In this document: one piece after another, positions 1 to 64,000 of the stretch | Numbering within the stretch: the stretch's first letter is position 1 | Layout: each line of letters begins with the position of its first letter | From: Microbacterium sp. 1.5R | Lineage (GTDB): Bacteria; Actinomycetota; Actinomycetes; Actinomycetales; Microbacteriaceae | NCBI RefSeq assembly: GCF_001889265.1 | Contig: NZ_CP018151.1 | Coordinates: forward strand, 3,556,318-3,620,317 | Length of the DNA stretch: 64,000 bases | Direction of reading: 5' to 3' | Program-made: the position numbers and the translations under genes | Notes under the pieces: model-generated | What the model was told of the DNA's origin: nothing | The model's database searches: none | Seen by the model: the letters and a program-made list of their open reading frames with translations, nothing else

Positions 1-732
1 GCCGACGAGCCACTCGGGGTGCTCCCGGGCGACGGTCGAGCCGGCGCCGACCGAGAAAGGCGCGGCCCAGATCCCCGCGCGGCGCCCGGTCTCGCGGATC
101 GCATCGACCGCGGAGGCGAGTGACCCGAATCGGGGGTGCGGCGCGGTCCACTCGCCGGTGCCGAGGCTCCAGCCGTCATCGATCTGCACCACGTCGACGT
201 CGAGCCCTCGATCGTCGATCGCCCGAAGGTTCTCGATCACGTCAGCAGCCCGCACGTCTTCGAAGTACTGGTACCAGGTGCACCACACGCGAGGTGACCG
301 AGCGGCGGTCCGGGCACCGGCGGCTGCGCCGAAGCGGTCACCGAACGCGGCGAGCGCAGAGGGGCCCGTGTCGTCGCCACCGGCATCCGGAGTCCACGAC
401 GAGACGTCGGCGACATCGCCGATCGCGTCCACGATCACCCGGTCGCCGTGCCAGCGGGCGCGCAGTGTGGGCACCTCGCGGCGGGCGTCGAGCGTGCCGA
501 AGACCCGAGCGGGAGCACCGTCGCCCGGATCGACGACGAGCAGCCCTTCGCCCTGAACCGCATCCGTCGCCACCTCGGTTCCCGGCCGGAAGCGCATGGC
601 GTGCTGCCACGGCTCGGCCGGCCGGAGGATCGGGTCGCCCTGGCCGTGCCACGTGGTCGGGCTCCAGCTCTGCCAGCCCTCCGCGTACACCCGGGCGTCG
701 GGCCCGACGGGGATCTCATCGAGGACGGTCAC
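1..732 (-). CDS. Alpha-galactosidase, GH36 (3' end outside window)
   Basis: Likely hydrolyses terminal alpha-galactosides such as melibiose or raffinose in the cytoplasm after uptake by the neighbouring ABC transporter. About 244 codons are visible, read leftward off the window edge. The N-terminal GWQSWS motif (residues 19-24) and the IDDGW motif (about 184-188), which lines the active site at the start of the barrel, are both typical of GH36. The catalytic nucleophile and acid/base residues lie beyond the edge. The GTG start at 732 overlaps the stop of the upstream oxidoreductase (GTGA), implying translational coupling. It is the last visible gene of a sugar operon. The family is clear; the exact substrate is inferred. 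Confidence 0.88.
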   Translation of the reverse strand, partial: MTVLDEIPVGPDARVYAEGWQSWSPTTWHGQGDPILRPAEPWQHAMRFRPGTEVATDAVQGEGLLVVDPGDGAPARVFGTLDARREVPTLRARWHGDRVIVDAIGDVADVSSWTPDAGGDDTGPSALAAFGDRFGAAAGARTAARSPRVWCTWYQYFEDVRAADVIENLRAIDDRGLDVDVVQIDDGWSLGTGEWTAPHPRFGSLASAVDAIRETGRRAGIWAAPFSVGAGSTVAREHPEWLVG

Positions 733-1826
733 GCTGCTCCACTCCGCCCGGCGAGGGCTGTCGTCAGTTCGAGGTCGTGGGGGCGCACGGGTGCGCCGTC
801 GAGTTCAGCGGATTCGACGGCGGCGAACGTCGCGCGCACCGTGGCGAGGACGTGCTCGGCCGAGTTCTCGGGTTCGCGCTCCTCGTCGATCGCGCACTGC
901 AGCTCGCCCATCGCGCCGGCGAATCCGTCGGAGAACCACTGGCCGTCGAGGTCGAACTCGGTGCTCTCTCCGTCGCGCTCGAGCACCAGCCGGTCGGAGC
1001 CGAGCAGGATGCTGCCGCGGAGGGTCCCTTCGGTCCCGTGGATCCAGAACGGGCACCCGCCGGCGTCTGTCCGCGCGTTGCCCACGATGCGGATCGATGC
1101 GCTCGCCCCCGTCGACGTCTGCATCCGCAGGTCTGCCCCCCACGGGTTCCGGGCGGCGGCGGGCTGGCCGGGAACGCGGTGGTCGCGGGCCGCGATCTCG
1201 ACCACCCGGGATCCTTCGAGCCAGCAGCGGGTGATGTCGACCCAGTGCACGAGGTAGTCGTTCAGGAGCATGTGCGGCACGTCGTCGAACGGCGTGCCCA
1301 CGAGTGGCGGCAGCGGCTTGTCGTGCAGATGCGTGACCCCCACCACTTCTCCGATCCGGGCGTCACGGATCAGCAGAGACGCGAGGCGCCAGGCCGGAGC
1401 CCACCGCGCATTCTGATTCACCGCCACGCGGATCCCCCGTTCACGCGCATCAGCGAGCACCTCGCGCAGACGCGGCAGATCAGCGGGGTCGCTGATGAGA
1501 GGCTTCTGGGCGAGGACGTGCTTGCCCGCTGCCACTGCCGCGGCGATCAGCTCGACGCGACCGGTCGGCCCGGTCGCCAGATCGACGATGTCGACACGGG
1601 GATCCGCGAGCAGCGCCTCGACGGACTCGTGGACGGTCTCGATGCCGAAGTCCGCGGCGAGCGCTTCGGCGTCACCGCGAGTCCGCGACGTCACGGCCAC
1701 GACAGGGAGGCCCCACGCGCCGTATGCCGGAAGGTGGGCGCTGCGGGCGATCGCCCCCGCGCCGACGATGCCGATCGCGCGACGCCGGTCCGGGACGAGC
1801 GGGCGATGGTCGGGGATGCCGCTCAC
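729..1826 (-). CDS. Gfo/Idh/MocA family oxidoreductase
   Basis: NAD(P)-dependent sugar or polyol dehydrogenase of 365 aa. An N-terminal Rossmann motif (GIVGAGAIARSAH, about residues 13-25) is followed by the family's AGKHVLAQKP segment (canonically EKP) near residue 98, then a C-terminal substrate domain. The GTG at 1826 overlaps the TGA of the upstream zinc dehydrogenase by 4 nt, so the longer in-frame extension upstream is rejected as a shadow of that gene. In this operon it probably oxidises or epimerises a sugar released from galactosides. The substrate cannot be read from sequence. The usual Lys of EKP is present; the preceding Glu is Gln. Confidence 0.85.
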   Translation of the reverse strand: MSGIPDHRPLVPDRRRAIGIVGAGAIARSAHLPAYGAWGLPVVAVTSRTRGDAEALAADFGIETVHESVEALLADPRVDIVDLATGPTGRVELIAAAVAAGKHVLAQKPLISDPADLPRLREVLADARERGIRVAVNQNARWAPAWRLASLLIRDARIGEVVGVTHLHDKPLPPLVGTPFDDVPHMLLNDYLVHWVDITRCWLEGSRVVEIAARDHRVPGQPAAARNPWGADLRMQTSTGASASIRIVGNARTDAGGCPFWIHGTEGTLRGSILLGSDRLVLERDGESTEFDLDGQWFSDGFAGAMGELQCAIDEEREPENSAEHVLATVRATFAAVESAELDGAPVRPHDLELTTALAGRSGAA

Positions 1827-2881
1827 CGGAGACGCTCGGGGGCGGCGTCGAAGCGGAGCAGGGCTTGCATGATGTCGGGGTCGCCTGCGTCGAGCCTGTC
1901 GAAGACCGCGGCGACATCGGCCGACGGCACGATGTCGGACACGAGCGCCCCGGCATCCACCGATCCGTCGAAGATGAGCGCCATGACGGTGCGCACGAGA
2001 CGAGCCTGGTCCCATCGGCCGCCGAGCGCGACAGGCACTCCAGAGATCTGGCTGGCGACGATCCGCACGCGGTTGTGGTGGAACTCCTCCCCCAGGCGCA
2101 GGTGGGCAGCTCCACCCTGATAGAAGCCGGAAGCGGCGACGAGCCCCTCGGGCCTCACCGCTCGGATCGCCTCGTGCAGGGCGCGATCCGTGCCGGACAG
2201 CTCGATCGCACTGTCGGCCCCGCCGCCCGTGATCTCGCGGATCGACTCTCCGGCGCCACCCTCCCGCAACGCGTCGACCGTGTGGCGTGCGCCGAAGACC
2301 TCGGCCATCGCCAGCCGGGTCGCGAGGGTGTCGACAGCCGTGACCCGACCGCCGGCGAGGGTGGCGAGGCGAGTCGCGAGCAGGCCGATCACGCCCTGTC
2401 CGAACACCGCGACCTGCTCGCCGAGCCGCACGTCGGCGGCGAGCACGGCATTCAGAGCGATCGCTCCCACCCGCGCGAAAGTCCCCAGCACGGGATCGGC
2501 GCCGTCGGGCACGAGCCGCCCCACGACCGCGGATGCCGGCACGACGGCGTCACTGCGGTGTCCCCAGATGCCGTGCACCACGTCTCCGACCCGCACTCCG
2601 CTCACGTCGTCCGCGACCTCGGTCACCTCGCCGACCTCGGAGTAGCCCCAGCCCGAGACCGGGTAGCCGAAGCTGGGCTCACCCGGCACGAAGAGCCGTC
2701 GGTCGGCGTCCCACGTGGAGGTGAGATACGGGTTGGTGCCGCGGTAGGCGGTGAGCTCGGTGCCGGCTGAGATGCCCGAGTACCAGGTGGAGATCCGCAC
2801 GCTTCCGGATGTCAGCGGCTGCGGCGCGATCTCGACAAGCTCGACCTCTCGGACGGCGGAGAACTGCACGACGTGGGGCAC
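1823..2881 (-). CDS. Zinc-type (MDR) alcohol/polyol dehydrogenase
   Basis: Medium-chain dehydrogenase of 352 aa, galactitol/threonine-dehydrogenase-like. It has a GroES-like N-terminal half and a Rossmann half with a glycine-rich segment (VAVFGQGVIGLLATRLA, about residues 154-170). The GTG at 2881 follows a good ribosome site (GGAAAGAAGG), which is preferred over an upstream start that would run into the permease gene. Its gap from the permease stop is 25 nt, and its stop overlaps the next gene. The N-terminal half lacks the usual structural-zinc cysteine cluster. With the adjacent MocA-type enzyme it suggests two-step oxidation of a sugar or sugar alcohol. Substrate unknown. Confidence 0.8.
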   Translation of the reverse strand: MPHVVQFSAVREVELVEIAPQPLTSGSVRISTWYSGISAGTELTAYRGTNPYLTSTWDADRRLFVPGEPSFGYPVSGWGYSEVGEVTEVADDVSGVRVGDVVHGIWGHRSDAVVPASAVVGRLVPDGADPVLGTFARVGAIALNAVLAADVRLGEQVAVFGQGVIGLLATRLATLAGGRVTAVDTLATRLAMAEVFGARHTVDALREGGAGESIREITGGGADSAIELSGTDRALHEAIRAVRPEGLVAASGFYQGGAAHLRLGEEFHHNRVRIVASQISGVPVALGGRWDQARLVRTVMALIFDGSVDAGALVSDIVPSADVAAVFDRLDAGDPDIMQALLRFDAAPERLR

Positions 2882-2906
2882 GGGGGGCCTTCTTTCCAGC
2901 GGGGAC

Positions 2907-3824
2907 TCAGCCCTTCTCCGCACCGGCGGTGAGGCCTCCGACGAGGAGCCGCTCGGAGGCGAAGAAGAGGATGATGATGGGCAGGGTCAGGATCACGGAA
3001 CCGGCCATGAGGACCGTGGTGGGAACCTCGATGCTGCCGGAGAGCTGGGAGAGGCCCAGCGAGACGGTCCATGAATCGCGCTTCTCGACGAGGAACAGCA
3101 GAGCGAAGAGGAACTCGTTCCAGGCGATCATGAAGATGAACAGTCCGTTCGACACGATCGCGGGCATGGCGAGCGGGATGCTGACCCGGCGCATGATCTG
3201 GAACCGGGTGCACCCGTCGAGTGCCGCAGCCTCCTCGAGCGAGACCGGGATCGTGGCGAAGTAGTTGCGCAGCGTGTAGATCGACACCGCCGCGACCTGT
3301 GACACGTAGACGATGAGCAGTCCGACGAGCGAGCCGCGCAGCCCGATCTGCGTGAAGAACACGAACAGCGGCACCGCCAGCAGGATCGCAGGGAAGAAGT
3401 ACACCGCGAGGAACAGGCCGGACACCTGACGGCGACCGAAGAAGGCCAGTCGGCTGACGGCATACGAACCGGGAATCGACACCAGGAGCGTGAGCACGAC
3501 CGTCGCGAGAGCGACCAGCAGTGAGTTGCGCATGAAGACGATGAAGCCCTGCCCGCCGGCGTCCACGGGCGCCAGCACGTCGAGGTAGGTCGAGAAGTCG
3601 AGCTCCTCGATCGTGATCCACAGCGCGCCCGGGTTCTGCAGCAGCGAGTCGAGCGAGCGGAAGCTGAGCAGCACCATGTAGTAGAACGGCACGACGGCGG
3701 CGAGCACCAGCAGCAGGATGACGATCGGGCGGAGGATGCGGAAGAGGGCGTTCTCGAAGCCGTCGCGGTCGAATCCGCGTCTGGCGGGCCGGGCCTCGGT
3801 GACGGCGTCGGTCGTCGCACTCAT
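2907..3824 (-). CDS. Carbohydrate ABC transporter permease (MalG-like)
   Basis: Inner-membrane permease of 305 aa with six predicted membrane segments. The EAA loop (EEAAALDGCTRFQIMRRV, about residues 200-217) docks the ATPase. It pairs with the MalF-like permease upstream through an ATGA overlap. No ATPase gene lies in this operon, so a shared MsiK-type ATPase encoded elsewhere is inferred, as is usual for actinobacterial sugar transporters. Confidence 0.92.
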   Translation of the reverse strand: MSATTDAVTEARPARRGFDRDGFENALFRILRPIVILLLVLAAVVPFYYMVLLSFRSLDSLLQNPGALWITIEELDFSTYLDVLAPVDAGGQGFIVFMRNSLLVALATVVLTLLVSIPGSYAVSRLAFFGRRQVSGLFLAVYFFPAILLAVPLFVFFTQIGLRGSLVGLLIVYVSQVAAVSIYTLRNYFATIPVSLEEAAALDGCTRFQIMRRVSIPLAMPAIVSNGLFIFMIAWNEFLFALLFLVEKRDSWTVSLGLSQLSGSIEVPTTVLMAGSVILTLPIIILFFASERLLVGGLTAGAEKG

Positions 3825-4849
3825 GCCTGCTCCTCCTGTCGGCCGAAGATCTTCAGATAGACGCCGACGAGCACGGCGAGAATGGCCGCGAGCACCAGGG
3901 CCTGAGCGGCGGCGGCGCCGATGTCACCGCGAGCGGTGAGCAGGTCGAACACCCGCACCGAGACGACCTCGGTGCCGGCTCCGCCACCCGTCAGCAGGTA
4001 GATGTCGTCGAAGTTGTTGAACGTCCAGATGAAGCGCAGCACGCAGAGCACTGCGATCGTCGGCAGCAGCTGCGGAAGAAGAATGTGCCGGAAGCGCTGC
4101 GTGGGGGTCGCGCCGTCGACCCTGGCCGCCTCGTCGAGCACGGCCGGGACCGCCTCGAGTCGGGCCGTGAGGAAGAGGAAGGCGAACGGGAAGGATCGCC
4201 AGGCTTCGAACAGGATGACGGTGATCAGCGCCATCGGCAGCTCGACCTCCCACCCGAAGATGCTCACGGGCAGGGCGCGGTCCGAGAGGAACGCGATCGG
4301 CTCCTCCCATCCGAGCACGGTGGTGCCGAACCAGTTCACGATGCCGAACTGCGGGTTGAGCATCGTCGACCACACGAACGTCGCGGCCACGACCGGGGCG
4401 ACGTACGGCAACAGCAGCGAGGCGCGCACGAGGCCGCGCCCGCGGAACGGCTTGCGCAGGGCGAGGGCGGCGGCGAGGCCGATGCCGATCGCGAGCGCCG
4501 TGCCGCACACGGCGTAGACGACCGTGGTCCACAGCGCGCTGAAGAAGCCGGGCGACGTCAGCACGTCGATGAAGTTGTCGAGGGTGTAGTCGCCGATGAT
4601 CCCGGTGCCGCGGATGTTGATCAGGCGGACGTCCTGGAACGCGAGGGAGATCGCCCAGATGATCGGCAGGACGACGGCGACCAGGATGATGATGAAGGTC
4701 GGCGAGATGAGCAGCAGCCCCGCCCGGTTCTCCTCCCGACTGTGCCTCGACCCGCGCCGCGGCTTCATCGCGCCGGTCGGTCTCGGCGGCGTGGTGCCGG
4801 GCTCGGGGCGCTGTGCCCCGAGCCCGGACCCCTCGACGACTCTGCTCAC
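3821..4849 (-). CDS. Carbohydrate ABC transporter permease (MalF-like)
   Basis: Inner-membrane permease of 342 aa. A hydrophilic N-terminus of about 45 residues precedes six membrane segments, and the EAA loop (DEAARVDGATPTQRFRHI) lies near residue 245. The GTG start at 4849 overlaps the stop of the binding-protein gene (GTGA) and its own stop overlaps the MalG-like permease (ATGA). The three transport genes are therefore translationally coupled. Together with the lipoprotein they form a CUT1-type sugar importer. Confidence 0.92.
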   Translation of the reverse strand: MSRVVEGSGLGAQRPEPGTTPPRPTGAMKPRRGSRHSREENRAGLLLISPTFIIILVAVVLPIIWAISLAFQDVRLINIRGTGIIGDYTLDNFIDVLTSPGFFSALWTTVVYAVCGTALAIGIGLAAALALRKPFRGRGLVRASLLLPYVAPVVAATFVWSTMLNPQFGIVNWFGTTVLGWEEPIAFLSDRALPVSIFGWEVELPMALITVILFEAWRSFPFAFLFLTARLEAVPAVLDEAARVDGATPTQRFRHILLPQLLPTIAVLCVLRFIWTFNNFDDIYLLTGGGAGTEVVSVRVFDLLTARGDIGAAAAQALVLAAILAVLVGVYLKIFGRQEEQA

Positions 4850-6234
4850 TTCAGCGACTCTGCGATCGAGCGCACGGTCTCGGCGGCGGTCGACGCGGCG
4901 TCAGCCGGGTCACCGCCCTGGGCGACATCACTCACCGCCGTCGCGACCGGAAGCTCGCCCTGCAGCGCGCCGAGCAGCGAGCCCTGGCCCTGGGTGATGC
5001 CCCAGCGGGCGAGATCCTCCGGCCCTGCGGCCACAGCATCGAGGACCTCGGGTGCGTAGAAGTCGGACAGAGGAGCCTTGGTGTCGACTCCGGCGGGAAG
5101 CGTCGCCCACATGTCGGAGAACATCGTCGGATCCTCGGGGGTGCCGGTGCGGACGGGAACCTTGCCCTCGGGCGCGATCGCGATCCAGGGCTCGTAGCCA
5201 TCGCTCATCATGTACTCGACGAACGACTGCGACGCGTCGGTGTTCGCTCCCTCGGTGATGGTCCACGAGGTGATCTCGCCGAACTGCGCCGCGGCATCGG
5301 AGTCGGGTCCGGCGATCGACGTGACCACGCCGGTGTTCGCCGCGAGGAAGGCCGGGTCGGCGAGGCACTCGGGGCACGAGGGCTTCGCATCCTCACGCAG
5401 GCCTGCCAGCTCGTCGAGCACGAAGCTCGACCAGATGAACATGGCCGCGTCGCCCGCGAAGTACGTGGCGCGGGTCGTGTCGACGTCCTGCGCACCCGGC
5501 ACCGAGTAGTCGCCGGTCAGCTCGCCATAGAACTCGAACGCGCTGACACAGGCATCCGAGTCGAGCTCGACGTCACCGTCTTCGTTGACGAGCTCGCATC
5601 CGTTACCTAGCGCGATCTGCTCGAAGGTCTGCTCGGTGAAGGCGTCGCCCGGGGCGGTGGCGCCGACGAAACCGGCGACCTCGGGCGAGTCGAGGGTCTT
5701 CGCGGCCTCGAGGATCGATTCGTACGAGTCGGGGACGTCCAGGCCCGCGGCCTCGAAGAGGTCGGTGCGGTAGAAGAGCATCTGGGTCCACGACTCACTC
5801 GGGATCGCCAGGCTGGTGTCGCCGTCGGAGGTCAGGGCGAGCGCGTTCTCGGAGAACGTCGACGCGTCGAGCGCGTCGATCGTCGCCGCGACGGCATCCG
5901 TGTCGACGAACTCGTTGGCCGAGAGCGTGCGCACCTGAGGCAGCGAGATCCCGCCGATCACGTCGGGCAGGTCGCCGGCCGCGGCAGACGAGGTGATGAG
6001 CTGGGCGAACTGGTCTTCCGCGACCGAGACGACCTCGACCTCGATGCCGGTCTCGTCGGTGAACGCGTCGACGATCTCCTGTGTGGCGGCCACCCGATCG
6101 GGAAGGTCCTCCTGCAGCCAGAAGGTGATGCCGGTATCGCCGCCGTCGTCGTCGCCGGAGCTCGTGCATCCGGTGAGGGCGAGCGCCGTCACGCACACCG
6201 CGGCCATTGCTGCTGCTGTCGCACGGGTATTCAC
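4846..6234 (-). CDS. Sugar ABC transporter substrate-binding lipoprotein
   Basis: Extracellular lipoprotein of 462 aa that should capture an oligosaccharide for the downstream permeases. The signal peptide ends in a lipobox (ALTGC, Cys23), and the mature part is a family-1 binding protein with the usual GITFWLQ-type first strand. The GTG at 6234 is chosen because a near-perfect ribosome site (AAGGAGG) lies 6 nt upstream; the longer ORF start has none. It is the first gene of the operon and lies divergent from the ROK regulator. Galactosides are the inferred ligand because of the terminal alpha-galactosidase. Confidence 0.92.
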   Translation of the reverse strand: MNTRATAAAMAAVCVTALALTGCTSSGDDDGGDTGITFWLQEDLPDRVAATQEIVDAFTDETGIEVEVVSVAEDQFAQLITSSAAAGDLPDVIGGISLPQVRTLSANEFVDTDAVAATIDALDASTFSENALALTSDGDTSLAIPSESWTQMLFYRTDLFEAAGLDVPDSYESILEAAKTLDSPEVAGFVGATAPGDAFTEQTFEQIALGNGCELVNEDGDVELDSDACVSAFEFYGELTGDYSVPGAQDVDTTRATYFAGDAAMFIWSSFVLDELAGLREDAKPSCPECLADPAFLAANTGVVTSIAGPDSDAAAQFGEITSWTITEGANTDASQSFVEYMMSDGYEPWIAIAPEGKVPVRTGTPEDPTMFSDMWATLPAGVDTKAPLSDFYAPEVLDAVAAGPEDLARWGITQGQGSLLGALQGELPVATAVSDVAQGGDPADAASTAAETVRSIAESLK

Positions 6235-6285
6235 TATGCGCCTCCTTGCGCTGGAAATGCAGGACTGAGCCGTCGGGTCGACTCC

Positions 6286-6334
6286 CATTAAGACTAAAAG
6301 CTAGACATAAGTCGCCTAGCTGTCAAGCATTAAG
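6286..6334. promoter_or_regulatory. Candidate operator between sugar operon and ROK repressor
   Basis: The AT-rich intergenic DNA holds a perfect inverted repeat, AGCTAG (6299-6304) and CTAGCT (6316-6321), separated by 11 nt. It is flanked by two direct CATTAAG words (6286-6292 and 6328-6334). The geometry suits a dimeric repressor serving both divergent transcripts. Binding by the adjacent ROK protein is inference. Confidence 0.5.
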
Positions 6335-6358
6335 CTGATCTCGTCGTCAGGAGGTTCG

Positions 6359-7510
6359 ATGTCCGGTCCCGGGGAAGTCCTCGATCTCATCAGAGAGCGC
6401 CGCGCCTTCACGCGCGGCGATGTGCTCGACGTCACCGGGATGTCGCGGATGACCGTCGCCACGCGCATCGACGCGCTTCTCGAGGCGGGACTCATCATCG
6501 AGTCGGGAACCGAGAAGGTCACCTCGGGTCGACCGTCACGGCGCCTCGAGTTCAACACCGCTCACGCGCACGTCATCGCCGCCAACGTCGACACCACGCA
6601 CACCACCGTCGCCCTGACCGATCTCGCCGGACGCGTGACCGCCGAGGAGCGCATCGAGGTCGCCGTCGCCGACGGACCCGACGCGACCCTCAACGCGATC
6701 GCCGAGCACGCCGAGCGCCTGCTGTCGCAGGCCGGCATCCGCCGCGAGGATGTGGCTGCGATCGCGCTCAGCATCCCCGGTCCTGTCGACCCCGACACCG
6801 AGCGCCCCTCGCAGCCGCCGATCATGCCCGGCTGGGACGCCTACCCGATCCCCGATCACCTGCACGACGCCCTCGGCGTCCCCGTGCTGGTCTCGAACGA
6901 CGCCGACGCCGCCGCACTGGGTGAGCAGCGCGCAGCGCATCCCGATTCACGCTCCCTGTGCTTCATCAAGGTCTCGTCGGGCATCGGCACCGGCATCGTG
7001 CTGGGTGGCCGGGCATACCGCGGCACCGACGGAGGGGCGGGTGACATCGGCCATGTGAAGATCGCCGGGCACGACGACCTGCTGTGCCAGTGCGGAGCGC
7101 ACGGATGTCTGGCGGCCGCGGCATCAGGCCGAGCAGTGGCCAGGGCGCTCACCCAGCTCGGCAAGCCCGCCTCGTCAGCCTCGGATGTCGGCACCTACCT
7201 CGCTGACGGCGACCCCGATGCCGCGCGACTCACTCAAGAGGCGGGTCGGGTGATCGGCGAGGTCGTCGCGACGGTCGTCTCGCTCCTCAACCCCTCGGAG
7301 GTGGTGCTCGGCGGGATGCTGGCATCGCCGCCGCTGCTGGCCGGAGTCCGCGAGACCCTCTATCCCCGATCCCTGCCCCGCGCGACCCGGCACCTGAGCA
7401 TCAGCCAATCGACACTGGGCGAGAAGGCGACAGCCGTGGGGCTCGCGGCGATGGTGGTGGAGCGCGAGTACTCGGCATCCGCGGTGAACGCGGCGCTCGC
7501 TCGCAGCTGA
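6359..7510 (+). CDS. ROK-family transcriptional regulator
   Basis: A 383-aa repressor-type ROK protein. The N-terminal winged helix-turn-helix (residues about 15-60, FTRGDVLDVTGMSRMTV) is followed by an actin-like sugar-binding domain with NDADAAALGE near residue 180 and a zinc motif CQCGAHGC near 243-250. The conserved Glu that normally follows this motif is replaced by Ala. AGGAGG lies just upstream of the ATG. It is divergent from the galactoside operon and very probably regulates it in response to a sugar. No kinase activity is implied. Confidence 0.92.
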   Translation: MSGPGEVLDLIRERRAFTRGDVLDVTGMSRMTVATRIDALLEAGLIIESGTEKVTSGRPSRRLEFNTAHAHVIAANVDTTHTTVALTDLAGRVTAEERIEVAVADGPDATLNAIAEHAERLLSQAGIRREDVAAIALSIPGPVDPDTERPSQPPIMPGWDAYPIPDHLHDALGVPVLVSNDADAAALGEQRAAHPDSRSLCFIKVSSGIGTGIVLGGRAYRGTDGGAGDIGHVKIAGHDDLLCQCGAHGCLAAAASGRAVARALTQLGKPASSASDVGTYLADGDPDAARLTQEAGRVIGEVVATVVSLLNPSEVVLGGMLASPPLLAGVRETLYPRSLPRATRHLSISQSTLGEKATAVGLAAMVVEREYSASAVNAALARS

Positions 7511-7534
7511 GCACCGCCGGATACCATCGGAGTC

Positions 7535-7762
7535 ATGACGAATTCCGGTCCGATCGACGATGTCTCCATCGGCGGAGAGATGATCCGCCTCGGCCAGTTC
7601 CTGAAGTACTCGGGACTGCTCGACTCGGGCGGTGACGCCAAGGAGGTCGTGATCGACGGATTCGTGAAGGTCAACGGCGAGGTCGATCGACGGCGCGGAC
7701 GCCAGCTGCATGACGGCGATCTGGTCACCTTCGAGGGCCGTACCGTTCGCGTACGCCCCTGA
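7535..7762 (+). CDS. S4-domain RNA-binding protein (YaaA/YbcJ-like)
   Basis: A 75-aa protein that is almost entirely one S4 domain (IRLGQFLKYSGLLDSGGDAK through the VNGEVDRRRGRQL segment), an RNA-binding fold found in ribosome-associated proteins. The size matches the stand-alone YaaA/YbcJ-type family. It lies 24 nt after the ROK gene on the same strand but is unlikely to be functionally linked. The exact RNA target is unknown. Confidence 0.85.
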   Translation: MTNSGPIDDVSIGGEMIRLGQFLKYSGLLDSGGDAKEVVIDGFVKVNGEVDRRRGRQLHDGDLVTFEGRTVRVRP

Positions 7763-7781
7763 TCACGCGGGCCGCTTCCGG

Positions 7782-8339
7782 TCACACCCGCGTCGTGTAG
7801 CGGAGGAACATCACGCCGCTGTCGAAGCGCCGATCCTCGGCGAGCTCCAGGTCGACGTGCACCCCGTCGGGGAAGAACAGCTTGCCACCACCGACGATCG
7901 CCGGTCCGATGAAGAGACCGAACTCGTCGACCAGTCCCGCGCGGATCGCCTCGGCGGCGAGAGTGGGGCCGTCGACGGAGAAGTCGCTGTCGGACTCAGC
8001 CTTCCACCGCGCGATCACCTCCGGATCGAACGTGCGCTCGAGCCGGGTGCGCTCGCTCGACACCTCGGCGAGGGTCTTCGAGAAGACGACCTTCTGCGCG
8101 GCCTGCCACACCCGCGCGTAGTCGATGCCGACCTGCGGCTGATCGGGTTCGAGATGAGCGGTCTCCCAATAAACCATGGTCTCGTACATGCGCCGCCCGT
8201 AGAGGTAGGTGCCGACGTCTGCGAACTGCTTGTTGATGAAGTCGTGCAGGTCGTCGTCGAGCGCCCAGTCGAACCCGCCGTCCGGCCCGCTGACGTATCC
8301 GTCGAGCGACGTGATCATGGAGTAGATGAGTCGGGCCAT
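7782..8339 (-). CDS. RibD C-terminal / dihydrofolate reductase-like protein
   Basis: A 185-aa protein of the RibD-C/DHFR-like superfamily. It starts with MARLIYSMITSLDGYVSGPD, has a central YGRRMYE segment and ends with an IGPAIVGGGKLFF segment, all typical of this group. Members bind NAD(P)H, but most have no assigned substrate. It converges on the S4-domain gene with a 19-nt gap. True folate or riboflavin function is not implied. Confidence 0.85.
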   Translation of the reverse strand: MARLIYSMITSLDGYVSGPDGGFDWALDDDLHDFINKQFADVGTYLYGRRMYETMVYWETAHLEPDQPQVGIDYARVWQAAQKVVFSKTLAEVSSERTRLERTFDPEVIARWKAESDSDFSVDGPTLAAEAIRAGLVDEFGLFIGPAIVGGGKLFFPDGVHVDLELAEDRRFDSGVMFLRYTTRV

Positions 8340-8492
8340 GCGGCGAGGCTACTCCCGGCGTCCGCACGGGTCGACCCCTTCTCGGCGTCCTCTCTAGCGA
8401 CCCTCGGCGTGAGACGCAAGGTGCTGGCCGACATTCCGACGTCGGCGCACGCTGGAGACATACCCCCAGACCAGCGATCGAGAGGAACCCCC

Positions 8493-9389
8493 ATGTCTCG
8501 CGACCAGTACACCTTCACCAACCCGGCCGAGCTCTACTCCGACATCGAACCCGAGAAGCAGCACATGCCGGAGCCCGGCCTCGATGCCGACCTCGGTCCG
8601 AAGGCCGACCTCGGTGAGGAGAGCTACCGCGGCACCGGCCGACTGACCGGGCGCAAGGCGCTCATCACCGGCGGCGACTCCGGCATCGGCGCGGCGACTG
8701 CGATCGCCTTCGCACGCGAGGGCGCGGACGTCGCGCTCTCGTACCTGCCCGAAGAGGAAGAGGATGCGGCGCGCATCGCCGGCATCCTCCGCGACGCCGG
8801 CGCGACCGTGGCGCAGATCCCCGGTGATCTCCGTGACCCCGAGTACTGCCGCACGCTCGTCTCGGAGGCGGTCGGTGCGCTCGGCGGCCTCGACATCCTC
8901 GTCAACAACGGCGGCAAGCAGATCTACAAGGAGTCGCTGACCGACATCACCGACGAGCAGTTCGACGACACCTTCAAGACCAACGTCTACGCGATGTTCT
9001 GGATCACGAAGGCCGCGCTGCCGCACCTCCCGGCAGGCTCGACCATCATCAACACCACGTCGATCCAGGCCTACTCGCCGTCGGGAATCCTCGTCGACTA
9101 CGCATCGACCAAGGCCACGATCAACGCGTTCACGAAGGGCCTCGCCGAGCAGCTCGCGCCGAAGGGCATCCGTGTGAACGCCGTGGCACCGGGACCGATC
9201 TGGACGCCGCTGCAGCCGAGCGACGGACAGCCGCAGGAGAAGCTCCCGGAGTTCGGGGAGGACACCCCGCTCGGCCGCATGGGCCAGCCCGCAGAACTCG
9301 CCCCCGCCTACGTCTTCCTCGCCTCCGCGGAGTCGAGCTACGTCGCCGGCGAGACGCTCAACGTCAACGGCGGCATGCCCACGCCGTGA
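8493..9389 (+). CDS. SDR-family oxidoreductase (YghA/glucose dehydrogenase-like)
   Basis: A 298-aa short-chain dehydrogenase with an N-terminal extension of about 50 residues, typical of the YghA/YhdF stress-induced subgroup. Visible motifs are TGGDSGIG (cofactor), NNGG, the catalytic Ser in TTSIQAYSPSG and the catalytic pair YASTK. The ATG at 8493 is preceded by GAGAGGAA; the much longer in-frame ORF upstream is antisense shadow. A strong hairpin follows. Substrate unknown; an NADP-dependent stress role is inferred from the family. Confidence 0.9.
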   Translation: MSRDQYTFTNPAELYSDIEPEKQHMPEPGLDADLGPKADLGEESYRGTGRLTGRKALITGGDSGIGAATAIAFAREGADVALSYLPEEEEDAARIAGILRDAGATVAQIPGDLRDPEYCRTLVSEAVGALGGLDILVNNGGKQIYKESLTDITDEQFDDTFKTNVYAMFWITKAALPHLPAGSTIINTTSIQAYSPSGILVDYASTKATINAFTKGLAEQLAPKGIRVNAVAPGPIWTPLQPSDGQPQEKLPEFGEDTPLGRMGQPAELAPAYVFLASAESSYVAGETLNVNGGMPTP

Positions 9390-9404
9390 GTCGCTGACCG
9401 CGGA

Positions 9405-9436
9405 CGCCCCCTCCCGAGCTCGCTTCGGAGGGGGCG
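9405..9436 (+). terminator. Hairpin terminator after SDR gene
   Basis: A 10-bp perfect stem (CGCCCCCTCC with GGAGGGGGCG), loop of 12 nt, 15 nt after the stop codon. The U tract is short, as is common in actinobacteria. Confidence 0.7.
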
Positions 9437-9491
9437 TTCGCGTGTGCGGCGGGGCCGGGGCGATGTCGGTGGAACCAGGCAGTATGTCGGT

Positions 9492-10277
9492 ATGGCAGAC
9501 GGATACGACCTCGACTTCCTTCCGACGCGAGTGCCCCTGCCCGGGCCGGCCCGCGATGCGACGGAGCTGACCTACCCCCACTTCAGCGTGCTGCTCGACC
9601 GCGAGCGCCGCCTGGCCGCCGTGACGGGCGTGAACATCGACGGGGCGCTGCTGCGCGAGCTGCCCCGCACCGGGGACTGGCAGCTCGACCCCCGAGTCGA
9701 TGCAGCACTGCAGACCGGACCCGAGGTGTATGCGCGCAACGACCTCGATCGCGGCCACCTCGTGCGCCGACGCGACCCCGGCTGGGGTGATGTCGACGAC
9801 GCTCGGGCGGCGACCGAGGCGACGTTCTTCTATCCGAACGCCGCCCCGCAGGCCGCCGGTTTCAATCAGTCCGCAGAGCTCTGGCTCGGTCTGGAAGACC
9901 ACGTGCTCGAGTATGCCGAGACGACGGATCAGCGGATCTCGGTGTTCACGGCCCCTGTGCTGGGAGACGACGATCCGCCGTACCGCGGCATCCGCATCCC
10001 TCTTCTGTTCTGGAAGATCGCGGCGTGGCAGGGCCCCGACGGTCTGTCAGCGGCCGGGTTCGTGCTCGATCAGTCAGAGCTCGTCGAGTCACCGGACGGT
10101 CTCTTCGCGGTTCCGCCGCTCGGCGCATTCCGCACCTTCCAGGTTCCGATCACCGAGATCATCCGGGTGACGGGGCTGGATGTCGGCCCGCTGCTCGATG
10201 CCGATGTGCTCGACCGGCGCAGCGCCCGATCGACCGAGTGGCGGGCGCTCGCCTCGGCATCCGACATCACGCTCTAG
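9492..10277 (+). CDS. DNA/RNA non-specific endonuclease (NUC family)
   Basis: A 261-aa nuclease of the betabetaalpha-metal NUC family. It carries the signature NDLDRGHLVRR (catalytic His in DRGH, about residues 82-92) and the later FNQSAELWLGLEDHV segment with the metal-ligand Asn. The ATG at 9492 gives MADGYDL; the upstream GTG at 9444 adds a poor extension. No signal peptide is visible, unusual for this often secreted family. Its TAG and the stop of the convergent gene share the same CTAG. Confidence 0.85.
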   Translation: MADGYDLDFLPTRVPLPGPARDATELTYPHFSVLLDRERRLAAVTGVNIDGALLRELPRTGDWQLDPRVDAALQTGPEVYARNDLDRGHLVRRRDPGWGDVDDARAATEATFFYPNAAPQAAGFNQSAELWLGLEDHVLEYAETTDQRISVFTAPVLGDDDPPYRGIRIPLLFWKIAAWQGPDGLSAAGFVLDQSELVESPDGLFAVPPLGAFRTFQVPITEIIRVTGLDVGPLLDADVLDRRSARSTEWRALASASDITL

Positions 10278-10684
10278 CCGTCGCGGCGTCGGTTCCAGTG
10301 GGTGAGCTTGTCGGGGTTGCAGACGACCCAGATGCGCGAGAGCAGCCCTGATCTGCTCTCGACCGACACCGCCGCGACGACTGCGCCGTCTCGTTCCAGC
10401 ACGAGTCCAGCGGAGCCGTTGATCGACGCGATCGAGACCGTGGGGCCGGTCGCCACCAGTGCCGCCAGCTCCGCGGATGCCGTGTGGGTCCCGTCGACGG
10501 CGGTCGACGACTGCGGCATGCGACCTCCGCTGTCGATGATCATCACCACGTCAGGGTGCAGCATCGAGCGGATGCCGGCGCGGTCGCCCGCGGCGAGCGC
10601 CAGCCGGAGTTCTTCCACAGCGATCGGTTCGGAGGCATCCCGAGGTCGCCGGCCCAGACGAGCCGGATGCCGCCCGCGAGTCAT
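10274..10684 (-). CDS. Stand-alone SnoaL/NTF2-like protein resembling an ECF41 C-terminal domain
   Basis: A 136-aa protein with a SnoaL-like fold. It ends in the CNPDKLTHW motif that in ECF41 sigma factors closes the C-terminal regulatory domain, and contains an IIDSGGRM segment resembling the DGGGK motif of the same domain. Its ATG at 10684 overlaps the sigJ stop (ATGA), so the two are translationally coupled. A role as a separate modulator of the sigma factor is inference. The first 18 residues look like unstructured extension, so a later start is possible. Confidence 0.7.
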   Translation of the reverse strand: MTRGRHPARLGRRPRDASEPIAVEELRLALAAGDRAGIRSMLHPDVVMIIDSGGRMPQSSTAVDGTHTASAELAALVATGPTVSIASINGSAGLVLERDGAVVAAVSVESRSGLLSRIWVVCNPDKLTHWNRRRDG

Positions 10685-11619
10685 GTCGCGACCGCGGTGA
10701 TGTGTCCGAGCTTCTGGGGACTCATCACCCAGAGCAACTGCTCGATCCCTTCGTCGGACGCCGTGACGGTGACCATCGTGGTGACTTCACCGTTCTCGAC
10801 GAGCGTCGCGGCGGGCTGACCGTTGACCTCCACCCACCCGATCGACTTGCCCGTCCAGAAGTGGTGCGCGAAGGCAGCCACGAACTGCGCCACGCGGCCA
10901 CGACCGATCACCGGGATCCGCGCCGCCAGCTTCACCCCGTTGCCGTCGGTGTAGCTGACCACGTCGGCGGCGAAGAGCTTCTCGAGCTCCCGGGCATCGC
11001 CCTTCCGCGCGGCGGCGAGGAAGGCCTCGAGCAGGTGACGTTGATGCGAGGGCTCGACGGTGATCTGCTTCGCCGAGGCCAGGTGCGCGCGAGCCCTGCT
11101 CACCAGCTGTCGAGCGCTCACCGCACTCGACGAGATGATCTCGGCGATGCGGGGATACGGATAGTCGAACGCCTCGCGGAGGATGTACGCCGCACGCTCG
11201 GTCGGGGTGAGCTTCTCGAGCGTCAGCAGGATCGCGAACTGCAGCGCCTCGGCGCGCTCGGCGCCGAGCGAGGGATCGTCGTCGGTGTTGACCGGTTCAG
11301 GCAGCCACGGCCCGATGTAGGTCTCCCGCTTCACGCGAGCCGACTGGAGAACGTTGATCGACAGACGCGTCGTGATGGTCGTGAGGAAAGCGGCGGGTTC
11401 CTGCACCTGGGTCCGGTCGGTGTTCTGCCAGCGGATCCAAGTCTCCTGCACGATGTCCTCGGCGTCGGCCACGGTGCCCAGCATCCGGTAGGCGATGCCG
11501 AACAGTCGGCGGCGCTGGGCGGCGAACACCGAGACTGCGGTGCCGAGGTCTCGGATCGACCCGCTGTGCTCGTCACGTGTCGCGGTCACGTCTTCACTCT
11601 GCACCAGAGGTCGCCGCAT
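10681..11619 (-). CDS. sigJ: ECF41/SigJ-type RNA polymerase sigma factor
   Basis: A 312-aa ECF sigma factor. Region 2 (RRLFGIAYRMLGTVADAEDIVQ region) and region 4 (LTPTERAAYILREAFDYPYP region) are joined by a linker with WLPEP, and a SnoaL-like C-terminal domain holds SYTDGNGVK and SPQKL. This is the ECF41 layout, in which the fused domain controls activity without a classical anti-sigma factor. The ATG at 11619 is chosen because AAAGGGGAG lies upstream and because a promoter match ends at 11664. A start at 11658 would lie at or before the transcript start. Confidence 0.9.
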   Translation of the reverse strand: MRRPLVQSEDVTATRDEHSGSIRDLGTAVSVFAAQRRRLFGIAYRMLGTVADAEDIVQETWIRWQNTDRTQVQEPAAFLTTITTRLSINVLQSARVKRETYIGPWLPEPVNTDDDPSLGAERAEALQFAILLTLEKLTPTERAAYILREAFDYPYPRIAEIISSSAVSARQLVSRARAHLASAKQITVEPSHQRHLLEAFLAAARKGDARELEKLFAADVVSYTDGNGVKLAARIPVIGRGRVAQFVAAFAHHFWTGKSIGWVEVNGQPAATLVENGEVTTMVTVTASDEGIEQLLWVMSPQKLGHITAVAT

Positions 11620-11663
11620 GCGCACTCCCCTTTCCGCGCCGTCGGCGCTCCCACTCACAGCTC

Positions 11664-11691
11664 TGACCGGAGAGCGACGCGATCTGTGACG
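11664..11691 (-). promoter_or_regulatory. Predicted ECF41 promoter of sigJ
   Basis: Read on the minus strand: CGTCACA (11691-11685), 15 nt, CGGTCA (11669-11664). The same two words with the same spacing occur before the two divergent genes 11781 and 12629. The -35 matches the TGTCACA-like box known for ECF41. This implies autoregulation with a leader of about 40 nt. Confidence 0.7.
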
Positions 11692-11705
11692 AATCCTGGC
11701 GATTC

Positions 11706-11733
11706 CGTCACAGCCGGGTCCGCCGGCCGGTCA
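11706..11733 (+). promoter_or_regulatory. Predicted ECF41 promoter of the first NAD(P)-binding gene
   Basis: CGTCACA (11706-11712), 15 nt, CGGTCA (11728-11733), 47 nt before the ATG at 11781. It is identical in both words and in spacing to the predicted sigJ promoter on the other strand. Confidence 0.7.
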
Positions 11734-11780
11734 ACCAGGTACATGCGGGCTCGTCCGCATCACTCGATCGGAGGAGCGAC

Positions 11781-12542
11781 ATGAGGATCACAGTCATCGG
11801 CGGCACGGGGTTGATCGGCACCCGCGTCACGCGCGTCCTGAAGGGCGCGGGACACGACGTCGTCGTCGCGTCTCGCGCCACGGGGGTGAACTCATTCACC
11901 GGCGAGGGGCTCGACGAGGCTCTCGCCGGCGCATCCGCGGTGATCGATGTGTCGAACTCGTCGTACACCGACGAGGCCGGTGCGCAGGAGTTCTTCTCCA
12001 CCTCGACGATGAACCTGCTCGCCTACGGCGAAGCCGCGGGCGTCTCCCATCACGTCGCCCTGTCGGTCGTGGGCACCGACCGCCTCGCACGCGCGCAGGG
12101 CGGATACTTCATCGCCAAGCATCAGCAGGAACGCCTCATCGCGGCATCCGGTCGCCCGTACACCCTCGTGCATGCGACGCAGTTCTTCGAGTTCATCCGC
12201 AGCATCACCGACCACGCCCTGCGCGAGGGAGCCGCGCACATCGCCGATGTGCTCGTGCAGCCGATGGCGGCCGACGACGTCGCGAACGCGGTCGCAACGG
12301 CAGCGCTCGGAGAACCCCGTGTCGGGATGATCGAGTTCGGCGGCCCCGAGGTGTTCAGCCTGACGGAACTCGCGGCACTCGACCTGCGGGCGAGACAGGA
12401 CGATCGGGAGGTCGTCCCGGATCCGCTCGGAACGTACTTCGGCGCGCATCTCGCCGCCCGCGACCTGCTGCCGGAGATGACCGCGACGATCGCTCCGACG
12501 AGGTATCACGACTGGAGGGTGAAGACGCCCGCCAGCATCTGA
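11781..12542 (+). CDS. NAD(P)H-binding SDR-like protein (NmrA-type), copy 1
   Basis: A 253-aa atypical short-chain dehydrogenase. The N-terminal nucleotide-binding motif is IGGTGLIGTRV (residues 6-16), followed by VASRATGVNSFTGEGL, and conserved HATQFFEF near residue 131-138. GGAGGA precedes the ATG. It is paralogous to the next gene over its whole length (shared GGTGLIG, TGVNS, TGEGL, VIDVSNS/VVDVSNS and HATQFFEF). ECF41 sigma genes typically sit beside carboxymuconolactone decarboxylases, oxidoreductases or epimerases, which fits this context. Substrate unknown. Confidence 0.88.
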   Translation: MRITVIGGTGLIGTRVTRVLKGAGHDVVVASRATGVNSFTGEGLDEALAGASAVIDVSNSSYTDEAGAQEFFSTSTMNLLAYGEAAGVSHHVALSVVGTDRLARAQGGYFIAKHQQERLIAASGRPYTLVHATQFFEFIRSITDHALREGAAHIADVLVQPMAADDVANAVATAALGEPRVGMIEFGGPEVFSLTELAALDLRARQDDREVVPDPLGTYFGAHLAARDLLPEMTATIAPTRYHDWRVKTPASI

Positions 12543-12552
12543 GAACCCGAGG

Positions 12553-12580
12553 CGTCACATCTTCGGGCACTCAGCGGTCA
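12553..12580 (+). promoter_or_regulatory. Predicted ECF41 promoter of the second NAD(P)-binding gene
   Basis: CGTCACA (12553-12559), 15 nt, CGGTCA (12575-12580), beginning 11 nt after the stop of copy 1 and ending 48 nt before the ATG of copy 2. It gives copy 2 its own SigJ-type promoter. Confidence 0.7.
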
Positions 12581-12628
12581 TACCTGGCAGACGCCACCCG
12601 GGCGTCGTCACCGAAGAAAGGTTTGAAC

Positions 12629-13384
12629 ATGGCAGAGATCGTCGTCATCGGAGGCACCGGCCTCATCGGCTCGAAGGTCGTCGCGAAGCTGACGGAGCAC
12701 GGCCACGACGCCGTCGCCGCATCGCCGAACACCGGCGTGAACTCGCTCACCGGCGAGGGCCTCGCGGAGGTTCTCGTCGGAGCCCACACCGTGGTCGACG
12801 TGTCGAACTCCCCCTCGTTCGCCCCCGACGATGTGCTGGAGTTCTTCACCACGTCGACTCGCAACCTGCTCGCCGCTGAGGCCGCGGCCGGTGTCACCCA
12901 CCACGTCGCTCTCACGATCGTCGGCACGAACCGCCCGCAGAACATCCCCTACTTCGCGGCGAAGGTCGCACAGGAGACGCTGATCCGTGACTCCGGGATC
13001 CGATACTCCCTCGTGCACGCCACGCAGTTCTTCGAGTTCGTGGGAAGCATCGCCGACATCTCGACCGACGGCGACACAGTGACGCTGCCCGGGGCGCTGA
13101 TCCAGCCGATCGCCGCCGAGGATGTCGCCACGGCAGTGGCCCGTGCTGCGGCCGGTGAGCCGACCGGCGACATCGAGATCGCAGGCCCGGAGGCCTTCGG
13201 CATGGACGAGTTCGCGCGCCGCGCGCTGGCCTTCCGTGGCGATCCTCGCACGGTCGTGCGTGATGACGCTGCGCCGTACTACGGTGCGCAGATCGAGGAG
13301 CGCACCCTCATCCCGGTCGACGGGGCGCACATCTTCGAGACGACTCTCGAAGAGTGGCTGCCGCTGAACCCGCCTCGCGAGTAG
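12629..13384 (+). CDS. NAD(P)H-binding SDR-like protein (NmrA-type), copy 2
   Basis: A 251-aa paralogue of the preceding gene, with IGGTGLIGSKV near residues 6-16 and the same HATQFFEF motif. The ATG at 12629 follows GAAGAAAGG; the TTG two codons upstream is less likely. A tandem duplication in which each copy kept an identical promoter is the simplest reading. Probable target of the neighbouring ECF41 sigma factor. Confidence 0.87.
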   Translation: MAEIVVIGGTGLIGSKVVAKLTEHGHDAVAASPNTGVNSLTGEGLAEVLVGAHTVVDVSNSPSFAPDDVLEFFTTSTRNLLAAEAAAGVTHHVALTIVGTNRPQNIPYFAAKVAQETLIRDSGIRYSLVHATQFFEFVGSIADISTDGDTVTLPGALIQPIAAEDVATAVARAAAGEPTGDIEIAGPEAFGMDEFARRALAFRGDPRTVVRDDAAPYYGAQIEERTLIPVDGAHIFETTLEEWLPLNPPRE

Positions 13385-13452
13385 CGGCGGCATACCGGTC
13401 GACAATAGGTCTTGCGCGGCGCGTCGGCCGGTGTCACGCTTGCGTCACAGCT

Positions 13453-13474
13453 CTGTCGCGCTGTAACGCGACAG
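13453..13474. terminator. Hairpin between convergent genes
   Basis: A perfect 8-bp inverted repeat CTGTCGCG/CGCGACAG with a 6-nt loop, between the end of the SDR-like gene and the end of dnaB. It could terminate transcription from either side. A second C5/G5 hairpin follows near 13526-13540. Confidence 0.5.
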
Positions 13475-13577
13475 CTGGGGTGCCGCTCATCGGCGGCATC
13501 GGATGGGGCGCCCTTTCTGCTACCTCCCCCGTGGTGGGGGCGTCCCGTCCTCCCCCGACCTGGCGAGCGAGCGCGAC

Positions 13578-14951
13578 TCAGTTGAAGTCGCCGCCCGGTG
13601 CCATGTCGTGGAAGCGCGAATAGTGGCCCTGGAAGGCCACGGTGATCGTCGCGGTCGGGCCGTTACGGTGCTTGGCGACGATCAGGTCGGCCTCGCCCGG
13701 ACGAACGTCCTTGTCGTAGACCGAGTCGCGGTGCAGCAGGATCACCATGTCGGCGTCCTGCTCGATCGAGCCGGACTCACGCAGGTCGCTGATCGCGGGC
13801 TTCTTGTCGGTGCGCTGCTCGGGACCACGGTTCAGTTGCGACAGAGCGATGACCGGAACCTGCAGCTCCTTGGCGATGAGCTTGAGGCTTCGCGAGAACT
13901 CCGAGACCTCCTGCTGACGCGACTCGACGCGCTTGCCTGACGTCATCAGCTGCAGGTAGTCGATGATGACCATCCGCAGACCCTCACGCTGCTTGAGTCG
14001 ACGGCACTTCGCCCGGATCTCGACCAGCGTCATGTTCGGGCTGTCGTCGATGTAGAGCGGAGCGTCGTTGATGCGTCCGCGGGTCGCGGCGACCGTGGTC
14101 CAGTCCCGCGGGTCGAGGTTTCCCTTTCGCATGTTCTGCAGAGGGATCTGCCCCTCGGCACTGAGCAGACGCATCGCGATCTCGCTCTTGCCCATCTCGA
14201 GTGAGAAGAAGACCGAGGGGAGGTTGTGGCCGATGGAGGCAGCGCGGGCGAAGTCGAGCGCGAGCGTCGACTTACCCATGGCGGGACGAGCGGCGACGAC
14301 GATCATCTGCCCGCCGTGCAGGCCGTTGGTGAGCTCGTCGAGCTCCTTGAAGCCGGTCGGGACACCCGTCATCGACCCGTCGCGACCGCTGGCGGCCTCG
14401 ATCTCCTCGAGCGCGGCGTCGACCGCGATCTGCAGCGGCACGTAGTCCTCTGCGGTCTCGGAGCCGGTGATCGAGTAGATCTCAGCCTGGGCGTTGTTGA
14501 CGAGGTCGGTCGCGTCGCCCTGTCCGTCGTAGCCGAGCTGCACGATACGCGTTCCCGCATCGACCAGACGACGCAGGATCGCCCGCTCCGACACGATGCC
14601 CGCGTAGTAGCCGGCGTTGGCGGCGGTGGGGACGATCGAGGTGAGCGTGTGCAGATAGTCGGCACCGCCGGCCCGGCTCAGCTCTCCCGTCTTGATGAGC
14701 TCGTCCGTGACGGCGACGACGTCGGTCGGCTCGCCGTGCGAGTAGAGCGACAGGATCGCCTCGAAGATCAGCTCGTGCTTGGGGATGTAGAAGTCGGCAC
14801 CCTTGAGCGTCTCGATGACGTCGGCGACAGCATCCTTCGAGAGGAGCATTCCCCCCAGGGCGCTCTGTTCGGCGAGCGTGTCGTGGGGAGGCGTTCGCTC
14901 CTGCGGACGCTTGCCTCCGAGGCGCTCCTCTGAGATGTCGGCGATCGACAC
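13578..14951 (-). CDS. dnaB: Replicative DNA helicase DnaB
   Basis: A 457-aa hexameric helicase that unwinds DNA at the replication fork. The N-terminal domain (DTLAEQSALGGMLLSKDAV, about residues 24-42) is followed by the RecA-like domain with Walker A (ARPAMGKST, near 225) and Walker B (MVIIDYLQLM, near 330). Full length and without an intein. The GTG at 14951 follows GAAGGGAG. DnaA-box-like sites lie 170-310 nt upstream. Confidence 0.97.
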   Translation of the reverse strand: MSIADISEERLGGKRPQERTPPHDTLAEQSALGGMLLSKDAVADVIETLKGADFYIPKHELIFEAILSLYSHGEPTDVVAVTDELIKTGELSRAGGADYLHTLTSIVPTAANAGYYAGIVSERAILRRLVDAGTRIVQLGYDGQGDATDLVNNAQAEIYSITGSETAEDYVPLQIAVDAALEEIEAASGRDGSMTGVPTGFKELDELTNGLHGGQMIVVAARPAMGKSTLALDFARAASIGHNLPSVFFSLEMGKSEIAMRLLSAEGQIPLQNMRKGNLDPRDWTTVAATRGRINDAPLYIDDSPNMTLVEIRAKCRRLKQREGLRMVIIDYLQLMTSGKRVESRQQEVSEFSRSLKLIAKELQVPVIALSQLNRGPEQRTDKKPAISDLRESGSIEQDADMVILLHRDSVYDKDVRPGEADLIVAKHRNGPTATITVAFQGHYSRFHDMAPGGDFN

Positions 14952-15506
14952 GCTGCTCCCTTCGATGCGACGGTTCTTCCGGTGTGCTCGGTGCCGACTG
15001 CGTCGGTCACGCGATGCGAATCAGCTCGAGAAGGGCCGTCCGCACAGCAAACCAGGCACTTCCGACATCGGGTCGCTGGACCACGCTACGAGCGGGGGTT
15101 TTCGGTCGCAACACGGCCTGTGGATAACTATGTGGAAAGCGTGCGAACAAGTCCGGAGAGTCTGTGCAGAACGCATGTGGATAAGTCGGTGGAGTACCTC
15201 GAAACAGAAGTTTCTTTTTGCATCTGATCGGGTGTTTGTAGTTTCCCCACCCTGTGGATGAGATCGTGGTTCAACCGGGCATTGAAGGTTCATCGAATCC
15301 GGGATGGGATGTGTAGAACCTGGGGAAAGTCAAGCCGAGATTCCACCGGGCGCGTCACAGTGCGCAACCCTCCGAAATGTGCGCGATATGTCATCGTTTC
15401 CGAGCGGAACCCTCTAGACACGGCGATATACCGGGAGTATCGTCACCCGCTATCGACGTACTGTGCGTCGAGGACGAACGATCGCTCTCGGGGGAGGGAA
15501 GTCGAC
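14952..15506. promoter_or_regulatory. Intergenic region with DnaA-box cluster
   Basis: This 555-nt gap between divergent genes holds four TGTGGA-type words on the plus strand: 15119-15127 and 15176-15184 are perfect complements of the TTATCCACA DnaA box, while 15131-15139 (TGTGGAAAG) and 15253-15261 (TGTGGATGA) are degenerate. Promoters for dnaB and for the secreted-protein gene must also lie here. I see no coding region. Confidence 0.65.
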
Positions 15507-16592
15507 GTGAACGCTCAGGCAACCCGCCGCGGCCTACCTGCCGTCGCTCTCTGGGGTGGCGTGGGCGCGATCGCGTGGGCCACGATCACGATCCTCACGG
15601 GCGGTTCGTCCGCGAGCGCGGACGACGGATCGAACGACTCGCTGCTCGACGGCGTCTCCTCGATCGTGAGCGAGACCGTCTCATCGGTCGAAGACACCGT
15701 GACGTCGGTGACCTCCCCGATCGTCGCGCCGGTCGAGCCCGTCGTGACCGAGGTCGTCCAGCCTGTGGTCACCCAGGTCGTCGAGCCGGTCGTGACCGAG
15801 GTCGTCGAGCCCGTCGTCACTCACGTCGTCGAACCCGTGCAGCAGGTGGCACCTCCGGTCGTCGAGCACGTCGCCGAGACGATCGCTCAGGTGCCCGTCG
15901 TCGGCCCTGCGGCGTCGCCGATCATCGACGCCGCCACCGACACCACCGGGACCGTCATCACTCCCGTGACCGATCTGCTCGACGGATCCCCGGTCGCCGA
16001 GATCGTGGCACCGGTGCAGGATCTGATCACCGAGCTGCCGATCGTCGGAGAACTGGTCGACGATCTCGGAGTGCCGCCGGTGATCGACGATGTCGTCGGC
16101 GTCATCGACGCGACCACCCCGACTGTCGGCACGGTGGTTGAGAACACTCTCCCGCCGGTACTCGAGGCCATCACCCCCGCACGCCCCGGATCCTCCGGAT
16201 CGGACCCCGACCCCGGTCCGCTCGAGACAGCGCCGCTCGGAACGGTTTCCCCCCTGGCCGACGAGCCGACACGCGGTCACTTCTCCACGTCCGCGTCGCG
16301 CCAGCCCGTGATTCCGTCGGCCGGGTCCGACCTCCCGCCTACGGTGTCCGTCGCGGCATCCGAGGTGAACGAGCCGGCAGCCGACGTCGAGGAGTCCCCC
16401 TCTGCACCGCCCGCCGGAGCCCCCTCCGCGCCTACTTCCTCCGCCGGTTCGAGCGGAGCATCCTCATTCACCCCCGCGCGCCTCAGCGATGCGGGAGTTT
16501 CTGCGTTCCGCACTGTGGAGCGCACTTCCGGTGCATCCGACGACGTCCTTCCGACGTCTCTGGTCGCCGACACCGACGTCTCTCCTGACTGA
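15507..16592 (+). CDS. Secreted Val/Pro-repeat protein of unknown function
   Basis: A 361-aa predicted exported protein. The GTG start at 15507 follows GGGAGGGAAG, and the signal peptide ends near SASA-DDG (about residue 38). Residues 77-108 are four octads of the form (E/Q)PVVT(E/Q/H)VV, encoded by a 24-bp DNA repeat (15735-15830). These lead into further PVV/PIV-rich sequence and a Pro/Ser/Ala-rich C-terminus without a membrane anchor or sorting signal. It precedes the chaplin-like gene by 109 nt on the same strand, so a cell-surface role is inferred. No family recognised. Confidence 0.7.
   Translation: MNAQATRRGLPAVALWGGVGAIAWATITILTGGSSASADDGSNDSLLDGVSSIVSETVSSVEDTVTSVTSPIVAPVEPVVTEVVQPVVTQVVEPVVTEVVEPVVTHVVEPVQQVAPPVVEHVAETIAQVPVVGPAASPIIDAATDTTGTVITPVTDLLDGSPVAEIVAPVQDLITELPIVGELVDDLGVPPVIDDVVGVIDATTPTVGTVVENTLPPVLEAITPARPGSSGSDPDPGPLETAPLGTVSPLADEPTRGHFSTSASRQPVIPSAGSDLPPTVSVAASEVNEPAADVEESPSAPPAGAPSAPTSSAGSSGASSFTPARLSDAGVSAFRTVERTSGASDDVLPTSLVADTDVSPD
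15735..15830 (+). repeat. 24-bp coding repeat, four copies
   Basis: Four tandem 24-bp units encode (E/Q)PVVT(E/Q/H)VV octads. Third-position differences show they are not recent copies. Confidence 0.75.
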
Positions 16593-16701
16593 CGGGTTGT
16601 CCGGTCGTTCCTCGTGAACGACAGATGCCGTGCTGCGCGCGCACATGCTCTTCGCGTGCACCCATCCAGACACACCCACTTCCAGTCAGGAGAAGGTCAT
16701 C

Positions 16702-18342
16702 ATGCGTACATACATCAAGCGGGCCCTGTGGGGCACGCTTCTCGCCGGCGGGATCACCCTGCTCGGCGCAACAGCCGCACACGCGGCAGACACCTCAGGA
16801 GAAGACGGGCTGCTCTCGGGCACCCAAGCGGATGCGCCGATCTCGGTGCCCGTGACGGTCGTCGGCAACGCGGTCTCACTGCTCGGAGACACCTCCGCCC
16901 AGCAGACCTCGGCGCCCGCTTCGTCTCCCGCTCCCGCTCCCGCACCGGCCGCCACCACGAGTGGCGATTCCGGCACCGCATCGGGCACTCAGGCCGTCGT
17001 GGACGTCGTCGTGCCTGTCACGGTGACCGACAACGCGATCACCGTGCTCGGAGACTCGTCGAGCGACACGGCGGCTGCTCCGGCTGAGGCTCCCCAGGCC
17101 CCAGCTCCGGCTCCCGCTCCCGCTCCCGCTCCCGCGATCACGACGAACGGCGCCGACGGCGTCCTCTCGGGTACCCAGGCCCTGCTGGACGTCGACGTTC
17201 CGGTCACCGTCTCAGGCAACGCGATCACCCTGCTCGGCGACAGCGAGGCAACGGGCCAGAATGCTGCAGCACCGGCATCCTCGGACGGCGGCGGCGCGGG
17301 ATCGACTGAGCCGACCACTTCGGGCGACGACGGGGTCGCAAGCGGCACCCAGGTCGTCGCGCCCGTCACCGCACCGATCGACGTCACCGGTAACGCCATC
17401 TCCATCCTCGGAGACAGCGAATCCACCGGCGGCACCAGCACCGGCACCCCGTCCGGAGGCAGCAGCACCGGAGCGGAGACGTCCGGAGACGACGAAATCC
17501 TCAGCGGAACGCAGGTCACCGCACCCGTCACCGCACCGATCGACGTCACCGGCAACGCCATCTCCATCCTCGGAGACAGCGAATCCACCGGCGGCACCAG
17601 CACCGGCACCGCGTCCGGAGGCAGCAGCACCGGAGCGGAGACGTCCGGAGACGACGGAATCGCGAGCGGCACCCAGGTCGTCGCACCCGTCACCGCACCG
17701 ATCGACGTCACCGGCAACGCCATCTCCATCCTCGGAGACAGCGAATCCACCGGCGGCACCAGCACCGGCACCGCAGGAAGCCCAACCACCGGCAGCACCA
17801 CCACCGGAGACGACGGAATCCTCGGCGGCACCCAGGTCACCGCACCCACCACCGCACCGATCACGATCGGCGGCAACGCCATCTCCGTGGTCGGCGAGAG
17901 CACGGTGACGCCGCCGACGACGGACCCGGGCACTGATCCCGGAACGGACCCGGGCACCGACCCCGGAACGAACCCGGGCACCGACCCCGGCACCGACCCG
18001 GGCACCGACCCCGGAACGAACCCCGGCACCGACCCCGGAACGAACCCCGGCACCGACCCCGGAACGAACCCCGGCACGAACCCCGGAACCGACCCCGGAA
18101 CGAACCCCGGAGTCGACCCCGGAACCACCCCCGGAATCGGCATGAATCCTGGAACGGTGACCGCCGTCGGCACGGGCGCCACCGCAGCCGCTGCCGCGAG
18201 CGGCACAGCTGCGACGGCATCCGAGCCCATCGAGGGACTGGCCGCCACAGGTGGTTCGTCCTCGATCGGCTTCGTGTCGCTCGCCGCTCTCCTGCTCCTC
18301 CTCGGAGCGGGGATGCTGCGCCGCCGCCGTGTGACGGCGTAG
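16702..18342 (+). CDS. Cell-wall-anchored protein with seven chaplin-like domains
   Basis: A 546-aa surface protein. A signal peptide (cleavage near residue 28, AHA-AD) is followed by seven domains of about 32 residues with the pattern SGTQ-x5-PV-x-V-x-GN-x4-LG. This matches chaplin domains except that the two cysteines are absent. Next come 18 tetrapeptides of the type TDPG/TNPG, an LAATG sorting motif (about 513-517), a hydrophobic segment and an RRRR tail. LAxTG suggests a class E sortase. Known chaplins form amyloid surface films in filamentous actinomycetes; that function here is inference. GGAGAAGG precedes the ATG at 16702. Confidence 0.8.
   Translation: MRTYIKRALWGTLLAGGITLLGATAAHAADTSGEDGLLSGTQADAPISVPVTVVGNAVSLLGDTSAQQTSAPASSPAPAPAPAATTSGDSGTASGTQAVVDVVVPVTVTDNAITVLGDSSSDTAAAPAEAPQAPAPAPAPAPAPAITTNGADGVLSGTQALLDVDVPVTVSGNAITLLGDSEATGQNAAAPASSDGGGAGSTEPTTSGDDGVASGTQVVAPVTAPIDVTGNAISILGDSESTGGTSTGTPSGGSSTGAETSGDDEILSGTQVTAPVTAPIDVTGNAISILGDSESTGGTSTGTASGGSSTGAETSGDDGIASGTQVVAPVTAPIDVTGNAISILGDSESTGGTSTGTAGSPTTGSTTTGDDGILGGTQVTAPTTAPITIGGNAISVVGESTVTPPTTDPGTDPGTDPGTDPGTNPGTDPGTDPGTDPGTNPGTDPGTNPGTDPGTNPGTNPGTDPGTNPGVDPGTTPGIGMNPGTVTAVGTGATAAAAASGTAATASEPIEGLAATGGSSSIGFVSLAALLLLLGAGMLRRRRVTA
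17323..17805 (+). repeat. Near-identical 162-bp tandem repeats in chaplin-like gene
   Basis: Units begin at 17323, 17485 and 17647. The first two are 54 codons each and the third is one codon shorter. They are almost identical at DNA level, whereas the first three chaplin-like domains have diverged. This points to recent expansion or gene conversion. Confidence 0.8.
17920..18135 (+). repeat. 12-bp repeats encoding 18 Asp/Asn-Pro-Gly-Thr units
   Basis: Eighteen tandem 12-bp units encode TDPG or TNPG, a likely wall-spanning linker before the sorting signal. Prone to copy-number change and assembly error. Confidence 0.85.
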
Positions 18343-18466
18343 CCGCAGACCCCGGCGGTGTCGACGTCCTCGGGGGAGGAGATGCGACACCGTCGGTGTG
18401 CGGGTCCCGCGACGCCCCGCGCAGGTTCCCCAGACCTGCCCGCGTCGGCGATGCCGCACAGTTCAC

Positions 18467-18497
18467 GGATGCCCCGCGTCCCCAGCGCGGGGCATCC
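18467..18497 (+). terminator. Hairpin after chaplin-like gene
   Basis: GGATGCCCCGCG pairs with CGCGGGGCATCC (12-bp stem, 7-nt loop). It lies 124 nt after the stop and is the first strong hairpin downstream. Confidence 0.5.
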
Positions 18498-18551
18498 GTC
18501 GTGCCCCGCCACTCCCCCGAGCGAGTGCGCCCCGACAGCCCCGCACACGCA

Positions 18552-18585
18552 GAACGCCCCCTGTCCCGAAGGACAGGGGGCGTTC
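18552..18585 (-). terminator. Strong hairpin terminator after rplI
   Basis: A perfect 15-bp stem with a 4-nt loop, 14 nt past the rplI stop. It is symmetric, so it can also block transcription from the chaplin-like side. Confidence 0.8.
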
Positions 18586-18599
18586 GAGAGCGTCGCGCC

Positions 18600-19052
18600 T
18601 TACTTGGCGGCGACGACCTGCAGCGTGATGACTGCGGTCACGTCGTCGTGCAGACGAACCGTGGCCTCGTGCTCACCGGTCGTCTTGATCGCCGACGGGA
18701 TGTGCACCTTGCGCTTGTCGATCGAGCCGAGACCCGCGGCTGCGACAGCATCCGCGATGTGATCGGTCTTGACCGAACCGAAGAGACGACCCTCGTTGCC
18801 GGCCTTGACGGCCAGGCGCACCTTGGTGTTCTCGAGGGAGTTCTTCAGTGCCACGGCCTCGTCGCGGTCGTGGATCGCGCGAGCCTGACGAGCAGCCTGG
18901 ATCGAAGCGACCTGCTTTTCGCCACCGCGGGTCCACGCCGTAGCGAAGCCCTGGGGGATGAGGTAGTTGCGGGCGAACCCGTTCTTGACCTCGACCACGT
19001 CACCGGCGCTACCAAGCCCGGCGACCTCGTTCGTGAGAATCAGCTTTGCCAT
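18600..19052 (-). CDS. rplI: 50S ribosomal protein L9
   Basis: A 150-aa large-subunit protein that binds 23S rRNA through its N-terminal domain. The start [20 protein letters not shown] and the NYLIPQGFA segment are typical. It is the last gene of rpsF-ssb-rpsR-rplI, 11 nt after rpsR, followed by a strong terminator. Confidence 0.97.
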
Positions 19053-19063
19053 CTCGTTACCCC

Positions 19064-19318
19064 TTACCGGCCGGCGCCAGCGTAGGGCAGGAGTGCCATT
19101 TCGCGCGCGTTCTTGATCGCGGTGGCGATCAGACGCTGCTCCTGCACCGAAACACCGGTGATACGACGGGCACGGATCTTGCCGCGCTCCGAGACGAACT
19201 TACGGAGGGTGGAGACATCCTTGTAATCGATGACTCCGACCCGGATCGACTTCGCGGGAGCGGTGGGCTTGCCACCCTTCCGCGGCTTGCGGCGGTCGCC
19301 GCTCGACTTTCCAGCCAT
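19064..19318 (-). CDS. rpsR: 30S ribosomal protein S18
   Basis: An 84-aa small-subunit protein that pairs with S6. It contains [20 protein letters not shown] and the [22 protein letters not shown] region. The N-terminus is Lys/Arg-rich ([17 protein letters not shown]). No zinc-ligand cysteines are seen, so this is a zinc-independent type. AAGGA precedes the ATG. Confidence 0.97.
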
Positions 19319-19339
19319 TGTTTTTCCTTAATTATGAGT

Positions 19340-19357
19340 CGGATGCCGAAGCATCCG
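19340..19357 (-). promoter_or_regulatory. Tetraloop hairpin between ssb and rpsR
   Basis: CGGATGC/GCATCCG, a perfect 7-bp stem closed by TTCG on the transcribed strand, in the 50-nt ssb-rpsR gap and followed by AT-rich sequence. It may be an attenuator, a processing site or a ribosomal-protein binding site. Undecided. Confidence 0.45.
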
Positions 19358-19368
19358 GAGATCCTGTT

Positions 19369-19878
19369 TCAGAAGGGGGTGTCGTCACCGAAGCTGCCCG
19401 GAGTGCTCCAGGCATCTGCGCTGGTCGACGAGCCGGGCGTAGACCACGGCTCTTCCGACACCTGCTGCTGCTGTGCGGGACGGGACTGTCCGCCGCCGCC
19501 GCCGCCGCCGGTCGACGCCGCACGGGTGACCTGCGCGGTCGCGTACCGAAGCGAGGGGCCGATCTCGTCGACCTCCAGCTCGATCGCGGTGCGCTGGTTG
19601 CCCTCGCGGTCCTGGTAGGAGCGCTGACGCAGACGGCCCTGCGCCATGACGCGCATGCCCTTGGTCAGCGAACCCGCCACGTGCTCGGCGAACTCGCGCC
19701 AGACCGACGCGCGGAGGAACAGCGCTTCGCCGTCCTTCCACTCGTTGGCGGCGCGGTCGAAGTTCCGAGGCGTCGAAGCGATGGTGAAGTTCGCCACCGG
19801 CAGTCCGTTCTGCGTGTAGCGCAGCTCGGGGTCGGCCGTGAGGTTGCCCACCACGGTGATGACTGTTTCGCCGGCCAT
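19369..19878 (-). CDS. ssb: Single-stranded DNA-binding protein
   Basis: A 169-aa protein with an N-terminal OB fold (about residues 1-110, [18 protein letters not shown]), a glycine-rich linker (GGGGGGG near 125) with a Gln run, and the acidic tip DDTPF that binds partner proteins. The tip normally reads DDIPF; Thr replaces Ile. Located in the conserved S6-SSB-S18 operon, 5 nt after rpsF. Confidence 0.96.
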
Positions 19879-19883
19879 CGGAC

Positions 19884-20252
19884 TCAGGCCTTCGCAGCCT
19901 TGGCGGCCTTGCGGGCAGCCTTCTCTTCAGAGCGCTTGGCCTCCGAAGCGACCATCGCCTGAGCTTCCTCAGAGCGAAGGACCTTCGTGCGCATGATCTG
20001 CTCGTTCAGCTTCAGCTGACGGTCGAGCTCCTGCGTGGCCTCGCTGGTGGCGGTGAAGTTGACGACGGCGTAGATGCCCTCGTTCTTCTTCTGGATCTCG
20101 TAAGCCAGACGGCGCTTGCCCCAGATGTCGACCTTGTCAATCGAGCCACCATCGTTGGTGATGACCTTCAGGAACTTGTCGAGCGTAGGGGCGACCTGGC
20201 GCTCGTCGATCTCGGGGGTCAGAATGACCATGAGTTCGTACTGGTGCGTCAC
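19884..20252 (-). CDS. rpsF: 30S ribosomal protein S6
   Basis: A 122-aa small-subunit protein starting [20 protein letters not shown], with the [16 protein letters not shown] segment and an Ala/Lys-rich tail. The GTG at 20252 is preceded by a consensus ribosome site (AAGGAGG). First gene of its operon; the 226-nt upstream gap must hold the operon promoter. Confidence 0.97.
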
Positions 20253-20478
20253 TTACCCACCTCCTTCGGACTAGAACGGCTTCCGGGACTTTCCCGGAAG
20301 CAGGAGGGTGTGTGCACGTCATCCGCCGAGCCACCCGAGTGGGTGCCTGATGGCAGACAACCTTGACAGTGTAGCGGAGAAACCTTCGGAGTGCCCCCAC
20401 GCGCATCACCTCGCACTTGGCATGCTGGAATGCGTGCGTGCTGACTCTCGGTGCGCACACGACCGAAGGGGGAACGCC

Positions 20479-21192
20479 ATGCGCGTCAACAAGTGGGGGG
20501 TCGGCATCGTCCTGACCGCCACCGTACTGCTCACCGGGTGCACCGCGGGTGCCGAAGAGCCCGCCGATTCGGAGCCGACGTCGGCTGCCGAGGAGACGCC
20601 TGCGACCGACGGTGCCGCATCCGATTCCGACTGCCCCGAGCTGTCGGAGGGTGCGACGGTCGACGGCGCCGAGCTCGGCGCCTGCATCACCGAGGCGATG
20701 ACCGACACCGCCGGCTATGCCGCCAAGACGTCGATCCTGGGCATGGACACCACCGCCCGGTTCAACCCCGAGACGGATGCCGTCGAGACGATCACGCCCA
20801 TGGGCTCGCTCATCCTGATCGGCGACGACGCATGGGTGAAGACGCCGACGACCGAGTGGCAGGTCGCCGACCCGAACTCGAGCGACCCGATCGTCGCTGC
20901 TCTCAGCAGCGGCGCCGCCACGGCCGCGGGCACCGACCCGGCCACCGCCGCCGGCGCCCTCACCGGCGAGTTCACAGTCACCGGGACCGGCACGCGCCTG
21001 GGTCAGGACGTGTATCTCGTGAGCGGCACGTCCGAGGCGCAGGGCGTCGCCGTCGACGTCGTCTTCGAGGTCACCGAGGACTACGTCGTGCTGGCCACGA
21101 GCGGCAGCACCGAGGCCGCGGGCCAGATGATCGAGACCTCTCTCGAGGTCACCGAGTGGGACGTCGAGCAGGACATCGTCGCCCCGCTCTGA
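20479..21192 (+). CDS. Predicted lipoprotein (possibly LppX/LprG-like fold)
   Basis: A 237-aa exported lipoprotein with a lipobox ending at Cys21 (LLTGC), an Ala/Glu/Thr-rich linker, then a beta-rich domain (residues about 65-235) with SLILIGDDAWVKTPTTEW. That is the style of LppX/LprAFG-type lipid-binding lipoproteins. This family placement is tentative. The ATG at 20479 follows GAAGGGGGAA. Divergent from rpsF. Confidence 0.75.
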   Translation: MRVNKWGVGIVLTATVLLTGCTAGAEEPADSEPTSAAEETPATDGAASDSDCPELSEGATVDGAELGACITEAMTDTAGYAAKTSILGMDTTARFNPETDAVETITPMGSLILIGDDAWVKTPTTEWQVADPNSSDPIVAALSSGAATAAGTDPATAAGALTGEFTVTGTGTRLGQDVYLVSGTSEAQGVAVDVVFEVTEDYVVLATSGSTEAAGQMIETSLEVTEWDVEQDIVAPL

Positions 21193-21208
21193 ACCACGAG
21201 CGGATGTT

Positions 21209-21236
21209 GCGGGCCGGGGCTGACGCCTCGGCCCGC
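21209..21236 (+). terminator. Hairpin terminator after lipoprotein gene
   Basis: GCGGGCCGGGGC pairs with GCCTCGGCCCGC (12 bp, one G-T pair) with a TGAC loop, 16 nt after the stop. Confidence 0.65.
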
Positions 21237-21282
21237 AGTGCGTTCCGGGTCGACTCCGGGCCGGCGATGGGGTCGGCGATTC

Positions 21283-21347
21283 GGAGGAGATCTGCGATCG
21301 GGAGGAGCATCCGGCTCGGAGCATCCTCCCGTCCGCGGATCTCCTCC
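21283..21347 (-). terminator. Long inverted repeat downstream of peptide ABC operon
   Basis: Two 24-nt arms (21283-21306 and 21324-21347) pair almost completely around a 17-nt loop, built from GGAGGAGATC/GATCTCCTCC and CGGGAGGA/TCCTCCCG. It lies 25 nt past the stop of the last operon gene and probably terminates it. Confidence 0.6.
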
Positions 21348-21372
21348 CGAACGACCGAGCCGACAGCGCGGC

Positions 21373-22212
21373 TCAGTCGAGGACGGGGGCGATCTCCGAC
21401 CAGACGGTCCGCTCGTTCGTCGAGGGGGCGACCGGGATGCGGCCCGCACCGTCGGGCTCGGGGATCGCAGCGAGCAGGGCCTGCGTGTACGGATGCTGCG
21501 GTGCAGACCACACACGGTCGGTGGCCCCGGCTTCGAGCACCCGCCCGGCGAACATCACGAAGGTGCGGTCCGCGATGCGGCGGACCACGGCCAGGTCGTG
21601 CGAGATGAACAGCATCCCCGCGCCGGATTCCGCGACGAGGTCTCGCATGAGCCCCGCGACGCTGGTCTGGGTCGATGCGTCCAGGGCCGAGATCGGCTCG
21701 TCGGCGACGAGCAGCGACGGCCGCGCGGCGAGCGCTCGCGCGATCGCGAGTCGCTGCTTCTGCCCGCCCGAGAACTGGTGCGGGAATCGCGTCGCCACTT
21801 CGGTCGGCAGGCCGACGCGGTCGAGCCACTCGGCGACCGTCGACCCTTCGGCACCCCGCGCCCGAGCCGTGGCGATGCCGTCGGCGATCTGATCGCCCAC
21901 GCGGCGACGAGGGTTCAGCGAGGTCGACGGATCCTGGAACACCATCTGGATGCCGGTGAGCGCCAGGTCGCGTCGACGGATGCCGAGCGGCTTCACAGGA
22001 GCGTCACGGAAGCGCACCTCTCCCCCGGCGAGCTTCTCGATGCCGACGACCGCGCGGGCGAGGCTCGACTTGCCGCTGCCGGATTCGCCCACGAGCGCGA
22101 CGGTCTCTCCGGGGGCGACGGTCAGCGAGACGCCGTCGACGGCGACCACCGGAGGACTCCCGGGGTAGCGCACGACGACGCCCTGCGCGTCGAGGACGGC
22201 GACTTCACTCAT
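21373..22212 (-). CDS. Peptide ABC transporter ATP-binding protein (DppF-like)
   Basis: A 279-aa cytoplasmic ATPase of an Opp/Dpp-type importer. Walker A is GESGSGKSS, the signature is FSGGQKQR and Walker B is LLVADEPISALD. The ATG at 22212 has GAGGAGG upstream and overlaps the preceding ATPase gene by 8 nt (ATGAGTGA). The C-terminal PYTQALLAAIP segment is typical of the family. Peptide, nickel or glycoside ligands cannot be told apart from the ATPase. Confidence 0.92.
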   Translation of the reverse strand: MSEVAVLDAQGVVVRYPGSPPVVAVDGVSLTVAPGETVALVGESGSGKSSLARAVVGIEKLAGGEVRFRDAPVKPLGIRRRDLALTGIQMVFQDPSTSLNPRRRVGDQIADGIATARARGAEGSTVAEWLDRVGLPTEVATRFPHQFSGGQKQRLAIARALAARPSLLVADEPISALDASTQTSVAGLMRDLVAESGAGMLFISHDLAVVRRIADRTFVMFAGRVLEAGATDRVWSAPQHPYTQALLAAIPEPDGAGRIPVAPSTNERTVWSEIAPVLD

Positions 22213-23080
22213 CTCGGGCCTCCTCTTCGGCATCCTGCACGGCGGACTCCGGCAGCACCGGATCGAGCAGCGCGGGATCCGCGTCGGCGGTCGCGATCTT
22301 CGACCCCGGCAGCGCCGCGAGCAGCGTGCGAGTGTATTCGTGCTGCGGGTCGCGGAACAGCGTCTCGCGGTCGGCCCGCTCGACGATCTGCCCGTTCTTC
22401 ATCACGGCGACCTCGTCGGCGATCGCGCTCATGACGCCCAGGTCGTGGGTGACGAGCAGCACAGCGAGGTTGCGCTCGGTCGCGAGGTCGCGCAGCAGCC
22501 GCAGGATGCCGGCCTGCACCGTGACGTCGAGTGCCGTGGTCGGCTCATCGGCCAGCAGCACCTCGGGGTCGCACGCGAGGGCGCACGCGATCGCGATGCG
22601 CTGGCGCTGTCCGCCGGAGAACTGGTGCGGATAGCGCTTCAGCGCAGCATCCGGGTTCGGCACCTGCACGGTCTCGAGCAGTTCGATGGCCCGAGCCTTC
22701 GCCGCCTCGCCTCGCAGTCCGAGGTGCACGCGCATGTGATCCGTGAGCTGGCGGCCGATCGGCAGCTGCGGGTGCAGCGACGCCGAGGGGTCCTGGAAGA
22801 TCATCGCGATGCGCCTGCCGCGGATGCGGTTGAGCGCCCGCCGGCGCATGCCCACCAGCTCCTCCCCCGCGAGCGTGATCGATCCGCCCGTGCGTGCCTG
22901 CCGGGGCAGGAGTCCGAGGACGGCCAACGAGGTGAGCGTCTTGCCGGATCCTGACTCGCCGGCGAGACCGTGGATGCGTCCGGCCTCGAGGTCGAGAGAG
23001 ATGCCGTGCACGAGAGGACGACCGATGTCGATCGTCAGGTCGCGGATGCTCAGAGCACTCGTGGGGGCCGAAGCGCTCAT
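22205..23080 (-). CDS. Peptide ABC transporter ATP-binding protein (DppD-like)
   Basis: A 291-aa ATPase partner of the DppF-like protein. Walker A is GESGSGKT, the signature is FSGGQRQR and Walker B is LLADEPTTALDV, with EYTRTLLAALPG near the C-terminus. It overlaps the permease stop by 4 nt and the next ATPase start by 8 nt. The two ATPases form a heterodimer at the membrane. Confidence 0.93.
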   Translation of the reverse strand: MSASAPTSALSIRDLTIDIGRPLVHGISLDLEAGRIHGLAGESGSGKTLTSLAVLGLLPRQARTGGSITLAGEELVGMRRRALNRIRGRRIAMIFQDPSASLHPQLPIGRQLTDHMRVHLGLRGEAAKARAIELLETVQVPNPDAALKRYPHQFSGGQRQRIAIACALACDPEVLLADEPTTALDVTVQAGILRLLRDLATERNLAVLLVTHDLGVMSAIADEVAVMKNGQIVERADRETLFRDPQHEYTRTLLAALPGSKIATADADPALLDPVLPESAVQDAEEEARDE

Positions 23081-23988
23081 GCTGCCGCTCCCTTCGCGGA
23101 GGCCACATGCTCGGCCTGCTTCTCGTGGGTGACCTCGGCCGTCGGGTCGAGGATGTCGCGCATCGCATCACCCAGGAAGTTGAATGCCAGCACCACCGTG
23201 AGGATCGCGAGTCCCGGGAAGACTCCGAGCCACCACGCGTCGAAGTTCTGCATGGCCGCCGAGATCATGGAGCCCCATTCGGCGGTCGGCGGCTGCGCGC
23301 CGAGACCGAGGAACGAGAGTCCGGACAGCAGCAGGATCGCGGCGCCGATGTCGAGCGTCGCGAGCACCAGCACGGGGCCGGCGATGTTCGGGAGGATGTC
23401 GATGAACAGCGTCCGCAGCGGCGAGTGGCCGAGCAGGCGGCCTGCGATCACGTAGTTCTGGCCGCGGAGGCCCAGCACGATGCTGCGGGTGACTCGCGAG
23501 TACTGCGGCCACGAGACGACGATCGCCGCGATCACCGCGTTGAACAGCGACGGGCCGAGGGATGCCGCCACCACCATCGCGAGGATGACGGTCGGGAACG
23601 CCATGAACAGGTCGGTGATGCGCATCAGCGTCTCGTCGACCCAGCCGCCGAAGTACCCGGCGACGGCGCCGACCACGGTGCCGATGATCATCGCGGCGAT
23701 CACGAGCATGAGCGCGAGCGGCAGGCTCACCGTCGCACCCGTCATCAGACGCGAGAAGATGTCGCGGCCGTTGCCGTCGGTGCCGAGCAGAGTGTCGATG
23801 CCCGGCGCCTGCAGTCGTGGCAGCACCTGAGCGTTGGGGCCGTACGGCACCCACCACTGCGCGGTGAAGGCGACGATGATCCAGGCGCCCGCGATCACGG
23901 TGCCGATCACGCCGAGGGGCGTGCGCCAGGCGCGCGGCCAGCGGAAGCGGAACCGCCAGGGGCCGGATGCCGAGTCGATGCGGCTCAT
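23077..23988 (-). CDS. Peptide ABC transporter permease (DppC-like)
   Basis: A 303-aa permease with an N-terminal cytoplasmic segment, about six membrane helices and the LGTDGNGRDIFSRLMTG motif (LGTDxxGRD) near residue 70 that marks DppC/OppC proteins. Overlaps the DppB-like gene and the first ATPase gene by 4 nt each. Confidence 0.94.
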   Translation of the reverse strand: MSRIDSASGPWRFRFRWPRAWRTPLGVIGTVIAGAWIIVAFTAQWWVPYGPNAQVLPRLQAPGIDTLLGTDGNGRDIFSRLMTGATVSLPLALMLVIAAMIIGTVVGAVAGYFGGWVDETLMRITDLFMAFPTVILAMVVAASLGPSLFNAVIAAIVVSWPQYSRVTRSIVLGLRGQNYVIAGRLLGHSPLRTLFIDILPNIAGPVLVLATLDIGAAILLLSGLSFLGLGAQPPTAEWGSMISAAMQNFDAWWLGVFPGLAILTVVLAFNFLGDAMRDILDPTAEVTHEKQAEHVASAKGAAA

Positions 23989-25046
23989 GCGATCCTCACT
24001 CTCGGGTCGAGGACGCCGTAGAGCAGGTCGACGACGAAGTTGATGAGGAGGTAGATGAACCCGACGACCAGGCCGACGCCCATGATGCCGGGCAGGTCGA
24101 GGTTGGCCGCCGAGTTGTAGGCGTAGGTGCCCAGGCCCGGCCAGGCGAACACCGACTCGACGAGCACGGTGCCCGAGAGCAGGGATCCGAAGGCGACGCC
24201 GACGACCGTGAGGATCGGGAGGGATGCCCCGCGCAGGACGTAGTCGAGGATCACACGCATCGCCGGAAGGCCCTTGGCCCGGGCAGCACGCACGTAGTCG
24301 CTGCCCAGCACCTCGAGCACGGAGGTGCGGATGAAGCGGGTGAGCAGGCCGATCGTCACGAGCGACAGCACCATCACCGGCAGCGCCAGGTGGGCGAGCG
24401 CGTCGGCGAATCCGACGCCGTCTCCGTTGAGGAGGTAGTCGACCGTGTAGAGCCCGGTGATGCGGGGCGGCGGCGTGATCGACGGCGAGATGCGACCCGA
24501 GCCGGGGGCGATGCGCAGCTCGAGGAAGAACACGTAGAAGCTGACCAGCGCGAGCCAGAACGTCGGCACGCTCAGACCGATCAGCGTCACGATGCGGATC
24601 ACCTGATCGGTGACGAGTCCGCGCCGGTAGGCGGCGAGGGTGCCGAGCACGACGCTGACCGCGAGGCTGAGGATGATGGCGCCGATCGCGATCTCGATGG
24701 TCGCCGGCACCGCGGTGGCCAGGTCGCTGGTGACCGGTCGCCCGGTCACCAGCGATGTGCCGAGGTCTCCGCGAAGGAGATTCCCCATGTAGATGAAGTA
24801 CTGCACGAACAGCGGCTGATCGAGGCCCTGGGCCTTGATGAACGCCTCGCGCGTCTCGGGATTCTGCGATGCTCCCTCACCCAGTGCCGCCGACACGGGG
24901 TCGCCGGGCACGAGGTTCGTCAGTGCGAAGGTCACGATCGTGACCCCCACGAGAAGGAGCAGCGAAGTGCCGATTCGGCGAAGCAGGTATCCGACGAGCG
25001 GCGACCTGCGACGCTGTGCTTGCCGTCGCACGGCCACCGTCGTCAT
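23985..25046 (-). CDS. Peptide ABC transporter permease (DppB-like)
   Basis: A 353-aa permease with an Arg-rich cytoplasmic N-terminus, LLRRIGTSLLLLVGVTIVTF as first membrane segment and the LVPGDPV motif that marks DppB/OppB. It lies 13 nt after the binding-protein gene. Confidence 0.94.
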   Translation of the reverse strand: MTTVAVRRQAQRRRSPLVGYLLRRIGTSLLLLVGVTIVTFALTNLVPGDPVSAALGEGASQNPETREAFIKAQGLDQPLFVQYFIYMGNLLRGDLGTSLVTGRPVTSDLATAVPATIEIAIGAIILSLAVSVVLGTLAAYRRGLVTDQVIRIVTLIGLSVPTFWLALVSFYVFFLELRIAPGSGRISPSITPPPRITGLYTVDYLLNGDGVGFADALAHLALPVMVLSLVTIGLLTRFIRTSVLEVLGSDYVRAARAKGLPAMRVILDYVLRGASLPILTVVGVAFGSLLSGTVLVESVFAWPGLGTYAYNSAANLDLPGIMGVGLVVGFIYLLINFVVDLLYGVLDPRVRIA

Positions 25047-25059
25047 GAGTCAGCTCCGA

Positions 25060-26646
25060 TCAGCCGGCAGGCGTGATCTCGGCGATGTCCATCTCCCACA
25101 CCGAGTTGTACACGGCGCCGGTGACGGCATCCGCCGTGGCGATGTTGCGACCGGGGACGATCAGCGGAACGAAGGGACCCTCGGTCTGCATCGCCTCGGC
25201 GAACGAGGTGAAGGCCTCGCTGCGCTGGGCCTCATCGGTAGCGGCGGCAGCACCGGCTGCGATGCCTGCGATCTCGGGGTTCGCCTCAGCCGCCCAGCCG
25301 GCACGCAGGCCGACCTTCAGACCGGGAGCGAACGGAAGGAAGTTCGCCGAGTCGGCGTAGTCGGGGCCCCAGAACCACAGGCCGAAGCCCTCGGTGCCGT
25401 TGACGTACGCGTCGAGCTCGGTGGCGAACGGGGCAGGCGCGAGTTCGACGGCGATGCCGGCATCCTCGAGCTGAGCCTGGACGCGCTCGGCGAGCGGGGT
25501 GAACTCCACACCGCCGACCGGGTAGTCGTTCGGGAACTGCAGCTTCAGGGTCTGACCCGTGTAGCCGGCCTCGGCCAGAGCAGCCTTCGACTTGTCGAGG
25601 TCCTGCTCCACACCGCTGTCGAGGGCGCCCTCGAATCCGGGCGGGATCACTCCGGTCGCCTGCACGGCGCCGGTACCCGCGAGCTCGAGCAGCGCGTCGT
25701 AGTCGAGCGCGTAGCGGATCGCCTCGGCGATCTTGACGTTCGCGAGCTCGCCCGCGACGGCCTCGGACTGGTTGAGCAGCAGGAAGATCGTCTGGCCCGA
25801 CGGCACCGACTCGACGTTCAGTCCGTCGCCGAGGCCCGAGACCTGGTCGCCGTTGAGGTCCATCGCGACCATCGAGTCGCCGCCCTTGAGGTTCGCGAGC
25901 TGCGTCGCACTCTCCGAGACGTTGCGCACGACGACACGGCCGTATTCGGACTCTTCGTCGCCGTTGTACTCGTCGCTCTTGGTCAGCACGACCTGCGACG
26001 AGAGATCGAGGGTGTCGAGCACGAACGGTCCAGAGCCGGCCGAGGTTCCGTCGAGGAACTCCTGTGCGCTGTCGGTGCCGTCGGTGGTTCCGCCGTTCTC
26101 GATCACGACGTCGGAGTTGACGATGCCGAGCGCCGGGTTCGCGAGGATCGCGGGCAGCTGCAGCAGCGGTGTCTCGGAGGTGATCGAGATCGTCTTCTCG
26201 TCGACCTCGGTGATGGTCAGACCGCCCAGGAGGAAGTTCGGCTTGGCATCGGTCATGCCCTGGATGCGCTGCAGGGTGAAGACGACGTCCTTCGCCTCGA
26301 TCGGCGAGCCGTCGGAGAAGACGCGGTCCCCCTCGAGCGTGAACGTGAACTCGGTCGCCTCGTCGTTCTGCTCCCACGATGCGAGGCCGGGAACGGGAGT
26401 CGACACGTCCGAGCCCTCGAAGTCGACGAGCGTCTCGTAGAGCGCCTTGGCGATCATGTTGCCGGTCGGGTCGTAGGTGTGACCCGGGTCGGCGGTCTCG
26501 ATCGAGAACGCGGTGTCGATGACGAGCGAGTCGGAACCGGAGGATTCTCCGCCGTTGTTCGCCGAGTTGCCACCGGAGCAACCAGCGAGGGCGAAGAGAG
26601 CGACGGCTCCGATCGCGATGACGGACGTGCTGCGACGTGACGACAT
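25060..26646 (-). CDS. Peptide ABC transporter substrate-binding lipoprotein
   Basis: A 528-aa family-5 binding protein anchored through Cys23 (lipobox ALAGC). TFTLEGDRVFSDGSPIEAKD near residue 95-115 is the conserved family segment. First gene of the five-gene operon binding protein-DppB-DppC-DppD-DppF. Divergent from the AsnC/Lrp regulator, which may control it. Ligand unknown. Confidence 0.93.
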   Translation of the reverse strand: MSSRRSTSVIAIGAVALFALAGCSGGNSANNGGESSGSDSLVIDTAFSIETADPGHTYDPTGNMIAKALYETLVDFEGSDVSTPVPGLASWEQNDEATEFTFTLEGDRVFSDGSPIEAKDVVFTLQRIQGMTDAKPNFLLGGLTITEVDEKTISITSETPLLQLPAILANPALGIVNSDVVIENGGTTDGTDSAQEFLDGTSAGSGPFVLDTLDLSSQVVLTKSDEYNGDEESEYGRVVVRNVSESATQLANLKGGDSMVAMDLNGDQVSGLGDGLNVESVPSGQTIFLLLNQSEAVAGELANVKIAEAIRYALDYDALLELAGTGAVQATGVIPPGFEGALDSGVEQDLDKSKAALAEAGYTGQTLKLQFPNDYPVGGVEFTPLAERVQAQLEDAGIAVELAPAPFATELDAYVNGTEGFGLWFWGPDYADSANFLPFAPGLKVGLRAGWAAEANPEIAGIAAGAAAATDEAQRSEAFTSFAEAMQTEGPFVPLIVPGRNIATADAVTGAVYNSVWEMDIAEITPAG

Positions 26647-26795
26647 ATGGGCCTCCAGGGGCGAGGAGTTTCATCGGGTTCGGTCGACGCCGGGTGGACG
26701 ACCGGTGATCAGATTCGCATTGTATGGGACTATGTGTCCAGCAAGAATGCAGACGTCATCACAGTCTGTCCAAGACCCCGCCCGTGAGGAGCATT

Positions 26796-27383
26796 GTGTC
26801 CACTAAGAGCGACGAAGCCACGAGGCAATCTGGACGAAGTGCCGCCCCACTGGACGACATCGGATACAGAATCCTCGAGACGCTGCGTGATAACGGTCGT
26901 ATCTCGATCGCCGCACTGGCCGAGACCGTCGGGATCTCGCGGGCCAACGCCTACACCCGCGTCGAGACGCTGATGCAGGACGGAGTGATCACGGGATTCA
27001 GCGCCCGCGTCGACCAGTCGAAGGCCGGGCTGTCGATCGGTGCGCTGGTCTTCGTCACCGTGCACCCGCAGGCCTGGGCGTCGTTCCGCGAGAGCGTGCT
27101 CGAGATGCCCGATGTCGAGTGGTGCGCCATCACCACCGGCGAGCACGACGCCATGCTGCTGATCCGTGCGGTCGACGTGAGCGGCGTGCACGAGTTCACG
27201 ACGGGTGTCATCGCGCAGCTGCCCGAGGTGCGCACGGTCGTCAGCGTGGTCGTGCTCGACGAGGTCATCCGCCGGTCGTTCCTGCTGCCGAGCGACCTGC
27301 CCGAGCGCGACCTGGCCACGCCGCTGGGCATGACGCGGTGGACGCCGGCGACGCCGGGCCGCGACATGCTCCCGCCACGCTGA
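26796..27383 (+). CDS. Lrp/AsnC-family transcriptional regulator
   Basis: A 195-aa regulator. The N-terminal helix-turn-helix (LDDIGYRILETLRDNGRISI then LAETVGISRANAYTRVETL, about residues 18-60) is followed by a RAM-type ligand domain. The GTG at 26796 with GAGGAG upstream is preferred to an in-frame start at 26724. The 149-nt gap to the peptide-uptake operon suggests it senses an amino acid and controls that operon. This is inference from position. Confidence 0.87.
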   Translation: MSTKSDEATRQSGRSAAPLDDIGYRILETLRDNGRISIAALAETVGISRANAYTRVETLMQDGVITGFSARVDQSKAGLSIGALVFVTVHPQAWASFRESVLEMPDVEWCAITTGEHDAMLLIRAVDVSGVHEFTTGVIAQLPEVRTVVSVVVLDEVIRRSFLLPSDLPERDLATPLGMTRWTPATPGRDMLPPR

Positions 27384-27402
27384 CCCGCGGCGGAACGAGC
27401 CG

Positions 27403-27762
27403 TCAGGCGGCTGCGGGCTCTTCGCAGACGCTGAGCTGCGGCAGTCCGTGCATCTCGTAGTGCTCGACGAGGCGGATGCGACCGTCATCCGTGAGCTCGA
27501 GCCGGCTCTCCCCGTCTCCGGTCACGACGGTGCCGTCGGAGACGAGCACGTGCACGAACGAGACCCAGATGGTGTCGCCGGTGCGGGTGCCGACGAAGCG
27601 CCCGAAGGTGACGGTGTCACCGGAGTAGTCGCCCCAGATCGCCCCGTCCTTCTCCCAGTACACGAACTCGCTGGGCGATTCGGGATCCACGGCCGAGGTG
27701 GTCGACGAGACCATCAGGAACCGGCGGCCGTCGAGGGAGGGGATGGTTGCAGTCGTGCTCAC
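27403..27762 (-). CDS. Conserved small protein, calycin-like, unknown function
   Basis: A 119-aa cytoplasmic protein made of alternating short strands: FVYWEKDGAIWGDYSGDTVTF, then GTRTGDTIWVSF, then SRLELTDDGRIRLVEHYEM. This matches a small family often labelled N-acetylglutamate synthase in databases without support. The GTG at 27762 has GGAGG directly next to it, so the start is uncertain. Convergent with the AsnC/Lrp gene. Confidence 0.65.
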   Translation of the reverse strand: MSTTATIPSLDGRRFLMVSSTTSAVDPESPSEFVYWEKDGAIWGDYSGDTVTFGRFVGTRTGDTIWVSFVHVLVSDGTVVTGDGESRLELTDDGRIRLVEHYEMHGLPQLSVCEEPAAA

Positions 27763-27969
27763 CCTCCGATTATGGAGGGGGTGGCGGCGACTCTCATCTC
27801 GCCTCGTGAACCGTCTGTGTCGGCCGCCGGACGGGCGCGCGGAGCGAGACGAATTCCGCAGAGAGGCTCCCCGGCGCGCCCTTTCGTCTGACCACACGAT
27901 CGGGGTCGAGGTGCCGCATCGCCGTCGAGACCTCGGGAGTCGGGAAGGCCCCCGGGTACCGTGGGTCGC

Positions 27970-28941
27970 ATGCACTGGATGCCTGACACCTCTGCCGGAG
28001 ACTGGCTGCGCGAGCGTCTCGACGACCCCTGGAACTCGACGATGCACGCCGTGGTGCCGCACGGCTTCCCCGCGTATGCGCGCATCCTGCACCCTGCGAT
28101 CGTGCGATCGCTCCCCGACCGACCGGTGCCGACCTACGACGACTACGACCGGATGCCGGAGGCCGAGCGACAGTCGCTCCTCGATCGGTTCATCGATGAA
28201 CCGGCGACATGGGCGCAGACGGCCGCCGCCTTCGGCACGACGCTGCATCCTCTCGCTCAATGGCAGCGGATCGTGCGCACTCCGCCGGAGACCGACTGGA
28301 ACGCGCGGATCTCCCCCGACGGGCGCGAGTTCACCGCGCCGATGGACGGCTTCGTCTCACCCGAGATGCTCGCGACCGTCGTGGGTCATCTCGTCGCGCA
28401 TACCGCGACGCCGGATGCCGGATTCGCGGCGCTCTGGGAGGGCACGGGCGGGTTGCTGGGTCACCTCGGACACGGCCCCTCGCGCACCTTCCTCACGTTC
28501 GACGACGACCCGAACCACCGGGCGATGCTCGACCGCAGCATCCGCGATCCGCTCAACAACGCGTTCCGCAAGCCGGCGTGGCAGGAGGGCATCCTGTCGC
28601 GCGAGGTCTCGGAGGGTCCGCGGCTGCAGCTGCGGGACCGCGATCACGTGCTGTTCCGTGGTGCGCCGAGCACGTTCGCGCGTCGGGACTGGGTGCTCGA
28701 CGTGCCATGGCGGGATCGCGAGTCCGAGGAGCACGGGTTCGCGCCGGCCGCGCAGAGCCCCAGCATCCTGTGGCCCGACGACCACGCCTGGGTGCTCGTC
28801 ACCGAGGTCGACTACGACTCGACGATCATCGCGGGGTCCGCCGAGCTGATCGCCGAGCTCATCGCCGACGACCTCCTCGAGGTCTTCGCCATCCCCGAGA
28901 ACGCCGAGCTCACGTGGGACTCCGACGAGGTGAACCGATGA
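27970..28941 (+). CDS. Conserved actinobacterial protein of unknown function
   Basis: A 323-aa soluble protein without recognised domains. Notable segments are DPWNSTMHAVVPHGFPAYARILHP near the N-terminus, GTGGLLGHLGHGPSRTF near residue 160 and SILWPDDHAWVLVTEVDYDSTIIAG near residue 275. The latter resembles actinobacterial proteins of unknown function encoded beside membrane proteins. The start could instead be GTG at 27961; neither has a strong ribosome site. Its TGA overlaps the next start (ATGA), so the pair is coupled. Confidence 0.75.
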   Translation: MHWMPDTSAGDWLRERLDDPWNSTMHAVVPHGFPAYARILHPAIVRSLPDRPVPTYDDYDRMPEAERQSLLDRFIDEPATWAQTAAAFGTTLHPLAQWQRIVRTPPETDWNARISPDGREFTAPMDGFVSPEMLATVVGHLVAHTATPDAGFAALWEGTGGLLGHLGHGPSRTFLTFDDDPNHRAMLDRSIRDPLNNAFRKPAWQEGILSREVSEGPRLQLRDRDHVLFRGAPSTFARRDWVLDVPWRDRESEEHGFAPAAQSPSILWPDDHAWVLVTEVDYDSTIIAGSAELIAELIADDLLEVFAIPENAELTWDSDEVNR

Positions 28942-30053
28942 CGGCACCGCAGCCGGCCGCATCGTTCGACGCCCGCCCGCTCACCGATCCCGTCGACGCC
29001 CGGGCCGTCAGCACCTTCAACGCCGAGCTGCGCTCGCGGGGCAAGATGGGCGGCTCGGCCACGACGATCGTCGCCTTCGTGATCTTCGGCATCGCGTTCC
29101 TCGCGGCCATGACGGTCGTCGGCGCGACGATGGTCTCGCTGCTCACCGATGCAGGGTCGTCGTCGTTCGCCGGCATCGGGATCCTCGTCGCCGCAGTCGT
29201 CGGGATCACGATCGCCACCGTCGGCTGGCGCCGATCCCGCATCGCGCGGTACCGCCTCAACGCATTCGCCCGGGCGAACGGGATGACGTACGAGGCCAGG
29301 GTCGCCGATCCTGCCCTTCCGGGCATGCTGTTCGGCCTCGGACGCTCCCGAGAAGCCACCGATCTCGTGCGAGGCGCGAAGCCTCGCTTCGTCGAGTTCG
29401 GCAACTACCGATACACGACCGGGTCGGGGAAGAACTCGACCACCCACCGCTGGGGCTACGTCGCCGTCAAGCTCGATGTGCCCCTGCCGAACATCGTGCT
29501 CGACGCCAAGGGCAACAACGGCTTCGGGTCGAATCTGCCCGCGTCGTTCCAGCGCGAGCAGCGCCTCTCGCTGGAGGGCGACTTCGATCAGTACTTCACG
29601 CTGTACTGCCCCGAGGGGTACGAGCGTGACGCGCTGTATCTGTTCACGCCCGACATCATGGCCAGGTTCATCGACAATGCCGCCGAGCTCGATGTCGAGA
29701 TCGTCGACGACTGGATGTTCCTCTATACACAGCGCAAGGCGTCGACCCTCGACCCTGCGACCTGGGCGTGGCTGTTCGGAGCCGTCGGCGCCTTGATGAC
29801 GAAGCTCGATCAGTGGGAGCGCTGGCGCGATGAGCGTCTGCGGCTCGAGAGTGCGGCTCCGGCGTCTCCGTCGCCCGCCCTCGCACCGGTGGGCGCATCC
29901 GCGAGTCTGCCCTTCGCTCCGCCGGCCGGTCTTCTCGCTCCCCCGCCAGGAGTCGCGCGTGAGGGACGCCGGCTGAAGCGCAGCTTCCAGTGGGTGCCGA
30001 TCGTGTTCCTCGTCGGCTTCGCACTGATCTGGTTCTGGTTCAGGTCGTTCTGA
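28938..30053 (+). CDS. Membrane protein of unknown function (DUF3137-like)
   Basis: A 371-aa protein. A cytoplasmic start is followed by two membrane helices (about residues 43-66 and 75-95), a large soluble domain with the segment SLEGDFDQYFTLYCPEGYER near residue 215, a Pro/Ala-rich linker, and a C-terminal helix (VPIVFLVGFALIWFWF). The soluble part resembles DUF3137-type proteins. Coupled by ATGA to the preceding unknown gene. Function unknown. Confidence 0.72.
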   Translation: MTAPQPAASFDARPLTDPVDARAVSTFNAELRSRGKMGGSATTIVAFVIFGIAFLAAMTVVGATMVSLLTDAGSSSFAGIGILVAAVVGITIATVGWRRSRIARYRLNAFARANGMTYEARVADPALPGMLFGLGRSREATDLVRGAKPRFVEFGNYRYTTGSGKNSTTHRWGYVAVKLDVPLPNIVLDAKGNNGFGSNLPASFQREQRLSLEGDFDQYFTLYCPEGYERDALYLFTPDIMARFIDNAAELDVEIVDDWMFLYTQRKASTLDPATWAWLFGAVGALMTKLDQWERWRDERLRLESAAPASPSPALAPVGASASLPFAPPAGLLAPPPGVAREGRRLKRSFQWVPIVFLVGFALIWFWFRSF

Positions 30054-30425
30054 GGGAACCCCCGAGGGTGGGTTGTGGGGGTGGGTGCTGACTGGGGATC
30101 AGCGCTCCCACCCCATCCCCCCTCGGGATCAGAAGAAGATCTGACTCTCCCTCCGCAGGACGGTCGAACCGTCCACGCGCGGGTCAGCTGGGGACTGACG
30201 ACTCTGCGCGTATATGAGTAATGGTATACCGGTATACGTTGCATTCCATTGCGTCCGAGAGACTCGACCGAACACGTTGCATCCGGTCCAGAAACGTGCG
30301 AAATGAGGGTCTGGGGCGCCTTTCCGACACCGCATTCGTGCATACCCTCCTCGCACCGTGATCTCCGTTACCCAGAGTGACGCGTCCGGCCCCACCCCCG
30401 TCTGCATGCAAGAGAATGGAAGGTG
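30054..30425. promoter_or_regulatory. Intergenic region: two-tier hairpin and 14-bp palindrome
   Basis: A nested hairpin (outer CCCGAGGG 30061-30068 with CCCTCGGG 30120-30127; inner stem 30079-30113) should end transcription of the membrane-protein gene. At 30224-30237 lies the perfect palindrome GTATACCGGTATAC in locally AT-rich DNA, a likely operator for the peptide-uptake operon that follows. No coding region seen. Confidence 0.6.
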
Positions 30426-31121
30426 ATGTCTGAACTCGAAGATCACACCCAGTGGCAGGCCGATCGCCGCGCCTCCGTCACCTCTGCGACCGGCAACCTC
30501 GCGCTGATCGATACCCGCTGGACGGGCGAGGCTCCCGATCTGGATGCCGAGCGGCAGGCCTCATCCGACACGGTGACCGTGACGCCGATCCAGCGCACGA
30601 ACATCGAGACCGGGGAGGCCGAGCACGGGCTGCGCGTGTGGGATGCCGAGTCCCCCGCCATCCGCGCCTTCGACCGCATCGACACATACGAGTACGACCC
30701 GGCATGGGTTCTCGAGGGACACTTCACGCCGGTCTCCGGCGATCGTCGGGTGTCGTTCGAGCACATCCGCGACAACGGCGGCACGCGTGAGCTCGTCGTC
30801 CCCGGCGACATCCACTTCGTGCTCGACGGCCGCGCGTACGACCTTGCGGCCTTCGACGACGGCGGCACGCTGCTGCTCGTCTTCGGCGACGAGACGAACG
30901 GTTCCGAGACCTACGGATCCGGCCGCTTCCTCTTCGTAGAGCTCCGTGACGACGAGGGCACCGTGGTGCTCGACTTCAACCGCGCCTTCGTGCCGCCGTG
31001 CGGATTCAGCGCCCAGTACAACTGCCCGCTGCCGCCGGCATCCAACCGCTTCCCCCTGCCTATCCGAGCAGGCGAGAAGAACGTCGTCTTCCGCGACGGC
31101 TTCGACATCTACGCGGCGTGA
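30426..31121 (+). CDS. DUF1684 family protein
   Basis: A 231-aa protein of the DUF1684 family. The strongly conserved C-terminal signature FVPPCGFSAQYNCPLPP followed by NRFPLPIRAGEK is present, as is WQADRRASVTSATGNLALI at the N-terminus. GGAAGG precedes the start; GTG at 30423 is an alternative. It opens a transcription unit with the peptide transporter 28 nt downstream. The biochemical role is unknown; the linkage suggests processing or sensing of a transported compound. Confidence 0.85.
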   Translation: MSELEDHTQWQADRRASVTSATGNLALIDTRWTGEAPDLDAERQASSDTVTVTPIQRTNIETGEAEHGLRVWDAESPAIRAFDRIDTYEYDPAWVLEGHFTPVSGDRRVSFEHIRDNGGTRELVVPGDIHFVLDGRAYDLAAFDDGGTLLLVFGDETNGSETYGSGRFLFVELRDDEGTVVLDFNRAFVPPCGFSAQYNCPLPPASNRFPLPIRAGEKNVVFRDGFDIYAA

Positions 31122-31149
31122 CGCCGCGCACCCTCACCCTGGAGCACTC

Positions 31150-32643
31150 ATGAGAAGAACCCGCATCCTCGGCGCGCTCGGCGCCGTCGCCACGCTCGCC
31201 CTCGTGGCCGGCTGCGCGTCGGGCGCCACCGACGACGCCGCGAGCGAAGACGCCACCATCGTCATCGGGTCGCTGTACGAGCCCACCAACCTGAGCAACA
31301 CGCAGGGCGGCGGACAGGGTGTGACCGAGGCACTGACCGGCAACGTCTACGAGGGCCTCTACCGCCTGACCGACGACGGAGAGGTCGAGCCGCTTCTCGC
31401 CGAAGACGCCCAGGTGTCGGATGACGGCCTGACCTACACGATCACTCTGCGCGACGATGTGACGTTCCACTCGGGTGACCCGCTCACCTCCGCCGACGTG
31501 AAGTCGAGCATCGAGGCCGTCACCGCCGAGGACTCGGTGTCGGCGCGCAAGTCGAGCTTCACGACCATCGCCGACATCGCGACGCCCGATGACCAGACCG
31601 TCGTCTTCACGCTGTCGCAGCGGTCGATCTCGTTCCTCTACAACCTCAGCTACGTCTGGATCGTCAACGACGAGGCCGGTGACATCACCGGCACGGAAGA
31701 CGGCACCGGCCCCTACACGCTCGACGAGTGGAAGAAGGGCTCGACCCTGACCCTCGAGCGCTGGGACGACTACTGGGGCGAGCCCGCCAAGAACGGCGAG
31801 GTCGTCTACACGTACTTCACCGACGCGACCGCTGAGAACAACGCTCTGGCCACCGGCGAGATCGACGTGATCACCAGCGTGCAGAGCCCGGACTCGCTCG
31901 CGCAGTTCGACAGCGACGACTACGTCATCAGCGAGGGCACCTCGACGACCAAGGAGCTGCTCGCCTTCAACGACCGGGTCGCCCCGTTCGACAACGCCCT
32001 CGTGCGCAAGGCGATCTACTCGGCCATCGACACCCAGAAGCTGCTCGAGTCGATCTGGGGCGACTACGGCACGCTCATCGGATCGATGGTGCCGCCCACC
32101 GACCCCTGGTACGAGGACCTCACCCAGGTGAACCCGTACGACGTCGACCTCTCGAAGGATCTGCTCGCGCAGGCCGACTACGCCGACGGCTTCACCTTCA
32201 CGCTCGATACCCCGAGCTACGACCCGCACCCTGCCGTCGCGGAGTTCCTGCAGTCGCAGCTCGCCGAGGTCGGCATCACGGTCGAGATCAACACGATCAG
32301 CGCCGACGAGTGGTACACCAAGGTCTTCAAGGAGCAGGACTTCGAGGCCACCCTGCAGGAGCACGTGAACGACCGCGACGTGGTCTGGTACGGCAACCCC
32401 GACTTCTACTGGGGCTACGACGACGCCCAGGTGCAGCAGTGGGTCGCCGAGGCCGAGCAGGCCGCCTCGACCGACGAGCAGACAGCTCTGCTGAAGCAGG
32501 TCAACGAGAAGATCGCCGAGGATGCCGCGAGCGTATGGTTGTACCTGTACCCGCAGATCGTGGTCGCCTCGAGCGACCTCAGCGGTTACCCGGTCAACGG
32601 CCTGAACTCGCAGTTCTTCGCCTACGACATCGTCAAGTCCTGA
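31150..32643 (+). CDS. Peptide ABC transporter substrate-binding lipoprotein (second system)
   Basis: A 497-aa family-5 binding protein anchored through Cys22 (lipobox LVAGC). It has the family segment YTITLRDDVTFHSGDPLTSAD near residue 97-117. Distinct from the first system's binding protein, so ligand specificity should differ. Begins a five-gene uptake operon reading rightward behind DUF1684. Confidence 0.93.
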   Translation: MRRTRILGALGAVATLALVAGCASGATDDAASEDATIVIGSLYEPTNLSNTQGGGQGVTEALTGNVYEGLYRLTDDGEVEPLLAEDAQVSDDGLTYTITLRDDVTFHSGDPLTSADVKSSIEAVTAEDSVSARKSSFTTIADIATPDDQTVVFTLSQRSISFLYNLSYVWIVNDEAGDITGTEDGTGPYTLDEWKKGSTLTLERWDDYWGEPAKNGEVVYTYFTDATAENNALATGEIDVITSVQSPDSLAQFDSDDYVISEGTSTTKELLAFNDRVAPFDNALVRKAIYSAIDTQKLLESIWGDYGTLIGSMVPPTDPWYEDLTQVNPYDVDLSKDLLAQADYADGFTFTLDTPSYDPHPAVAEFLQSQLAEVGITVEINTISADEWYTKVFKEQDFEATLQEHVNDRDVVWYGNPDFYWGYDDAQVQQWVAEAEQAASTDEQTALLKQVNEKIAEDAASVWLYLYPQIVVASSDLSGYPVNGLNSQFFAYDIVKS

Positions 32644-32648
32644 CGCGC

Positions 32649-32679
32649 GAGGGGGATGCCGCGTGTCGGCATCCCCCTC
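32649..32679 (+). terminator. Attenuator-like hairpin between binding protein and permeases
   Basis: A perfect 13-bp stem with a 5-nt loop followed by TTTC, starting 6 nt after the binding-protein stop and 18 nt before the permease start. It would give more binding protein than permease mRNA. Confidence 0.7.
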
Positions 32680-32696
32680 TTTCATCCTGAGAAGCC

Positions 32697-33659
32697 ATGC
32701 TCGCCTACCTGCTGCGCCGCCTCGCGTTCCTCGTGGTCTCGCTCGTCGTCGCGATGATCGCGATCTTCGTGCTGCTGCGGCTGCTCCCCGGCGACCCGGC
32801 GAACGCCCTGCTCTCGGTGAATGCGACACCCGAGCAGATCACCGCCGCCCGCGCACAGGTCGGCTCGGATCAGCCCCTCCTGCAGCAGTTCACGACCTGG
32901 GCCGGTCAGCTCCTGCGCTTCGACCTCGGTAAGTCGTTCCTGAGCTCGCGTCCGGTCGGCCCCGACATCGCCGATCGCCTCGCCGTGACCCTCCCACTCA
33001 CACTCATCGCGTTCACCGCCGCCCTTCTCGTCTCCCTGGTGATCGGCATCACCGCCGCCGTGAAGTCCGACCGCTGGTACGGCATCGCGCTCTCGGGATT
33101 CGCGCAGCTGGGTGTTGCCGTGCCGGTGTTCTGGGTGGGCGTCGTGCTCGTCTGGATCTTCGCACTCGGCCTCGGCCTGCTGCCGTCCGGCGGATTCCCG
33201 CGCGACGGCTGGGAGGATCCGGCCGACGCGCTGCGGTCTCTCGCGCTGCCGGTGACGACGATCGTGATCGTGATGAGTGCATCCCTCAGCCGTTACGTGC
33301 GCTCCGCCTCCCTCGACGTGATCGGCAGCGATTACCTCCGCACCGCGCGCGCCGGCGGGTCGGGCATGTCCGAGGCGCTGCTGCGTCACGGAGTGCGCAA
33401 CGGCTCGGTGCCGGTCGTCGCGGTCCTCGGCATCGAGCTGTCCACCACGCTGCTCGGCGCGGTCGTCGTCGAGAGCGTCTTCACTCTTCCCGGTCTCGGC
33501 AGTCTGCTGCTGTCGGCCATCGAACAGCATGATTTCCAGGTCATCCAGGGCGTCCTCGTCGTCAGCACCCTCTTCGTGCTGCTCGTCGGGTTCGCCGCCG
33601 ACATCGTGCAGCGCCTGATCGATCCGCGACTGCGCACGAGCGTCTCGGGCAACCGATGA
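32697..33659 (+). CDS. Peptide ABC transporter permease (DppB-like, second system)
   Basis: A 320-aa permease starting MLAYLLRRLAFLVVSLVVAM, with LLRLLPGDPA near residue 25-34 as the DppB mark, and about six membrane helices. It ends with an ATGA overlap with the DppC-like gene. Confidence 0.94.
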   Translation: MLAYLLRRLAFLVVSLVVAMIAIFVLLRLLPGDPANALLSVNATPEQITAARAQVGSDQPLLQQFTTWAGQLLRFDLGKSFLSSRPVGPDIADRLAVTLPLTLIAFTAALLVSLVIGITAAVKSDRWYGIALSGFAQLGVAVPVFWVGVVLVWIFALGLGLLPSGGFPRDGWEDPADALRSLALPVTTIVIVMSASLSRYVRSASLDVIGSDYLRTARAGGSGMSEALLRHGVRNGSVPVVAVLGIELSTTLLGAVVVESVFTLPGLGSLLLSAIEQHDFQVIQGVLVVSTLFVLLVGFAADIVQRLIDPRLRTSVSGNR

Positions 33660-34516
33660 GCCGCGTCGCCGAGCAGCTGATCACCGGATCCGTCCCCGTG
33701 CGGAGGCGGCCGAAGGCGACCCTGCTGATCGGGCTCGTGCTCACCGGCATCATCGTGCTCATCGCGCTGGTGTCGCTGTTCTGGCTCCCCTATCCGCTCG
33801 CCGACACGAGTGGTAGTCGTCTCGAGGGGCCGAGCGCCATGCACCTGCTCGGCACCGATCGGCTCGGCCGCGACCTGCTCTCGCAGCTCATGTGGGGTGC
33901 GAGGATCGCCTTGATCGTGGGCATCTGCTCGGTCGCGATCGCCGCCGTTCTCGGCGTGATCGTCGGACTGATCGCCGCCTTCTCACGGCCATGGGTCGAC
34001 GACACGCTCTCCGCCGGACTGGACGTCGTGATCGCCTTCCCGGTGCTGCTGCTCGCGATGCTCGTCGTCGCGGTGCAGGGAGCGTCGCTGTGGTCGGCGG
34101 TGCTCGCGATCGGACTGGCGATGTCGGCGGTCGTCGCGCGTCTCACCCGCATCCTCTCGCGCCGCGTGCTGCAGGAGCAGTACATCACCGCCGCACGCAC
34201 CAGCGGCACGGGTGTGCTCGGCATCGTGTTCCAGCACGTGCTCCCCAACATCGCACCGACCCTCGCGGTCAGCCTGGCGCTGCAGTTCGGTGCCGCGGTG
34301 CTCGCGGAGGCGAGCCTGTCGTACCTCGGGCTCGGTGCCCCGCCGCCCAACGCCTCGTGGGGTCGGATGCTGCAGGAGGCGCAGGGCACCGTGCTCACCG
34401 CTCCCGTCGGCGCTATCGCCCCCGGCATCGCGATCATCGCCCTCGTGCTCGGGGTCAACTTCCTCGCCGACGGCCTGCGCGATCTCGCCGACCCGACCCG
34501 CAGGAGGAGCCGATGA
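33656..34516 (+). CDS. Peptide ABC transporter permease (DppC-like, second system)
   Basis: A 286-aa permease with the LGTDRLGRDLLSQLMWG motif near residue 65 and about six membrane helices. It overlaps both neighbours by ATGA, so all transport genes downstream of the hairpin are translationally coupled. Confidence 0.94.
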   Translation: MSRVAEQLITGSVPVRRRPKATLLIGLVLTGIIVLIALVSLFWLPYPLADTSGSRLEGPSAMHLLGTDRLGRDLLSQLMWGARIALIVGICSVAIAAVLGVIVGLIAAFSRPWVDDTLSAGLDVVIAFPVLLLAMLVVAVQGASLWSAVLAIGLAMSAVVARLTRILSRRVLQEQYITAARTSGTGVLGIVFQHVLPNIAPTLAVSLALQFGAAVLAEASLSYLGLGAPPPNASWGRMLQEAQGTVLTAPVGAIAPGIAIIALVLGVNFLADGLRDLADPTRRRSR

Positions 34517-35310
34517 GCATTCTCGAGGTCGCAGGGCTCACCGTCCGCTCCAGATCCGGGGCTCTCGTGCGCGATGTCTCGTTCTCGCTGCAGCCCGGCG
34601 AACGCCTGGGGCTGATCGGCGAGTCCGGGTCGGGCAAGTCGCTCACCTCGCTCGCGGTCACCGGCCTGCTGCCGGATTCTCTCGTCTCGTCCGGGTCGGT
34701 GCTGCTCGACGGGCACCAGGTCGTCGGTGCGCGGGATGCCGACCTGAGGCCGTTGCGCGGACCGGTCGCCCAGATCGTGTTCCAGGAGCCGCTCACGGCG
34801 CTCGACCCTCTGATGAGGGTCGGTCGCCAGATCGCCGAGCCGCTGCGTCGTCATCTCGGCCTGCGCGGCGCGGAACTGCGGTCGGCCGTCACGGCGGCGC
34901 TCGATGAGGTGTCGCTGTCGGAGCCGCGATTCGCGCGCGCCTACCCGCACGAGCTGTCCGGCGGTCAGCGCCAGCGTGTGGCGATCGCCATCGCCTTGGC
35001 CGCCCGGCCACAGCTGCTCATCGCAGACGAACCCACCACCGCGCTCGACGTGACCGTGCAGGATGCCGTGCTCACGCTGCTCGAGCGGCTCGTCGCCGAA
35101 CGCGGCATGGCATTGCTGTTCATCAGCCACGACCTCGCCGTCGTGTCGCGCATGGTCGACCGCATCGTCGTGCTGCGCGACGGTCTGGTGGTCGAGGAGG
35201 GGGCGGTCGCCGACGTGCTGCGGCGCCCCGCGGAGCCGTACACGCGGATGCTGGTCGACAGCGCTCGCGCGCTCGATGCGTTCCTCGATGCGAAGGAGGC
35301 TGACGCATGA
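34513..35310 (+). CDS. Peptide ABC transporter ATP-binding protein (DppD-like, second system)
   Basis: A 265-aa ATPase with Walker A GESGSGKS, signature LSGGQRQR and Walker B LLIADEPTTALDV. It is preceded by CAGGAGGAG. Shorter than the first system's DppD, with a brief C-terminal tail, but complete in all motifs. Confidence 0.93.
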   Translation: MSILEVAGLTVRSRSGALVRDVSFSLQPGERLGLIGESGSGKSLTSLAVTGLLPDSLVSSGSVLLDGHQVVGARDADLRPLRGPVAQIVFQEPLTALDPLMRVGRQIAEPLRRHLGLRGAELRSAVTAALDEVSLSEPRFARAYPHELSGGQRQRVAIAIALAARPQLLIADEPTTALDVTVQDAVLTLLERLVAERGMALLFISHDLAVVSRMVDRIVVLRDGLVVEEGAVADVLRRPAEPYTRMLVDSARALDAFLDAKEADA

Positions 35311-36062
35311 GCCTCCTCGAGCTGCGCGGTGCCGGCTTCGCCTACGGATCGCGCCGGGTGCTCGACGACATCTCGCTGAGCCTCGACGAGGGAGACTCGC
35401 TCGGCCTCGTGGGCGAGTCGGGTGCGGGCAAGTCCACGATCCTGCGGCTGATGCTCGGGCTCTCGGTACCACGCGATGGACAGGTGCTCTTCGACGGTGC
35501 TCCCCTGTCGCTGCGCGACCGTGCGCAGATGCGCCGCTTCCGCGCGAGCGTGCAGCCGGTGTTCCAGGATCCGTACTCGTCGCTCGACCCCCGTCAGCGC
35601 ATCGACCGCATCATCGGCGAGCCCCTGCGTTCACTCGGCCTCGCCTCCGGCGCCGACGCGCAGCGCCGCATCGCCGAGGCCCTCGAGTCGGTCGGGCTTC
35701 CCGCCGACACCGCCCGCCGATACCCGCACGAGTTCTCGGGCGGCCAGCGTCAGCGCATCGCGATCGCCCGAGCCGTGGTCTCGCGCCCGCGCGTGCTGCT
35801 CGCCGATGAGCCGGTGAGCGCCCTCGACGTGACGACGCGCGTGCAGGTGCTCGAGCTGCTCGACCGCCTGCGTCGAGAGAACGGCCTGTCGCTCGTGATG
35901 GTGTCGCACGATCTCACCGCGATCGCGTCAGCCTGCGACCGCACCGTGGTGCTGCAGAACGGCCGCGTCGTCGAACAGGGCGCCACCGCATCCGTGCTGC
36001 ACGCACCGCAGGACCCGTACACCCGGGCGCTGGTCGACGCGGTTCCGCGACTCCCCCGCTGA
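35307..36062 (+). CDS. Peptide ABC transporter ATP-binding protein (DppF-like, second system)
   Basis: A 251-aa ATPase with Walker A GESGAGKST, signature FSGGQRQR and Walker B LLADEPVSALDV. Last gene of the operon, joined to the DppD-like gene by ATGA. Somewhat short for DppF but with all catalytic motifs. Confidence 0.93.
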   Translation: MSLLELRGAGFAYGSRRVLDDISLSLDEGDSLGLVGESGAGKSTILRLMLGLSVPRDGQVLFDGAPLSLRDRAQMRRFRASVQPVFQDPYSSLDPRQRIDRIIGEPLRSLGLASGADAQRRIAEALESVGLPADTARRYPHEFSGGQRQRIAIARAVVSRPRVLLADEPVSALDVTTRVQVLELLDRLRRENGLSLVMVSHDLTAIASACDRTVVLQNGRVVEQGATASVLHAPQDPYTRALVDAVPRLPR

Positions 36063-36180
36063 GTCGCGGCAGTCGCTCGTCATGGATCGCTGGCCGTTTC
36101 ACGGATGGCTGGCCGACAGTCGGGGTGTCTTCAGCCAGCCGACAGCGTCCAGCAGGGTGGCCGCAGACGACTCCGTGGTG

Positions 36181-36645
36181 TCAGGCTGACGCGTGCCAGG
36201 CCTCTCGGAGTGCGATCACAGAATGGGTCATGTCCGAGTCAGGGAGATGCACAGGGCCATCGGAGATGTCCACGTTCTGAAGCGGGTCATCCGCCAGATG
36301 CTGCGGGAACACATGGCAGTGGAGATGCGGGGCCCGATGCCCCATCACCAGGTAGTTGATCTTCCGCGGGTCGAATGCCTTATCGACGGCCCGGCCTGCG
36401 CGCTGGACATCGCGCCAGAACGCGCTGAGCTGACCGGCATCCAGCTGACCGAGGTCAGTGAGATGCTCGCGGAGGATCACGACGGTGTAGCCGGGATGCG
36501 CCTGGTTGCGCACCAGTCGGACGTGAGTCATCTCGGTCGAGGCCACCAGGATGCTGTGCTCGTTCTCCGGCAGATGTGCGTCGGCACACATACCGCAGAC
36601 CTCCGGGTCCACGAGTTCGGCCCACTCCTCATCCGTCCACCACAT
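36181..36645 (-). CDS. HIT-family nucleotide-binding protein
   Basis: A 154-aa histidine-triad hydrolase/transferase. The active-site motif HLHCHVFPQ lies near residues 108-116. CGMCADAHLPENEHSILV near residue 18 holds two cysteines spaced as in zinc-binding HIT proteins. The ATG at 36645 (MWWTDEEW) is chosen over the longer in-frame ORF because the upstream part is not protein-like. Substrate nucleotide unknown. Converges with the second peptide operon. Confidence 0.88.
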   Translation of the reverse strand: MWWTDEEWAELVDPEVCGMCADAHLPENEHSILVASTEMTHVRLVRNQAHPGYTVVILREHLTDLGQLDAGQLSAFWRDVQRAGRAVDKAFDPRKINYLVMGHRAPHLHCHVFPQHLADDPLQNVDISDGPVHLPDSDMTHSVIALREAWHASA

Positions 36646-36771
36646 CGGCCCATGGTAACCAGGCGCGAGGGCGGCCACGGTAGAACTCACGGCATCCCGG
36701 CCATGCTTTGGCTGGTTGCTCCGGCAGCCTGTCGCGGTTTCGCCCGGATGGATCCGCGAAATCGACTCCAC

Positions 36772-36945
36772 TCACCGGGGCTGAAATCCGTATCGCTTCA
36801 TTGTCTCCTCAGTCGTGCGCAACTCACCGGCCGCTGACTGCCTTCGTGCGTCTTCAATATCCTGACCGATGCCTGGCTGCGACAACCAAAAGTCGACGAG
36901 AGGCGATACGCAGTCCTTCAACTCACTCCTGTATACGCGCTGCAT
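36772..36945 (-). CDS. Small antitoxin-like ORF (57 aa)
   Basis: A 57-codon ORF too short for most gene callers, starting ATG at 36945 with GAAAGGCGAG just upstream. The C-terminal segment AAGELRTTEETMKRYGFQP resembles the tail of RelB/Phd-like antitoxins. No intact toxin gene follows: the ORF that begins with GTG at 36771 soon loses protein-like character before running into the HIT gene. The surrounding 357 nt are otherwise non-coding. It may be a remnant of a toxin-antitoxin pair. Confidence 0.4.
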   Translation of the reverse strand: MQRVYRSELKDCVSPLVDFWLSQPGIGQDIEDARRQSAAGELRTTEETMKRYGFQPR

Positions 36946-37002
36946 CTCGCCTTTCTAGTCCGATGCGCTGCCAACAGAGGCATACTTCTGGCCACATTTC
37001 CC

Positions 37003-37404
37003 TCAGCTCCCCGAAGGCGCGAGGCCGAAGTACTGCAGCTCCGCGTCGTTCAGCATCCGCGAGCGGATCAGGAACCGCATGCCTGTGGGACCCTCGACCG
37101 AGAAGCCGGCACCGCGGCCCGGCACGACGTCGATCGTGAGGTGGGTGTACTTCCAGTACTCGAACTGCGATTCCGACATGAAGACCTCGACCGGGGAGTC
37201 GAGCCCCACATCGAGGGCGCCGAGCAGCACATCGCTCGGCCCGGTGATGAACATGCCGACCGGGTAGCACATGGGTGACGAGCCGTCGCAGCATCCTCCC
37301 GACTGATGGAACATCAGGGTTCCGTGCTGCACGGTGAGATCGCGGATGAGGGATGCCGCGGCATCCGTCACGTCGACTCGCTGATAGGTGCCGATGCTGA
37401 CCAT
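37003..37404 (-). CDS. DUF779 family protein
   Basis: A 133-aa protein of the DUF779 family, which is repeatedly found beside aldehyde dehydrogenases. The HQSGGCCDGSSPMC cysteine cluster near residues 33-46 and the GRGAGFSVEGPTGMRFLIRS segment are visible. It lies 68 nt downstream of the aldehyde dehydrogenase on the same strand, so the two should share a transcript. A metal-binding or accessory role is inferred from the cysteines. Confidence 0.88.
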   Translation of the reverse strand: MVSIGTYQRVDVTDAAASLIRDLTVQHGTLMFHQSGGCCDGSSPMCYPVGMFITGPSDVLLGALDVGLDSPVEVFMSESQFEYWKYTHLTIDVVPGRGAGFSVEGPTGMRFLIRSRMLNDAELQYFGLAPSGS

Positions 37405-37472
37405 GGTCCGAGCCTTCCTGCAGATGGTTCCGGGCGGGCGCTGCCGGTGCAGCGCCCGCCCGGAGGTCGAGC

Positions 37473-39023
<1,551 letters not shown>

Positions 39024-39160
39024 CGGGACTCCTTCGACGGGCCGCGGCGTCGGTGCTGCGGGCTGTGTCTCGAAGGTAGGTCGGCAGAGGTTGCGCCCCG
39101 ATGCGCAACGTTGCGGATGGTTGCACGCCGTCGGCAGATGTCCGAGACAGACCGGACGGT

Positions 39161-40486
39161 TCAGCTCTCCTCTATCCGTTCGATGCGGGCGACGAGCCCG
39201 GCGCGCTTCGGCGAGCGCGCCGGAAGCATCTCCAGAGCGAGTCGCAGGGCCGCGGCATCGCCCTGTCCCTCCGGGATCTCGGCGTACTCCAGGAGGACGT
39301 CGAGGCTCGCCTCCGACAGCATCGTCTCGCGCAGCGCCGCTCTGACGGACTCGCGGAACTCCTCGACTCCCGGCGATGTGGATTCGGGGAGGACCGGACC
39401 TCGGTAGGCGGTGAGGGCGACCCGATGGGCACCTCGGTCGAGCAGCGAGAGGACGTCGTGCGCGTCCGTCTCGAGCACCACCGGCAGTCGATACGGCCGC
39501 GACTCGGGGACGAGGCTGGGGGCGTGCTTCTCGAGCACCTTGCGCAGACGCACCATCTCCGGCCGCAGCGTGTCGGCCGACGCGTCCGGTCCGTAGACGA
39601 GTTCGCTGAGTCTCTCGGCCGACAGCCCCTGGCGATGCACGGCGAGCATCAGGAGGATCGCGGCATGACGAGCGCTGAGCTCGATCACGGACTCCTCGAG
39701 TTCTGTCTCGGTCTCGAGACGTGCCCGATCGCGTCCCAGGACGTGCAGCGTCGCCCGGGTCGTGGGCTTCGCCCGCGAGGAGATGGTGATCGGACGATGC
39801 GACTCGCTGCGGGCCCGCAGTCTCGACACGAGCAATTCCGACTCGACCGCGCGCGCTGTCGCATCGACCAGCAGCCTGGCCTGCATCGAGACGACCTCGT
39901 CTCCTCCGGTGATGTCGATGACCCCGAGGACACGCCGCGTCTCGGGGTCTCGCACCGGAGCCGCCGTGCACGACCACGGATGCACCAGCCTGTTGTAGTG
40001 CTCAGCACCGCGGATCTGCACCGACTGTCCGAGCGCCAGCGCTGTGCCGGGAGCTGTCGTGCCGACGGCGTCCTCGGCCCAGTTCGCGCCGGCCACGAAG
40101 CCCATGCCCTCGGTGAGCGATTGCAGCTTGCGATCGCCTTCGATCCACAGCAGCCGTCCGGCCTGATCTCCGACGGCGACGACGACACCGGAGTCCCCCT
40201 CGGTTCCCGGCAGCAGCAGGGCTCGGATCATGTCCATCGCGGACGCGAGCGGATGCGCGAGTCGATAGGCCTCGAGCTCTTCGCTCACGAGTTCGATCTG
40301 CGGGGCCCCTTCGGGGCCGACGCGCCCTCGCCAGGATCGCACCCACGATTCGCGGACGAGAGGTCGCACCTCCTGCAGGCGCTTGTCATCGAGATTGCCG
40401 GCGATGAGCTCTTCGTGTGCACGCTCGATCAGAAGACGAGAGGCCTCAGGCGGCCCTTCACGTGACACCTGCCACGACGCGACCAC
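39161..40486 (-). CDS. GAF-domain regulator with SARP-like winged helix
   Basis: A regulator of about 441 aa. The N-terminal part ([18 protein letters not shown]) and the GAF domain, with [15 protein letters not shown] and [14 protein letters not shown] segments as in AcoR-type sensors, are followed by a C-terminal winged helix ([20 protein letters not shown]) in place of the sigma-54 domain of AcoR. The GTG at 40486 with GGAG upstream is my choice; an ATG at 40651 would add about 55 poorly conserved residues. It lies upstream of the aldehyde dehydrogenase on the same strand and likely activates it. Confidence 0.8.
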
Positions 40487-40702
40487 GGGCGTCTCCGATC
40501 GTCGATGGTGGAGCGTTACCTCAGTGTAGGAGCCGGATGCCGTCGGCGGTACCCGCGATATTCCGGTCACGCGTTCCGGGTGCAGGCTTTCGCACAGGCA
40601 GCCGAGGTCGACGAACCGGAGGAGTGACGAGTCGTCTGGGGGACCCCTCATGGGGACGCCCGCGCCCGACCGCCGCATCGCTGTCGATGCGGCTCGATCG
40701 GC

Positions 40703-42130
40703 TCAGACCCGGGCTGCCCACCATTCACGGAGCCGCTGCTCGGCGGCATCCGCTCCGATGACGCCTTCGTCGAGGCGCAGCTCGAGCAGGAACTTGTAGG
40801 CCTCGCCGACCTCACGACCGGGCGTGATGCCGAGGATCTTCTGGATCTGGTTGCCGTCGAGCTCGGGCCGGATGGAGTCGAGCTCCTCCTGCTCGCGCAA
40901 CGCCGCGATGCGCGATTCGATGTCGTCGTAGGCAGACGCCAGTCGTCCGGCCTTGCGCTTGTTGCGCGTCGTGACGTCGGCGCGGGTGAGAATGTGCAGC
41001 CGCTCGAGCAGGTCGCCGGCGTCGCGCACGTAGCGCCGCACCGCGGCATCCGTCCACGCGCCCTCGGCGTATCCGAAGAACCGCAGATGCAGCTCGATCA
41101 GCGTCGATACCGACTCGGTCGTGTCGGTGTCGAAGCGCAACGACTGCAGGCGCTTGCGTGCCATGCGCGCCCCGACGACGTCGTGATGGTGGAAGGTGAC
41201 GACTCCGCCGTCCTCCAGCTTGCGGGTGCGGGGCTTGCCGATGTCGTGCAGCAGCGCCGCGATCCGCAGGGCCACATCGGGCTCGGCACCGGGGTGACGC
41301 GAATGCTCGAGCGAGATCGCCTGGCGGAGGACCGTGAGGGAGTGCTCGTAGACGTCCTTGTGATGATGATGCTCGTCGACTTCGAGTCGCAGCGCACTCA
41401 CCTCTGGCAGGAACTCCTCCATCAGACCGGTGTCGACCAGCACGCGGATGCCGCGCACCGGGTCATCCGTCTGCATCAGCCGCACGAGCTCCGATTGGAT
41501 GCGCTCGGGACTCACGATCTCGAGGGTGGCGCGCAGCTGCGTGATCGCGTCGGCGGTGTCATCGTCGATCCGGAAGCCGAGCTGGGCGCTGAAGCGCGCG
41601 GCGCGGAGCATGCGCAGCGGGTCATCGCCGAACGAGACCTGAGGGTCGGCCGGAGTGCGCAGTACCCCGGCGACGAGGTCTTCGACTCCCCCGGTCGGGT
41701 CGACGAGCGTGATGGCCGGCACCAGCAGAGCCATGGCGTTGACGGTGAAGTCGCGTCGGTGCAGATCCGCGTCGATCGTGTCGCCGAACTCGACGGTGGG
41801 CTTGCGGGTCACACCGTCGTAGCTGTCTGCGCGATAGGTCGTGACCTCGACCTGCTCACCCTGCACACGCGCGCCGATCGTGCCGAACGCCCGACCTATG
41901 TCCCACTGGGCCGTCGAGATCGGCTTGACGATGCGCAGGATGTCGTCCGGCATCGCATTCGTCGTGAAGTCGAGGTCGTGGGTCGGCCTGCCGAGCAGCG
42001 CATCGCGCACGGGCCCCCCGACGACAGCGAGGTCGAAGCCCGCCTTCTCGAAAGCCTCCGCGAGGGTGCGGACGACCGGATTCTCGGCGAGCGCGCCGAG
42101 ACGGGCGAGGCCGTCAGCCATGTTGAGCAT
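40703..42130 (-). CDS. cca: CCA tRNA nucleotidyltransferase
   Basis: A 475-aa enzyme that adds or repairs the 3' CCA of tRNAs. The nucleotidyltransferase head has AVVGGPVRDALLGRPTHDLD near residue 35-55 with the catalytic DLD. The neck domain is followed by an HD domain (ALLHDIGKPRT). The ATG at 42130 (MLNMADGL) is used; 42121 is possible. The position before the murJ-parAB-oriC region is conserved in actinobacteria. Confidence 0.95.
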   Translation of the reverse strand: MLNMADGLARLGALAENPVVRTLAEAFEKAGFDLAVVGGPVRDALLGRPTHDLDFTTNAMPDDILRIVKPISTAQWDIGRAFGTIGARVQGEQVEVTTYRADSYDGVTRKPTVEFGDTIDADLHRRDFTVNAMALLVPAITLVDPTGGVEDLVAGVLRTPADPQVSFGDDPLRMLRAARFSAQLGFRIDDDTADAITQLRATLEIVSPERIQSELVRLMQTDDPVRGIRVLVDTGLMEEFLPEVSALRLEVDEHHHHKDVYEHSLTVLRQAISLEHSRHPGAEPDVALRIAALLHDIGKPRTRKLEDGGVVTFHHHDVVGARMARKRLQSLRFDTDTTESVSTLIELHLRFFGYAEGAWTDAAVRRYVRDAGDLLERLHILTRADVTTRNKRKAGRLASAYDDIESRIAALREQEELDSIRPELDGNQIQKILGITPGREVGEAYKFLLELRLDEGVIGADAAEQRLREWWAARV

Positions 42131-42191
42131 GGGTTCCAGCGTACCGGGGTACGGGTGGCACCCGCGGGCCGCAGTCCCCGTCGAGCGGACG

Positions 42192-42485
42192 TCAGAACAG
42201 CGGGTTCTCACCCTTGGCCTGCGCGACGGCGCGAACTCGCGCCTGCACGAGCCGCACGAGGAGCGTGCTCAGCAGGAACCCGCCGACGACGGCGACAGCG
42301 ACGATGAACCAGATCCCGATCTCGGGATCGATCAGCTCGAAGCCGTAGATCGCGACAACGAGCAGAAGCAGCACCGGCCCCTCGATCAGCGCGAATGTCA
42401 CGAACAGCCGCGTCTGACGGCGGCCGAAATCGGCGTTCACGGCACGGACGCGCGCCTCGATCGACGACTCACCTGCGTAGCTCAT
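42192..42485 (-). CDS. Small membrane protein, unknown function
   Basis: A 97-aa protein with a soluble start (residues 1-25), two membrane helices (about 27-48 and 56-79) and a basic tail. No family recognised. It lies 61 nt upstream of cca on the same strand and divergent from the phosphoesterase gene. Confidence 0.75.
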   Translation of the reverse strand: MSYAGESSIEARVRAVNADFGRRQTRLFVTFALIEGPVLLLLVVAIYGFELIDPEIGIWFIVAVAVVGGFLLSTLLVRLVQARVRAVAQAKGENPLF

Positions 42486-42565
42486 GCCCCCACGCTACCG
42501 GCGTCGCATTTCGCCTCACAGTCCCGCTCTCGTGCTCGGCATCGCCCGAGTCCTAGGATCGGCAC

Positions 42566-44326
42566 GTGGCCGCAGAAGCGAACGAGTCCCCGTCAGCGCC
42601 TGACACGTCCCGGCGCGGGTTCCTCAAGATGGGCGGCGCCGCACTGGCCGGCGTCGTGGTCGGCGGCGCGGCGGGCGCTGCGATCGGCGCGAACGCCGCG
42701 AACCAGCGGAAGGGTTTCGCCACTGAACCTGATCCGTTCGCCGCACTGACTCCCCGCAGCGAACCCGGATTCGATCATCTGGTCGTGGTGATGGGTGAGA
42801 ACCGCTCGTTCGACAACCTGCTCGGGTACCTCTACTCGAAGGAGTCGCTTCCGACAGGCGAGAAGTTCGAGGGTCTCGCGTTCGGGACGCACAGCAACAC
42901 GGCATTCGACGGCACGGTCGTCGAGGCGCACATCTACACCGGCGACACCGACCGGATCATGAGCCTGCCCGATCCCGATCCGGGCGAGGAATACCCCCAC
43001 GTCAACACGCAGATCTTCGGCACCGTCGACCCGAAGGACAACGCCGACCTGTTCGTCGACCAGATGACGGCCCCCTTCAACGCACCCACCCACGGCGAGA
43101 AGGCGACGATGTCGGGGTTCCTCGAGGACTACATCATCAACTTCCGCCGTCTGCGCAAGGGCGTCGAGCCGGCCCCCGACGAGGCCGCGCATATCATGGG
43201 GTCCTTCTCGCCCGAGATGCTCCCTGTGCTCTCGACCCTCGCAGCGGAGTTCGCGGTGTTCGACCACTGGTACGCCGGGGTGCCGTCGCAGACGTTCTGC
43301 AACCGGTCGTTCTTCCACGCGTCGACGTCGCACGGCTTCGTCACGAACCAGGCCGGCGGCGGGTACCGCAAGTGGCTCGATGCGCCCGCGGCCCCGACGG
43401 TGTTCAACCGTCTGGAAGACGAGAAGGTCAGCTGGAAGATCTACATCGACAAGCTCCAGCTGGTGTCGTTCACCGGGATGCTGCACGCTGCCGTGCTGGA
43501 GAAGTACTGGCGCACCGAGCACTTCGGCACGATGGAGGACTTCTACGCCGACGCGAAGAACGGCACCCTTCCGGCGTATGCGTTCATCGAGCCGCGCATG
43601 GTCTACGACCACAACGACTTCCACCCGCCGTTCGGGTCGCCCCGTGAGAGCGAGGTCGACGGCGAAGCGGTCTACGACAGCGCCATCTCGGACGTCCGGG
43701 CCGGCGATCGGCTGATCCACGACATCTACGAGGCGGTGCGCACGAGTGCGTCGCCGCAGGGGTCGAACGCCGTCAACACCCTGCTGCTCATCACGTTCGA
43801 CGAGCACGGCGGATGCTACGACCACGTGCCTCCGCCCGCGGCGACGAAGCCCACGAAAGACACCGGGGCGGGTGAGATGGGCTTCACGTTCGATCGACTC
43901 GGATGCCGAGTGCCCGCGATCGCCGTGTCGGCCTATACGAAGCGCGGCACGATCGTCAACGACGAGATGCACCACGGATCCGTCACGGCCACCCTCTCGC
44001 GGCTGCACGGATTGAAGCCGCTCAACGACCGCGACCAGTCGGCGAACACACTGTTCACCGCTGTGAACCTCGACGCACCCCGGCATCCGGCCGACTGGCC
44101 CGTGACCACGCCCGCCTACACGCCGCCGAATCCCGAGCAGCGCGAGCCGAAGCCCGGTGAGGCCGACCAGATGAAGCCGCTCACCCCACCCGCCCGCGGC
44201 CTGCTCGGGCTGCTCCTCGCCAAGTACGGCAAGCCGGGTGAGCCGGAGCCCGAGACGTTCGCCGACGCCTATCGCCTGCTGCACGAGCACGGCGACGAGC
44301 TGTTCGGGCCCGCGAAGGGTTCCTGA
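42566..44326 (+). CDS. Tat-exported phosphoesterase (phospholipase C/acid phosphatase family)
   Basis: A 586-aa secreted enzyme of the phosphoesterase family that includes phospholipases C and AcpA-type acid phosphatases. A Tat signal (SRRGFLKMGG, residues 15-24) precedes a hydrophobic stretch. Catalytic-domain marks are LVVVMGENRSFDNLLGYL near residue 73-90, FDHWYAGVPSQTFCNRSF and TFDEHGGCYDHVPPP near 410. The GTG start at 42566 is the only start that leaves the Tat leader intact. Whether lipid or phosphomonoester is the substrate is open. Confidence 0.9.
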   Translation: MAAEANESPSAPDTSRRGFLKMGGAALAGVVVGGAAGAAIGANAANQRKGFATEPDPFAALTPRSEPGFDHLVVVMGENRSFDNLLGYLYSKESLPTGEKFEGLAFGTHSNTAFDGTVVEAHIYTGDTDRIMSLPDPDPGEEYPHVNTQIFGTVDPKDNADLFVDQMTAPFNAPTHGEKATMSGFLEDYIINFRRLRKGVEPAPDEAAHIMGSFSPEMLPVLSTLAAEFAVFDHWYAGVPSQTFCNRSFFHASTSHGFVTNQAGGGYRKWLDAPAAPTVFNRLEDEKVSWKIYIDKLQLVSFTGMLHAAVLEKYWRTEHFGTMEDFYADAKNGTLPAYAFIEPRMVYDHNDFHPPFGSPRESEVDGEAVYDSAISDVRAGDRLIHDIYEAVRTSASPQGSNAVNTLLLITFDEHGGCYDHVPPPAATKPTKDTGAGEMGFTFDRLGCRVPAIAVSAYTKRGTIVNDEMHHGSVTATLSRLHGLKPLNDRDQSANTLFTAVNLDAPRHPADWPVTTPAYTPPNPEQREPKPGEADQMKPLTPPARGLLGLLLAKYGKPGEPEPETFADAYRLLHEHGDELFGPAKGS

Positions 44327-44421
44327 TCTCGGGGGGTGGATGCGGCCGCCGGCATCGCGCCGACAAGCACTGCGACGAGGACGATGGCTCCGGCCAGGAA
44401 TCCGCTCTTGGGCGCTCGCAT
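44269..44421 (-). CDS. Possible 50-aa exported peptide antisense to the phosphoesterase end
   Basis: A 51-codon ORF with a signal-peptide-like N-terminus (SGFLAGAIVLVAVLVGAMPA, then AAA-S). It overlaps the last 58 nt of the phosphoesterase gene on the opposite strand. The ribosome site is weak. It may be chance, since only the first 30 residues look like protein. Confidence 0.22.
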   Translation of the reverse strand: MRAPKSGFLAGAIVLVAVLVGAMPAAASTPRDQEPFAGPNSSSPCSCSRR

Positions 44422-44467
44422 GCGGCCAGGCTATCGATATATCGGCTCGCCGATCGAGGAAGAAGAA

Positions 44468-44492
44468 GGGCGGATGCAGTTCGCATCCGCCC
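44468..44492 (-). terminator. Intrinsic terminator of the LLM oxidoreductase gene
   Basis: A perfect 10-bp stem GGGCGGATGC/GCATCCGCCC with a 5-nt loop, followed on the minus strand by the pyrimidine-rich TTCTTCTTCC. It lies 26 nt past the stop. Confidence 0.8.
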
Positions 44493-44517
44493 CTTCAACC
44501 GCAGTTGCGGTCGATCG

Positions 44518-45573
44518 TCAGACCGGATCTCCCTGCACGGGACCCTCGGTGTTCGGCTTCCAGCCGAGCGCCGGGGCGACATGGGTCGCGAACGCCTCGA
44601 GCACGTGGAGGTTGTATGCCGGCCCCAGCTGGTTCGGGATCGTCAGCAACAGAGTGTCTGCCGACATGACGGCCTCGTCAGCCAAGAGCTGCTGGATCAG
44701 CACGTCGGGCTCGGCCGCATACGTCTTGCCGAACGTCGAGCGGAAGCCGTCGATGATGCCGATCTGGTCGGCGTTCTCCTCGCTGCGCAGACCGAAGTAC
44801 GCCCTGTCCATGTCCGAGACGAGCGGGAACACGCTGCGGCTCACCGAGACGCGCGGTGCTCCGGTGTGTCCTGCCTCCTTGTAGGCGGAACGGAACAGGT
44901 CGATCTGCTCGCGCTGCAGCTGATGGAACGGCACGCCGGTCGCCTCGGTGAGAAGGGTCGAACTCATCATGTTGAGACCCTTGCGGCCGGTCTCCTCCGC
45001 GGTGGCGCGGGAACCCGAGCCCCACCAGATGTGGTCGCGCAGAGTCGGTGACTGGGGCTCGATCGCGAGGTACCGACCGGCTCCCACCATGCGGGGGTCG
45101 CCGGGGGCGAGACCCTCGCCGTCGATCGCACGGAGAAAGAGGTCGAACTTCTCGCGAGCGATGACACTGCCCCGCTCGGGGTCCTCCTCGTCGTGGAACC
45201 CGAAGGTCTCGTAGCCGCGCAGCGCCGTCTCGGGTGACCCGCGACTCACGCCCAGCGCGATGCGTCCGTCGGCGATCAGGTCGAGGGCGGCCGCCTCTTC
45301 TGCGAACTGGAACGGGTTCTCGTACCGCATGTCGATCACGCCGGTGCCGACCTCGATGCGCTTCGTGCGTGCGGCCATGGCCGACAGCAGCGGCATGGGC
45401 GACGCGGCCTGGCGCGCCCAGTGATGCACGCGCACAGAGGCGCCGTTCACGCCGATCTCGTCGGCACCCTCCGCGATCTCGATGGTCTGCTTCAGCATGT
45501 CCCCCGCGGTGCGGGTCGCCGAACCGGGCACGTCTGCATAGTGCCCGAAGGAGAGGAATCCGAAAGCCTTCAT
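44518..45573 (-). CDS. LLM-class flavin-dependent oxidoreductase
   Basis: A 351-aa luciferase-like monooxygenase using FMN or F420. Visible are KAFGFLSFGHYAD at the start, GVNGASVRVHHWARQAASPM near residue 40, EVGTGVIDMRYENPFQFAEE near 75 and GRIALGVSRGSPE near 105, all in the order of the luciferase-like fold. Possibly co-transcribed with the methyltransferase 40 nt upstream. Substrate unknown. Confidence 0.9.
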   Translation of the reverse strand: MKAFGFLSFGHYADVPGSATRTAGDMLKQTIEIAEGADEIGVNGASVRVHHWARQAASPMPLLSAMAARTKRIEVGTGVIDMRYENPFQFAEEAAALDLIADGRIALGVSRGSPETALRGYETFGFHDEEDPERGSVIAREKFDLFLRAIDGEGLAPGDPRMVGAGRYLAIEPQSPTLRDHIWWGSGSRATAEETGRKGLNMMSSTLLTEATGVPFHQLQREQIDLFRSAYKEAGHTGAPRVSVSRSVFPLVSDMDRAYFGLRSEENADQIGIIDGFRSTFGKTYAAEPDVLIQQLLADEAVMSADTLLLTIPNQLGPAYNLHVLEAFATHVAPALGWKPNTEGPVQGDPV

Positions 45574-45613
45574 GGTGTATTCGAACGCATATATGCGAGC
45601 GGGTATTCCTGCA

Positions 45614-47137
45614 TCACTCCCCCGGGATCAGCAGACCGTCGAGCACGAGCTGGCGGATGCGGGGCTCGAGGTCGGCCCACAGGTCGACGAGCGGCACCTC
45701 GAACAGGTCGGCCAGAGCTGCGACGATCTGCATCACCGTGAGCTCGCCGTCGCAGGCCCCGACGAGAGCGGCGAGCGCCGGGTCGACCGCGATGGTCCGT
45801 GCGAAGCCACCGCCCTGACGCAGTTCGATGATGCTCGGATCGTCGTTGCCCGGAAGCAGATGTCGTGCCTCGGTGACATCCGGAGCGACGATCAGCGTCG
45901 TAGGCAGTCCTTCTGCGAGCACGTCGTGCGCCGCGAGACCCGAACGCAGCGCCCCGCCTACGTTCGAGACGGGCTGTGCGACGCGCTCGAGACGACGCAG
46001 GGGCGCTCCGTCGCCTGCCGGCCGCCGCACCAGGATGTAGCCGAATCCGACGGCGGTGACGCCACGCGCGGCGAAGTCATCGAGCCATGCGGTGAGCAGC
46101 GGGGTGAACGCGGCATCGCGGGGCGTCGTGCCTCCGTCGCGGATCCATAGCTCTGCGTAGCCCAGCGGCGACAGCTCTTCGCGCTGGATGACCCACAGAT
46201 CGAGGTCGCCAGGAACCCACGACGAGAGGCGATCGAGACCCGCGCGTCCACTCAGCGATACCTGGCCACCGCGCGACTCCCAGTTGCCGAGCAGCTGTGC
46301 CACGCCTCCCGGGGTCAGGAAAGACGGAACCGCACGGAGGAACTGCTCGACGAGCGCGTCACCGACGAGTCCCCCGTCGCGATACTCGTACTCGGGGACC
46401 CCTTCCGCGCGCGGGGTGATCACGAAGGGCGGGTTCGACACGATCAGGTCGAACGCCTCTCCCCCGACCGGCTCGAACATGCTGCCCGATCGGAACTCGA
46501 TGTTCGAGACGCCGTTCAGCTGGGCGTTCAACTCGGCATAGGCGAGCGCTCGCGCCGAGATGTCCGTGGCGACGACGGATCCTGCGTGACGAGCGACGAG
46601 CAGTGCCTGGATGCCGCATCCGGTGCCGAGATCGAGGGCACGGTCGACCTCGATCGGCATGATGACCTCGGCCAGCGTGCGGGAGGCGCCGCCGACTCCG
46701 AGCACGTGATCCGCGGGCAGCGCGCCGTCGAGCGCCACCTCGTCGAGATCGCTGGCGATCCACCATTCGCCGATCCCCTCGGCGTCGACGAACGACTGGG
46801 GACGCAGCAGCGCAGTGGGGATCACCTCGTCGCCCTCGATCCTCGCGAGGCCGAGGGCCACGAGGCCGTCCGCTCCGAGTCTCGGGAGAGCCGTCGTCAC
46901 CGCGGCGATCGGCTGCGGCATCCCGAGCACCAACAGCCTGCCGAGAGTCGCGAGCACACCGTCGTCACCGGCGATCGCGCGCAGGATCGGCTCGCGCATG
47001 CCTCTGGCCAGCGCGTCGTCCTCCTCCTCGCCCCACAGGCGACGGAGCGGCTCCGAGCGGAGATCCGCGGCGTCGAGATCTGCGGCGAGCGCGGTGCTGC
47101 GGAGCGGATCGGGCGTGGGGGCGAGGGTGTCGGACAC
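45614..47137 (-). CDS. Class I SAM-dependent methyltransferase (HemK/RsmC-like)
   Basis: About 507 aa. An N-terminal winged-helix-like region of about 150 residues is followed by a methyltransferase core with ALDLGTGCGIQALLVARHAG near residue 190 and the catalytic SNPPFV near 258. NPPF indicates N-methylation of a base or glutamine. A C-terminal extension of about 200 residues follows. GTG at 47137 is used; GTG at 47146 is equally possible. The precise RNA, DNA or protein target is unknown. Confidence 0.82.
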   Translation of the reverse strand: MSDTLAPTPDPLRSTALAADLDAADLRSEPLRRLWGEEEDDALARGMREPILRAIAGDDGVLATLGRLLVLGMPQPIAAVTTALPRLGADGLVALGLARIEGDEVIPTALLRPQSFVDAEGIGEWWIASDLDEVALDGALPADHVLGVGGASRTLAEVIMPIEVDRALDLGTGCGIQALLVARHAGSVVATDISARALAYAELNAQLNGVSNIEFRSGSMFEPVGGEAFDLIVSNPPFVITPRAEGVPEYEYRDGGLVGDALVEQFLRAVPSFLTPGGVAQLLGNWESRGGQVSLSGRAGLDRLSSWVPGDLDLWVIQREELSPLGYAELWIRDGGTTPRDAAFTPLLTAWLDDFAARGVTAVGFGYILVRRPAGDGAPLRRLERVAQPVSNVGGALRSGLAAHDVLAEGLPTTLIVAPDVTEARHLLPGNDDPSIIELRQGGGFARTIAVDPALAALVGACDGELTVMQIVAALADLFEVPLVDLWADLEPRIRQLVLDGLLIPGE

Positions 47138-47244
47138 GGCCGTCACTCTACGCGTCTTCAGGGTTCTCATTCAGCCAGCGGCCTAGAATCACAGGGTCAC
47201 CACTCACGAGCAGCCTGGGATCCCGGCGTTCGAGGAAGACCTTC

Positions 47245-49428
47245 ATGACCGCGACCATCTTCGAGAACGGCCTCCGCACGCGCCTGCAGCGCCTGGCGCG
47301 CGGGTCCGTCATCTCGGCGATCGTACTCGGCCTGGTCAGCACGGGCGCAGGCAGCGCGGTCGCAGCCGCCGATGACGAGTCAGAGGCGTCCTCCGTCGAG
47401 CTCCTGTTGTCGGCGGGGGTGCGCGGAACGGTCGCCCCTGGCACAGCGACGACGGCCTCGATCACCGTGCAGAACGACGCGAAGTCCGAACTCTCCGCCG
47501 GACGAGTCACTCTGGAGATCAACCGCACTCCGCTCGCGGACGAAGCCTCGGTCACGACGTGGCTGAATGACTCCGACGCCACAGGGGGTTTCGACCAGCT
47601 CGGAACCGACACCGTCGCACCGGTCGACGCCGAGACCTCCGCGACCACGAGCCTCTTCCTGCCTCCCGAAGTTCTCGGCGACCTCGCACCGGGTGTGTAC
47701 CCGCTGCGCGCGACGCTCAGCGGAGCGCAGAACGAGGGTCAGGATGCCGCGCGAACGGTGACGTCGACATCCGTGCTCGTGGTGACCGCTGCCGCGAATC
47801 CGCCCGTCGCCGTGATGGTGCCGATCACGGCGACGCCCTCCGACGGCGCCCTTCTCACCGCGGACGAGCTCAGCGCTCTCACCGCGCCCGACGGCGCACT
47901 CACCGCGACGATCGAGGGTGTCCGAGGCACGTCCGCGATCCTGGCGATCGACCCGGCGATCCCCGCCGCCATCCGCGTGCTCGGCTCTTCGGCGCCGCAG
48001 AGCGCGCGCGAGTGGCTGCGACTTCTCGACGCTCTGCCCAACGAGCGGTTCTCTCTGCAGTTCGGCGATGCCGACGCCACCACACAGGCGCAGGCGGGTC
48101 TTCCGGGACTGCTGCAGCCCACGACGCTCGCGCCGTTCCTCACCCTCAGCAGCTTCACCGAGCCTCCGGACGAGACCCCCACCGCGACTCCTGCGCCGAC
48201 TCCCGCCTCGCTGCCGACGGATGGCAGCGCACCGACTCCCGTGCCGACACCGAGTGATGAGCCGAGCCCTCAGCCCACCGACGGTCCGGTGCTGCCCGAC
48301 GACGCACAGCTCATGGCCGTCGAGGGGTCGACCCCCGGCATTCTGTGGCCCCGCAGCGATGTCTCCGCCGCCGATCTCGACACGTTCTCGACGTACCTGA
48401 GCGGCGGCGCGGTCACTGTCCTCTCCTCTGCAGCGGTCGGCGGTGTGGTCGGCGCGCACGCCGCGATCGATTCGCACAGCGTGCTGGTCGCCGTGGATGC
48501 CGCATCGGATGCTCTGTCGCAGGCGGCGAGCGAAGACGACGACGCCGCCCGTCAGCAGTCGCTGGCCGAGGCGAGCGCTTATCTCGCCCTGTCAGCTCAG
48601 GCGAGTCCGACGACGCCGCTTCTGATCGGACTCGACCGCGACGAGACCCGCACCGCTGATGCGCTCAGAGAGGCCGTCTCATCGGTCGACTCCCTCGGGT
48701 TCGGTCTCTCCGAGGTCCTCGCGATCCCGGCGACGCCCTCGACCCTTTCGACCGAGCCCGACCCGGCACGAGCCACGGCCCTGCAGGGGATGCTCGACAG
48801 CGAGATCGTGCTCGGCGAGTTCTCCACGATCCTCGACGACAGCCAGCTTCTGCTGAGCCCCAAGCGCATCCAGATCATGCGGGCGACCGCGGTCGGCCTG
48901 ACGGACAAGGGCTTCTCAGAGGCCGTCGCCGACGTGAACGAGCAGACGACCGAGACGCTGAACGCGGTCGACATCCCTCCGGCGAGCACCATCCAGCTGC
49001 TCTCCGCCAACGCCGACCTCCCGTTCTCGGTGCGCAACGACCTGCCATGGCCGGTGAACATCGAGCTCACGGTGAAGCCGAGCGACCCGCGCCTCGAGGT
49101 GCAGTCCGTCACGCCGTGGACGATCCAGCCCGGCACGACGACGAGGGTGAAGGTCCCCGTGTCGGCCCGAGTGGGCAGTGGCGAGGTCACCCTGACGCTG
49201 TCGCTCTCGAGCCCCACCGGTGTGCCGATCAGTCAGCCCGAGCGCGTGCGCGTCTCGGTGCGGGCCGAATGGGAGACCATCGGGCTCGCCGCATTCGGCG
49301 GTCTGATCGTGCTGCTGCTCGGTCTCGGCATCATCCGCACCGTCCGACGCCGGCGGCGTGAAGCCCTCGCCGGCGACGAAGAACAGGCGACCTCCTCACC
49401 GGATGCCGTCGAGGAGCTGAATGAGTAG
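47245..49428 (+). CDS. DUF6049 family membrane-anchored protein
   Basis: A 727-aa exported protein of the DUF6049 family found before murJ in actinobacteria. A signal sequence (about residues 17-41, cut near SAVAAADD) is followed by a large extracytoplasmic region with a Pro/Thr-rich insert near residue 310-350. A C-terminal membrane helix (IGLAAFGGLIVLLLGLGII) and basic tail follow. It overlaps murJ by 8 nt (ATGAGTAG), so translation is coupled. A role in cell-wall precursor export with MurJ is inferred. Confidence 0.85.
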   Translation: MTATIFENGLRTRLQRLARGSVISAIVLGLVSTGAGSAVAAADDESEASSVELLLSAGVRGTVAPGTATTASITVQNDAKSELSAGRVTLEINRTPLADEASVTTWLNDSDATGGFDQLGTDTVAPVDAETSATTSLFLPPEVLGDLAPGVYPLRATLSGAQNEGQDAARTVTSTSVLVVTAAANPPVAVMVPITATPSDGALLTADELSALTAPDGALTATIEGVRGTSAILAIDPAIPAAIRVLGSSAPQSAREWLRLLDALPNERFSLQFGDADATTQAQAGLPGLLQPTTLAPFLTLSSFTEPPDETPTATPAPTPASLPTDGSAPTPVPTPSDEPSPQPTDGPVLPDDAQLMAVEGSTPGILWPRSDVSAADLDTFSTYLSGGAVTVLSSAAVGGVVGAHAAIDSHSVLVAVDAASDALSQAASEDDDAARQQSLAEASAYLALSAQASPTTPLLIGLDRDETRTADALREAVSSVDSLGFGLSEVLAIPATPSTLSTEPDPARATALQGMLDSEIVLGEFSTILDDSQLLLSPKRIQIMRATAVGLTDKGFSEAVADVNEQTTETLNAVDIPPASTIQLLSANADLPFSVRNDLPWPVNIELTVKPSDPRLEVQSVTPWTIQPGTTTRVKVPVSARVGSGEVTLTLSLSSPTGVPISQPERVRVSVRAEWETIGLAAFGGLIVLLLGLGIIRTVRRRRREALAGDEEQATSSPDAVEELNE

Positions 49429-51040
49429 TCTCGGCCGCGCCAGCGCACTGATCGGCGCCGGAACGCTCATCTCGCGCGTCACCGGGCTTCTGCGAACCAT
49501 CGTCCTCGTCGGCGTGATCGGCTCGGTCGGTGCGGGCGCCGCAGACGCCTTCGCGATCGCGAATCAGCTGCCGAACAACGTCTTCTCTCTCATCTCGGTG
49601 GGCGTGCTGACCGCGGTGATCATCCCGCAGATCGTCAAGGCGACAGCGGACGCCGACGGTGGCAACGCCTTCATCTCGAAGCTCTTCACGCTCGGCACCG
49701 TCGTGCTGGTCGTCATCACGGGTATCGCCACGATCGCCGCGCCCTGGCTCGTGTGGCTCTACGCCGGCAAGGAGGGTTCAGCGGAGTTCCTCGCGCTCGC
49801 GACGGCGTTCGCGTACTGGTGCATGCCGCAGATCCTCTTCTACGGGCTCTACGCGCTGCTGGGCGAGGCGCTCAACGCACGGCGGATCTTCGGGCCTTTC
49901 ACCTGGGCGCCGGTCGTCAACAACATCGTGTCGATCGCAGGCTTCCTCGTCGTGGGCGCGCTGTTCGGCGGCCCGCTCACCCGCGTCTCCGACTGGACTC
50001 CCGAGATGATCGCCGCCCTCGGTGGAACGGCCACGCTCGGCATCGTGATCCAGGCCGCGATCCTGCTGATCTTCTGGCGCCGCACGGGTCTCGCGCTCCG
50101 CCCCGACTTCCGTTGGCGCGGCGTCGGACTCGGCAACGTCGGACGGCTCGCCGGATGGACGTTCCTCATGGCGCTGACGAGCCTCGGCGCCGGACTCGTG
50201 CAGACCCAGATCCTCACCGAAGCCTCCGGACGAGGCGCGTCCGTCGCCACCTTCCAGTACGCCTGGCTGATCTTCATGCTCCCGTACTCGATCATCGTGC
50301 TGTCGATCGGCACGCCCTACTTCACGCAGATCAGCGAGCACGCGGCGGCCGGCAGACATGCCGAGGTCCGCGCAGACATCGCCCAGAGCATCCGCACCCT
50401 GCTCTTCTTCATCGCCGTCGCCGTCGCCGCGGTCGCCGCGGCAGCGATTCCGGCGTCGCGAGTCTTCACCAATCAGGCGTCGCACGCCGAAGAAGCGGCG
50501 CTGGTGCTGCTCGCCTTCCTCGTGTGCCTGGTTCCGCTGACGATCCTCTTCATCGTGCAACGCACTTTCTACGCCTACGGCGACACCCGCACGCCCTTCT
50601 GGTTCACGCTGTTCCAGTGCGCTCTCGTGGTCGTCACCGCTCTGGTCGCGCAGTGGCTGCTCGCCGCCGAGATCATCGAGGTGACCATGCTGGCCGCAGC
50701 CATCGCGCTGGGCCAGTCGATCGCGAGCACCCTGCAGATGATCGTGGCCAGCTGGCTGCTGCACCGCAAGATCGGCGGACTCCAGATCCGCACCTGGATG
50801 ACCGCTGTCGTCCGCTACGCCGTCGCTGCCGTTCCTGCCGGGTTCGCCGGGTGGGGCGTCTTCCTCCTGCTCGGCGGCCCGACCGGGTGGACCACGTCCG
50901 ACAAGATCCAGGGAGCCATCGGCACCTGCATCATCGGCCTCGCCGTCGTGGTCGTCTACATCGGCATCCTGGCTGTCCTGCGCGCTCCGGAGCTCAAGGT
51001 CGCGAGCGGCATGCTGCGGCGTTTCCTGCCGCGCCGCTGA
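49421..51040 (+). CDS. murJ: Lipid II flippase MurJ
   Basis: A 539-aa multi-pass membrane protein (about 14 helices) of the MOP superfamily that flips lipid II across the membrane. The start SLGRASALIGAGTLISRVTG is characteristic, as is ANQLPNNVFSLISVGVLTAV near residue 50. No cytoplasmic kinase-like extension is fused, unlike the mycobacterial form. Confidence 0.94.
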   Translation: MSSLGRASALIGAGTLISRVTGLLRTIVLVGVIGSVGAGAADAFAIANQLPNNVFSLISVGVLTAVIIPQIVKATADADGGNAFISKLFTLGTVVLVVITGIATIAAPWLVWLYAGKEGSAEFLALATAFAYWCMPQILFYGLYALLGEALNARRIFGPFTWAPVVNNIVSIAGFLVVGALFGGPLTRVSDWTPEMIAALGGTATLGIVIQAAILLIFWRRTGLALRPDFRWRGVGLGNVGRLAGWTFLMALTSLGAGLVQTQILTEASGRGASVATFQYAWLIFMLPYSIIVLSIGTPYFTQISEHAAAGRHAEVRADIAQSIRTLLFFIAVAVAAVAAAAIPASRVFTNQASHAEEAALVLLAFLVCLVPLTILFIVQRTFYAYGDTRTPFWFTLFQCALVVVTALVAQWLLAAEIIEVTMLAAAIALGQSIASTLQMIVASWLLHRKIGGLQIRTWMTAVVRYAVAAVPAGFAGWGVFLLLGGPTGWTTSDKIQGAIGTCIIGLAVVVVYIGILAVLRAPELKVASGMLRRFLPRR

Positions 51041-51052
51041 GCCCCCTCGCGC

Positions 51053-51080
51053 GGGAATGTCGCGCGGTTACCATTGGTTG
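51053..51080 (+). promoter_or_regulatory. SigR/SigH-type promoter of trxB-trxA
   Basis: GGGAAT (51053-51058), an 18-nt spacer, GTTG (51077-51080), about 48 nt before the trxB ATG. This fits the GGGAAT-N18/19-GTT promoters read by actinobacterial disulfide-stress sigma factors, whose known targets include trxBA. Confidence 0.7.
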
Positions 51081-51128
51081 AAGCAGTCGAACGTCTTTCG
51101 GCGTCTCAGCATCTACGACGGAGAGCAC

Positions 51129-52103
51129 ATGCGTCAGGTCATCATCATCGGTTCCGGTCCCGCCGGATTCACCGCCGCCATCTATGCGGCGCGCGCGAAC
51201 CTCAAGCCGCTGCTCATCGCGAGCACGGTCGAGGTCGGCGGAGAGCTGATGAACACCACCGAGGTCGAGAACTACCCCGGCTTCCCCGAGGGGATCCAGG
51301 GCCCCGAGCTCATGGCGAAGTTCCAGGAGCAGGCTGAGAAGTTCGGCACCGAGGTCGTCTATGACGACGTCACCGAGCTCGACCTCGCCGGCCCCGTCAA
51401 GAAGGTCACCCTCGGCAGCGGAACGGTGCACGAGACCCAGTCGCTGATCTACGCGACCGGCTCCGCCTATCGCAAGCTCGGCATCGAGGGCGAAGAGCGC
51501 CTGTCGGGCTACGGCGTCTCGTGGTGCGCCACCTGCGACGGCTTCTTCTTCCGCGAGAAGACGATCGCCGTCGTCGGCGGCGGCGACTCGGCGATGGAAG
51601 AGGCCACGTTCCTCACCCGCTTCGCCGAGAAGGTCTACGTCATCCACCGCAAGGACACCCTGCGCGCCTCGAAGATCATGCAGGAGCGGGCCTTCGCGAA
51701 TGAGAAGATCGAGTTCGTCTGGAACAGCGAGGTCGCCGAGATCCTCGGTGGCGATTCCGTCACGGGCGTGCAGCTGCGCAACACGGTCGACGGCACGCTG
51801 AGCGAGCTCGCGCTCGACGGCCTGTTCATCGCGATCGGCAACGACCCGCGCACGCACCTCGTGCACGACAAGCTCGAGCTGACCGCTGAGGGCACCATCT
51901 GGGTCGACGGCCGTTCGTCCGTCACCTCGGTCCCCGGTGTGTTCGCCGCCGGCGACGTGATCGACCCCACCTACCGTCAGGCCATCACGGCTGCTGGCTC
52001 GGGCACGGTCGCCGCTCTCGACGCCGAGCACTTCCTGGCGGACCTCGAAGACGCCTCGGTCGAGTTCCCGGCCGCCGAAGCCGCTGAGATCATCACCGCC
52101 TGA
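51129..52103 (+). CDS. trxB: Thioredoxin-disulfide reductase
   Basis: A 324-aa FAD enzyme that transfers electrons from NADPH to thioredoxin. The FAD motif GSGPAGFTAAIYAARA, the redox-active WCATCDG (near residues 133-139), the NADPH motif VGGGDSAMEEA and the C-terminal GVFAAGDV are all present. The ATG at 51129 follows GGAGAG. Transcribed with trxA from a predicted SigR-type promoter. Confidence 0.97.
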   Translation: MRQVIIIGSGPAGFTAAIYAARANLKPLLIASTVEVGGELMNTTEVENYPGFPEGIQGPELMAKFQEQAEKFGTEVVYDDVTELDLAGPVKKVTLGSGTVHETQSLIYATGSAYRKLGIEGEERLSGYGVSWCATCDGFFFREKTIAVVGGGDSAMEEATFLTRFAEKVYVIHRKDTLRASKIMQERAFANEKIEFVWNSEVAEILGGDSVTGVQLRNTVDGTLSELALDGLFIAIGNDPRTHLVHDKLELTAEGTIWVDGRSSVTSVPGVFAAGDVIDPTYRQAITAAGSGTVAALDAEHFLADLEDASVEFPAAEAAEIITA

Positions 52104-52170
52104 GCGGACGGGAACACTTTCACCTCGCCCGCTGTTGTAGCAGGCGAACCTCGAATCAAGGAGAACTCTG

Positions 52171-52494
52171 ATGAGTGCAAAGGCTACGAGCCAGGCGACC
52201 TGGGAGCAGGACGTTCTGCAGGCCGAAGGTCCCGTCCTCGTGGACTTCTGGGCCGAGTGGTGCGGACCGTGTCGTATGGTCGCCCCCGTTCTGGACCAGA
52301 TCCAGGCGGACAACCCCGACAAGATCACCATCCTCAAGCTGAACGTGGACGAGAACCCGCAGCTGGCGATGAAGTACCAGATCACCTCGATCCCCGCGAT
52401 GAAGGTGTTCCAGGGCGGTGAGGTCAAGACGACCATCATCGGCGCCAAGCCGAAGCCGGCCCTCGAGCAGGACCTCGCGGCTTTCATCGGCTGA
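52171..52494 (+). CDS. trxA: Thioredoxin
   Basis: A 107-aa thioredoxin with the active-site WCGPCRM motif (near residues 30-36) and cis-Pro in ITSIPAMKVF. It reduces protein disulfides in the cytoplasm. It lies 67 nt after trxB with AAGGAGAA upstream and is followed by a terminator. Confidence 0.97.
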   Translation: MSAKATSQATWEQDVLQAEGPVLVDFWAEWCGPCRMVAPVLDQIQADNPDKITILKLNVDENPQLAMKYQITSIPAMKVFQGGEVKTTIIGAKPKPALEQDLAAFIG

Positions 52495-52507
52495 TCCTGC
52501 AGTCTTC

Positions 52508-52537
52508 AGGGCCGTCACCCCTCCGGGTGGCGGCCCT
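52508..52537 (+). terminator. Intrinsic terminator after trxA
   Basis: A 13-bp stem with one G-T pair (AGGGCCGTCACCC with GGGTGGCGGCCCT), CTCC loop, then TTTC. It starts 14 nt after the trxA stop. Confidence 0.8.
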
Positions 52538-52584
52538 TTCTCGTACCCAGCCGCTTCCGTCCCCATTCCTGAGACGAGAGCCGA

Positions 52585-53112
52585 CTACTTGTCGGAGATC
52601 CGCACCGGAGGAAGTCCTCGAGACGCTCGAGCGCGGTCGACGAGCTCCTGGATGATGGGGGACTTCGCGGCGTTGTAGGTCGTCCTCCCCCTCGCCTGGG
52701 CGGCGACGGCGTCGCACTTCGCATGCGAGTAGCGATCGGCATCCTCCGGATGCTCCAGAAGCCAGTCCCGCAGGATGCGCTGGTGCACCGCATCCCACTC
52801 CTCCTCGACGAAGAAGTGCACGATCGCGATCCGCACGCCGTCAGATTCGCGGATCATGACCGGGTGCGTGCGCACAGCGCTTCCCAGGCGCCATCCTGCG
52901 GCTTCCAGAGCGGCCCTGCGCGCGTCGAAGTCGCTGCGATCGACGATGCGGACGGCCAGGTCGATGATCGGCTTGGCGCGCATGCCGGGGATCGCCGTCG
53001 ATCCGATGTGTTCGATCAGCCAATCCGCGTCCGCGACCGCGTGAATCTCAGCGGCGAACGCCTCGAACTGCTTCGGCCACTCCGGGTCGTAGGAGACGAG
53101 CATTCGCGGCAC
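52585..53112 (-). CDS. GrpB family protein (UPF0157)
   Basis: A 175-aa protein of the GrpB/UPF0157 family, related to nucleotidyltransferases. Family marks are VSYDPEWPKQFEAFAAEI, IEHIGSTAIPGMRAKPIIDL (near residues 33-52) and VHFFVEEEW. ATG at 53103 is an alternative start. It lies 9 nt after the next small gene on the same strand. The molecular function is uncertain. Confidence 0.85.
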   Translation of the reverse strand: MPRMLVSYDPEWPKQFEAFAAEIHAVADADWLIEHIGSTAIPGMRAKPIIDLAVRIVDRSDFDARRAALEAAGWRLGSAVRTHPVMIRESDGVRIAIVHFFVEEEWDAVHQRILRDWLLEHPEDADRYSHAKCDAVAAQARGRTTYNAAKSPIIQELVDRARASRGLPPVRISDK

Positions 53113-53121
53113 GATAGGTGC

Positions 53122-53457
53122 CTAGGAGGCGTCGGCGACGGACGGGTCCCAGCGTCGGTGCCGCTGCTTCTCGTCGAGAAGGCCCCAGACCGCCGGCGTG
53201 AGCTCGGGGTACTCCAGCGCGATCTGACGCAGCACCCGGTAGTGCCGAGCCGCGTTCGGTCGCACACCGTCGTTCGCGGTGATGTTGTCGGCTCGCAGCA
53301 GGTAGACGACGAGCTCATCGACGCTCGGCAGCTCCTCCATGAACTCCCATGGGTCTTCCCCGCCGAGGAGTCTCTCCTGGATCAGCACGGCGAGTTCGTC
53401 CGACGCTTCTGCTCTCAGCACTTCGAGGCTGGCGCGGCGCGGAACTGACTCGGTCAT
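53122..53457 (-). CDS. Conserved small protein, unknown function
   Basis: A 111-aa acidic soluble protein, mostly helical, with DPWEFMEELPSVDELVVYLL (about residues 35-54) and a Trp-containing C-terminus. No domain recognised. Probably co-transcribed with the GrpB-like gene. Confidence 0.7.
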   Translation of the reverse strand: MTESVPRRASLEVLRAEASDELAVLIQERLLGGEDPWEFMEELPSVDELVVYLLRADNITANDGVRPNAARHYRVLRQIALEYPELTPAVWGLLDEKQRHRRWDPSVADAS

Positions 53458-53466
53458 GCTTCCAGC

Positions 53467-54915
53467 CTACGTCGCCCTGCGGGTGCCCCGGCGCTCCACC
53501 TTCAGCTCGTCCGTCATCTCCTCGAGCTCGCGACCCTTGGTCTCGGGCACCTTGAAGTACACGAAGAAGAACGACAGCAGCGCGAAGAACGCGTAGAAGC
53601 CGTAGGCGAATGTGAGGCCGATCTCGGCGAACACAGGGAAGGTGGTCGAGATGAAGAAGTTCGCTGCCCACTGGGCTGCTGCCGCGACCGCGAGTGCGCC
53701 GGCGCGGATCGAGTTCGGGAAGATCTCTCCCAGAAGGACCCAGACGAGCGGACCCCAGGTGGCACCGAAGAAGACCACGAAGCCGTTCGCGCAGATGAGG
53801 GCGACGGTCGCCCACGGGTCAGGCAGGGTCGCTGTGCCCTCGGCGTTCAGCTCACCGAACGAGAAGGCGAGCGCCATGAGGCCCAGCGTCACCGTCATAC
53901 CCACAGAGCCGACGAGAAGCATGATGCGTCGGCCGACCTTGTCGACCAGCAGGATCGCGATGATGGTGACCACGATGTTCGTCACCGACGTGATGACGGA
54001 GGTCAGCAGGGCGCTCGACTCATCGAAGCCGACGGACTGCCACAGTGTCGTCGAGTAGTAGAAGATGACGTTGATGCCGACGAACTGCTGGAACACGGAG
54101 AGCAGGATGCCGACCCACACGATCGGCTTGAGCCCCAGACGACTGCCCCGCAGGTCGCTCAGCGACTCCTTGCGCTCGGTGTCGATGGTGCTGGTGATCT
54201 CCTGGATCTTCGCGTCGACGTCAACGGCCCCCGTGACCGTCTCGAGCACCTGGGACGCGCCTTTCAGATCGCCCTTGCGCACGAGATATCGCGGCGATTC
54301 GGGCAGACGGAACGACATGATCCCGTAGACGAGTGCGGGCACCGCCTCGATGATGAACATCCATCTCCAGGCGGTGAGTCCCCACAGAGGCTGGTCTGCG
54401 GCACCCGCGAGGCCCGCCAGCCACGCGTCGGAGAGCAGAGCGGCGAAGATTCCGGTGACGATGGCGAGCTGCTGCAGAGAGCCCAGTCGACCTCGCACCC
54501 GGGCAGGCGAGACCTCGGCGATGTATGCGGGAGCGATGACGGATGCCGCACCGACACCGAGACCACCCACCACTCGCCAGATGATGAGGTCGACGACACT
54601 GAACGCGAGTCCCGAGCCGATGGCGGAGACGAAGAACATCGCCGCCGCGAAGACCATCACGGGGATTCGCCCGCGTTTGTTCGCAATCGGTCCTGCGAAC
54701 CACGCACCGACGGCACACCCGATCAGGGCCGACGACACCGCGAAGCCCTTGAGCCCGACCCCGAGGTCGAAGCCCGAGACGTTCCCCGCGAGAGCATCGA
54801 CAGCGCCGTTGATCACGGCGGTATCGAATCCGAAGAGGAAGCCACCGAGTGCTGCGGCGATACTCACCGCGATGACGCGGCGTTGGAACTTCACTGGACT
54901 CGCTGCTCCGGACAT
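53467..54915 (-). CDS. Sugar porter MFS transporter
   Basis: A 482-aa transporter with 12 membrane helices, of the sugar/inositol:proton symporter family. Marks are GFLFGFDTAVINGA (helix 1), the RVRGRLGSLQQL motif, PESPRYLV after helix 6 and VDKVGRR between helices 8 and 9, ending in PETKGRELEEM. GGGGGAG precedes the ATG. Substrate may be xylose, glucose or myo-inositol. Downstream of parB on the same strand but probably a separate unit. Confidence 0.93.
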   Translation of the reverse strand: MSGAASPVKFQRRVIAVSIAAALGGFLFGFDTAVINGAVDALAGNVSGFDLGVGLKGFAVSSALIGCAVGAWFAGPIANKRGRIPVMVFAAAMFFVSAIGSGLAFSVVDLIIWRVVGGLGVGAASVIAPAYIAEVSPARVRGRLGSLQQLAIVTGIFAALLSDAWLAGLAGAADQPLWGLTAWRWMFIIEAVPALVYGIMSFRLPESPRYLVRKGDLKGASQVLETVTGAVDVDAKIQEITSTIDTERKESLSDLRGSRLGLKPIVWVGILLSVFQQFVGINVIFYYSTTLWQSVGFDESSALLTSVITSVTNIVVTIIAILLVDKVGRRIMLLVGSVGMTVTLGLMALAFSFGELNAEGTATLPDPWATVALICANGFVVFFGATWGPLVWVLLGEIFPNSIRAGALAVAAAAQWAANFFISTTFPVFAEIGLTFAYGFYAFFALLSFFFVYFKVPETKGRELEEMTDELKVERRGTRRAT

Positions 54916-54952
54916 GACTCCCCCTCATCGACGAGATGTCGAGAGTCTACGA

Positions 54953-54971
54953 CCGCTCAGGGGTCGAGCGG
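54953..54971 (-). terminator. Weak hairpin after parB
   Basis: CCGCTC/GAGCGG, a 6-bp stem with a 7-nt loop, starting 5 nt past the parB stop. No U tract. Confidence 0.35.
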
Positions 54972-54976
54972 CGGTA

Positions 54977-55945
54977 TCACGCCGGACCGTACCCCGATTC
55001 GCCCAGTTCACCGAGGATGCGGTTCAGATCCTGAATCGATGCGAAATCGATGATGACCTGGCCTTTTCGAGCGCCCAGCGACACCTTGACGCGAGTGTTG
55101 AGGCGATCCCCGAGGTTGCCGGCCACCTCGTCGAGGTACGCCCGTCGAGCGCCCGGAGTCGGCTTCGCCGTCCGGCCGGGTGCTGCGGGCTCCGTCTTCG
55201 CAGCGACCTCGGTCGCGCGCACCGACAGGTCCTCGTTCACGACCTTGTCGGCGAGACGCTGCATGGCCTCGGGTGACTCCAGGCTGAGGATCGCGCGAGC
55301 GTGTCCAGCCGTCAGCACCCCCGCCGCCACACGCTGCTGCACGGGAACGGGGAGCTTGAGCAGACGGATCGTATTGCTGATCTGAGGGCGCGACCGACCG
55401 ATCCGCGTGGCGAGCTCTTCCTGGGTGATCCCGAAGTCCTCGAGCAGCTGCTGGTATGCCGAGGCCTCTTCGAGCGGATTCAGCTCGGAGCGGTGCAGGT
55501 TCTCGAGCAGAGCATCGCGCAGGAGATCTTCGTCGGCAGTCTCGCGGACGATCGCCGGGATCTTCTCGAGGCCCGCCTCCCGCGCGGCGCGGGTGCGCCG
55601 CTCCCCCATGATCAGCTCATACTCGCCGTCGCTGTTCTTGCGAACGACCACCGGCTGCAGAACGCCGAACTCACGCACGCTGTGCACGAGCTCTGCGAGG
55701 TCCTCGGGATTGAAGTGCGTGCGCGGCTGACGCGGGTTCGGCACGATCTTCTGCGGATCGACCTCGACGAGGTGGATGCCGGGAACGACCTCGAGGTCGG
55801 CTTCTGCTGCGGGCTGGTCACTGGTCTGCTCCGTCGCCGGACGCAGATTGGCTCCGGGGAAGAACACATCCACGGGACGCTCGGACTGATCAGCCGTCGG
55901 GATGAGGGCTCCGATGCCCCGACCCAGTCCAGTGCGCTTCGCCAT
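54977..55945 (-). CDS. parB: Chromosome partitioning protein ParB
   Basis: A 322-aa CTP-dependent DNA clamp that loads at parS. It has the N-terminal KRTGLGRGIGALIP (ParA-interacting end), the CTPase motif GERRTRAAREAGL near residue 125-140, the helix-turn-helix TQEELATRIGRSRPQISN near 185, and a C-terminal dimerisation domain. Tandem ATGATG at the start overlaps the parA stop. The eight parS sites upstream are its expected targets. Confidence 0.96.
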   Translation of the reverse strand: MAKRTGLGRGIGALIPTADQSERPVDVFFPGANLRPATEQTSDQPAAEADLEVVPGIHLVEVDPQKIVPNPRQPRTHFNPEDLAELVHSVREFGVLQPVVVRKNSDGEYELIMGERRTRAAREAGLEKIPAIVRETADEDLLRDALLENLHRSELNPLEEASAYQQLLEDFGITQEELATRIGRSRPQISNTIRLLKLPVPVQQRVAAGVLTAGHARAILSLESPEAMQRLADKVVNEDLSVRATEVAAKTEPAAPGRTAKPTPGARRAYLDEVAGNLGDRLNTRVKVSLGARKGQVIIDFASIQDLNRILGELGESGYGPA

Positions 55946-56871
55946 CATTTCTCCTTGCTCTGCGTCGCCGTCCGCGACGCGATCTCGACAGCGGCCTCGC
56001 GATACGCGACGGCGCCGGCGGATTGCCCATCGTAGGCGATCACGGTCTGACCGAAACTCGGTGCTTCCGACACCCGCACGGAACGCGGGATGACGGTGTC
56101 GAGCACCTGTTCGGGGAAGTGTGTGCGGACCTCGTCCGCCACCTGCTGCGCGAGTCGCGTGCGTCCGTCGAACATCGTCAGCAGGATCGTGGAGAGGTGC
56201 AGTCCGGGATTCAGGTGCTTCTGGATCATCTGGATGCTGCCGAGCAGTTGACTCAGACCCTCGAGCGCGTAGTACTCGCACTGGATGGGGATGAAGACCT
56301 CGTTCGCCGCGGTGAAGGCGTTGATCGTGAGCAGCCCGAGCGACGGAGGGCAGTCGATGATGACGAAGTCCATACGGTTGTCGACGAGATACTCCTCGAG
56401 CGCACGTCGCAGTCGATGCTCCCGTGCGACCTGCGCGACGAGTTCGATCTCTGCGCCGGCGAGATGGATGGTGCTCGGTGCACAGAAGAGGTTCTCGTCC
56501 TCGGGACTCTGCTGCACGATGTCGGCGAGCGGGGTGTCTTCGATCAGGACGTCATAGACGCTCGGAGTCTCGGCGTTGTGCGGCACTCCGAGCGCGGTCG
56601 AGGCGTTGCCCTGAGGGTCCAGATCGACCACAAGGACCCGTGCGCCAAGACCCGCGAGTGCAGAGGCGACATTGACGGCGCTCGTCGTCTTACCGACGCC
56701 GCCCTTCTGGTTGGAGACCGTCAGGATGCGGGTGTCGCCGGCGAAGTCGATGGACACGGTCTCGAGTGCTCTGCGTCGTGCGGAGAGATCGGCGAGTTCC
56801 CGCGCGAGGGGCGTATCCATCCCGAAAGAGTCCTTCGGTGATGCCTTTTCGGGCTGTTTCACGTGAAACAT
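55945..56871 (-). CDS. parA: Chromosome partitioning ATPase ParA
   Basis: A 308-aa Walker-type ATPase that segregates origins with ParB. It has the deviant Walker A KGGVGKTT near residue 55-62, VVDLDPQGNAST and FVIIDCPPSLGLLT. The ATG at 56871 lies inside a parS site, so the protein begins MFHVKQ; AAAGGAG sits just upstream. An alternative ATG at 56820 (MDTPLARELA) would put parS in the leader. parA and parB overlap. Confidence 0.95.
   Translation of the reverse strand: MFHVKQPEKASPKDSFGMDTPLARELADLSARRRALETVSIDFAGDTRILTVSNQKGGVGKTTSAVNVASALAGLGARVLVVDLDPQGNASTALGVPHNAETPSVYDVLIEDTPLADIVQQSPEDENLFCAPSTIHLAGAEIELVAQVAREHRLRRALEEYLVDNRMDFVIIDCPPSLGLLTINAFTAANEVFIPIQCEYYALEGLSQLLGSIQMIQKHLNPGLHLSTILLTMFDGRTRLAQQVADEVRTHFPEQVLDTVIPRSVRVSEAPSFGQTVIAYDGQSAGAVAYREAAVEIASRTATQSKEK
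56855..56870. other. parS site 1 (overlaps parA start)
   Basis: TGTTTCACGTGAAACA, a perfect 16-bp match to the ParB-binding consensus. It supplies the first codons of parA. Confidence 0.93.
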
Positions 56872-57406
56872 CCACTCCTTTCGGGGCCGTGTTCCACTCT
56901 AATCGCTGCGGCAGACGTTGCCTTCTCGAATCCTTCCTGAGTCGTGCAGGCCGGTGATAACTCGTCCGGACGTGCCGTTGCGGAGAGAATGGCACTTTCG
57001 CCTTCTGGCCTGGGTGTTCATTGTGCCGTTGAACGTCCTGACGCACCGGAGATAGGGCTACACGCATGGAGGGACGACGTCCACGCACTGCACCATCTGT
57101 CGCGCCGGCGACCAGTTCGTGTCGGTGGTTGCACGGGCGTGAGGAGAGCAGGTGTCTCTGTCCTCGGCCCACACGGATGTCGCGCCCTCTGTGAAAGAGG
57201 CTGCCCGCTAGCGGCTTACGGGACTCAACGAGCCTCCGTCGCTGACGCCCCTCGTTTCGGGGAGACCGACCGGTCACAAAGGACTCGTCAGCATCCTTCA
57301 CACCACTATCGCGTGGAACCGGATCCTCCCGTGTGCGCCGAGGTCCGTGGTGACGGTCGACAGCCGCATAGTTTCACGTGAAACATCTGACGCATATCGG
57401 CCTCGA
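56872..57406. other. Non-coding gap between parA and the P-loop gene
   Basis: 535 nt of less GC-rich DNA without a convincing ORF on either strand. It holds parS site 2 and must hold the parAB promoter close to 56880-56950. Nothing else recognised. Confidence 0.6.
57370..57385. other. parS site 2
   Basis: The full 14-bp core GTTTCACGTGAAAC is present; the outermost left base is A instead of T. It lies 22 nt past the stop of the P-loop gene, between that gene and parA. Confidence 0.9.
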
Positions 57407-57850
57407 TCAAGATCGTAGGAGCTGCTCGATCCGGTCGACGACGGCGGTCAGCGGTTGAGTTGCGTCGATCTCGGACGTGCATGTCGCCCGCAGTAGCGGC
57501 TCCACGGTCTCGAGGTTCGTGCGAATCTCGTCTTGCTGCACCGTCGTCGAGCCGTAGGGATTCGAAGAGCGCCGACGAACACGATCGAGCATCACCGAAA
57601 TAGGCGCTGACAGGAGCACCACATGGTCGAATCGGTCGTAGAAGGCACCCTGATTCGACACCGTGCCAGACACGATGACTTCGGTGCTCTCCCCGAGTAG
57701 CGCACCCATCAAGACCTCGTCCCACAGTCCCGACTCGGCTGTCCATGGTCCATAATCGGTGTCGACGACGGAGTATCCCCGCTCCCCCAGTACCTGCAGC
57801 GCGCTGGACTTGCCGACGCCAGACATCCCAGTGATGAGCATGCGCACCAT
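57407..57850 (-). CDS. P-loop NTPase/kinase-like protein
   Basis: A 147-aa protein with Walker A GMSGVGKSSALQVL (near residues 7-20) and the size and layout of small nucleoside- or shikimate-kinase-like ATP-binding proteins (DTDYGPW after the second strand, LLSAPISVMLDRVRRR in the lid region). The ATG at 57850 is preceded by GGTGA; an in-frame ATG at 57883 lies inside parS site 3. It is the only likely gene between parA and rsmG. Substrate unknown; no evidence for a partition role. Confidence 0.75.
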   Translation of the reverse strand: MVRMLITGMSGVGKSSALQVLGERGYSVVDTDYGPWTAESGLWDEVLMGALLGESTEVIVSGTVSNQGAFYDRFDHVVLLSAPISVMLDRVRRRSSNPYGSTTVQQDEIRTNLETVEPLLRATCTSEIDATQPLTAVVDRIEQLLRS

Positions 57851-57866
57851 GCATTCACCATATCGA

Positions 57867-57882
57867 TGTTTCACGTGGAACA
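57867..57882. other. parS site 3 (variant)
   Basis: Reads TGTTCCACGTGAAACA on the minus strand, the allowed C variant of the consensus. It lies just upstream of the P-loop gene start. Confidence 0.88.
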
Positions 57883-58278
57883 TCGCCGACGTGAGTGACA
57901 GGAGCGTTCTACCCGGACCGCGTGCAGGCGGACGAAATTGCCTCCGCGTCCAGAGCTGCTCCGGCTAGCCGAGCGGTAGCAGGCCCCCACTCTTGCTTCG
58001 GGTTCTACGCTGGCTCGAGCCGGTGCATCACCGTGAGCGGCGAGGGGCTTCACTCCGCTGCGTAATCGCCTGCGCTCATTGCCTCAGGGTCGTCTCACCA
58101 GTGAACCTCACCCCCGAGGTCACCCACGCGCGAATCACCTAGTCGTCACAGACGCATCGTGCACGCCACGCACGGCTTCAGACAGCCCAGCCACGTCGAT
58201 TGACGAAGGGTAGCGCCGTAGTCACGTGGGACCGACCTTTCGGGTGGAGCCCCACCCATCTCATCGCGAGTCCTACGG

Positions 58279-58294
58279 TGTTTCACGTGAAACA
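58279..58294. other. parS site 4
   Basis: Perfect 16-bp parS palindrome in non-coding DNA. Confidence 0.93.
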
Positions 58295-58493
58295 TCTGCT
58301 CAGACGGACCCGACAGAATTACGTCGTGCGCATGCTGCACAGCTATCAAGGATTGGGCCAAGGCGCGTCGACGGCCTCGGCTCCTCGCTGCAAGCATCGC
58401 TCTAGAGTCAGCTCGCCCGCCTTGGGTCCGGTGAGGATCTAGTGCGTGGCGTCGATCCGCAAAGGAACCGCAGGCGCGAAACACCACTCACGG

Positions 58494-58509
58494 TGTTTCA
58501 CGTGAAACG
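58494..58509. other. parS site 5
   Basis: Complete 14-bp core; the outer right base is G instead of A. It lies in non-coding DNA 215 nt from site 4. Confidence 0.9.
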
Positions 58510-59117
58510 TTCGTCTACTGCGTCCCGTCTGCTCTTCCCTTGCGCCATACTGACGGCAAGTCAGCACGAGCCACGCCCACCGGCTGGCCACGGTTGCCGA
58601 GCTCGGGTGGTGCACGGATCCGCCCCTGAACTGGGGTTTATCCGAGAACCCCGCCCGCGACCGCCGCAGCAGACCTCGGGGTGCACCTCGCTGGCATCCG
58701 CAGCAGGGGCATCAGCAACGACCGCGTGCGTCCCATTGCGGGTAGCCCTCCAGAGCGCTGCTGCTCGGGCTCTCGGTGCGACACCGAGCCTCGCGCCTGC
58801 TCACGATTTCTATCGTTCAAACCGGGGACCGCCGCTTCTCGGGCCAAGAATCCCCGCGCCTTCGAGACGCCCGATGACTCGTCACATCAATGAGCTAGCG
58901 ACTGTCTCGCGAGCGGGGCTTCGCAAACTACTCACTGGGATCGTGACGCGATCACTAGTCTTTGAAACCGTCCACCCGACGGTGTACGGGCACCCAGCAA
59001 CGACGCGCCACTAGCGCGCCCTCAATCGCCCACGTCGCGGCCGGCCCCGAGACCCTCCCCCTGTTCCTGCTATCGCGCGGTCGCGATCATCCGAAGCCAT
59101 CACGACCCGCCGCTCGA

Positions 59118-59133
59118 TGTTTCACGTGAAACA
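59118..59133. other. parS site 6
   Basis: Perfect 16-bp parS palindrome in non-coding DNA. Confidence 0.93.
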
Positions 59134-59516
59134 CTTGTGCCTGCCGCATAGCGCGACGCGGTCGGCCCGAGGAAAGACGTCCATTCGCGCCAGGAAGGCT
59201 TGTCACTCACTCAAGCCATGCTGCGAAGAACCCCGGTAAGACTGAGCAGGGTGGTGCCAGGTCACCATGTCGTCCGGATGTTTTCAGCGGTAGCAGGGCA
59301 GGGCTGCTGCCTGACCGGTTCCGCCGCGATGCCCCGAGTGAAAGTTCCAGTTATGTTCGGCCGCCCCACCACGCCTGGAGCAGACGGTCCCGCTCCTCGG
59401 CGCCATGATCTGGTTGTCAGCTCGCAACGCTCCCCCGGCGGATGGTGTGGACCGGGATGACACCCGTAGCCACGCCAAGGGCACCGCGATCCGTTCCGTG
59501 GCAGCGACACAACGAT

Positions 59517-59532
59517 TGTTTCACGTGAAACA
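59517..59532. other. parS site 7
   Basis: Perfect 16-bp parS palindrome in non-coding DNA. Confidence 0.93.
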
Positions 59533-59633
59533 TACGACTCCCGGCGGACCCGCGCCCCGGTCCACGAGCTCTGAGCGCCACACGTGCGCTCCACCACGCG
59601 CGGACCCCACTCAGTGGTCAGAACGCCCAACAG

Positions 59634-59664
59634 ACGGCACACGGCACACGGCACACGGCACACG
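59634..59664. repeat. Tandem 7-bp repeat, four copies
   Basis: ACGGCAC repeated four times without change (59634-59661), followed by a partial ACG. Confidence 0.9.
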
Positions 59665-59721
59665 TCCGAGTAGCGCAGGTCAGATCACGAGAGCGCAGAT
59701 CAGAACAGGAGAGATCACTGC

Positions 59722-59745
59722 AGACCGCACGGTGTAGTGCGGTCT
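59722..59745. repeat. Perfect hairpin in non-coding DNA
   Basis: AGACCGCAC/GTGCGGTCT, a 9-bp stem with a 6-nt loop, in the gene-poor region. It could be a terminator of an unseen transcript or a structural element. Confidence 0.55.
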
Positions 59746-59990
59746 AGGGCAGTTCAGTGAGGTGAAGTCCGCTGCTGTGAAGTGACGTGGGTCGAAAAGC
59801 AAAGATCCAGGCCCGGCGCTAAGAAGAAGGGATGCTCGCAGCACTGCTCCCCAGCGCAGCGACGAGCATCGCAGCGCACAGTAGCCGTCCGCAGTGCCTC
59901 GAAGTGCGGCTGAGTGGCACAGATCAGACCAGCGAGCGCAACGCCCTCGTGACCCGGACCACCGCAAGTTGTCGGCGGAATCCCTTCACC

Positions 59991-60020
59991 CCACCTCGGC
60001 CCACCTCGGGCCGCCTCGGC
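59991..60020. repeat. Three tandem 10-bp units
   Basis: CCACCTCGGC, CCACCTCGGG and CCGCCTCGGC in direct succession, 29 nt before parS site 8. Confidence 0.7.
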
Positions 60021-60048
60021 TTGCCCCCGCATGGCAGTCGACCATCCA

Positions 60049-60064
60049 TGTTTCACGTGAAACA
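60049..60064. other. parS site 8
   Basis: Perfect 16-bp parS palindrome, the last before rsmG. Confidence 0.93.
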
Positions 60065-60626
60065 TCGTCAGGACCCCCGGTCGTTCCCAGAGGGGCGAAC
60101 ACTCTCGCTTACGAGCACACGGGGACAGACCCATTCCGGATTCCGACACCGGACACGTCTGCTGTGAAGCCTGATCTGTCGTGCCACACGCCCACGTTCC
60201 GTTACCACCGACCGTGATCCCGGGACAGTCTTTGACGGCGAGGGCAGAGTGCCGGCGGCTATCCGGCACTGCTGACCGTATCCAGCAGCGCTTGAGTGCC
60301 TCGTCACGTCGCAACGGAGCTCCCACACAAGTGCACGACCAGGGTCGGAAGAAAACCCTTCTCATCAGCCATAAACTCGAATCGTGGCACGATCGTCGAG
60401 GGACTCTACCGGCCTCGCGCGGTGACCAGGTCCGGCTCAACCGGACGAGCCCCCGACAAAAGACTCATATGCTGCAGAGGCAGATCACAACAGTGCCTGG
60501 CCCATGACCACCGTGCGTGGCCAAGTCACCCACCACCTGCGCTCTAGCGCGCGGGTACATCTCGAACGCGGAATGTAGGTCCATCCCCCGACGGAGGTCA
60601 GCTTCCTAAGCCGCGGCATCGACCTG

Positions 60627-61247
60627 TCAGCGGACGACTGCCCTCACCACGCGGGTCGTCTCGGGCAGTACGTTCTCGCCGAGAGTCTCGACGCGGACGT
60701 CCGACAGGCGGAACTTCTTGATCTGCTTCTGCGCTGCTTCGATCTCGTTGGCGGCATTCATTCCCTTGAGAAGGGTGAGTTCGCCTCCATCACGCACGAG
60801 CGGAGCGGTGAGCGGGATCAGCGTCTTCAGAGCACTGACCGCACGAGCTGTCACGACGTCGAAGCTCGCAGGAGTCACCTCCTCGGCACGCGCGCGCAGA
60901 ACTTCGACATTGGTGAGCTTCAGCTCGGCGACCTGCTCGTTCAGCCAGATCACCCGGCGCTCCATCGGCTCGACGAGCGTCCAGTGCACATCAGGTCGCG
61001 CGATCGCGAGGACGATACCGGGCAGCCCCGCACCCGAACCGATGTCCGCGACTGAACCGTGGAACAACGGGGCGGCGATGACACTGTTCAAGATGTGCCG
61101 GGACCACAAACGCGGGAGCTCGAGAGGACCGATGAGTCCTCGCTCCTCGCCATGCTGAGCGAGAGCCCCCGTGAACTGCCGGGCCAGCTCGATCCGATCG
61201 CCGAAAAGATCGACCGCCACCGACGGTTCGATCTCCAGGTCACTCAC
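60627..61247 (-). CDS. rsmG: 16S rRNA (guanine-N7) methyltransferase RsmG
   Basis: A 206-aa SAM-dependent enzyme that methylates G527 of 16S rRNA. The SAM motif VADIGSGAGLPGIVLA lies near residues 66-81, preceded by LPRLWSRHILNSV. The GTG at 61247 is chosen for AGGA upstream; longer in-frame starts run into the gap before jag. Separation of rsmG from parA by nearly 4 kb is unusual. Confidence 0.95.
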   Translation of the reverse strand: MSDLEIEPSVAVDLFGDRIELARQFTGALAQHGEERGLIGPLELPRLWSRHILNSVIAAPLFHGSVADIGSGAGLPGIVLAIARPDVHWTLVEPMERRVIWLNEQVAELKLTNVEVLRARAEEVTPASFDVVTARAVSALKTLIPLTAPLVRDGGELTLLKGMNAANEIEAAQKQIKKFRLSDVRVETLGENVLPETTRVVRAVVR

Positions 61248-61284
61248 GACAGCATCCTGCTGGCCTGACGTCGCATGTGAGACG

Positions 61285-61779
61285 TCAACGACGACGCAGA
61301 ACAGTGTGGCGGTCGGCACCCTCGCCGTAGGACTCGGACACGAGACCCTGATCAGCCGCGATGTCGTGCACCAGCTTGCGCTCATAGCTGGACATGGCGG
61401 GCAGCGACGCCTGGGTCGCTCCATCGTCGAGCTTGGCTGCGGCGGCGTTCACGAGCGTCTCAAGCTGACGGCGGCGCGCATCGCGCGATCCGCCCACATC
61501 GAGGATCAATCGCGAGAACGAACCCGTCTTGCTCTGGACCGCAAGACGCGTGAGCTCCTGAAGCGCCTGCACCGTGTCGGGTGCAGACAGAAGCGCCAGT
61601 CCGTCTCCCTCAGCCTCGACCGAGACATATGCGCGGCCCTGCCGCACGTCGAGGTTGAGGTCCCCATCGATGTCGGCGATGTCGAGCAGCTCTTCGAGGT
61701 AGTCAGCGGCGACGTCGCCCTCGTTCTCGAGTTCTGCGACCGTGGGCTCCACGGTCTCGGTCACGTTGTCGGTCGTCAC
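61285..61779 (-). CDS. jag: KH/R3H RNA-binding protein Jag (KhpB)
   Basis: A 164-aa RNA-binding protein. A KH-type domain in the middle (LNLDVRQGRAYVSVEAEGDG onward) is followed by a C-terminal R3H domain (LPAMSSYERKLVHDIAA). It lacks the N-terminal Jag domain of Firmicutes, as usual in actinobacteria. GTG start overlapping the yidC stop (GTGA). Involved in cell-envelope and division control in other bacteria. Confidence 0.93.
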   Translation of the reverse strand: MTTDNVTETVEPTVAELENEGDVAADYLEELLDIADIDGDLNLDVRQGRAYVSVEAEGDGLALLSAPDTVQALQELTRLAVQSKTGSFSRLILDVGGSRDARRRQLETLVNAAAAKLDDGATQASLPAMSSYERKLVHDIAADQGLVSESYGEGADRHTVLRRR

Positions 61780-62846
61780 GAACCGCTCCCCTTCTTCTTC
61801 GAACGCTTCTTGCCCACCGGCTGCTGACGCTTGGGGGCCTGCGCCTTCGCGCGCTCCGCCTCTTCGAGCAGACGCTGCTGCTCTGCTTCGTATGCCGCCA
61901 TCGGGACGACCTTGCCCGAGGCGTCGATCGCCTTGCCCTTGCGAGCAAGACGCTCTTCACGAGCCTTCGCAGCCTCAGATCCGGGAGTCGGCATCTCACG
62001 GATGACGAGGAACTGCTGTCCCATGGTCCAGAGGTTCGAGATGAACCAGTAGACGACCACGCCGAGCGGGAAGAAGATGCCCGAGAAGATGAAGCCGAGA
62101 GGCAGCACGTAGAGCATGATCTTCTGCATCTGGTACGCCTGGCCGGTCTTGGCTTCGGGCGACAGGTTCTTCGAGATGATCTGCAGCTGCGTGAAGAACT
62201 GCGACGCGATCATGAGCACGACGAGCGTGACCAGGATGATGATCGCTGTGGTGTTCCCTGCGTCGACCGCGTTCCCCAGCGTCTCGTGCAGCGATGCGAC
62301 ACCGAAGAGCTCGGCGTTGTAGAACTGCTCGGTGAGCTCGGCGTTCAGCAGACCGACGCCTCCGACACCCAGGTTGTGGTGCTTCGAGACGTCGCTCAGA
62401 ACGCTGAACAGCGAGAAGAAGATGGGCATCTGCACAAGAAGCGGAAGACAGCTCGACATCGGCGTCGTGCCGTGCTTCTTGTAGAGCGCCATCGTCTCGC
62501 GGCTCATGGCCTCGCGAGAGAGCTGATCCTTCTTACCCCGGTACTTCTCTTGAACTTTTCGCAGCTCAGGAGCAATTTCCATCATCTTTCGCTGGCTCTT
62601 GATCTGCTTCACGAAGAGCGGGATCAGGGCAGCACGGACCACGATCACGAGACCGACGATCGACAGCACCCAGGTCAGACCGGATGCGGCAGGAAGACCG
62701 ACGGCCGTGAACAGCCAGTGCCAGGCGACGAGCACGAGCTCGACGACCCACTTGAGGGGCCAGAGGATGGTTCCGATCAGATCGAAGCCGCCGGAGGCAG
62801 GCTCCGGCGAGGGTGTTGCGCTGGCGAGCAGAAGGTCAAGACCCAC
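61776..62846 (-). CDS. yidC: Membrane protein insertase YidC
   Basis: A 356-aa insertase with the conserved hydrophobic core of five helices. It starts near LWPLKWVVELVLVAWHWLF, has MSSCLPLLVQMPIFFSLFSV near residue 130-150, and ends in a Lys/Arg-rich cytoplasmic tail (KKRSKKK). No large periplasmic domain, as in Gram-positive YidC. Overlaps jag by 4 nt; 3 nt after yidD. Confidence 0.96.
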   Translation of the reverse strand: MGLDLLLASATPSPEPASGGFDLIGTILWPLKWVVELVLVAWHWLFTAVGLPAASGLTWVLSIVGLVIVVRAALIPLFVKQIKSQRKMMEIAPELRKVQEKYRGKKDQLSREAMSRETMALYKKHGTTPMSSCLPLLVQMPIFFSLFSVLSDVSKHHNLGVGGVGLLNAELTEQFYNAELFGVASLHETLGNAVDAGNTTAIIILVTLVVLMIASQFFTQLQIISKNLSPEAKTGQAYQMQKIMLYVLPLGFIFSGIFFPLGVVVYWFISNLWTMGQQFLVIREMPTPGSEAAKAREERLARKGKAIDASGKVVPMAAYEAEQQRLLEEAERAKAQAPKRQQPVGKKRSKKKGSGS

Positions 62847-62849
62847 CGA

Positions 62850-63200
62850 TCAATCCTTTCGGGCAGGGACGACGAAACCGTGAGCGGTCAGGTCATAACG
62901 GAAGTGTTCGTGCGGACGGACGTCATCGACGCCGCCGTGGCTCCAGGGATTGCAACGAACGATGCGCCACGCCGAGAGCGCCGCTCCCCGCACTGCGCCG
63001 TGCTGTTGCACCGCACCTACAGCGTAAGCGGAACAAGATGGGTAATAGGCGCAGACATCTCCATACATCGGGGAGATCACCTTGCGGTACCCGGCGAGGA
63101 GCCCCAGGACGAGATTCCGGGGGATCAGCGGGATGCTGCGGATCGCGTCACCGGCATGAAGCTGAGCGGAGCCGATCGAGGATGCCGGAAGAGCGGTCAT
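62850..63200 (-). CDS. yidD: Membrane protein insertion efficiency factor YidD
   Basis: A 116-aa peripheral membrane protein assisting YidC. Conserved segments are YRKVISPMYGDVCAYYPSCS (residues 38-57) and WRIVRCNPWSHGGVDDV. The ATG overlaps the rnpA stop (ATGA). Confidence 0.95.
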   Translation of the reverse strand: MTALPASSIGSAQLHAGDAIRSIPLIPRNLVLGLLAGYRKVISPMYGDVCAYYPSCSAYAVGAVQQHGAVRGAALSAWRIVRCNPWSHGGVDDVRPHEHFRYDLTAHGFVVPARKD

Positions 63201-63538
63201 GGCCGCTGCCCGAGACGATCCAGACACCGGTTCACGTCCGCACTCAGCTCGGCGTAGGTCGCGGTCGCGGATGCAGGAAGGGCACGGATGACGACATCCG
63301 TGCCCTCGGGGACCCGCGTCAGCGCGTCCGCACACACGGCTTTGAGTCGCCGGCGCACGGTGTTGCGCACCACAGCGGTGCCCACCTGCTTGCTGATGAT
63401 GAATCCGAACCTCGCGGCTCTGCTCTCGCCCGTCGTCAGCATCGAGGTGACGACCTTGGCTCCGCCACAACGGGATCCGCGTCGAACGACCAGTCGATAG
63501 TCGCTCCCGCGGGTCACACGATACGGGCGGGCGAGCAC
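63197..63538 (-). CDS. rnpA: Ribonuclease P protein component
   Basis: A 113-aa basic protein that assists RNase P RNA in tRNA 5' processing. It has the conserved RNR-type segment VVRNTVRRRLKAV near residues 54-66 and FGFIISKQVG before it. GTG start, 6 nt after the rpmH stop. Confidence 0.96.
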   Translation of the reverse strand: MLARPYRVTRGSDYRLVVRRGSRCGGAKVVTSMLTTGESRAARFGFIISKQVGTAVVRNTVRRRLKAVCADALTRVPEGTDVVIRALPASATATYAELSADVNRCLDRLGQRP

Positions 63539-63544
63539 AGCGAT

Positions 63545-63682
63545 CTACGCGGAGAGCTCGGTGCGGCCCTTCGCGCGACGAGCCGAAAGGATCGCGCGGC
63601 CGGCGCGGGTACGCATACGAAGACGGAAGCCGTGCTTCTTGGCGCGACGACGGTTGTTGGGCTGGAAGGTGCGCTTGCTCAT
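63545..63682 (-). CDS. rpmH: 50S ribosomal protein L34
   Basis: A 45-aa very basic ribosomal protein, below the usual ORF length cut-off. It begins [19 protein letters not shown] and ends [11 protein letters not shown]. First gene of the rpmH-rnpA-yidD-yidC-jag unit leading away from oriC. A TTGACT word at 63760-63755 (minus strand) could be part of its promoter. Confidence 0.97.
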
Positions 63683-64000
63683 GGAATCACTCCGGGAATG
63701 CTGCCACCGGGATCATTTTGACCGGAGACATAGGGATCTGCCGTTCAGGCATAAGTCAACCGATTAAGGGTACGTCTTGACGGCGCGCAGAGCAAATCTG
63801 CGCGCTTCGACCACCAGCTCAGGCACGATCCGCACAGCTATTATCCACAACCCTGCGGCATGCACGTATGAGCAACACGCGCGCGGATTCCCGTAGGCAG
63901 GTTGCCGTTCCCAGCCGTGGTGACTACCGTGGCATCCGAAGTTATCCACAGGCGGGCCGCGTCATCCAGACAGCCCGTCGTCCCCTCAGCACGGAGCGTC
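63683..64000. other. Left part of oriC (partial)
   Basis: No gene. Two perfect DnaA boxes (TTATCCACA) lie at 63841-63849 and 63942-63950, in the rpmH-dnaA gap where actinobacterial oriC normally sits. The rpmH promoter should lie near 63700-63770. dnaA and the remaining boxes are expected beyond the window. Confidence 0.8.

Follow-up and report, generated by a model that had tools for sequence, protein, structure and literature searches.

The eight parS sites of the 64,000-nucleotide window (the whole stretch of Microbacterium sp. 1.5R DNA analysed here) very probably form a canonical ParABS centromere, which is the full parS set of the chromosome, is laid out as a gene-poor array that has grown partly by tandem duplication, and is under selection mainly at the 14-bp sites themselves.

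The parS array and its neighbourhood

Using a scan of the window, we found the 14-mer GTTTCACGTGAAAC exactly at 56856..56869, 57371..57384, 58280..58293, 58495..58508, 59119..59132, 59518..59531 and 60050..60063 (parS 1, 2 and 4 to 8), and with one mismatch at 57868..57881 (parS 3), where the site reads GTTTCACGTGGAAC, the C variant as seen on the opposite strand. These seven exact 14-mers and one variant bear out the earlier note, which had reported eight parS between parA and rsmG. Its grading of the 16-mers is reproduced as well: five match perfectly, and two depart at an outer base, with an A at the first position (57370) or a G at the last (58494). The coordinates given there are 16-mer starts and lie one base before those of the 14-mers. 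Outside the 14-mer T or C is preferred at -1 and A at -2, with little preference further out. The array spans 56856-60063, with distances of 515, 497, 412, 215, 624, 399 and 532 bp between consecutive sites, a spacing more regular than random (p = 0.0025); across the genus the same was observed at p < 0.05 in 15 of 42 cases, these p-values being rough because related arrays are treated partly as independent.

When up to three mismatches are allowed the window contains nine matches, the ninth located at 40455 with three mismatches, compared with a mean of 0.87 and a maximum of 3 in 100 shuffled windows. The genome-wide scan proposed earlier, allowing one mismatch, returned the eight array sites and none outside the array in the 3,620,317 bp of the genome (one contig).

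The sequence features of a ParABS locus are present, namely parS consensus palindromes, a parA adjoining a parB of the HTH type, and a place near oriC. The three neighbouring genes lie on the minus strand: parB (54977..55942; Pfam ParB_N, HTH_ParB and ParB_C), parA (55945..56871; Pfam AAA_31) and rsmG (gidB, 60627..61424; Pfam GidB), the start of the latter being probably further in than that of the longest ORF. We take the gene starting at contig base 1 to be dnaA, by recognition; provided that the contig is circular, this would put the array at a distance of 3.9-7.1 kb from it. In the window, DnaA boxes were found at 63841 and 63942, with three more behind dnaA. The suggestion of a dedicated centromere a few kilobases from oriC is thus supported, given that the genome holds no parS elsewhere and that the parA-rsmG interval (56872..60626) is unusually long. 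The accompanying claim that this interval has opened holds in part: it is long and gene-poor, but not wholly open, since a small P-loop kinase-like ORF (57407..57883, minus strand; Pfam AAA_18; its start may be 57850) lies between sites 2 and 3.

Gene content and turnover of the parA-rsmG interval

A simple gene model covering 464 kb ranks this interval as its second longest gap, the longest being an rRNA operon. The codon model was positive, and weakly, only for the kinase-like ORF among the interval ORFs; Pfam gave no match for three interval ORFs (eight proteins were searched altogether), Rfam gave no family at gathering score over the interval, and terminators are about as many as in shuffled sequence. 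Across the 42 genus intervals of at least 1 kb, the predicted coding fraction is 7%, compared with 91% in the flanks, a value that should be read as a lower bound because the window's kinase ORF escaped the gene model; 10 of the 42 contain a predicted gene. A few genes and gene remnants occur in intervals.

Considering that parS 1 takes in the parA start (ATG, minus strand, 56871) and parS 3 overlaps the possible start of the kinase-like ORF, the sites could mainly control parAB, the kinase ORF and rsmG. Such a role has a precedent in Pseudomonas aeruginosa, where ParB at an intergenic parS is reported to repress two adjacent genes (PMC7022226). We consider it very unlikely here, as five of the eight sites lie in 57891-60626, where neither the codon model nor Rfam found a gene, and a search of 56700-60700 for sigma-70-like promoters, which has little power in this organism, gave none.

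A comparison across Microbacteriaceae, as the earlier note had proposed, showed that the interval in Microbacterium far exceeds the length usual elsewhere in the family. In 53 Microbacterium genomes, our own included, it measures 86-8662 bp (median 2073) and holds 2-17 sites, while in 75 genomes from other genera the median is 125 bp and one parS; for both the jag-rsmG gap and the parA-parB gap the median is 12 bp. The genus sample comprised 59 genomes, from which G037 (no RsmG match) and G003 (contig end) were removed to give 57 loci, and then L104, L135, L136 and L139, with no ParA in the stretch, to give 53, L136 being used for repeats only. For the family, RsmG was found in 79 of 80 genomes (own included), G106 was dropped (contig end), and the resulting 77 loci were reduced to 75 by removing L158 and L218, which lack ParA. 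The long, parS-rich interval is therefore a genus-wide trait. All 352 exact parS of the 53 genomes fall within the 13-kb locus, 315 of them in the interval, and the 51 intervals of at least 100 bp hold 355 sites at up to one mismatch in 138,760 bp, against 0.007 expected from base composition only.

Site number rises with interval length (Spearman 0.81; independent contrasts r = 0.67, with contrast p-values that are rough, related genomes being treated partly as independent), and while the shortest interval (86 bp) has 2 sites, the longest (8.7 kb) has 12 and one of 7.9 kb has 17. Seven congeners have intervals of 86-220 bp with 2-3 sites, implying that length is not essential. That dense parS would be unique to Microbacterium was considered and rejected: exact parS occur in 113 of 149 genomes of the order sample, where the places listed include 12 sites in 2.0 kb (G576) and 8 in 2.4 kb (G503), and 22 of the 75 intervals from other genera of the family exceed 500 bp.

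The flanks of the interval are 80-85% identical to those of three relatives over long stretches, whereas most of the interval does not align. Against 56 congener loci, it matches only in the kinase ORF, the parA leader, and stretches of 23-40 bp, every one containing a parS; for 57891-60620, no matches appeared among the best one or two first-look candidates per genome in 366 genomes. Sharing of DNA at E <= 1e-6 was detected in 36 of 946 interval pairs using shorter words, and in 23 of 946 with a longer-word comparison that missed the kinase ORF relative in L087 (65% identity in DNA). The 10-mers common to most intervals come largely from the parA leader, and the remaining GC-rich words are at or slightly above the shuffled level. 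Judging from these alignments, the DNA between parS sites turns over fast in this genus.

A decayed mobile element or island that brought parS in and left empty DNA behind would also account for private DNA in the interval, for its slightly lower GC (0.639, compared with 0.673 in the window) and for the kinase ORF, which sits elsewhere in the genome in some congeners. Nevertheless, 42 of 53 genomes have a long interval at the same position, filled for the most part with DNA that is unrelated between them, and the ORFs tested (three ORFs and the kinase only) revealed no mobile-element family, which makes this origin extremely improbable.

Tandem repeats and conservation of the sites

In eight congeners (7 of the 53 genomes and L136) the interval contains tandem units of 58-293 bp with a parS in the unit. 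Tandem arrays with a period of at least 50 bp gave 20 entries inside the intervals (139 kb) and none outside (556 kb). In other genera of the family, two loci displayed parS tandem repeats, L165 outside the interval and L192 inside it. In titles and abstract starts of the open-access literature we recognised no account of chromosomal parS tandem repeats or of the Microbacterium interval.

Within the repeat units, parS columns are off consensus in 14 of 572 cells, compared with 541 of 6148 in the other columns; this test took only arrays whose consensus holds a parS at up to two mismatches, and the pooled p-value is rough, some L107 and L111 arrays overlapping. Taken singly, 3 of 14 parS arrays reach p < 0.05 for lower parS divergence, and the 278 bp array of L116 and the 142 bp array of L111, with several copies each, display no difference between parS and unit. 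The best-kept window of the unit is parS in L116 and L136 and joint top in one L107 set, while L111 and the second L107 set have another window on top, in a comparison that favours parS because the units were cut at it.

In our own window, nothing besides parS repeats in 56840-60640, and no self-similarity of at least 60 bp was found. Among the spacers, 3 of 28 pairs reach z > 2 relative to resampled controls, and the best of them (z = 4.8) has a local score of just 18. A recent tandem origin of this particular array was not seen in the repeat search or the self-comparison; since it has no duplicated stretch, its tandem growth is inferred from relatives.

Neutral drift could produce much of this pattern, if the interval simply allowed junk DNA and decaying genes to build up, with parS duplicates tolerated only because they lie near an original cluster and with no benefit from their number and spacing. 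Among the 13 genomes in which tandem arrays were found, 6 have none with a parS; some congeners keep short intervals of 2-3 sites; a few genes or their remnants occur in intervals; and in Caulobacter, insertion experiments are reported to have found new parS to be accepted nowhere but in a broad region surrounding the native cluster (PMC5815017). Against it, 352 exact 14-mers persist while nearly all DNA changes, parS columns diverge less than their units, and spacing is more regular than random, observations that point to selection on the sites and not on the DNA between them. We therefore regard purely neutral growth as rather unlikely.

A model of the centromere and its comparison with known systems

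In the canonical ParABS centromere that we favour, ParB would load with CTP at the eight parS, slide into the DNA between them and recruit SMC, and ParA, encoded next door, would move ParB. In the genus, the parA-rsmG gap would gain and lose DNA freely, partly by tandem duplication of parS-bearing units, with selection keeping the 14-mers and little else. Binding of ParB at these sites, and an advantage of having many close together, would be expected in this model, and gene-free DNA may offer a freer track for sliding clamps. A more far-reaching proposal, possible but on balance doubtful, is a regional centromere, a gene-poor, expandable array whose parS units arise through tandem duplication, diverge and disappear. 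Selection would then act on the ParB loading sites alone, and the empty DNA would aid ParB and SMC loading by holding genes and transcription at a distance. The free-track idea is weakened by the report that Bacillus subtilis ParB passes DNA-bound roadblocks (PMC9242446). Speaking against the favoured model, a single parS is described as enough in Corynebacterium glutamicum under laboratory growth (PMC7083940).

Close parS clusters as such are already known from other bacteria. C. glutamicum is reported to have ten parS across 35 kb, of which nine are intergenic (PMC7083940), and Caulobacter crescentus five strong parS that fall inside essential or costly genes and span no more than 5 kb, at about 8 kb from the origin (PMC5815017). 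Both resemble the window in having ParABS with several parS near oriC, but the C. glutamicum sites are spread over ten times the length of the window array, and, unlike the genic sites of Caulobacter, the eight of the window lie in one gene-poor, changing interval, which in one congener holds 17. Streptomyces coelicolor and Listeria innocua are credited with 20-23 parS (PMC7333895). They share with the window many parS near the origin. Their sites occupy a far wider region and are not known to share one intergenic interval.

The sopC (parS_F) region of the F plasmid is described as twelve 43-bp repeats with ten 16-bp motifs (PMC6238139). It is similar to some congeners in its tandem units bearing ParB-type sites; however, sopC units are 43 bp long and on a plasmid, while those of the genus are of 58-293 bp, chromosomal, diverged and species-specific, and the array of the window, unlike sopC, has no repeat besides parS. 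The F plasmid system also uses a different ParB and site. Eukaryotic satellite centromeres, such as alpha satellite with its CENP-B box, likewise combine gene-poor, fast-changing DNA, tandem units that reach some hundred bases and a single short, conserved binding box. They differ in that there is no homology, parS is read by ParB and no epigenetic mark is indicated here, so the likeness would concern the mode of evolution only.

Earlier work asks outright what makes the number of parS vary and by what route the centromere regions of bacteria grow over time (PMC7333895; PMC5815017). Across the genus, naturally occurring arrays of graded size can be compared at a single fixed position, and some species still show the duplicated units, which makes both questions testable. 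Beyond what the earlier note had described, the interval DNA is fast-changing, the trait is genus-wide and parS tandem repeats are present in some relatives. If this reading is true, Microbacterium would offer a bacterial counterpart of eukaryotic centromeres, whose DNA turns over rapidly around a conserved binding box.

The parS array of the window and its position

The interval between parA (55945..56871, minus strand) and rsmG (60627..61424, minus strand) is about 3.76 kb long. Together with its parA edge it carries eight parS sites, seven of them exact 14-mers and the eighth differing at one position, which span 56856-60063 with neighbouring sites 215-624 bp apart. parA and parB (54977..55942, minus strand) lie to the left of the array and rsmG to its right; among named genomes, the closest ParA found belongs to Microbacterium sp. 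MYb54 (90% identity), on which ground we place the host in Microbacterium. Scanning the whole one-contig 3.62-Mb genome, we found no further parS with one mismatch or fewer elsewhere. The window ends the contig, the gene beginning at contig base 1 is one that we take, by recognition, to be dnaA, and perfect DnaA boxes flank it (window positions 63841 and 63942, with three more behind the gene). On a circular contig this would place the array at 3.9-7.1 kb from dnaA. Two other perfect DnaA boxes (TTATCCACA), 57 bp apart, occur at window positions 15119-15184, about 49 kb from dnaA.

A small P-loop kinase-like ORF (AAA_18; 57407-57883, minus strand, with a possible start at 57850) sits between parS 2 (57371) and parS 3 (57868). 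The other ORFs of the window interval showed no coding character under a simple codon model, and an Rfam search of the interval returned nothing. Two sites touch genes: parS 1 (56856) takes in the start of parA, whose product begins MFHVK, and parS 3 falls on a candidate start of the kinase ORF; the variant base of this site leaves the encoded residue unchanged, either codon specifying Phe. By length the interval ranks second, behind an rRNA operon, among 397 gene-free gaps in 464 kb scanned with the codon model after training on 20 evenly sampled stretches of this genome (400 kb in all), a length that is overstated because the model trims parA by 51 bases and leaves the kinase ORF uncalled. 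Five of the 14 longest codon-model gaps fall at 195001-215000 of the same genome, with a sixth nearby, a pattern suggestive of an island with atypical codon usage.

The parA-rsmG interval in the genus

Exact parS sites are present in 58 of 59 sampled Microbacterium genomes, at 3-14 per genome. In the 53 genomes where parA and rsmG share a single locus, including the genome studied here, all 352 exact sites found genome-wide fall inside the 13-kb stretch fetched around parA-rsmG, 315 of them within the interval itself. Sites with up to one mismatch outside the interval number 43 in this set; 36 fall 622-755 bp from the rsmG stop, at about the rsmG start, and seven lie past parA. The interval measures 86-8662 bp (median 2073) and exceeds 1 kb in 42 of the 53; across 75 genomes from the family's other genera its median is 125 bp, with 17 above 1 kb and a median of one site. 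Given that the jag-rsmG and parA-parB gaps both have medians of only 12 bp in the genus, it is the parA-rsmG interval in particular that has opened.

The predicted coding fraction is 7% in the 42 intervals of at least 1 kb, as opposed to 91% in the flanks, and 10 of these intervals contain a predicted gene. Longer intervals carry more sites (Spearman 0.81), and the relation holds (r = 0.67, p = 4e-8) when independent contrasts are taken over a tree built from ParA plus RsmG, in which the genus forms one clade. The seven short intervals (86-220 bp) each hold 2-3 sites. Spacing is more even than that of random points (p < 0.05) in 15 of 42 genomes, among them the one studied here (p = 0.0025). 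Eight genomes share a family of interval ORFs, at most 122 aa long and with about 55% mean identity (L105, L107, L109, L110, L111, L137 and two more); its longest member had no Pfam match.

Turnover and tandem repeats around conserved sites

Compared with three relatives, the flanks align over long stretches at 80-85% identity, whereas matches of the interval are limited to the parA leader, the kinase ORF (65%, in L087) and short parS-bearing stretches. Against all 56 other genus loci fetched, matches at E <= 1e-3 comprised the leader (56871-56923), the kinase ORF (57489-57844, in L087 alone) and stretches of 23-40 bp, every one containing a parS. A search of 366 genus genomes, in which scoring was restricted to the top one or two candidates of each, is in agreement: non-own matches were to the leader or the kinase ORF. 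Only 36 of 946 pairs among 44 intervals of at least 600 bp share DNA at E <= 1e-6. In the 366-genome search, a match to the kinase ORF lies within 1 kb of the parA leader in eight other genomes; in others it occurs without a leader match.

Duplicated stretches of at least 60 bp were found in 18 of 42 intervals. With periods of at least 50 bp, Tandem Repeats Finder gave 20 rows within the 53 intervals (139 kb) and zero outside them (556 kb, mostly coding). The unit contains a parS in seven genomes, with lengths of 193 bp in L092, 75 bp in L096, 113, 171 and 196 bp in L107, 88, 103 and 142 bp (also read as 280) in L111, 278 and 293 bp in L116, 58 bp in L132 and 151 bp in L137; L136, not among the 53, has a parS-bearing unit of 287 bp. 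Arrays in six other genomes lack parS (L091, L109, L114, L115, L138 and L140). The window interval has no duplicated stretch of at least 60 bp; without such units, its array is therefore either old or of other origin.

When the units were delimited at parS, columns were conserved on average at 0.96 in parS versus 0.76 in the rest for ten units of L116, and 0.97 versus 0.70 for twelve units of L136, with three further sets in the same direction. With units set by the repeat finder alone, non-consensus cells amounted to 14/572 in parS versus 541/6148 in other columns (13 arrays pooled). Tested singly, three of 14 arrays gave p < 0.05, and no difference was seen in the 278-bp array of L116 (5/42 vs 63/591) or the 142-bp array of L111 (2/56 vs 16/468).

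Other genera and a possible role

parS clusters near oriC are already known, and dense ones also occur in other genera of the order. Two such genomes carry 12 exact sites within 2.0 kb (G576) and eight within 2.4 kb (G503). In the open-access literature we found no chromosomal centromere described as an expandable, gene-poor and fast-changing interval with parS-bearing tandem repeats. Tandem repeats with a parS in the unit occur beyond the genus as well, since other genera of the family have such units of 156 bp outside the parA-rsmG interval (L165) and 279 bp inside it (L192). A locus from another genus of the family (L187, genome G076) has a single parS between parA and rsmG. Eight more, of which two have one mismatch, stand on the side of jag at 605-2042 bp from the rsmG end, so that this array seems to have expanded in another interval. 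In L166 (genome G125, likewise outside the genus) the parA-rsmG interval is 6.8 kb long and holds 13 sites, of which 10 are the C variant GTTCCACGTGAAAC on either strand; the preference of ParB may have shifted there, and the expansion may have been a separate one.

It is established for ParABS systems that ParB loads at parS, spreads and recruits SMC and that ParA moves ParB (PMC7333895). Multiple parS are suggested by the C. glutamicum authors to make segregation more robust (PMC7083940), clustered strong sites are linked in B. subtilis to fewer SMC collisions (PMC8357415), and close sites are proposed in Caulobacter to compensate for short ParB spreading (PMC5815017). Gene-free DNA around the sites may free sliding ParB clamps from transcription. 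ParB is also reported to be able to bypass roadblocks, which speaks against the need for such a track (PMC9242446).
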